Assembly (NCBI GenBank): GCA_902766725.1
Contig: CACXEQ010000004.1
Location: forward strand, 1-34,128
DNA length: 34,128 nucleotides
Reading direction: 5' to 3'
Source of the DNA: an uncultured Ureaplasma sp.
GTDB lineage: Bacteria > Bacillota_I > Bacilli_A > Mycoplasmatales > Mycoplasmoidaceae
The notes under the pieces were generated by a model. That model did no database searches. It had not been told where the DNA came from and saw only the letters and a program-made list of their open reading frames with translations. How positions within the stretch are numbered: the first letter of the stretch is position 1; the number at the start of each line of letters is the position of its first letter. A program made the translations under genes and the position numbers. This document shows, in pieces, positions 1 through 34,128 of this stretch.

Positions 1-565
1 AAAATTATTGTAAACGACAGAATGGTGTTTCTATTTCACAAAGACCAGAATATATAAATCAAAATATTGAATTTGGTCATTGAGAAAATGATTTAATTAT
101 AGGAAATAAAAAATCTAATGTTATCTTAATAACATTATATGAGAGGAAATCAAAAATTAGTAAGGGAATAAAAATTTATGACAAAGAAGTCAAACTATTA
201 CAAAGACACATTTTACATTTACAACAAATAAATAAGTTAATCTATGCATAAACATTAAATCAATTACTACTGATAATGGATTAGAATTCTATGACTGAAG
301 GATATTTAAAAATCTATTTACAATAATAATGATGATATTAATGTTTATTTCTATCATTCATATTGTGCTTGAGAAAAAGGTAGAGTTGATCACTTTAACC
401 TTATGATTAGAAAAATTTATCATAAGTTTTGACTTACCCTCTATTTCTTAAGAAGATATCAATAATACTGTTGATAAAATTAATGAATCTATCGGGAAAA
501 GTTTAAATTTTAATCAGTATTTGAGGTGTATAATGATTTATATCGAATTAATTTGATCTCTTTAA
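1..565 (+). pseudogene. IS30-family transposase remnant, 5' end outside window
   Basis: Translated pieces spell the conserved C-terminal DDE half of an IS30-family transposase, but in several frames. Frame 3 is open from 3 to 251 and contains GHWENDLIIG (from 75) and TLYERKSK. Frame 2 then gives ITTDNGLEFYDW (from 263). Frame 1 gives YHSYCAWEKGRVDHFNLMIRK (from about 355, resembling the family's PY.sWERG.nENfN.liR). Frame 2 resumes near 446 with EDINNTVDKIN and KSLNFNQYL. At least three frameshifts and internal TAA codons (249, 449) mean no full-length transposase can be made. The 5' part lies beyond the window edge, and no clear terminal inverted repeat was found before pth. Assignment to IS30 rests on motif recognition only. 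Confidence 0.85.
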
Positions 566-622
566 ACTAAACTTTATAAATTAATATTATTAATATAAGT
601 AATTTTATATGTTAATTGTATA

Positions 623-628
623 TATAAT
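623..628 (+). promoter_or_regulatory. -10 box TATAAT upstream of pth
   Basis: A perfect TATAAT lies 12 nt before the pth ATG in an AT-rich intergenic stretch, with no clear -35. A transcript starting about 7 nt downstream of the box would be almost leaderless, which fits the lack of a Shine-Dalgarno sequence before pth. TATAAT is common by chance in this base composition, so this is tentative. Confidence 0.35.
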
Positions 629-640
629 AGATAGAAATTA

Positions 641-1198
641 ATGAAACTGATAGCTGGACTTGGAAACATAGGATCTGCATATGTCAATACTAGACATAAT
701 GCTGGATTTATGGCTATTAACTATATTCTAAAGACTTTCAATATATCATTAGATAAATATAATTTTGATTGCAATTTTAATATTGTAAACATCAATAACC
801 AAAAGGCTATTTTTTTAGAGCCTACTACTTTAATGAACCTATCTGGAAATTGTATATCACAAGTTATTAAGTTTTTTAAAATCAATCCAATGGATTTAAT
901 TATCATTCAAGATGATCTAGATTTAGATATTGGAACATTTAAAATTAGAACTAGCGGTTCATCTGGTGGTCATAATGGAATAAAAGATATTATTAACAAA
1001 ATTAATACTGATAAGTTTATTAGATTTAAAATAGGGATTGGTAGACCAAAAAATAAAATAAATATTGCTGATTATGTTTTAGGAAAATTTTCTAACCAAG
1101 AATTATCTAGTTTGCAAGCACCTTTTAAAAAATGTCTTGAATTTATTAAAGCAATTTTTTGTCTACCAATAAATAAAGCAATAAGTCAAATAAATTAA
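641..1198 (+). CDS. pth: Peptidyl-tRNA hydrolase
   Basis: This 185-residue protein matches the bacterial Pth family in length and motifs. Pth cleaves the ester bond of peptidyl-tRNAs released from stalled ribosomes in the cytoplasm, recycling tRNA. The N-terminus has the family signature GLGNxGxxY..TRHN with the catalytic His in TRHNAGF; the usual Pro of GNPG is Ile here. The middle carries QDDLDLDIG (catalytic Asp region) and GSSGGHNGIKDI, followed by RFKIGIGRP. The ATG follows a TATAAT box closely and has no strong ribosome-binding site. nrdD begins 12 nt after the stop with its own strong AAGGAG site, so the two may be cotranscribed. The identification is secure. Confidence 0.95.
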   Translation: MKLIAGLGNIGSAYVNTRHNAGFMAINYILKTFNISLDKYNFDCNFNIVNINNQKAIFLEPTTLMNLSGNCISQVIKFFKINPMDLIIIQDDLDLDIGTFKIRTSGSSGGHNGIKDIINKINTDKFIRFKIGIGRPKNKINIADYVLGKFSNQELSSLQAPFKKCLEFIKAIFCLPINKAISQIN

Positions 1199-1210
1199 GG
1201 AGAACAATAA

Positions 1211-3151
1211 ATGAAAATAATTAAAAGGGATGGCCGTAAAGTAGATTTCAATTCAAGTAAAATTGATAATGCTATTATTGCTGCAGCAATAGCAAATAAT
1301 GTTAAATTAACCAAATTACAAATAAAAAAAATAACTAATTTAGTAATTCAAAAAATAATCAAATCTAAATTAAAAGCAATTAAAGTCGAAACAATTCAAG
1401 ATTGAGTTATAGAAAGTTTAAATAAATGTGGTTATAAATCACTAGCAAAGAAATATTCTATTTATAGAGAACAAAGAAACAAAATTAGACAAAGTCGTTC
1501 TCAATTAATGAACATTATTTATAAAATTGGAATAGAAACTGACCGAGATAATGCTAATGTTGGTAATAACTTTTCTGCTAAATTGCTAAGAATTGCTTCG
1601 GAATCTAATAAATGACATATGTTATTAAAATTGCTTCCACATGACATTGCAGCATATCATGAGTTAGGAGATTATTACATTCATGATTTGGATAGTTATA
1701 ACTTAACTACTAATTGTTTGCATTTACCTACAAAAAAATTAATATTAAATGGTTTTAATACTGGTTATGGAACTATTAATCCACCAAAAAGTATTGAAAC
1801 AGCAGCAGCAATTATATGTATTGCTTTACAAGCAAGTCAAAATGATATGTTTGGAGGTCAATCTCACCCAAATTTTGATAATGATTTAGCATTGGTTATT
1901 CCTAACACAATAAAAAAAATTATTAAACAATTAAAATTTGCTGGAATTAAAAATCCTAAAAAAGAGAAAATTGAATCGATTTTAAGACAAAGAGTTTGCC
2001 AAGCTATGCAAGCTATTGTCTACAACCTAAATTCCATGCATTCAAGAGCAGGTAGTCAAGTACCTTTTAGTTCAATTAATATAGGTATTCCCCAATCAAA
2101 ATATGCTGCTTTAGTGTGTGAATGCTTTCTTAATGAATATGATAAAGGGTTAGGGCATGGTGAACAACCAATTTTCCCTAATATAATTTTTAGAGTAAAA
2201 GAAGGTGTCAACAAAAATCCTACTGATCCTTATTTTTATTTATTTAAATTAGCTTGTAAAGTTGCATCACATCGAATGAATCCTACATTTATGAATTTAG
2301 ATGCCAGTTTTAACAAAAAATACTATGATATTGGTATCTTGCCAGCAACAATGGGTTGCCGGACTTATTTACTTTCTAATTGCAATGGAAAACCGGGTGT
2401 AGAAGGCAGAGGAAATATTGCACCAGTGACAATAAATCTTGTTCGTTTAGCAATTAAAGCAAAAAAAAATATTGATAAATTTTGAAAATTATTGGATCAA
2501 ATGTGTGAACTTTGCCGAAAACAACTAATGCATAGATATGAAACATTAAAAAGGTTAGAAGTAAAAGATATGCCATTTGTTTGTGGCCAATGGTTAATTT
2601 GTGGATCAGAAAATCTAAAAACAACTGATTCAATTGAACCAATTTTAAAACAGGGAACTTGAGCTATAGGTTTTATTGGATTAGCAGAAACACTAGTTTT
2701 GTTGATAGGAAAACATCATGGTCAATCCAAACAAGCTCAAAAACTTGGTTATCAAATTGTAAAAAGAATTAGAAATAATTGTGATAAATTTAAGAAAAAA
2801 TATAAATTAAATTATTCTTGTTATGCTACTCCCGCTGAAGGACTAAGTGGTAAATTTACACAAAAAGATGAACAAGAATTTGGCAAAATAAAATGAGTAA
2901 CAACTAAAGGATATTACACTAATTCATTTCATATCCCAGTTGATTTTCCAATTAGTATAAATGATAAAATAAGTATTGAAGCTCCGTTTCATGAACTTTG
3001 TAATGGGGGACATATATCTTACATAGAATTTGATAATTATCCAACACCAGAAGATGTTATGAGAGTAATAACATATGCTTATAATAAAACTAACATTAAC
3101 TATTTGGGAATAAATTTTCATATTAGTTATTGTTTAGATTGCCATAAATAA
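1211..3151 (+). CDS. nrdD: Anaerobic ribonucleoside-triphosphate reductase core lacking the glycyl-radical domain
   Basis: Class III ribonucleotide reductase reduces NTPs to dNTPs under anaerobic conditions using a glycyl radical installed by NrdG. The 646-residue reading frame (TGA as Trp) starts at an ATG preceded by AAGGAGAA. Residues 1 to about 90 form an ATP-cone (MKIIKRDGRKVDF). Cys169 in TTNC and Cys383 in ATMGCRTY fit the two active-site cysteines. SMHSRAGSQVPFSSINIG, GEQPIFPNIIF, GRGNIAPVTINLVRLA and ELCNGGHISYIEF are typical NrdD blocks. The protein ends YCLDCHK: only the first CxxC (Cys641, Cys644) of the C-terminal zinc ribbon is present, and the radical loop (RxxGYL) is missing. 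That missing piece is encoded separately at 5976-6164. nrdG follows after 9 nt. Identity is certain; activity alone is doubtful. Confidence 0.96.
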
Positions 3152-3160
3152 TATAAAAAT

Positions 3161-3670
3161 ATGAAAATAAGATTAGCAGCTATACTACCTAATTCTAATT
3201 CTAATGGACCTGGTCTTCGTGATGTTATTTTTGCCCAGGGATGCAGTCATCGTTGTCCGCATTGTTTTAATAAACATACATGAAATTTTAATCTAGGTAA
3301 AATATGTGACTGCGATGCTATTATTAAACAGTGCATCGATCGAACATATTTAGCAGGTATAACTTTTAGTGGCGGAGACCCATTTGATCAACCAAAACCT
3401 TTTGCTTATATTGCTAAACAATTAAAAAAACACCATATTAATATATGATGCTATACAGGTTATACATTTGAGCAATTAATTGCTTTAGGTAAAGATGACA
3501 ACAACATAAAAAAGTTGCTAAACAATATAGATCGACTTGTCGATGGTCCTTTTATAAATGCTAAGAAATCTACTAATATTCAATTTAGAGGCTCGACAAA
3601 CCAAAGAATAATCAATGTGAAACAGTCATTGAAAAACAAAAGAGTTATTATAGATAATAAATATAAATAA
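3161..3670 (+). CDS. nrdG: Anaerobic ribonucleotide reductase activating protein (radical SAM)
   Basis: This 169-residue protein is the activase that uses S-adenosylmethionine and a [4Fe-4S] cluster to generate the glycyl radical on NrdD. The cluster motif CxxxCxxC appears as GCSHRCPHCFN near residues 31-41. SGGDPFDQP (SAM-binding GGxP-type motif), TGYTFEQL, DGPF and RGSTNQRIINV are all typical of NrdG, and the length is close to the family's 150-170. Two TGA codons encode Trp. It starts 9 nt after the nrdD core, indicating an operon. Its substrate glycine is not on the adjacent NrdD polypeptide but apparently on the small protein encoded at 5976-6164. No obvious ribosome-binding site; translational coupling to nrdD is likely. 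Confidence 0.95.
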
Positions 3671-3734
3671 AAATTTTTTAATATTTTATATAAAATATAA
3701 AAATATATTGTTAGGTATTTACAAAAGATAATAA

Positions 3735-5927
3735 ATGAATAAAATATTAAAAATTAATTTGGCCTTATTAATGGTTGGTTCATGAAACATTACAGTTGGT
3801 GGTTTATCATCATGTAGTGTTGAAAAAACTGCTAAAATTAGTAAAGATGAACATTGTGAAATTCATCCTTTACAAGATCATGTTGTTGATGGTCAAGATT
3901 ATATTGTTGAAATCAAATATTTAGATGGCTATGTATTAGATGAAGCAAAAGTAACAATTAATAATATTGTTGTAAGTAAAAATGTAGCATATACGTTTGA
4001 TGATGAACAAAATCGTTTAATTGTTTTTGCTAAATATATAACTGGAAATATTAATATTGAAATTAAAACTAAAATAAATTCTTTTATTAATCCAGAAATT
4101 GAACAAACATTTGAAGCAAAATTTTATAAGCCAAAAAATGATCAGAACTCTCAAGAATGGGTATTAAATGAAAATGAAGATTCTCTTGATGTAACATTCT
4201 TTAAACAAACATCATCTATACCTTACATATCTATAGATAAAATGTTTGACTATTATGATCTACATGATGATGATCATTACAAAATTGTTAATGATGAAAA
4301 AAATATTACAAAAATTATTAATCAACAAAATAATGCTCTAGCAACTGTTGATGCAAATCAGCAAAAAATAATTTTTTCTGACTGAGATAAATTCCTTTGT
4401 AATTCAACAAACGAAACTTTAAAACAAAATCCACTTGCTTCTATATGTTATGATGCTGATAATAATTATATTAAAGTGATTGAATCTAAATCTCATTATC
4501 AAACAAAAAACGAACCATATGAAATGAATTTTAAAAAGTATGATATTAATATTTTTTATAGTCAAAATACTTGTTATTTACCATATGATGTATATTTTGA
4601 ATTATTATTTAGTGAAATTTGACCAACTTATATATTTAATGGACATGATTTTTATCAAAAACTAACTTCTAAATCGTTTTCACTTTATAAAAATCTTGAT
4701 ACTAAATGAATTGATAAACAATACTTAAAATACAATTACAATATTCTTGCTTTAAAATTAGACAATATATATGGATTAGACGAAAGATTGTCCAGATCAA
4801 ATAATTATCAACCAATCAAATATTTATCTAATGGTGCATATGCTGCTTTGGAACCATATAAAGATGGATTAACTTCATTGGAACCAAATAAGTCTAATAA
4901 AACATTAATTAATTTTGTTGCTGAAAATCTAGATGATGGAGGACATACAAGTTATACTAATTCTATTGATTTACTTTCTACTATTAATATGTCTAATCAA
5001 ACTGGTGCAGAAACAATGTACACTAATTATGTTCATAGTGCAATGAATTACGCTAGAGCGCAAGCAAAACTAACACCAGGAGATTTTATGGAATATCCAC
5101 TACCTGTTATGTTTGTTCTTAACAATGGTGATCCTACTTCATATATATATAGAGATCCTAATGATAAAGCTAAATGATTTTATACTAATCCAAATGATGA
5201 AAATGACATAATCATATATGTTGTTTTTGATAAATTTATTCAACCAACCTTAAATGATGGAGGAACATGAAGTATTGGTAAAAATAGTGTTAAATATTCG
5301 AATGTAAATGAAAAAAATTATTATTTTGATACTATTAGATTAACAATGTTTGCTGACAAATTAGTGAGAAAATACAAAAGTGAAAATAAAAAAGTGTCTC
5401 TTGTTGTTGATTTATCTAATAATATTGGTGGAGTTGGTTTTACTGAATGTTTCATTTCCTCATGATTGTGTGGTGAAATAAAACAAGCTGCACAAAATAT
5501 ACACACTGGGTCTTTTAGTACATTTACTTACCAAGCTGATGTTAATAGTGATGGTAAATTTGATGAAAATGATTGCATTCCAGACGATGTTAAAGTATAT
5601 TGTATTACATCAAATGGTTCATTTAGTTGTGGAAGCTTGCTTCCAGTTAATTTAATGGAAAATAAAAAAAATAATATGTTTTTTATAGGCGAACCATCAG
5701 GCGGTGGATCATGTGCTGTAGGACTAATATCTCTCCCAATTATAAGTAGTTATGTTCGTGTTTCATCTTATTACCATTTATTAATGGGTAAATCAACAAA
5801 TGATAATAGATTAACAGTTGATGTAGGTACAAAAGATGCTACATACTTTTATCCTATTTCTAATGATAAATTTGTTGATTTTTTCGACAGAGATACAATA
5901 AATAAAAAAATTTGAAATATCAATTAA
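3735..5927 (+). CDS. Lipoprotein with S41-type peptidase domain
   Basis: The 730-residue protein begins with a lipoprotein signal: MNKILK, a hydrophobic stretch, then GLSSC with Cys27 as probable lipidation site, so it is predicted to be anchored on the outer face of the membrane. The N-terminal ~250 residues are not recognised. The C-terminal part resembles S41 (C-terminal-processing) peptidases as found in mycoplasma surface lipoproteins: VVDLSNNIGG (residues ~556-565), ITSNGSFSCGS with Ser631 as candidate nucleophile, and GEPSGGGSCAVG (~653-664). TGA Trp codons occur throughout. It lies between nrdG and the detached NrdD radical domain, all on the plus strand. The function is unrelated to nucleotide reduction as far as can be seen. 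The S41 assignment is by motif; substrate unknown. Confidence 0.75.
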
Positions 5928-5936
5928 ATTGAAAAA

Positions 5937-5942
5937 TATAAT
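5937..5942 (+). promoter_or_regulatory. Candidate -10 box for the detached NrdD radical-domain gene
   Basis: TATAAT lies 33 nt before the ATG at 5976, just after the lipoprotein stop codon; TTGAAA at 5912-5917 is 19 nt upstream of it, a slightly long spacing. It could give the mini-gene its own transcript, but read-through from nrdD is equally possible. Confidence 0.25.
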
Positions 5943-5975
5943 AATAATTAGTTATATAAGGTATGGGTACCTAGT

Positions 5976-6164
5976 ATGAAAAAAGTAACATATTTACAAC
6001 CAGGTCAAAAAAAATGTCCAGTTTGTGGTTCGACAAACATTTGTAAGATTTCAAGGATAACTGGTTACTTATCATTTGATGAAAGATTTGGCGAAGCAAA
6101 AATAAAAGAGCGTAGTAATAGAGTTGATCACAACAACAAACATATTACTAACTATGTAAAATAA
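5976..6164 (+). CDS. Stand-alone glycyl-radical / zinc-ribbon C-terminal domain of NrdD
   Basis: This 62-residue protein corresponds to the extreme C-terminus of class III ribonucleotide reductases. CPVCGS (Cys14, Cys17) is the second half of the NrdD zinc ribbon. ISRITGYLS places the radical-bearing glycine at Gly30, matching the family's RRxxGYL. ERFGEAKIKERSNRVDHN matches the terminal helix (rF..gK..E...RvxH). Core plus this piece (646 + 62) gives about 708 residues, near the length of full NrdD. There is a start ATG with a weak AAGG about 14 nt upstream and a TAA stop, so it is an intact ORF rather than a shredded fragment. It converges with tdk with no bases between the stops. It may act in trans like the spare radical domain GrcA (YfiD) of pyruvate formate-lyase. 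A decayed relic is the alternative. Confidence 0.88.
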   Translation: MKKVTYLQPGQKKCPVCGSTNICKISRITGYLSFDERFGEAKIKERSNRVDHNNKHITNYVK

Positions 6165-6788
6165 CTAATAAATTTTTTTGATTCTAGCAAAACCATAGGG
6201 GTTAAGATTATTATTTCTATGACATCTACGGCATCTTGCACTATATTCATTTTTATCACCAATTCTTATTTGAATTGATTCATCTCTAGCAATTGTAGTA
6301 TCAGTTAAACTGGCACTTGCTCCACAACATGTACATACAGCTTTGAGTTTTGTCACTCTCTCAGCATAAATTAATAGTTTCATCATTACTTTGAACGGCT
6401 TACCAAATCCATCCATATCTAATCCAGCTGCAATAACAATATAACCATTATTAGCTAAATAATTACATACCTCAGGTAATTCATCATCAAAAAATTGACA
6501 TTCATCAATTGCAATTAATTGAACTATATCTTTTGATTTGTTTAATTCAATAATAATATCTCTACTTTTGCTTATGGAAATCGAATCAATAACTCGACCA
6601 TCCCTACTTTTAGCTTTTTGCTTGCCTGATCTCGTATCTATCTCAGGAGTGAATAGCAAATATTTTACTTCAGCATATTTCAATAAATTCAATCTTCTTA
6701 GTAATTCTTCAGATTTACCAGAAAACATTGGGCCACAAATAACTTCAATCCATCCATTAAGTGTTTTTAATGCATTAATTTTTGCCAT
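6165..6788 (-). CDS. tdk: Thymidine kinase
   Basis: ATP-dependent phosphorylation of thymidine (and deoxyuridine) to the monophosphate; the salvage route to dTTP. The 207-residue protein is a type II thymidine kinase: P-loop GPMFSGKS near residue 19, IDECQFFDD (Walker B-like), AGLDMDGFGKPF, the lasso with YSARC, and two Cys pairs (CTCC and CRRC) for the structural zinc. The ATG is preceded by a strong AGGAGAA site. It is last in the fba-ychF-tdk set, 14 nt after ychF. The stop TAG abuts the TAA of the convergent NrdD radical-domain gene, leaving no room for an intergenic terminator. The location beside nrdD/nrdG groups two dNTP-supply functions. Confidence 0.96.
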   Translation of the reverse strand: MAKINALKTLNGWIEVICGPMFSGKSEELLRRLNLLKYAEVKYLLFTPEIDTRSGKQKAKSRDGRVIDSISISKSRDIIIELNKSKDIVQLIAIDECQFFDDELPEVCNYLANNGYIVIAAGLDMDGFGKPFKVMMKLLIYAERVTKLKAVCTCCGASASLTDTTIARDESIQIRIGDKNEYSARCRRCHRNNNLNPYGFARIKKIY

Positions 6789-6802
6789 AATCTATTCTCC
6801 TA

Positions 6803-7900
6803 TTAAACATTAAATCTAAAAAATATAACATCGCCATCTTTAACTATATAGTCTTTTCCTTCCATTCTTAATAAACCATTATTTTTTACTTCATTTTCTG
6901 ATTTTAATCTAATTAAATCTTGACTGTTCATTACTTCAGCTCGAATAAACCCTCTCTTGATGTCACTATGAATTAAATTAGCACATTCTGGGGCATACAT
7001 TCCATTTGTATATGTCCATGCTTTTACTTCATCTTTTCCAAATGTAAAAAAAGTTGATAAATTCAAAAGTTTATAGGCATGCAAAATAACAGAAGATAAA
7101 CCAGTTTGTGCTAAACCTAAATCGTTCATAAATATTTTTTTATCATCAATATTGAGCTTAGATATTTCATATTCTAGTTTGGCAGAAATTGGAACAACTA
7201 TCTCATTTTTTTTAACAATAGATTTAAGAATTTGTAAATATTTGTTCTCTAATGGATTTAATATGGTTTGTTCATCAACATTTGCTATATATAAAATAGG
7301 TTTAAATGTTAAAAAATTGTCTTGAGTTACTTGAAGTAATTCATCTTTATTAAACACCATATCTTTAATCATTTTGTTATTAATTAGTTGATCTTTAATT
7401 TTATGATACAAATTATTTAAAAATTTAGCATTTTTGTCGCCTGATAGAGCTTTATGGTTATATTTATCAATTTTTCTATTAATAGCATCTAAATCAGCCA
7501 TTATTAATTCTAAATTAATAATTTCTATATCTCTTTTAGGATCAACAGAATTATAAACATGGGTTATATTTTTATCAGCAAAACATCTAACTACATGACA
7601 TATAGCATTAGCTTCTCGGATATTAGCTAAAAACTGGTTCCCTAATCCTTCTCCCTTACTTGCCCCTTTAACTAAACCAGCAATATCCACAAATTGACAA
7701 ACTGCTGGCGTTGTTTTATTAGGGTGAATTAAGTCTGCTAATGCATATAACCGTTTATCTGGTACAGGTACAACACCAACATTAGGTTTAATAGTTGCAA
7801 ATGGATAATTAGCAGCCTCAACTTGCGAATTGGTGATTGCATTAAATAATGTAGATTTTCCGACATTTGGTAGACCAATAATCCCTACAAATAAACCCAT
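6803..7900 (-). CDS. ychF: Redox-regulated ATPase/GTPase YchF (OLA1 family)
   Basis: A 365-residue Obg-related P-loop protein that binds ribosomes and hydrolyses ATP in preference to GTP. The N-terminus has GLPNVGKSTLFN (G1), DIAGLVKGASKGEGLGN (G3 and switch region) and NVDE in place of NKxD (G4), which is the hallmark of ATP preference in this family. The middle is a coiled region. The C-terminal TGS-like domain contains FTFGKDEVKAWTYTNG and ECANLIHSDIKRGFIRAEV. Its ATG overlaps the fba TAA by one base (TAATG), indicating coupled translation. The fba-ychF adjacency is also known in M. genitalium. Confidence 0.97.
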   Translation of the reverse strand: MGLFVGIIGLPNVGKSTLFNAITNSQVEAANYPFATIKPNVGVVPVPDKRLYALADLIHPNKTTPAVCQFVDIAGLVKGASKGEGLGNQFLANIREANAICHVVRCFADKNITHVYNSVDPKRDIEIINLELIMADLDAINRKIDKYNHKALSGDKNAKFLNNLYHKIKDQLINNKMIKDMVFNKDELLQVTQDNFLTFKPILYIANVDEQTILNPLENKYLQILKSIVKKNEIVVPISAKLEYEISKLNIDDKKIFMNDLGLAQTGLSSVILHAYKLLNLSTFFTFGKDEVKAWTYTNGMYAPECANLIHSDIKRGFIRAEVMNSQDLIRLKSENEVKNNGLLRMEGKDYIVKDGDVIFFRFNV

Positions 7901-8781
7901 TATGCAACCTTATCTTGTGAACCAAATATGTTGATTTTTTCTAAAACTTTATTTTTAATGGCAAGGTACCCAGGTCGTAATAATTTTCTAGGATCATATC
8001 CTTTTGCATTAGTATCTAAATCTTTCTTTTGTTCTATGTATTGTCTTGTAGCTTGAGCAAAAGCTAATTGACATTCTGTGTTAACATTAATTTTACTAAT
8101 ACCTAACAAAATAGCTTTTTTTATCTGATCTTGAGGAATACCTGTTCCACCATGCAAAACTAAAGGTAAATCACCTACAACACTAGCTATTTCCTTTAAC
8201 TTGATAAAATTTAAACCAGACCATTCTTTAGGATAAATGCCATGAATATTACCAATCCCTGCCGCTAAACAACATATCTTGGTCTCTTGGACTATTTGTT
8301 TACATTCATCAACATTAGCAATCTCGCCATTAGAAGTAATACCATCTTCTGTCCCGCCAATACCACCAACTTCTGCTTCTACAGTAGCATTATGCATATT
8401 AGCCAATGCTACAATTTCTTTAGTTTTAGCAATATTAGCACTAATGTCTAAACTTGAACCATCAAACATAACAGAGCTAAATCCGGCATTTAAAGCTTGA
8501 ACACAATCATCATATTTACCATGATCAACATGTAAAGCAACTGGGACAGTAATATTTTTAAAATTAATCACATTGTTAACCATGTCCACTACATTTTTCC
8601 AACCATGCATGTATTTTGATGCACCAGCTGAAACACCTAAAATAATGGGAGAATGTGCCTCTTGACATGCATCTAATGCAGCACATATTCATTCCAAATT
8701 ATTAATATTAATAGCTGGTATAGCATAGTGACCATGTCTTGCTGCTAATAACATATTTTTTAAATTAACCAATTTACTCAT
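7900..8781 (-). CDS. fba: Class II fructose-1,6-bisphosphate aldolase
   Basis: Zinc-dependent glycolytic aldolase splitting fructose-1,6-bisphosphate into dihydroxyacetone phosphate and glyceraldehyde-3-phosphate. The 293-residue frame starts at ATG 8781 (MSKLVNLKNMLLAARHGHYA) and reads through one TGA Trp codon. Evidence: IPAININN, HVDHGKYDD (zinc ligand and catalytic Asp region, about residue 80), EAEVGGIGGTEDG (~139), LHGGTGIPQDQI (~207) and KINVNTECQLAF. The length fits class II enzymes. First gene of an fba-ychF-tdk minus-strand unit, with an extended -10 promoter upstream at 8823-8831. Confidence 0.97.
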
Positions 8782-8822
8782 ATAAATTCCAAAAAAATCA
8801 AATTAATAAATTTTATTTTTTG

Positions 8823-8831
8823 ATTATAACA
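8823..8831 (-). promoter_or_regulatory. Extended -10 promoter (TGTTATAAT) for fba-ychF-tdk
   Basis: On the minus strand the sequence reads TG-T-TATAAT, an extended -10 element about 40 nt upstream of the fba ATG. No convincing -35 hexamer is present. The same TGTTATAAT occurs in front of tRNA-Asn (33539-33547), which supports it as a real promoter form in this genome. Confidence 0.5.
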
Positions 8832-8897
8832 AAACAAAAAATAATATTATTTACTGTTATAGTAAATAATGCATAAGTTAAATATTATTTTGAAATG

Positions 8898-8906
8898 TGG
8901 TAAAAT
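8898..8906 (+). promoter_or_regulatory. Candidate extended -10 (TGGTAAAAT) before the unknown ORF pair
   Basis: TG-G-TAAAAT lies about 90 nt before the ATG at 8998 and 43 nt before a 19-codon ORF at 8949 that overlaps the 25-bp repeat. No clear -35. It would drive the accessory ORFs at 8998-9904. Confidence 0.3.
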
Positions 8907-8941
8907 ACATGTAATTATTTTCTAGTTATATAGAAATATAT

Positions 8942-8966
8942 AAATAAAATGAATAAAGTCTCAAAA
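8942..8966 (+). repeat. Left copy of ~25-bp imperfect direct repeat flanking the unknown ORF pair
   Basis: AAATAAAAT, five variable bases, then AAAGTCTCAAAA. The same sequence with only the central bases changed recurs at 9894-9919, right after the ORF pair. The two copies bracket roughly 930 bp. The AAGTCTCAAAA part is also the left arm of the hairpin at 9909-9939. This could mark the ends of an inserted cassette, though no transposase is linked to it. Confidence 0.7.
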
Positions 8967-8997
8967 TGTTTGGCAAACTTAACTCTTTTATTTACTC

Positions 8998-9612
8998 ATG
9001 CGCCATAAAAGCCCAGCTTTTTGTAATTTAGAAATATATAATTTCTTTATGGAAAATATATATTGTAATTGTATTAGTGATAAGTTTACTAAATTAGTAG
9101 ACGAAATTTCACCATCAAATGAATTGTTCTTTAAAACTAAATTTAATTTTTCAAATTATATAAATTATTTAAAGCTTTATATGGAAGATACGGAATATAA
9201 GAAATATGAATACGACAATTGTTTTTTCAAATTAGAATTACCAATAAATGTAAAAGCAAAGTTTGTTTTTGCATGGATTCATTCAAATTTAAATACTCTT
9301 CTTCTTAAGATGAACAACAGAATACTAAATAATAGTGAAAGTCATTATTGTGCTAATGAATCACGCAAGTTATTATCTATTATTAATGATATTAATGATT
9401 TAAAAGAAATAAAAATTAATGTTGACAAACAGTATATTTCTAATATTGAAAGAATTAATTTTTTAAATAGAACTGGAGGAAGTACAATTCCAAAAAACAT
9501 TGAAAAATTTGTTATTAAAAAATATGAACCAATATTTTGATGTTATGACAACAGCATTGCTTCTGAAGACACTATTAAAAAAAATTGAAAGTATTTCTCT
9601 ATCTTCAAATAA
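8998..9612 (+). CDS. Hypothetical protein, probably N-terminal part of a frameshifted gene
   Basis: A 204-residue product (reading two TGA codons near the end as Trp) that I do not recognise. It is mostly helical-looking, rich in Asn, Lys, Ile and Phe, with no signal peptide, no obvious membrane segment and no known motif. Its last ~25 residues (after EPIF) look like out-of-frame sequence. Joining at the TTTT run near 9535-9538 into the next frame would continue EPIF|DVMTTALLL and give one ~300-residue protein. The gene lies between two ~25-bp direct repeats. Start at 8998 is the first ATG after an upstream in-frame stop; no strong ribosome-binding site. Function unknown. Confidence 0.55.
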
Positions 9613-9904
9613 GTATAAAGCATTTCCCGTTGATGAAAAAATTCGTTATCTAAATGAGACTATTGAATTTCTACTTAAAGATGGAGATGATAAATTTAAA
9701 AAAATAGATAAAAATATGTTTTTTGGACTAATTTCAAACGAGAATTGTGTAAAATACAGAAATCTGACACACATATTTAGGCATCTTACCAACAAAAATA
9801 ATAATAACCGAAAAAAGTTAGAGGACTATAAAAAAATTTTTTTACTTAATTATGGCGAAATAATTGTCAATTGAATTATTGAATCAAAAAATCAAATAAA
9901 ATAG
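9500..9904 (+). CDS. Hypothetical protein, overlapping the preceding ORF; probable C-terminal part of same gene
   Basis: A 134-residue product not recognised by motif. It overlaps the upstream ORF by 113 nt in another frame, much more than any other junction in the window. True coding signal in this frame probably begins around the DVMTTALLLKTLLKKI stretch (about 9539 onward), and the ATGs at 9500 and 9527 may be fortuitous. It contains a predicted helical region and ends NWIIESKNQIK with a TGA Trp codon; the stop TAG lies inside the right direct repeat. The simplest reading is one gene broken by a single-base indel in a T run; programmed frameshifting or two genes are alternatives. Confidence 0.5.
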
Positions 9905-9919
9905 AGTAAAGTCTCAAAA
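9894..9919 (+). repeat. Right copy of ~25-bp direct repeat
   Basis: AAATAAAAT, six variable bases, then AAAGTCTCAAAA: the partner of 8942-8966. It includes the stop codon of the preceding ORF and runs into the perfect hairpin that follows. Confidence 0.7.
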
Positions 9920-9939
9920 AATTCACTTTTTTGAGACTT
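9909..9939. terminator. Perfect 13-bp hairpin, probable bidirectional terminator
   Basis: AAGTCTCAAAAAA, loop TTCAC, TTTTTTGAGACTT: a perfect 13-bp stem with a 5-nt loop, placed 4 nt after the unknown ORF stop. The T-run is within the 3' arm, so it could stop plus-strand transcripts; on the minus strand it lies after the gene at 10039-10350. The arm is also part of the cassette's direct repeat, so it may instead be an element end. Confidence 0.5.
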
Positions 9940-9971
9940 CCCAGATTGACATGTTAAGTGCAACATAGCTC

Positions 9972-10018
9972 ATATATTACTACTAAGTTATATATTACTA
10001 CTAAGCCTGGTTAATTTT
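9972..10018 (+). repeat. Tandem 16-bp repeat running into a palindrome half-arm
   Basis: ATATATTACTACTAAG occurs twice, at 9972-9987 and 9990-10005, with an 18-nt period. The second copy continues as TAAGCCTGGTTAATTTT (10002-10018), identical over 17 nt to the arm of the inverted repeat at 33786. A diverged third copy (ATATATTACTGCTAA, then ...GGCTAAT) lies at 10362-10387, on the other side of the ORF at 10039-10350. Confidence 0.7.
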
Positions 10019-10038
10019 ATTATAAGAACATAAAATCA

Positions 10039-10350
10039 TTAATGTTTCAAATTATTTAGTTTAATTACTCTATTTAAATCTTCACGAATAGACTTATTGA
10101 ATTTAGATTGCTCAGCAAATCCATCAGTAACAATCTTAGCTAATTTATTTAAATTATCAGTTAAATTATCAACTTTATCAGAAAGTTTAGCTAAAGTAAT
10201 CTTATTTTTAGATCCAGGCTTTCTTCCACCATCACCACCAAGACCTGTTTTAGATTTAACTCTTTTTAAATCTAAATTCTTACCAATAAACTTTTTATCA
10301 ATATTAGTATTTACAACTTTATATTTAAGAACTTTGGTTTTCTTACTCAT
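10039..10350 (-). CDS. Small basic hypothetical protein flanked by repeats
   Basis: A 103-residue Lys-rich protein not assigned to a family. Residues 1-35 are basic and without clear motif. Residues ~38-50 are GGDGGRKPGSKNK, a flexible basic stretch reminiscent of nucleic-acid-binding linkers (GRKPGSKNK-type motifs occur in several DNA-binding and phage-related proteins). Residues ~55-100 show a heptad-like pattern (LSDKVDNLTDNLNKLAKIV) suggesting a coiled coil and oligomerisation. The ATG (10348-10350) is followed upstream by the repeats at 10362-10440, which could be its binding sites or the ends of a small mobile unit. A DNA-binding role is inference only. Confidence 0.55.
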   Translation of the reverse strand: MSKKTKVLKYKVVNTNIDKKFIGKNLDLKRVKSKTGLGGDGGRKPGSKNKITLAKLSDKVDNLTDNLNKLAKIVTDGFAEQSKFNKSIREDLNRVIKLNNLKH

Positions 10351-10372
10351 TTGTGTATATTATATATTACTG

Positions 10373-10440
10373 CTAAATTAGGCTAATAAATTTAGACCAC
10401 TTTCTTTATGATTATAAACTAATTTATTAACCTAATTTAG
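10373..10440. repeat. 68-nt imperfect inverted repeat
   Basis: Left arm 10373-10395 (CTAAATTAGGCTAATAAA plus five bases) pairs with right arm 10419-10440 (CTAATTTATTAACCTAATTT plus AG) with about two differences. The interior begins ACCACTTTC, matching the GTGGTCC interior of the 33786-33851 element in opposite orientation. It lies between the divergent genes at 10350 and 10476 and could be a MITE-like element, an operator, or a terminator-like hairpin. Confidence 0.65.
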
Positions 10441-10475
10441 TTTTATAATATATTACATTCATATATATATATATC

Positions 10476-13400
10476 ATGAAAAATTTATTTAAAAATACAT
10501 TAAGATCACTTAAAAACAATAAAATTTCTGTTATTGGGTTGGTAATTCTAGTTTTTTTTAGTTTAGGTATTTATTGTGTAATGAATAATACCACAACCAA
10601 TATTTCTAATGCCTATAATAACATTGCTATTAGCGGTAATTTGCATGATTTTGTTGTTAATGAATTATATGATATAGGAAATCCTAGTTTTAAAACAAAC
10701 ACAAACATAGTAGAACAAAAAATTAGTTTTGATAATGATGGCAAAGTTTTGAACCGTTCATATTGTTTTTTACCCAATACTACTAATATCTTAACCACAG
10801 AATTATGAACTGGTCCAAGTCAAATAGATCATAATGATGGGGTTAATTCATATAAAAATATTTATGTCCCGATTCCTGAATTAAAAAAATCTCATGATGA
10901 TACGACAAATGAAATTAAATATACTCGTAATTATGATATATTTTTAGATGCCGAAACATCTGATGGTTTATATCAAATATTTGCTAAATCTAAAAGCCCA
11001 CATATTTGACTTAAAATAAGTATTTCTGATACTTTTAAAGTTAATGAAATCCCCTACTGCTTTCAAGTTTTAGAGAACATTATTAATGAACCTAATGAAG
11101 ATAATCTTAAAAAAATATTTGAAGGCAACGGAAAACAAGATACTGGAAATATTTTTAATTTTGATGTAAGTAGATTTTTGGAATTATTGAATAGTAAAAC
11201 AAATGACATTTACAATGAGATGATCAACAACAATAAACCAGTAGCCAAATTTATTGATAACAATTATAATGGCAAAATAAACTACAAACACTTTAGTGCT
11301 TTAAATGTGACAACTACAAATGACAATATCTACTATAAAATTATAAAATCAAACCCATATGATAAAGTAGATAAAATAGTTTTACTTAATGACCAAAATG
11401 GTCATAGTGGATATAACTTATTTGATATTGAAGATGCATCTGTTTACAATTCTGAAATAGTATTTCATGATCTTGATGGTCAACCTATTCCATCTGGTCC
11501 ATTAGATCAAAAATATGGTAAATTTCAATATTTAACATCTATTCCAAACTCATTTAATGAAATAGCTACAACCAATATTTGTTCTAGAGAAGAATGTAAG
11601 AAATGAACTAATAAATTAGAAAAATATATTTATTCTCAAATTATTCAAATTCGATTTAAACGAATGTTGTCTGGAAATATTACCAATAATAAATATTATC
11701 AACAATTTAGTGAGATAGCTCAAGTTAATTGTAATAACAAACTTGATTACTATAAACAATTGTTTCCAGAAGACTTCTCAGAAGACAAAGACAAAACATC
11801 GCATTTAACTGAACAATATGATGGATATTACAAGAATTTTATTGTTTCTTATAATGAAAATATTAACATTGCTCCAAATGGAACAATTGTTTTTAATTGG
11901 ACTGAGCTTGGAATGGTTCCGCACTCATGCACTATTTCCAACTGAACAACTAATTTTTGTGTAGTTAATCCACAATTTTTGGAAGCAAATAATAGATATG
12001 TTTTGAATTTAGATCATGTTTTAGAATTCAAACCATTTCAATATTGATATACTAAAAATTTTCACCATTTACCAACTTTAGATAAAATTAATAAAAATAT
12101 ATTAATTAAATGGTTCAATTCCCTTAATACTAATGAAATTGCTTTTTGAATTAATCCTAGAAATGCCAAATGTGATGAAAATGGAAATATACAATATTAT
12201 GCAAATATTAACTCTAATGAAGATGAAACAATTATTATTAACAGAGACAATTGACAAGGTATAGATAATAAATATTTAATAACTTGTGGTGGTTTTAACA
12301 AGATAATTATAGGTTGTGGTATAACTCCTGATTTTGTTTATCCTGTTGTTGATTTTAAACGACCTACTCCTAATGCTAAAACTGAATGTTTAATATACTG
12401 CAATAGTCTAGCATATGAAGATACAAAACTAGCTTTTGCCAATTCTAGTGTTGAAGAATATCTAGTAGGAAGTTTTACCAATGCCAATAAACAACAGCAA
12501 CAACAGATAATAAATGAAATCAATGAATGGATTAAGCATGAAAAATTAATGCTTTGACCAAATGAAATGAATTGTACATTTTTTGCCAATGATAAAACCA
12601 ATATGATAACCCCTACTTCTTTTAGAGTTTCTTACATCCCTCAATTAATCAATAACATTAATATAATAACAATTGCTCTTTGCTGCTTTATCGCTTTATT
12701 ATCATTTGTCATATGCATGATCATTGTTAAAAGATTTGTTGAAAAAAACCGTATTAATGTGGGAATCATGTTAGCAAATGGAATAAGAAAATTTAAAATT
12801 GCTTTATCCCTAATTCCGTTTGTTTTAATTCCATCAGTAATAGGAGGAGTGGCAGCATATATCACAGGTTTCTTTTTACAAATTCAAGGAATTAGATTAT
12901 TTCAAAATTATTGAACATTAAAGACTAGTATATTATCTTTTAGTTGACTAGCTATGTTGATATGTGTCATCATTCCATTTATATTATTTATTGGTGTTTG
13001 CTTTATTGCTACTTATTGAATTCTTAAAACTAAGGTTACACAATTAATGAAAAGTGGTTCAGAATTTAAATCTAATAGTTTCTCAAGATGAGTAAAAAAA
13101 CCTTTTAAATATACTAATGTCTTAACTAGATTTAGGATATCTATAGCTTTTAATTCATTACCAAGATTATTAGTTCTTGCTGCTGCAAGTTGTCTAACTA
13201 TGACCTCTTTAATATTTTCTTTTGCATCCTTAAATAAATTGAGTGAATCACAAAACATCAATGCTACCCAAAGTAGTTATAATTTTGATCTAGAATTAAC
13301 AACCCCTACATCTAGTGGTTCAACATATTCTGTGATTGACTTTTCTAAAATTGGTAATATTGATGAAAAAAATAATGAAATTGGAATAGGTTATTCAAAT

Positions 13401-15602
13401 GCTAAAGAGTATGTCTTTAATACTAATTGAAACACCAAAGAAGATGATACTAAAAATTGATATGATCCATATTCATATCCGCAATTAACTAAATATTATG
13501 CTTGAAAAGAAATAAATAGTATAGAAAATGGTGGTGGATTATTCTCAGATGATCCCTATGAATATCGTGAAATTTTAAATAAATTAGGTAACTTGGCTAT
13601 TCCTAACCAAGGAGATAGCAATGGACATACATCTGACTTGTTTTATTTAAATAATAAAATTTTAAGCAAATTAACTCTGGATTATAATATGGGACTAGGA
13701 CCATTGAGTTCAAACCCATGACAAATTGCTTTAGCTTTAATGCCAGCAAGTACTAGAAATACTTGTAATAGTTCTTATCAACAAATAATTGATATTGTAG
13801 GCAAAAAAGTCTATGAAGCTAAAAATAAACAAGATAAATATTATTATGAATATGAATATGAAAATGAAGAAGACAAAAAAACAAAATTTATAGATAATAA
13901 ATTTAAAGAATGTATTAGCAAAAATATTATCTCAAATGAACAAGGTAATTATCACTATCAAATAAATCCTGATAATGTAAAATGAGGTATGTTGGGGGCA
14001 CATCAAGCATTTAATGAATGTTTTATGCGTCTTATAAAAACAATTTTTACTGATATAGATTTAATGCAAATTGAATATCCTATAGCTCATGGTTTTGTCC
14101 CTATTAATTGAAGTAATGATCCTACTAGAAAAAAAGATGAATTTTATACATATATTGATGCATCCATTGATAAAGTAAACTATAAGAAGAGACAGATAAA
14201 AATAAATGGAATAGTTAATAATTCTAATTTTATTAATTTATTAGATGAACATGGAACTAAATTAAATGATCTTCTTTGAAATGAAACATTTCTATCATTA
14301 AAAGAAATTGATAATAAAACAATTTATCCTATTATTGTAAATGCTTATACTGCCCATAAATATAATCTTAAGGTGGGTAGCACTATTGATGTAACAATAA
14401 CAAATACAGTCGATAGATTTGAAAGACAAATTCATCCTGATAAATTCCTTCTAGATACTAGCAATAAAATAAAATGAAAAGTTATAGCTGTTTCTGCCGG
14501 AACAACCAATGATGGTTTTTATTGTCCGCAAGAAGTTGCTAATAAATTAATTGGATTACCTGATGGCAAATCATGAAATAAAACCCATAAATATATGATG
14601 TGATCAAGAGATAATGGTCAAAAAGAATGATCTAAAAAAAATATACCAATGTTGGTTGATATTGCTGGAGTAGAAAAAGATAATATAGGTAAACAATATG
14701 ATCAAATTACAATATATGATTTAGATAAAGATTTATCAGACAAAACTAAACCATGGAAAATAACACATGAAAATAAATCTCAACCTAACTTAAACCCGCC
14801 TATAGGATTTAATGGTATATATACTCAAAATAATGCAGGCAAGCCATTAACCAGCGGCATGTATACATACTCATATACAGGAATGTACCCAGGTACTTCA
14901 GTATATAAATCAAGTAGTAGTATTAATAAAATGACAGATTTATTGAAGATGAATAATAATTTAGCTATTGCTAATCTTGTAACTGGTGTTAATGAACCAA
15001 ATTACTATGATGCATGTGCAAAATGACTTAATCTAACATCTAAGAAAGATGAAAAAGATTATGATTCTCAATATACCAAAATATGTGATGAATTTATTGA
15101 TTTATATTTAACCAAATATTTTGGTAATACTACAATGGTCACAAGCATTTCATCAGCTATAGATGTCCATGCAAGTAATGCTATCTACAAAAACCTTATA
15201 TCTACATTTAACCTAGCTGAATCATCTATCATGTCTATTGTTATTCCTATGACCATTGTTATTGTCTCTATTATTTCAAATTTAATAATTGATGATTCTA
15301 AAAAATTGGCAGCTATGCTAAAAACTCTTGGATATAGTGATGGTAAAAATACTGCTAGTATATTTGCTTTATTTATTCCTGCTATTTTTATTGGATTAAT
15401 AGTCGCTATTCCATTAACAAAATTTGTTATTACAGCTTATCAAAGCATTATTTTTAATTCTGCTAATATACTAGTTAATGTTAAATACACATGATACCAT
15501 TGCTTAACAGCTATAAGTGGTGTTGCTACAATATTAGGAACAAGTTATATAATTGGTTGGTTCTCATTAAAAAAAGATAGATTGATTGAGAGGGTAAAAT
15601 AA
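10476..15602 (+). CDS. Very large FtsX/MacB-type ABC transporter permease
   Basis: A 1708-residue continuous frame with many TGA Trp codons. Two FtsX-like modules are visible. Module 1: membrane helix at ~18-36, an ectodomain of roughly 680 residues, then three helices (~728-750, 772-800, 815-850). Module 2: a helix at ~893-918, a second ectodomain of roughly 650 residues, then three helices (~1582-1606, 1628-1655, 1675-1697). KTLGYSDGKN after the first helix of the last set matches the FtsX-family L..lGy turn. The architecture resembles MacB/LolCE-like permeases, which couple ATP hydrolysis to movement of an extracellular domain. The cognate ATPase starts 2 nt downstream. A comparably sized permease sits near dnaA in M. 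genitalium (MG468). Substrate unknown. Confidence 0.85.
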
Positions 15603-15604
15603 CT

Positions 15605-17035
15605 ATGGATGCAAAAACAATAAAAACATTAAATGACTTGAGAGATTTAAGCATGATAAAAAATAAAAAAAAATCTCATAAAATGTCTTTGTGAATTTTA
15701 AATTTAGATAAATATTATCAAAAATATAAAGTGCTATTTACTAATTTAAAACAAGCTCAATTATCATATGGAGATTTTGAAATCATACCTGATTCTAAAA
15801 CATATAAATTAAAAAAAGAAATTATAAAAAAAATCATTAAAATTGAAAGTGAAATTTTAAAAACAAAATCTAAATTATCTAAATATATAAACAAATTAGT
15901 TTTTGCTCATATGTCTAAAGCTAATAAAAAATCCAACATAACCGCTGATGAACTATATAAAATTCTTTTGATTTATGAAAAACAAGAATTCAAAAATAAT
16001 TACTTCCCATATAGTAGATTAAAAGCAATTATTAATAATAATAAGTTATATCGTAATTGCCAATTCCAACTCATTGTTGCTAAAACTGCTCTAAACAACA
16101 CAATAAAAAAAATACCACAATTTATTAAAAATAAAGGGAAAAAAATATTAAAAAAACAAATTAATATTCTAAACAAAAAGATTGTTCGTTGCCAAGATAG
16201 AAAAAAGAGTTTATATGATGCATTTTTAGCAATGCAACATGCAAAATTAGTTAAAATGCTAGATGCGAAATCACAAAAATTTAATAAAAAGACTAAAGAT
16301 GTTCAAAAGAAAACAAAATATATTATTGACTTAGAAAATGTTACAAAATATTACTACAACAAATGGGTTGCCAATAAAGTTTTAAAAAATGTAAATCTAA
16401 AAATTGAAAAGGGAGAATTTGTAGTTATTCTTGGGCCTTCTGGATCAGGAAAAACAACTTTATTAAATATTATTTCTGGAATGGATAAAGCAACATATGG
16501 AAAAACTATAATTAATAATACAAATTTAATTTGAATGAATGACAAACAATTAACTAAATTTAGGAAAAATAATATTGGTTATATCTTTCAACAATATGGC
16601 TTGTTACCTAATTTGAATGTCCGAGAAAATATAGAAATAGGCTGAGAACTACAAAAAAATAAAGATAAACGATTAGATATTGATGAATTATTAACCACAG
16701 TTGGGATGCAAGATGCTGTAGATAAATTTCCTCATGAATTATCAGGTGGACAACAACAAAGAGTTTCAGTAGCAAGAAGCATGGCTAAAAATCCAGCTAT
16801 TGTTTTTGGTGATGAACCAACAGGAGCTGTTGATCAAGAAATGTCTAAAAAAATAATGCAATTATTTGTTGATATAAACAAAAAATTTAAAACAACAGTA
16901 ATTATTGTTACACACAATCCTATTTTTGCTGATCTAGCAGATAGAGTAATAAAAGTAAATTCTGGAAATATTTTATATAACAGCATTAATAAAAAACCAA
17001 AACAAATAAATGAATTAAATTGGTTGCAAAATTAA
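15605..17035 (+). CDS. ABC transporter ATP-binding protein with long N-terminal extension
   Basis: 476 residues. The C-terminal ~240 form a complete LolD/MacB/FtsE-type nucleotide-binding domain: Walker [10 protein letters not shown] (~277), Q-loop FQQYGLLP, signature [13 protein letters not shown] (~379), Walker B with DEPTGAVD and the switch His in VTHNP. The first ~235 residues are Lys-rich and helical with coiled-coil-like stretches, far longer than in ordinary family members, and have no motif I recognise; they may contact the giant permease. The start ATG follows the permease stop by 2 nt, so the two form an operon. The TAA overlaps the convergent uvrB TAA by two bases within TTAA. Confidence 0.9.
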
Positions 17036-19032
17036 TCTTGTTTTAGTTTGCCTTCAAGTTCAATAATCATATCTCGTAAATGAGCTGCTTGTTCATATTC
17101 TTGATTTTTTGCTGCATCAAACATCCTCTTTTTTAAGATTTTAATGGCACGGGAAGCAGATTTTTCAGAAGATTTAGTTTTTTTATAAAAAATAGCATCT
17201 AGTACTCTAGCTTCAGCACTACCATTTAAATCATTTCTAATAGGTTTAATAATACTATGAGGGATTATATGGTGTTTTTTATTAAATTCTATTTGTAATT
17301 TTCGTCTACGGTTTGTTTCATTAATTGCAGCTAATAATGCATCATTAATACTATCAGCAAATAATAAAACATGAGCATTTTCATTTCTTGCTGTTCGGCC
17401 AAACATTTGAATTAAAGCATCTGATGATCTAAAAATTCCTGGTTTGTCTGCATCAAAAATAACTACACAACTAACTTCTGGAACATCTAAACCTTCTCTT
17501 AATAAATTAATACCAACTATAACATCATATATGCCTTTACGCAAAGCATTGATTACTTTATCCCGTTCAAAAGTTTTCAATTCGTTATGCAAATATGCCA
17601 CTTTATATTTCTTTTCTTTTAAAAATTTTGTTAATTGTTCAGCCATTTTAATTGTCAAAACAGTAATAATTGTTCTTTCGTGACGATTAATTTGTTTGTC
17701 CAGTTCATCACATAATGTAATAATTTGATTAATGGTTGGCTTAATAATAATTGTTGGGTCAACTAAACCAGTAGGTCTAACAATTTGTTCAATAATTAAG
17801 TTTTTTGATTGCTTCTTTTCATATGCAGCTGGTGTAGCAGAAACATAAATAACTTGTTTAATTTTGTTTTCAAATTCTTTAAAATTTAGAGGTCTATTAT
17901 CCAATGCGCTTGGTAATCTAAAACCATAATCTACTAAATTCTGTTTTCTAGATCTATCACCAAAATACATTCCTTTTATTTGGGGAATTGTCATATGTGA
18001 TTCATCTATAACTAGTAGTCAGTCATCTCCTAAATAATCAAAAATAGTATAAGGCGTAGAACCTGGTTTTCTTAACTCTAGATGCATTGCATAATTTTCA
18101 ATCCCTGAACAAAACCCTGTTTCTGCTAAAGTTTCTACATCACGATTTGTTCTTTCGGTAATTCTTTGTAATTCAATCAATTTATTATTTTTTTTAAAAT
18201 ATTGTTGGCGTTGTTTTAATTCATTTTTAATATTTTTTAATGACATTTCAAACATATCCGAATCAGCAACATATTCATTAGCAGGATAAATAACATATGT
18301 TTTTCATACTTTTATAACTTTGCTTGTTGAAACATCCAATTTAGCAATTTGTTCAATTTTATTACCAAAAAATGAAACTCTAATTTTTTCATTTCTATTA
18401 TAACCTTCGATTATCTCTAAAATATCACCATTTACCTTGAAATAACCAGGTTGTAATTGAATATCATTTCTCTTGTAAGCAAGTTTTACTAAATCATATT
18501 GCAATTGTTTTAGATTATAAATACTATCAGTATTTAAAATAATTCTATATTTATTAAAAACTTTCGGATCGACTGAGGGATAAATAGCTGCAACAGACGC
18601 TACTACAATAACTTTTTCTTCTGTAGCTAATGATTGTATTGTTGATAAACGAAGCATTTCTATTTCTTGATTAACTTTAGAAGATTTTTCAATATATGTA
18701 TCGCTTGTTGGCAAATAGGCTTCGGGTTGATAGAAATCAAAGTAAGAAATATAGTATTCAACTTTATTATTTTTAAATAACTCTTTGAATTCACTATATA
18801 ATTGACCGGCTAATGTTTTATTATGAACAATTACTAATGTCTTCTTTTGAGTTTGAGCTATTACATTAGCAATAGTAAAAGTTTTACCAGTACCTGTAGC
18901 ACCTAATAAAACCTGTTGTTTAACACCTTTATTTATATTCTTAACAAGTTTATCAATAGCTTGTTGCTGATCCCCTTTTGGTTGCATATCAGTAGTTAAT
19001 TTAAAACTATTGTTATTAAGTTTAAATTTCAT
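17032..19032 (-). CDS. uvrB: UvrABC excinuclease subunit B
   Basis: Damage-verifying helicase-like subunit of nucleotide excision repair; acts with UvrA and UvrC. The 666-residue length is typical. Residues ~40-47 hold Walker A GATGTGKT; the [18 protein letters not shown] beta-hairpin follows at ~95; [26 protein letters not shown] (~345) and [15 protein letters not shown] are the helicase motifs. The C-terminal UVR domain ([21 protein letters not shown]) binds UvrC. TGA Trp codons occur, for example at 18304. The ATG overlaps the secA TAA by one base (TAATG), so translation is probably coupled. Confidence 0.98.
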
Positions 19033-21647
19033 TATTGATTATTACTAGAATCAGATTTTTTGTTTGAAGATAAATTATCTCTTTCATCATTTAATTGTGA
19101 TTTCAATAATTTTTCTTTTGCTGCTCATTGAGTATCTTTTTTATCTGGAGTAGCATTGTTATTAACGACAGATTTATTATTTTTAAGAATATCAGAAAAA
19201 TCAATATTAATAGTTTTAGTTTCAGGAGAAGCAAATTTATCTTTTCAATTATTATAATTGTGATCAGAAAGCAACATATTTTCATGCAGTTTTTCAACAA
19301 TTGCTTCTTGGGCTTTTGGAACATAAAGTCTATATATTGAAAGAACAACTTTATGAGCAGTATTTTTTTTCAATATATCAAAATGCTTTTCTGCCTCTTC
19401 AACATAAATATTTAAAGGAGATCTTTGTTCTAAAGAACGAAGAGACACACCCTCTCTAATTTTACTCATAACATCTAAATGATTAGTTCATTCCACATCA
19501 AAATTTTGAATAATTATAGAACGTAAAACTTGTTGAATTTGATTCTGATCAAAACTATCTATTTTAGCTTGAAGTGAACATCAAATAACTCTAGTTAAAA
19601 TAGCTTTAGCTGCGGGAATAGTTGCTTTTTCAAATAAACTTTCTTCAATTACATCAAAACCAAAAACTTTTGTATTAATGGCTTTAACCAAAGCATTTGA
19701 ATCAACAAAATTGGTATTTAATTTAGAAGTAAACAATGCAACTAAATCAGCAGCAACAATATTAACCATATTTCTAATAATTGGAATATTTCTCTCATTT
19801 TTTAATATTTGGTCTCTTTGTTTATAAACAACTTCTCTTTGGTTAGATAAAACAACATCATAATCAGTTAAATTCTTTCTTATATCAAAATTAAGACCTT
19901 CAACTTTTTTTTGCATTGCTCTAATCATTCTAGAAAAAAATCATGAATCGTAAAATTTATTATCATTAACTTTTTTCTTAGCTTTATCTTGTTTAGGATC
20001 TTCCCCAAATCTTTTAAATAATGGGTCTTCAGTAGAAATGAAAAATCTTGTCATTCCTGGATCACCTTGACGACCAGATCTACCACATAATTGATTATCA
20101 ACTCGACGTGATTCATGTCTATTTGTACCAATAACAAACAGACCTCCTAATTCTTTAACGCCTGGACCTAATTTAATATCTGTACCACGACCAGCCATAT
20201 TTGTTGAAATAGTTATTGCGCCTTTTTGACCAGCAAGGGCAATAATTTCTGCTTCCCGAGAATGGTTACGAGCATTTAAAAGTTCAAAATTTAAACCTTT
20301 GTTACGTAATAAAGTAGCTAATTCTTCTGAATCTTCAACAGAAGCAGTACCTACAAGTACTGGCTGACCTTTAGCATGTAATTGCTCTATAGCAGCAGCA
20401 ACATGTGCTCATTTAGCAGTCTTTGTCTCAAAAACATAATCTGTCAAATCTTTTCTAATAACTTTTTTATTAGTCGGTACAGTCACAACAATCATATTGT
20501 AGATTTTCATAAATTCATCAGATTCTGTAAATGCTGTACCAGTCACACCAGCAAGTTTTTTATAAAGTCTAAAAAAAGCTTGATAAGTAATAGTAGCAAC
20601 AATTACATTTTCTGGTTCTATTTTTACCATTTCTTTAGCTTGAATAGCTTGATGAAGTCCAGCATTATAACTACGACCTTCCAAAATACGACCAGTAAAA
20701 TGGTCAACAAGTTTAATTTTATTATCTTTAACAATATACTCAACACCGTATTTGAAAACAAAATTAGCCATTAAAGAGTTTCTGATTTTATGAACTAAAT
20801 CAGAATTTTCAATATTATACAAATTATTAATTTTAAAATATTTTTGAGTTTTGTCAACACCTGAATTGGATAAAGCAATAGTGTTTGTTTCTTCATCAAT
20901 TCTATAATCATCAGATTTTAATGTTTTAACAAATTGGTCAACATCAATATACAAACTAACATCTTGTTTTGGTTGCCCAGAAATAATCAAAGGAGTTCTT
21001 GCTTCATCAATTAGAATAGAGTCTACTTCATCAATAATAGACATGTTTAACTCTCTAATTACTTTATCAGAGTATTGTTTAACCATGTTATCACGCAAAT
21101 AATCAAAACCTAATTCAGAACTAGTTGTGTAAGTAATATCACAATTAAACATTTTACGTTTAGTATCAGATGACATCTCTGTCAAGTTGTAACCAACTGT
21201 AATATTTAAAGGATTCAATGCTTGGGCACAAAATAAAGCATCACGTTTAACTAAATATTCATTAACTGTAACGACATGAATACCTTTTTTTGTTAAAGCA
21301 TTTAAGTAAGCAGCAAGAATAATGGTGATTGTTTTACCTTCACCAGTGTACATCTCAGCAATATCGCCTTTATGAACAACAATAGCACCTATAACTTGTA
21401 CTAAATAAGCATACAATCCATGAACACGATAAATAGCTTCTCTAGCTGTAGCAAGAGCTTCAGGTAAAATTTCATCTAAAGAAATTCCTCTTTCTAGTTC
21501 CGAAAGAAAGAATTGTGTCCGTGCAGATAGATCTTCATTACTCATAGCCCTATATTTGTCTTTCAATTGATGGACAAGTAATGCTTGCTTATAAGCAGCT
21601 CTTAATTCTCTACCACGTGTAGTAAATATATTAAATCTCTTTCGCAT
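19032..21647 (-). CDS. secA: Preprotein translocase motor ATPase SecA
   Basis: ATPase that pushes secretory proteins through SecYEG. The 871-residue protein starts at ATG 21647 ([19 protein letters not shown]); an in-frame TTG two codons upstream is less likely. Motifs: [14 protein letters not shown] (Walker A, ~101), [70 protein letters not shown] and [10 protein letters not shown]. The C-terminal tail is Lys/Asp/Ser-rich and lacks the Cys-rich zinc motif of many SecAs, as is common in mycoplasmas. It should export the lipoproteins in this window. Cotranscribed with uvrB; the same neighbours occur in M. genitalium. Confidence 0.98.
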
Positions 21648-21675
21648 AAACAAAATTAATTAATAAGTAAGTTAA

Positions 21676-21701
21676 TTATATAAATTTATAAATTTATATA
21701 A
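21676..21701. promoter_or_regulatory. Perfect 26-bp AT palindrome between divergent secA and the sigma-like gene
   Basis: The sequence begins TTATATAAATTTATAAATTT and equals its own reverse complement over 26 bp. It is centred about 41 nt upstream of the secA ATG and 75 nt upstream of the sigma-like ATG. It could be a dimer-binding operator or a pair of overlapping divergent -10 elements. Pure A/T composition lowers its significance. Confidence 0.45.
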
Positions 21702-21763
21702 ATAAAATACATGTTATTTTTAAAAATATAAAAGTTGTTTTATAAATTTGCTCATAACAAGTT

Positions 21764-22375
21764 ATGGCAATTATAAAACTAACTCAAAATGAATTAGAAC
21801 TAATTGAGAAATATAAAAAGACACATGATCAAGAAATAGCATTATTTTTTTATAACAAATGATCTAATGATGTAGTTAACATTATTTATGCAAGAATTAA
21901 TCTAAAATTTGCTTCTGTTCCATACAATAGAGATGATTTATTTTCAATAGTATGAAAAGCTATAAAAGAATCATTAACAGAATTCCAAAAAGAAAAATAT
22001 CCACTTTGATCAATTGTTGTAAATAAGTCATATATTAAAACAATTAGGGAAATTCAAAAATATTTAAAAAATACTGAACTTATTTTAAATATAGCTAAAA
22101 GTTGAGACACAATTGCAAACAAACATCATATTTACAAAAATAATAAAAATTTAACCTACCTACCTAAAGATAATATCAAAAAAGAATTAGATGAACTAAT
22201 TGAGTTGGTTACTAAAAACAATAAAACTTATTCAAAAGTAACTATTAAAAAATTAATTTATCTAAAATCATTAGGATTTTCCACTGAAGAAATTGCTAAT
22301 AAATTTAAAACTAATGTTAAAAACATTAGAAATATGATTAAAATTATTCAAAAAATATTAAAAAATTATTATTAA
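21764..22375 (+). CDS. Putative small sigma-70-family RNA polymerase sigma factor
   Basis: A 203-residue protein readable only when four TGA codons are taken as Trp, so it is easily missed. Residues ~57-103 resemble sigma region 2: RDDLFSIVWKAIKESL, a Phe/Trp-rich core (FQKEKYPLWSIVVNKS), then IKTIREIQKYLK. Residues ~170-195 resemble the helix-turn-helix of region 4 (LKSLGFSTEEIANKFKTNVK). The middle (~105-150) is not recognised. Length fits ECF-like or mycoplasma alternative sigma factors such as M. genitalium MG428. It is transcribed divergently from secA, with a 26-bp palindrome between, and its stop overlaps the convergent dnaN stop in TTAA. Which promoters it would recognise is unknown. 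A different HTH protein is possible. Confidence 0.65.
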
Positions 22376-23484
22376 ACACTTCTAATAGGTAAAATTAAAT
22401 TCAAAAAGTATGGATTATCTGAAGAAATAATCAACATTCTATTGTATTCAGTAAAATTAAATGAAATATTTTCAGATTTAACTGTTTTCAATAATTCAGT
22501 AAAATATTTTTGATTAAATTTCACACTAAATTTATCTGTGTTAGCATCAAAAATAGGAATTTGTTCAAATGAATTTCCAGTTTCGGCAGACATAAATTTA
22601 ACATTTAACTTGTCACCAACAAGATTAAAAACAACTTCTGGTTTCCTTTCTTTGGAAACAAATGTTGATCCTATATTCAAAGCATTAACTAAATCGTTCA
22701 ATTTTAAAGAAAATTTATATTTTTGAGGAGATAAAATTGTTGGGATAATATTTGGATAAGCATTATCAAAAAGAGCAAAACTCATTAAAATATTATCAAT
22801 TTTTAAAATACAATTTTGATTATTAAACAACATTTCAATTGTTTTAAAATTTGAACTAATAAGAATAGAAGAAGCAAAATTAATCACATCTTTCCCAATG
22901 ATGAAGTTATATGCATCACCTTCATAATCAAATTTGTAATAACCCATTTTGAAAGAATCAGATGCAACACACTCCATTTGTTTATTATTTATAGCATGAA
23001 AATAAATACCACTAGTAATGTTATAAGTATTGTTAAATAAATTAGTAGTAAAGGGAATAATTTTATCCTTAATATTATTAACAGTGTCTTTGGTTAAAAT
23101 AATTTTTTTACTGTCATTACAATCAAATAAAATTTTTGGAAAAGCCAAACTATCATTCAAATTAATTTCACAAGAAAAAGTTGGAGTTTTTATTTGTAAA
23201 ATATTATCATCTATTTGTTGAATTAGTATTTCAATTTGATTAATTTTTGAAATAATGTTATAAAGTAAATTTGCATTAACTAATACATTACCTTGTTTTT
23301 TTATTTGGATATTTTTAATTTCTTGTTTATAAGAACTTGTTCCATTGGTGGCTGTTAAAAACAATTTATCATTTTCAGTATTAATATAGACACATGATAA
23401 AATTGGTGTGTTGCAATTACTTACTAAATCATTAATATTTTTTAATGCTTTACTAAATTCTTGTTTCTCAATTATGATTTCCAT
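22372..23484 (-). CDS. dnaN: DNA polymerase III beta subunit (sliding clamp)
   Basis: Ring-shaped processivity factor for replication. The 370-residue protein has the usual length and three-fold arrangement; it begins MEIIIEKQEFSKALKNIND, contains FPKILFDC, GIYFHAINNKQMECVASDSFKMGYY (typical 'g...A..DgyrLa' block in diverged form) and ends LNLILPIRSV, matching the clamp C-terminus (i.LPiR). It follows dnaA by 78 nt on the same strand, the classic dnaA-dnaN order. recF and gyrB do not follow; instead the convergent sigma-like gene abuts it. Confidence 0.93.
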   Translation of the reverse strand: MEIIIEKQEFSKALKNINDLVSNCNTPILSCVYINTENDKLFLTATNGTSSYKQEIKNIQIKKQGNVLVNANLLYNIISKINQIEILIQQIDDNILQIKTPTFSCEINLNDSLAFPKILFDCNDSKKIILTKDTVNNIKDKIIPFTTNLFNNTYNITSGIYFHAINNKQMECVASDSFKMGYYKFDYEGDAYNFIIGKDVINFASSILISSNFKTIEMLFNNQNCILKIDNILMSFALFDNAYPNIIPTILSPQKYKFSLKLNDLVNALNIGSTFVSKERKPEVVFNLVGDKLNVKFMSAETGNSFEQIPIFDANTDKFSVKFNQKYFTELLKTVKSENISFNFTEYNRMLIISSDNPYFLNLILPIRSV

Positions 23485-23526
23485 AATTTATATTTTATTT
23501 TATATTTATTTTATATATTATTATAG

Positions 23527-23535
23527 TGTGGAAAT
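23527..23535 (-). promoter_or_regulatory. Single DnaA-box-like site between dnaA and dnaN
   Basis: On the minus strand it reads ATTTCCACA, one mismatch from TTWTNCACA. It lies in the 78-nt dnaA-dnaN gap, next to AT-only tracts. One imperfect site is weak support for an origin. Confidence 0.25.
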
Positions 23536-23562
23536 GTGGTTTTCTTTTTTGTTTGTTGTTTT

Positions 23563-24918
23563 TTATAATTTTTCATAAATATTTTTAATTGTCATTTCTA
23601 AATTTTGGTCAGTTTTTATTATTTTTATTATTTTTTCAATAGATGCCATTACTGTCGAATGATCTCTACCTGAAAACAATTGTCCGATTTGTGTATAAGT
23701 CATATTAAATTTATTTCTTAAAACATACATACACACATTTCTTGGAGTTAACAGATATTTTAATTTTGATTTTGATCGTACTAATTCAGATTTGACATTA
23801 TATGACTGACAAATTTGGTCAATAACAATAAGTGGATCAATATCATAACCAAAACTATTAATTTCATCATTATTGGTTGGTGCTAAAATGTTTTTAACCA
23901 TTTTTAAATTAATAGTTGAAAATTTAGGTATATTATTTATTGCAAAAAAGAATAATTGATTTATATCTCCTTCTAGTTTTCTAATATCATTTGTGTTTCT
24001 TCTTGCTATAAAATCTCTTGCATCATTGCTAAATTTATATATATTGTGTAAATCATTGATTTTTTTTTCAATAATTTTTTTTACATCATCTATTTTAGGT
24101 TTTTGGATAGTAGTTGTTATTCCAGAATAAAATCTAGATTTCATTCTATCTTCGAATCCTGTTAACAAATTTATATCTTTATCGGATGTGAAGACAATAT
24201 ATTTTTTGTCTCTAATGAAATTATTAAAAATGCCAAATAATATTTCATTTATTTTCGTTCTTTTAGCTAATATTTGGATATCATCCATTAATAATAAATC
24301 AAAAGAATTATATGCACTTTTAATTGTTTCGATTTGTGTTTTATCATCAGAAATTAATGCATTATAAATTTCTCTAGAAAAATCATCTGATGAGACATAT
24401 TTAACATTTTTATTAGGAAAAATTTTTATGTATTCATTTCCAATTGCATGTAAGATATGGGTTTTACCTAATCCAACTGACCCAGTGATAAAAAGTGGGG
24501 AAATAAATGAAGCATTTACAACATTTTTACCAGCAATAATTGTAGCTTTATTGAAATCACCACAAATTAAATTATTAAAAGTATATTCACTATTTAGACC
24601 TATAATGTTATCTTGGCTATTAAAATCTATTTTACTATCAAATATTCTATTTTCATTTTCAGAGATAACACCAAATTCAAAATTTGTATTATCAATTTTA
24701 TTAAATGTATTTTGGATTAAAGTTAAGAAGTCATTTTTTATGACTTGTTTAGCAAAATTATTAGTAGCAAGAAGAATAATTTTGTTTTGATCAATTTTTT
24801 TTATCTTTAAACTCTCTACAAATTTGTTAAAAAATTCACTGTTTTGGTAATCATCTTTTAAAGTTTTCAAAACATATTGAATCTTTTTTTCTATTTTTTT
24901 GTTATCGATTTCATTCAT
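23563..24918 (-). CDS. dnaA: Chromosomal replication initiator protein DnaA
   Basis: AAA+ protein that binds DnaA boxes and opens the origin. 451 residues, a normal length. Walker A GSVGLGKTHILHAIGN at ~146, Walker B LLLMDDIQIL at ~209, sensor-type FEDRMKSRF with the arginine finger region at ~245, and the domain IV box-binding helix-turn-helix with GRDHSTVMASIEKI near 415. The N-terminal domain (residues 1-100) is diverged. It is divergent from rpmH-rnpA-yidC across a 66-bp spacer, the standard origin-region arrangement in Firmicutes and Mollicutes. Confidence 0.98.
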   Translation of the reverse strand: MNEIDNKKIEKKIQYVLKTLKDDYQNSEFFNKFVESLKIKKIDQNKIILLATNNFAKQVIKNDFLTLIQNTFNKIDNTNFEFGVISENENRIFDSKIDFNSQDNIIGLNSEYTFNNLICGDFNKATIIAGKNVVNASFISPLFITGSVGLGKTHILHAIGNEYIKIFPNKNVKYVSSDDFSREIYNALISDDKTQIETIKSAYNSFDLLLMDDIQILAKRTKINEILFGIFNNFIRDKKYIVFTSDKDINLLTGFEDRMKSRFYSGITTTIQKPKIDDVKKIIEKKINDLHNIYKFSNDARDFIARRNTNDIRKLEGDINQLFFFAINNIPKFSTINLKMVKNILAPTNNDEINSFGYDIDPLIVIDQICQSYNVKSELVRSKSKLKYLLTPRNVCMYVLRNKFNMTYTQIGQLFSGRDHSTVMASIEKIIKIIKTDQNLEMTIKNIYEKL

Positions 24919-24984
24919 ATTTAATAATAGGATACTTTATAATATCATTTATAATTAAAAAAATATTATTTTTAGGATTTAGAT
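24919..24984. promoter_or_regulatory. Divergent dnaA / rpmH promoter region
   Basis: 66 bp, nearly all A/T. On the plus strand TATAAT occurs at 24938-24943 and 24950-24955, and AGGA (24974-24977) serves as ribosome-binding site for rpmH. The minus strand carries TATAAA-type sequence for dnaA. No recognisable DnaA box is present here, so the origin itself is not placed. Confidence 0.5.
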
Positions 24985-25131
24985 ATGCTCAGAACTTATC
25001 AACCAAATAAAGCTAAGAGAGCCAAAAAACATGGTTTCTTGGTAAGATCTAAAACAGCTAAAGGTCGTAAAATTTTACGTGCTAGAAGACAAAAAGGAAG
25101 AAAAAAATTAACTGTTTCTGATGAAAAATAA
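24985..25131 (+). CDS. rpmH: 50S ribosomal protein L34
   Basis: 48 residues: [18 protein letters not shown], then [19 protein letters not shown], the canonical L34 sequence (family: KRTyQPsk.kr....GFr.RM.T..Gr.vl..RR.kGR). Here the usual RM is RS. The C-terminus extends slightly (KLTVSDEK). AGGA ribosome-binding site 7 nt before the ATG. It overlaps the rnpA start by 11 nt in another frame, so both are probably on one transcript with yidC. Confidence 0.97.
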
Positions 25132-25465
25132 AAACAATGTTAATTTAGTATCTATTAAGTCAAATAGCATTATTTTACAAATTTTTAAATTAAATAAAAA
25201 AGTAAATTTATCATTCATAACTCTGTGGTTTGCTAATAGTATTAATAAAGCAAATATTGATTATGCACTTTTAGTAAATAAGTCTAATTTTAAGCATGCT
25301 ACATTACGAAATAAGATTAAACGTCAATTAAGAAATATTTTGATTAATTCAAATTTAAAAGGTGGAATTAAAATTTTATTTAAACCAAACCAAATTTATT
25401 TAAAAAAAACATATAATGAAATACAAGACAAAATTTTAATCACAATTAATAAATATAATGAATAA
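25121..25465 (+). CDS. rnpA: Ribonuclease P protein component
   Basis: 114-residue basic protein that supports the RNase P ribozyme in 5' maturation of tRNAs. The RNR signature is [10 protein letters not shown] near residue 64, with [14 protein letters not shown] before it. The N-terminal part is diverged. Its start lies inside rpmH and its stop overlaps the yidC start (ATGAATAA), so the set rpmH-rnpA-yidC is tightly coupled, as in most Firmicutes. Confidence 0.94.
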
Positions 25466-26612
25466 TAAATCTGTTCTACATATTTCTGATATTCAACCAA
25501 GCGATTCAGTCCCCTTTGGTAGTCCATATTGAGTTGATGTTACTCCAAATAAAAGGATTATTCCTCATACAATTTTTAAACAAATTTGAAAATGGGTAAA
25601 AGTTTTAATATTTTTGTTTATGATGTTAATGGGTTTATGGGGTTGTTTTCAAACAATGATTGATCCAAAAACAGCTCAAAACACTTCACTTGGAATTGGT
25701 TTAGAATATGGTTTTCCATTTGGAACAACATGTGATTTTAGATTCGATTTACAAATGCACCCTGATGCCAACCAATATAATAGTTTCATAAATTGATCAT
25801 GTGAAATGGGTGATGCTGGTTACGGCCCATTTTATGGTTTGTTTATTTGACCATTTGCTTGAATGGTTAATAATTTTATTTACATTACAAGAGATTGAGC
25901 GATGGGATTAAATGTCTTACTAGCTATTTTTTTATTGTTACTTATTATTAGATTATTGACTTTAGCTATTTCGTTTAAATCAACTTTTCAAAATGAAAGA
26001 ATGTCTGAAATTCAATCTCAAGTTGCTGCTATTAATGCTAAATATAAAGATTTAAATGATATGCAATCGAAGCAGATGAAGCAAAGAGAGATTACAGATT
26101 TGTATAAAAAAAATAATATCAAACCATTAGCTGCATTTAGCCAAATGTTTTTGACTCTACCAATATTTTTAATTGTTTATAAGATTATTTCCATAGTTAG
26201 ACCAATTAAAGTTACAAATCTATTCAACATTTGAAATTTTGCTTTAACACCAACTTCTCAAATATTTAATAATTTCACTAATGGCGGTTGAACATATGTT
26301 TTTTTCTTACTTTTGGTTATAGCGTCACAAATTGCAAGTATGTTATTTCCTAAAATATTATCTAAAAAAAGGTCTTCTAAAAATAACAATTCATCAATAT
26401 TAAATAAACAACAAAGAAAAAAAACTGATAAAACTCAATATATATTTATGGGTGTTATGTGTATTATGGTTATTTTTTCAGCCGTTGGCGTTGGGGTATA
26501 TTGATTTTTGAATTCTTTATTTGCTCTTTTACAAACTTGAATTATCCATCTAATTATTTTGCGCAAAAAAGACAAACAAAAGTCATCCATTGTTACAAAT
26601 TTTAAAATTTAA
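25458..26612 (+). CDS. yidC: Membrane protein insertase YidC/Oxa1
   Basis: 384 residues with many TGA Trp codons. Inserts and folds inner-membrane proteins, alone or with SecYEG. Membrane segments: [16 protein letters not shown] near the N-terminus (~55), then the conserved Oxa1 core with GLFIWPFAWMVN (~120), [15 protein letters not shown] (~160), [30 protein letters not shown] (~225; family signature of the coiled C1 loop plus helix), [17 protein letters not shown] and [21 protein letters not shown]. The basic tail (RKKDKQKSS) fits ribosome binding. The ATG overlaps rnpA; its TAA overlaps the rsmA ATG. Confidence 0.95.
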
Positions 26613-27442
26613 TGATAAACCTGAAACAATTTTTGCAAAATATTAATTTTCATCCCTCTAAAAAAATGGGTCAGAATTTTCTTATTCATGATCAAGTTAT
26701 TGAAAAAATCTGTAATCATATTCCAGATTTAACAAAATTTAGTTCTATTATTGAAATTGGTCCTGGTCTTGGTTCAATAACATCTTTTTTAATAAGAACA
26801 AATAAAAAAATTGTTGCTATTGAATTAGATAAAAGACTTTATGAGTATTTATATAAGAAATTCAATAATATCCCAAATTTAAAATTAATAAATGATGATT
26901 TTTTAGAAATAGATTTAGATCAATCTGGATTATGCTCTTCTAAAACATTAGTATTTGCTAATATACCATATTCTATCACTAGTCCAATTGTTTTAAAATG
27001 TTTAAATACTTTCAACATAAAAACACTGTATATTATGGTGCAAAAAGAGGTAGCAAACAAATGAAATTATAAATTTAAATCTTCTCGGAATGCTTTCACT
27101 AATATTATTAATTATTATTTTGAATTAACAAAAATTCTAGACATTAGCAAAAATGCTTTTTTTCCAATCCCAAAAGTTGATTCAGCTATGATTGTTTTAG
27201 ATAAAAAGACAGACGAAAAATATGATAATAATTTTTATAAATTTATTCAAATGTTTTTTTTCCATAAGCGAAAAAAATTAATTAACAATATTCCTTTTTT
27301 TATTAATAAAAATAAATTTATTAAATTGCTTGATAAACTTGGTTATGATATTAACATAAGACCAGAGGTTATATCATACAATAATTGAAAATGATTGTAT
27401 GATAACTTTAAAAATGAAATTAAAAGCATATGCCAAGATTAA
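26612..27442 (+). CDS. rsmA: 16S rRNA (adenine1518-N6/adenine1519-N6)-dimethyltransferase (KsgA)
   Basis: Dimethylates two adjacent adenosines near the 3' end of 16S rRNA using SAM. 276 residues. KKMGQNFLIHD is the family N-terminal signature; IIEIGPGLGSITSFL is SAM motif I; VAIELDKRL is motif II; INDDFLEIDL motif III; VFANIPYSITSPI is the catalytic NIPY motif; FFPIPKVDSAMIVL and FFHKRKKLINN (KsgA C-terminal R.K family block) follow. Several TGA Trp codons. It starts inside the yidC stop (TAATG) and overlaps ispE by about 29 nt. The ksgA-to-ispE proximity resembles the order in Bacillus. Confidence 0.96.
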
Positions 27443-28166
27443 TTTATGCCTTAAAGTTTATAAAAAAACTAATAATTTTAAACATCAAATTGATTCTATT
27501 TTCTTTTTGTATAAAAAATTACATGATAAAATTGTTGTTCATAAATCAAAAAAATTGATAATTCTTTATAAGAACAAAAATTTGAATTATTTTGCTGAAA
27601 AAAAATTAATAACTAATTTATTGATTTATTTGCATACTAGATATGGGTTGAATATTAATTATAAATTTATCATTAAAAAAAATATTCCATATGGCGCAGG
27701 TTTAGGTAGTTCATCTAATGTTGTTGCTAGAATTATGAATTTTATACTTTTTAAAACAAAAAATATTATTGTCGATTTAAAAGAAATAGCTTTGCGATTT
27801 GGCAGTGATGTTCCATTTTTTTTATCTGGTTTAACAATGGCAAGAGTATTTGGTTTTGGTCAAAATGTTGTTCCAATTTATAATTGACAACCAAAAGTAA
27901 AGATTTATTTAAATTCTTATTTATCATTTTCTAAAGATGTCTTTGCTAAATTAGATCAAGATATCAATTATCATTCACATGTCGATGTAGATATGTTTAT
28001 TAAACAAAAATTATATAAACAATTTACTAACAAATCAATTAATAATAATGATTTAACAAAATATATAATAGAGAATAATGCGAGATTAGGTGATGAGTTA
28101 AAAAAGTATGGATCAAATGCTTTTTTTACCGGTACCGGATCGACTATTATAACAATCAAGGAATAA
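27414..28166 (+). CDS. ispE: 4-diphosphocytidyl-2-C-methyl-D-erythritol kinase homologue
   Basis: GHMP-family kinase of the MEP isoprenoid pathway, ~250 residues. MKLKAYAKINLCLKV has the conserved catalytic Lys8; IPYGAGLGSSSNVVA is the GHMP phosphate loop (family GLGGGSS, with Ser for one Gly); FGSDVPFF carries the catalytic Asp132; FFTGTGSTII is motif 3. The usual R.DGYH substrate motif is degraded to NNFKHQI, keeping only the His. The start at 27414 matches the family N-terminus; an in-frame ATG at 27399 would add five residues. Many Mollicutes lack the rest of the MEP pathway, so the true substrate may differ; no other MEP gene is in this window. Confidence 0.88.
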
Positions 28167-28170
28167 ATAG

Positions 28171-29610
<1,440 letters not shown>

Positions 29611-29612
29611 TT

Positions 29613-30827
29613 ATGTCAGTACCTTCGAATAAAAATTATTTTTTAAAAGATGTAATTCATGGAGAGATTGTTTTTAAACAACCATGAATTGCTGAATTAC
29701 TAAAATGCCATGAGATGACAAGATTAATTAGAATTAAACAATTGGGATTAACATATAGACTATTTCCCAACGCTATACACAATCGATTTGTTCATAGTTT
29801 AGGTGTATATGCTATTGTTAACATGGTTGTTGACCAATTACATAATATTTTTACTAAAAATGAAATCAATGAATTATCGGCAGCAGCTTTATTACATGAT
29901 ATTGGTCATGGTCCCCACTCTCATGCTTGAGAAAACTATACTAATATAAAACACGAAAAATATTCTAAAGCTATCATTTTAGACAACAACACAGATGTGA
30001 ATAAGGTTTTGCATAAATATAAAATAAACACAAAAAGAATTGTTGATATTTTAGATCACAAACATCCAAATAAATTACTTAATAGTCTTATTTCTAGTCA
30101 AATAGATGTTGATAGACTTGATTATTTAACTAGGGATAGCCATTTTACTGGTGCTTGTTATGGAAATGTGGATGTATCAATGCTTATTAAATGATTATTA
30201 GTGGTTAAAAATAAAATATGTTTTCATTTAAAGGCTGTTAGCTCTATTGAAAATTTCTTAATGGCAAGATATCATATGTATGAGCAAATATATGATCAAC
30301 CAAAAACCGTTGCTATGCAATTGTTAATTCAAAAAATGTTATCAAGATTTAAATATTTATGACAAACAAACAAAATAAAGATTGTTAATCAAAATAAGAT
30401 GGCTAATTATTTTCTTCCATGGTTATCCAACCAAGATTTTAGCATTTGTCAATATTTAAAAATTGATGATTTAAAATTTGAACTCTTCATAGATCAAATG
30501 CAATACGAACATGATTTATATATCCAAGAAGCTTTTAAACTATATAGCACTTTTATTAATAGTGACTACAAAATTATTAGTTATAGTGATGAATCTTACA
30601 ATAAATTAATCAAAAAATTTATTTCTAAAACAAAATTTCCTGAGTTATATATTCATAAATGCGAAATTAACAATAAAGAAATTTATCAAATAAATAAACA
30701 ACCTATTTGGATATACAATGATTTAAATAAAAAAATAATGCCTTTGTCGCTATGCAGCATGCTAGTAAAAAAAATATGTGGGATTTCTAAGTTGATGAAA
30801 GTAATAGTTGTAAATAAAATTAAATAA
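29613..30827 (+). CDS. HD-domain phosphohydrolase (dGTPase-like, COG1078 type)
   Basis: 404 residues with TGA Trp codons. The metal-binding HD motif set is clear: NRFVHSLGVYAIV (first His, ~70), AALLHDIGHGPHSHAW (HD pair, ~107) and SSQIDVDRLDYLTRDSHFTG (distal Asp, ~180). The N-terminus (KDVIHGEIVF) matches the family typical of dNTP triphosphohydrolases that cut dNTPs to deoxynucleosides and triphosphate. It sits next to gltX as in M. genitalium (MG461-MG462). With nrdD/nrdG and tdk this gives both dNTP-producing and dNTP-removing activities in one window. Exact substrate not predictable. Confidence 0.9.
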
Positions 30828-30858
30828 TTGTATACTTAATACAAAGAGATTATTACTT

Positions 30859-31326
30859 ATGGCTAAAAAACACATTATTACGCTTGCATATGAAATGGCA
30901 AAAACAAAATATGGCAAAAAGTCTTTTACTTTTCAACAGTTATGACAAGATTTAATTAAAAAATATAAATTAGACAAAGAAGAACAACAAACAGTTGCAC
31001 ATGTTTATACAGCATTATTACAAGATAATCGTTTCATTTTTATTGGCAATAATTTATGAAAAATTAAAGAACTTTTAACTTATGATGAGCAAAAAGATTT
31101 TGTTAATAGTTCATATGATTTGGACTTTAATGTTGCTGATGCTTCTGATACTGATTTAAAGCAAATTGACATTGATGAAAAAGAAATGTTTAATGATGAA
31201 GAAATGTATTATGATGAAGAAACATTAGAAGAAATGTATAATGAGTCAAAGAATAAATTTGATGATATTAGTGATGTTGATGGTGATGAAGAAGAAATTA
31301 GTGATGATACAGAACAAGACCAATAA
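30859..31326 (+). CDS. rpoE: RNA polymerase delta subunit
   Basis: 155 residues in two parts. Residues 1-75 form the HARE-HTH winged-helix domain (MAKKHIITLAYEMAKTKYGKKSFTFQQL... and DNRFIFIGNNLWKIKE). Residues ~85-155 are very acidic, rich in Asp and Glu (EEMYYDEETLEEMYNE, DVDGDEEEISDDTE). This is the Gram-positive-type RpoE that reduces nonspecific nucleic-acid binding and helps recycling of RNA polymerase; it is not a sigma factor. It follows the HD gene by 31 nt. Confidence 0.93.
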
Positions 31327-31412
31327 TTTTTGTTTTATTTAATATAATATTAAACTTCGAAAACTATTTGTTACTCAAGTCTTTTTGTTGTTTTTTTATC
31401 TTAAATTAAAAA

Positions 31413-31441
31413 TTCTCTATTATTTTTTGAATAACAGAGAA
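31413..31441 (-). terminator. Rho-independent terminator of tRNA-Ser
   Basis: TTCTCTATTATT / AATAACAGAGAA form a 12-bp stem with one mismatch and a short TTTTG loop. On the minus strand the stem is followed at once by TTTTT, 14 nt after the tRNA 3' end. Confidence 0.7.
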
Positions 31442-31454
31442 ATATCTTTTTAAA

Positions 31455-31546
31455 TGGCGGAGATGATGAGATTCGAACTCATGCACCAAGTTTCCTCGAT
31501 CTACCTCCTTAGCAGGGAGGCCCCTTAACCACTTGGGTACATCTCC
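31455..31546 (-). tRNA. tRNA-Ser (anticodon GCT)
   Basis: On the minus strand the acceptor arms are GGAGATG and CATCTCC, followed by discriminator G and an encoded CCA. The anticodon arm CCTCC-CTGCTAA-GGAGG gives anticodon GCU. A long variable arm and the GTTCGAATC T-loop fit a class II serine tRNA. 92 nt including CCA. Confidence 0.95.
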
Positions 31547-31598
31547 ATAAATTAAATATATTATATTAAATATTAATTTATGTAATGTTGTTAAAAAA

Positions 31599-31604
31599 AG
31601 TCAA
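31599..31604 (-). promoter_or_regulatory. Candidate -35 (TTGACT) for tRNA-Ser
   Basis: TTGACT on the minus strand, with ATAAAT beginning 17 nt downstream as a weak -10, in the AT-rich leader before tRNA-Ser. Tentative. Confidence 0.3.
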
Positions 31605-31726
31605 TTTGTTGCAATTATTATTATAAATTTTGAAAAGGACACATCAATATGATTTATTTTAATATTGGCATTACAAAATGACATAGTTTTGATTGTATAA
31701 TAATACACACTAACAAAATTTATATT

Positions 31727-33499
31727 ATGTGAAATAAAAACAAACACTTTTTTTCAATTTTATTTTTATCATCATTTTCACCGATAGTTGCAAGTTGTCA
31801 AACAGGAACGAATTTTTTTATTTGTGATTCTGAAATAGCTAAACATGATATCAATGCCTGAAATACATGTATTAATGAAATTGCTAGTTCTAATTGTCCT
31901 ACAATTTATTTAACAGCTGATTCTGCATATTATTTATTACAATCTTCTTTAATATATTACACTAGTTCAGAATTATCTACAAATAATTATCATAACAAAA
32001 ATGATTTTGCTGATCAAATTATGTTAATTTGTTTTAAAAATTTTCAATATAAACTTGGTGCGGATAGTCATAATACATCATTTGGTTATAGTTATTGAAA
32101 TTTATTAGGTGATGCTGGTGGGCAACGGGATGAATATAAAGACATATTAAAATACGGAGTTAGAGATGGAAATCATATGGTAATAACTAACCTTGAGGAC
32201 TTTGATACTGATCATGAAGAATATTCTGGATCTAGTGATAATGAATATTGATGGAGTAACTATATTGTTGTTCAAAAGATTCTTGAAAAAATTTATGCTA
32301 TGTATGATGTATATCAACCAAACATTAATTTTAATTTTGTTATTTTTGATTTTCTTCTTGATAATTTCTTAACAGACTCAAAAAATTCAGTTTATTTACA
32401 AAGAACTATTTATTCTAGAGCAAATAAAATATATTTCTTGTCTGATGGTGGTTATACATATTTTACTTTTACTGATTTATATGCTAAAAGATATGCTGAA
32501 TTTGGCTATATTGATTGCAAAAAGCAAGTTCAGATATGAGATGCTTTACATTCAAATGTTGATAATGATCATAAAAATAGGTTAATACTGCAAAATCCTA
32601 TTGCTTTTTTTAATAATGAAAAATATTGTTTATTTTTTACAGCTGATGATAGTTGATACAAAACTTACTATGACGAAACATGTAATTTATTTCCGGCCAC
32701 AATGATTAAATATGCTTATTCCAATATTAATTGGTTAACACACCAAAGTGATTTTAATTTAAATGATAAGACATTTAGTTCACTTTGTCATTCTATTTTT
32801 TTATTTTTTGATGAAAAAAATGCTTCTGTAATTAAAGATGGTGGTGATTTTGTTTCTTTATATGCCACAAGCGACACATATAAACATTTTGATAGTAAAA
32901 AGAAAAATATAATTATTCCCACTCCTAGTTATATTATTGATGATAATGATATAAGAGATCAAAATATTAGAAATATATTTGATGAAATGTCTAAAACATA
33001 TAGTCCTGATAAATATAATTGAATATTTAAAGGTCATCCTAGAAATGATGAAAATTTATATTATCAAAAAATGCAAAAAATTCTTCCTAAATATTATAAT
33101 AATATTGTTATTTTAAAAATGAAATTTCCACTAGAATTTCTAGTTGTTTTAGATTGACAATTAGCTCAAACTTCAAATATTTATCATATTATTGAACCAT
33201 CATCTTTTATTACTAATCAACCATCAGGATTACTTGGTGGTTGAAGTTTAGATACTACATCAATAATTACATTAATTAATTTGCTTTGTCATCATGTTAA
33301 AGATGGTTACGTTTTGGGAAATGAAAATGCTAAAAAAATATTAGATTTAAACAGTTTATTTATTCCAAATAAATTTAATATTTCATCTGGTAAAACAATT
33401 AATGACTATTTATCGAATTTTTCATCTTTAAGCAATTTATACAAGCGTTTTATAACAACCAATAAATTTGTTGACATTAATTCATTTAAAATAGTTTAG
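31727..33499 (+). CDS. Lipoprotein with glycosyltransferase (bacterial sialyltransferase-like) motifs
   Basis: 590 residues with TGA Trp codons. From ATG 31727 the N-terminus (MWNKNKHFFSILFLSSFS, then PIVASC) is a lipoprotein signal with Cys24 as lipidation site. An in-frame ATG at 31649 has a better ribosome-binding site (GAAAAGGA, 9 nt upstream) but would put 26 residues in front of the signal, so the start is uncertain. The body is unfamiliar overall, but the order IYFLSDGGYTYF (~240), FKGHPRND (His437-Pro438) and IEPSSFITNQPSG (Ser492-Ser493) resembles the D/E-D/E-G, HP and SS motifs of bacterial sialyl- and polysialyltransferases with GT-B fold. Such an enzyme outside the membrane would be unusual. 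Family call is tentative; the ORF is secure. Confidence 0.6.
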
Positions 33500-33538
33500 A
33501 TAAAATTATCAACTAAACTAATTGACTAAATTAATTAA

Positions 33539-33547
33539 TGTTATAAT
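33539..33547 (+). promoter_or_regulatory. Extended -10 promoter (TGTTATAAT) for tRNA-Asn/tRNA-Glu
   Basis: TG-T-TATAAT ending 32 nt before tRNA-Asn. TTGACT at 33522-33527 is only 14 nt away, too close for a standard -35, so the extended -10 probably dominates. Same element as before fba. Confidence 0.5.
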
Positions 33548-33579
33548 TTTATAGTATATTGTTAATATACATATTTGTT

Positions 33580-33654
33580 GGCCACCTAGCTCAGCGGTAG
33601 AGCAACCGGCTGTTAACCGGTTGGTCGCAGGTTCGAACCCTGTGGTGGCCGCCA
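33580..33654 (+). tRNA. tRNA-Asn (anticodon GTT)
   Basis: Acceptor arms GGCCACC/GGTGGCC, discriminator G and encoded CCA. D-arm AGCTCAGCGGTAGAGC, anticodon arm CCGG-CTGTTAA-CCGG (anticodon GUU), T-arm CAGGTTCGAACCCTG. 75 nt including CCA. tRNA-Glu follows after 6 nt. Confidence 0.96.
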
Positions 33655-33660
33655 TATTAA

Positions 33661-33739
33661 GGCCTGTTGGTGAAGAGGCTTAACACATGCGTCTTTCAAG
33701 TGCACATTTTCATGGGTTCGAATCCCATACAGGTCACCA
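33661..33739 (+). tRNA. tRNA-Glu (anticodon TTC)
   Basis: Acceptor arms GGCCTGT/ACAGGTC (one G-U pair), discriminator A and encoded CCA. Anticodon loop CTTTCAA gives UUC; its stem TGCGT/GTGCA has G-U pairs. T-arm ATGGG-TTCGAAT-CCCAT. At 79 nt it appears a few bases longer in the D-loop and variable loop than usual for tRNA-Glu. Confidence 0.92.
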
Positions 33740-33748
33740 TTTAAGATT

Positions 33749-33780
33749 AACACACAACTATTATAAAATTGTGTGTTTTT
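33749..33780 (+). terminator. Rho-independent terminator of the tRNA-Asn/tRNA-Glu unit
   Basis: AACACACAA / TTGTGTGTT form a 9-bp stem with an 11-nt loop, followed by TTT, 9 nt after tRNA-Glu. Confidence 0.8.
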
Positions 33781-33785
33781 ATTTC

Positions 33786-33851
33786 TAAGCCTGGTTAATT
33801 TTTTTCATATCCACCTCTTTAAAAGTGGTCCAAAAAAATTAACCAGGCTTA
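33786..33851. repeat. 66-nt element with 20-bp perfect inverted repeats
   Basis: The left arm TAAGCCTGGTTAATTTTTTT (33786-33805) is perfectly complementary to the right arm at 33832-33851. Inside, CCAC (33811) pairs with GTGG (33824). The arm recurs for 17 nt at 10002-10018, and the interior GTGGTCC matches the ACCAC interior of the 10373-10440 element. This suggests a dispersed short palindromic repeat or a MITE rather than a simple terminator, since a separate terminator already precedes it. Confidence 0.7.
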
Positions 33852-33916
33852 AAATATGAAATATAATATAAATATATATATAAGATACATTAAATTTTTA
33901 GATGGGTGGGCATAAA

Positions 33917-34128
33917 ATGAACAAATTTTTTAATAATATTGGTTATAAAAACAAAGTCTTATGTTTTTCTAGTTTATTACTTACTACAAGTATAGTATGT
34001 CCACTTACTTCATGTGGTAGTGATGGTACAAGTAATGATATTGGTGGGTTTGACCAAGAATTTGGTTTTGATGCTCAAACTTATAATAATTTAGAAAGAC
34101 AATTTATTAGTAAGTATGGTGCTTCTTT
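33917..34128 (+). CDS. Lipoprotein, N-terminal part only (runs off window)
   Basis: MNKFFNNIGYKNKV, a hydrophobic stretch (FSSLLLTTSIVCPL), then TSC with Cys33 as lipidation site: a mycoplasma lipoprotein signal. After it comes GSDGTSNDIGGFDQEFGFD, a Gly/Ser/Asp-rich linker. The frame remains open to the window end (about 70 residues). An in-frame ATG at 33902 is possible; GGTGGG lies upstream of 33917. A TATAAT at 33862-33867 may be its -10. Family unknown from this fragment. Confidence 0.75.
   Translation, partial: MNKFFNNIGYKNKVLCFSSLLLTTSIVCPLTSCGSDGTSNDIGGFDQEFGFDAQTYNNLERQFISKYGAS

Follow-up and report, generated by a model that had tools for sequence, protein, structure and literature searches.

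A GT80-like glycosyltransferase family among predicted mollicute surface lipoproteins

Introduction

Sialyltransferase-type enzymes require an activated sugar, and that sugar is not made outside the cell. In PmST1 and MhPST, the general base (D141 and E153, respectively) lies in a D/E-D/E-G motif, the histidine of an HP motif stabilises CMP, a lysine two positions before it contacts the base, and a glutamate holds the ribose (PMC5517516, PMC2169525). Members of family GT80 also display a sialidase activity that is raised by CMP, among them the enzyme that is the top structural match in this study (PMC4521712), and their trans-sialidase activity has been ascribed to reverse sialylation (PMC10795189). 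For mycoplasmas, the means by which the cell surface is glycosylated without nucleotide sugars has yet to be settled (PMC12453214). Here we describe a mollicute lipoprotein that resembles GT80 enzymes in modelled fold and active-site residues, together with its relatives across the order.

Results

The window, meaning the whole stretch of DNA analysed, is a contig of 34,128 bases (G000:C4) with a GC content of about 25%, in which TGA is read as Trp; it belongs to a mollicute genome of 615 kb that is 82% complete. The ORF of the GT80-like lipoprotein occupies positions 31649..33499 of the plus strand and is intact, with 616 codons that include ten TGA read as Trp under genetic code 4. Two candidate starts, ATG 31649 (616 aa) and ATG 31727 (590 aa), both retain the VASC lipobox; a Shine-Dalgarno-like AAAGGA (31635..31640, plus strand) precedes the first, and the second has no such sequence. 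Residues are numbered from ATG 31727 (protein P0012), as in the preliminary description of this DNA. Around the gene, scans for promoters and terminators performed no better than shuffles. Nearby lie gltX, an HD-domain gene, an acidic rpoE-like gene and, on the opposite strand, tRNA-Ser, after which come tRNA-Asn, tRNA-Glu and another lipoprotein ORF (33902 onward) that is truncated by the contig end at 34126; within the window, no glycan genes were seen adjoining the ORF. Elsewhere the window holds a transposase-like ORF fragment at the contig start (3-251), a further large lipoprotein (3735-5927, 730 aa under code 4) that matches S41 peptidase below threshold, and a 1708-aa FtsX-like permease with, after it, an ABC ATPase whose N-terminal part is long and coiled (10476-17035).

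What kind of protein is this? By modelled fold and by residues it is closest to CAZy family GT80, with weak sequence support. The GT-B sialyltransferase-like fold proposed in the preliminary description is borne out by an AlphaFold2 model built from a 25-row alignment (pLDDT 85.8, pTM 0.88), which has two Rossmann-like halves and does not scatter the motifs over unrelated surfaces: the predicted active-site residues lie where such residues should, at the ends of strands or the starts of helices. In a structural search of the PDB, the only match at E<1e-3 was the GT80 entry 2z4t (2.5e-5, prob 1.00), the alpha-2,6-sialyltransferase of Photobacterium JT-ISH-224; the matches ranked below it were other GT-B enzymes, and TM-scores of the model to GT80 were moderate, at 0.4-0.5. 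A lipoprotein from an f2 genome (L076), thus from a different mollicute family and about 11% identical to the window protein, gave a less confident model (pLDDT 71.7) whose top seven structural matches were all GT80 (5.7e-10 to 1.4e-7). A viral structure library returned weak GT-B-like matches only.

Direct sequence and profile HMM searches of the PDB with the protein and with family profiles found nothing. Profile-profile comparison with GT80, represented by the GT80 rows of the PDB plus one Vibrio harveyi plasmid member, gave E=6.2e-7 and a score of 58.5; a 69-sequence profile scored 56.3 against GT80, and 60 column-shuffled controls reached at most 21.9. The aligned region spans about 95-125 columns and places H437 and E470 in register. 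The Pfam family PF07388 (bacterial alpha-2,8-polysialyltransferase) matches residues 234-474 at 30.4 bits, above the gathering cut-off of 23.3, in a partial match (positions 124-285 of 316); when 11 close homologs were scanned, only 1 of them also matched. A search of the protein against NCBIfam gave no match, and GT52 was matched neither at E<=1 in Pfam nor in NCBIfam. The nearest solved family proved to be GT80 rather than GT38, GT52 or GT97. Other Pfam matches among the homologs, including KAP_NTPase and 6PF2K, were weak and inconsistent, and we took them as chance.

The four best conserved positions in 65 exported homologs are Glu470, His437, Gly241 and Asp240, which make up the GT80/GT38 catalytic set. 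Asp240, the predicted general base (PmST1 D141, MhPST E153; PMC5517516), lies in an S-D-G-G motif (32441..32452, plus strand) that the model places in the loop between strand 232-238 and helix 242-259; this position is D in 64/65 and E in 1/65, and G241 is present in 65/65. The K-G-H-P motif (33029..33040, plus strand) provides Lys435 and His437, predicted CMP-binding and leaving-group residues (PmST1 H311, MhPST K289/H291), with H conserved in 65/65, K in 62/65 and P in 61/65, and it aligns with FFKGHP of GT80 in the profile comparison. Glu470 (33134..33136, plus strand), found in 65/65 and in register with GT80 SFEVL, is the predicted ribose-binding residue (MhPST E323). By conservation and model, T-T-S 510-512 (33254..33262, plus strand) is the counterpart of the Ser-Ser phosphate motif: T or S occupies position 510 in 62/65 and position 511 in 63/65, and the triplet sits at the N-end of helix 512-521, after strand 501-505. 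Relative to GT80, the first D of D-D-G is Ser/Thr, and Ser-Ser is Thr/Ser.

Two of the three motifs singled out in the preliminary description, SDGG and KGHP, are thus real and above chance (D240, G241, H437 and P438 in 98, 100, 100 and 94% of the 65 exported homologs). The third, E-P-S-S-F (33194..33208, plus strand), whose Ser492 and Ser493 had been named as a donor motif, was rejected, because most homologs are gapped there or carry other letters; the counterpart is T510-T511-S512. Across 11 close pairs of exported homologs, dN/dS is 0.10-0.31, a sign of purifying selection and hence that the protein is kept. In a diverged paralog (L039, G084), which has a signal and a C-terminal transmembrane segment, the DG and HP motifs are gone.

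The N terminus has the features of a lipoprotein: a basic n-region, a hydrophobic h-region and, after this hydrophobic signal, the lipobox V-A-S-C (31787..31798, plus strand), which ends in Cys24 of P0012. Among the 65 aligned exported homologs, 64 have a hydrophobic N-terminal segment and 44 a strict lipobox, and in 15 the C terminus carries a membrane helix and a basic tail. The membrane-anchored, outward-facing placement suggested earlier is therefore upheld at the level of sequence, and we infer that the protein is lipidated and surface-exposed. Sec would carry it out, a lipid tether would hold it to the outside of the cell's only membrane, and the GT80-like GT-B transferase domain would sit outside the cell.

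Relatives were collected from 95 genomes of the same family, a phylum sample and 320 genomes of the order. The family is present in 61 of the 320, about a fifth, in three families (f1, f2, f3), including f2 genomes that are Spiroplasma-like in size; no homolog was found in genus g3 of the window's own family. The closest homologs, in G032 (51-52%) and G033 (33-34%), are both lipoproteins, and exported homologs are mutually about 15-20% identical. One contig-scan match in an Erysipelotrichaceae genome was judged spurious, as no frame with the motifs was seen there. In G023 an extra gene copy lies in pieces (L057:5980-10233) with two transposase-like ORFs between them, and intact copies are present elsewhere in that genome.

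Most exported copies, including that of the window, are single genes among housekeeping genes. In some genomes the exported copy has a glycan context, and there the neighbours act on outside glycans: an acyltransferase-3 (Acyl_transf_3) and a GDSL lipoprotein (L058, L060), GT2 and a GH53 lipoprotein (L057), an HGSNAT-type acetyltransferase (L059), or GT2 near two uncharacterised membrane proteins (L065). Genes for lipoproteins of GH53 (endo-galactanase) type lie at most three genes from the exported transferase in four genomes (L057, L068, L072, L118), a call made by a model run on L057 and by BLAST clustering for the other three. Sialidase-type PF13088 occurs in 6/320 genomes, 1 of them shared with the family, without enrichment, and lyase-type PF00701 in 27/320, 6 of them shared, about what chance would give; in the window's 82% complete genome neither was found. 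Over the 320 genomes, then, no tie of the family to sialidase genes or to those of sialic acid catabolism emerged.

Clear matches to PF02348 (NeuA-type, CMP-sialate-type synthetase) score 93-103 bits, weak ones of 18-37 bits in other genomes of the window's family not being counted as NeuA, and they occur in 5/320 genomes: four are the genomes with a cytosolic homolog, and the fifth, G071, also has NeuB. Among the 57 exported-form genomes, including the window's own (82% complete), none was found. The cytosolic homologs, all in genus g7 (G061, G063, G065, G066), have no signal and start directly with the catalytic body. At L055, L056 and L070, the three of four signal-less loci with wider surroundings read, a sodium:solute symporter lies nearby and the synthetase directly downstream, and in G063 a CMP-sialate-type synthetase also adjoins the signal-less homolog. 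The contrast of 4/4 cytosolic with 0/57 exported genomes would have p=1.9e-6 if these were independent, but the four form a single clade and so count as one event. The exported forms thus seem to have no home-made donor.

Two Bacilli homologs used as the root also adjoin a NeuA-like gene. In the tree rooted on them, a long-branched rooting, the cytosolic clade falls inside the exported forms, beside the window's clade (support 86 for this placement and 95 for the outer branch). This nesting points to an early origin of export in mollicutes, with the signal lost in the cytosolic clade as it gained the donor-making gene. The signal-less homologs L007, L008, L010 and L011 (G066, G065, G063 and G061, respectively) have Asn at the general-base position (P-N-G), which resembles the D141N mutant made in PmST1.

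Discussion

We see an even chance that the exported protein is an active enzyme performing CMP-dependent transfer of a sialic-acid-type sugar outside the cell, a reading drawn from sequence and modelling. Its activity, donor and acceptor are putative: we envisage an inverting CMP-dependent transferase acting on outside glycans, in which Asp240 would be the base, with His437/Lys435 and Glu470 binding the CMP part and T510/T511 contacting its phosphate. Where would the donor come from? Since the cell seems to make none, it must come from the host. It might be CMP-sialic acid released by host cells, as extracellular sialylation with a platelet-derived donor indicates that host cells release donor (PMC6713473). 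A second option, which we judge slightly more likely, is that CMP could be a recycled cofactor, because GT80 enzymes run in reverse with CMP: a sialic-acid-type sugar would be lifted from a host glycan onto CMP and then passed to an acceptor, which could lie on the surface of the bacterium or of the host. The full version of this second option, a surface GT80-derived, CMP-cofactored trans-sialidase or similar trans-glycosylase that has abandoned a nucleotide sugar of its own making and uses scavenged CMP as a recycled carrier to move sugars between outside glycans, is rather unlikely in our estimation. Several points speak against the preferred reading: the hosts of f2 genomes, Spiroplasma-like in size, would offer little sialic acid, sialic acid genes do not accompany the exported form, most exported copies are isolated among housekeeping genes, the TM-scores to GT80 are moderate, and the region aligned with GT80 spans about 95-125 columns.

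Alternatively, the protein may be active and outward-facing, as a GT80-like transferase, but use a sugar other than sialic acid. That sugar could be a different nonulosonate, Kdo-like or unrelated; it would be drawn from a lipid-linked donor or from a glycan of host or bacterial origin and placed on the cell's own outside polysaccharide or lipoproteins. Such an enzyme would fit both the lack of co-occurrence with sialic acid genes and the presence of the family in f2 genomes, as well as the neighbours that act on outside polysaccharide (the GH53 lipoprotein in four loci, Acyl_transf_3/GDSL and GT2), and mycoplasmas do hexosylate surface proteins from exogenous oligosaccharides through an unidentified enzyme (PMC12453214). 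However, every solved relative that has these residues (GT80, GT38) uses CMP-sialic acid, and the cytosolic members adjoin a CMP-sialate-type synthetase; if M. genitalium falls in g3, which lacks the family, the family is moreover not the general hexosyltransferase of that report. We regard this alternative as possible, though somewhat unlikely.

Distinctly unlikely is a GT fold without catalysis that is retained to bind host sialoglycans or nucleotides, as an adhesin or lectin. Mycoplasmas use surface adhesins that bind sialic acid, such as P110 (PMC6203739), the cell seems to have no donor, and in the paralog L039 the two motifs have visibly been lost; yet the general base, the HP motif and the ribose Glu are the best conserved features across sequences only about 15-20% identical, and a lectin would not need Asp240. 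That the N-terminal segment is an anchor of a cytoplasm-facing enzyme is very improbable, for although the polysialyltransferases of bacteria work at the cytoplasmic face, and a putative membrane anchor is described at the N terminus of MhPST (PMC5517516, PMC2169525), the lipobox Cys is present in 44/65 homologs and an N-terminal signal with a basic-tailed C-terminal transmembrane segment in 15, no CMP-sugar synthetase was found in exported-form genomes, and the sole signal-less clade is the one beside NeuA.

Under the preferred reading, CMP-dependent transfer outside the cell, the family would offer bacteria a route to coat cells with, or to edit, host-like glycans, and such bacteria may rebuild their surface sugars from host materials. 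What is at hand is a defined, expressible family, carried by 61/320 mollicute genomes and resembling an intact CMP-dependent transferase placed outside cells without a CMP-sialate-type synthetase. With four species that have NeuA and have lost the signal peptide as a natural contrast, the question of the donor lends itself to direct testing. What is new is a branch of exported proteins found across mollicutes, the missing synthetase, and one switch to a form that is cytosolic and linked to NeuA; in open-access papers we found no description of an exported mollicute GT80-like family.

How does this family compare with known systems? With the surface hexosylation of mycoplasmas it would share glycosylation of the surface without a home-made nucleotide sugar; hexosylation is reported in M. 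genitalium and Syn3A (PMC12453214). Within the window's family, genus g3 has no homolog. With the Vibrionaceae GT80 proteins (2z4t, 4r83 and the Vibrio harveyi plasmid protein) it shares the GT-B fold, the order DG, F-K-G-H-P, E and Ser-Ser, and a strand motif N-x-x-F-x-G-T/S. The Vibrio harveyi protein also opens with a lipoprotein signal (M-I-S-G-C), so that an exported GT80-type protein has a precedent by sequence. By contrast, identity to these proteins is only about 10-15%, the mollicute protein has a longer N-terminal half, Thr for Ser in the phosphate motif and S-D-G for D-D-G, and exported-form mollicutes lack a CMP-sialate synthetase. The GT38 enzymes of PF07388 (MhPST, NmB-polyST) have the D/E-D/E-G and HP motifs, Lys-x-His and the ribose Glu in common with it, but they are cytoplasm-facing capsule enzymes whose donor is made in the cell, whereas the window protein has a lipobox and its fold search prefers GT80. 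If the proposed function holds, a parallel in role would be the trans-sialidase of Trypanosoma cruzi type, which has an unrelated beta-propeller fold and mechanism and uses no CMP: both would bring host sialic acid to the parasite surface without a home-made nucleotide sugar.
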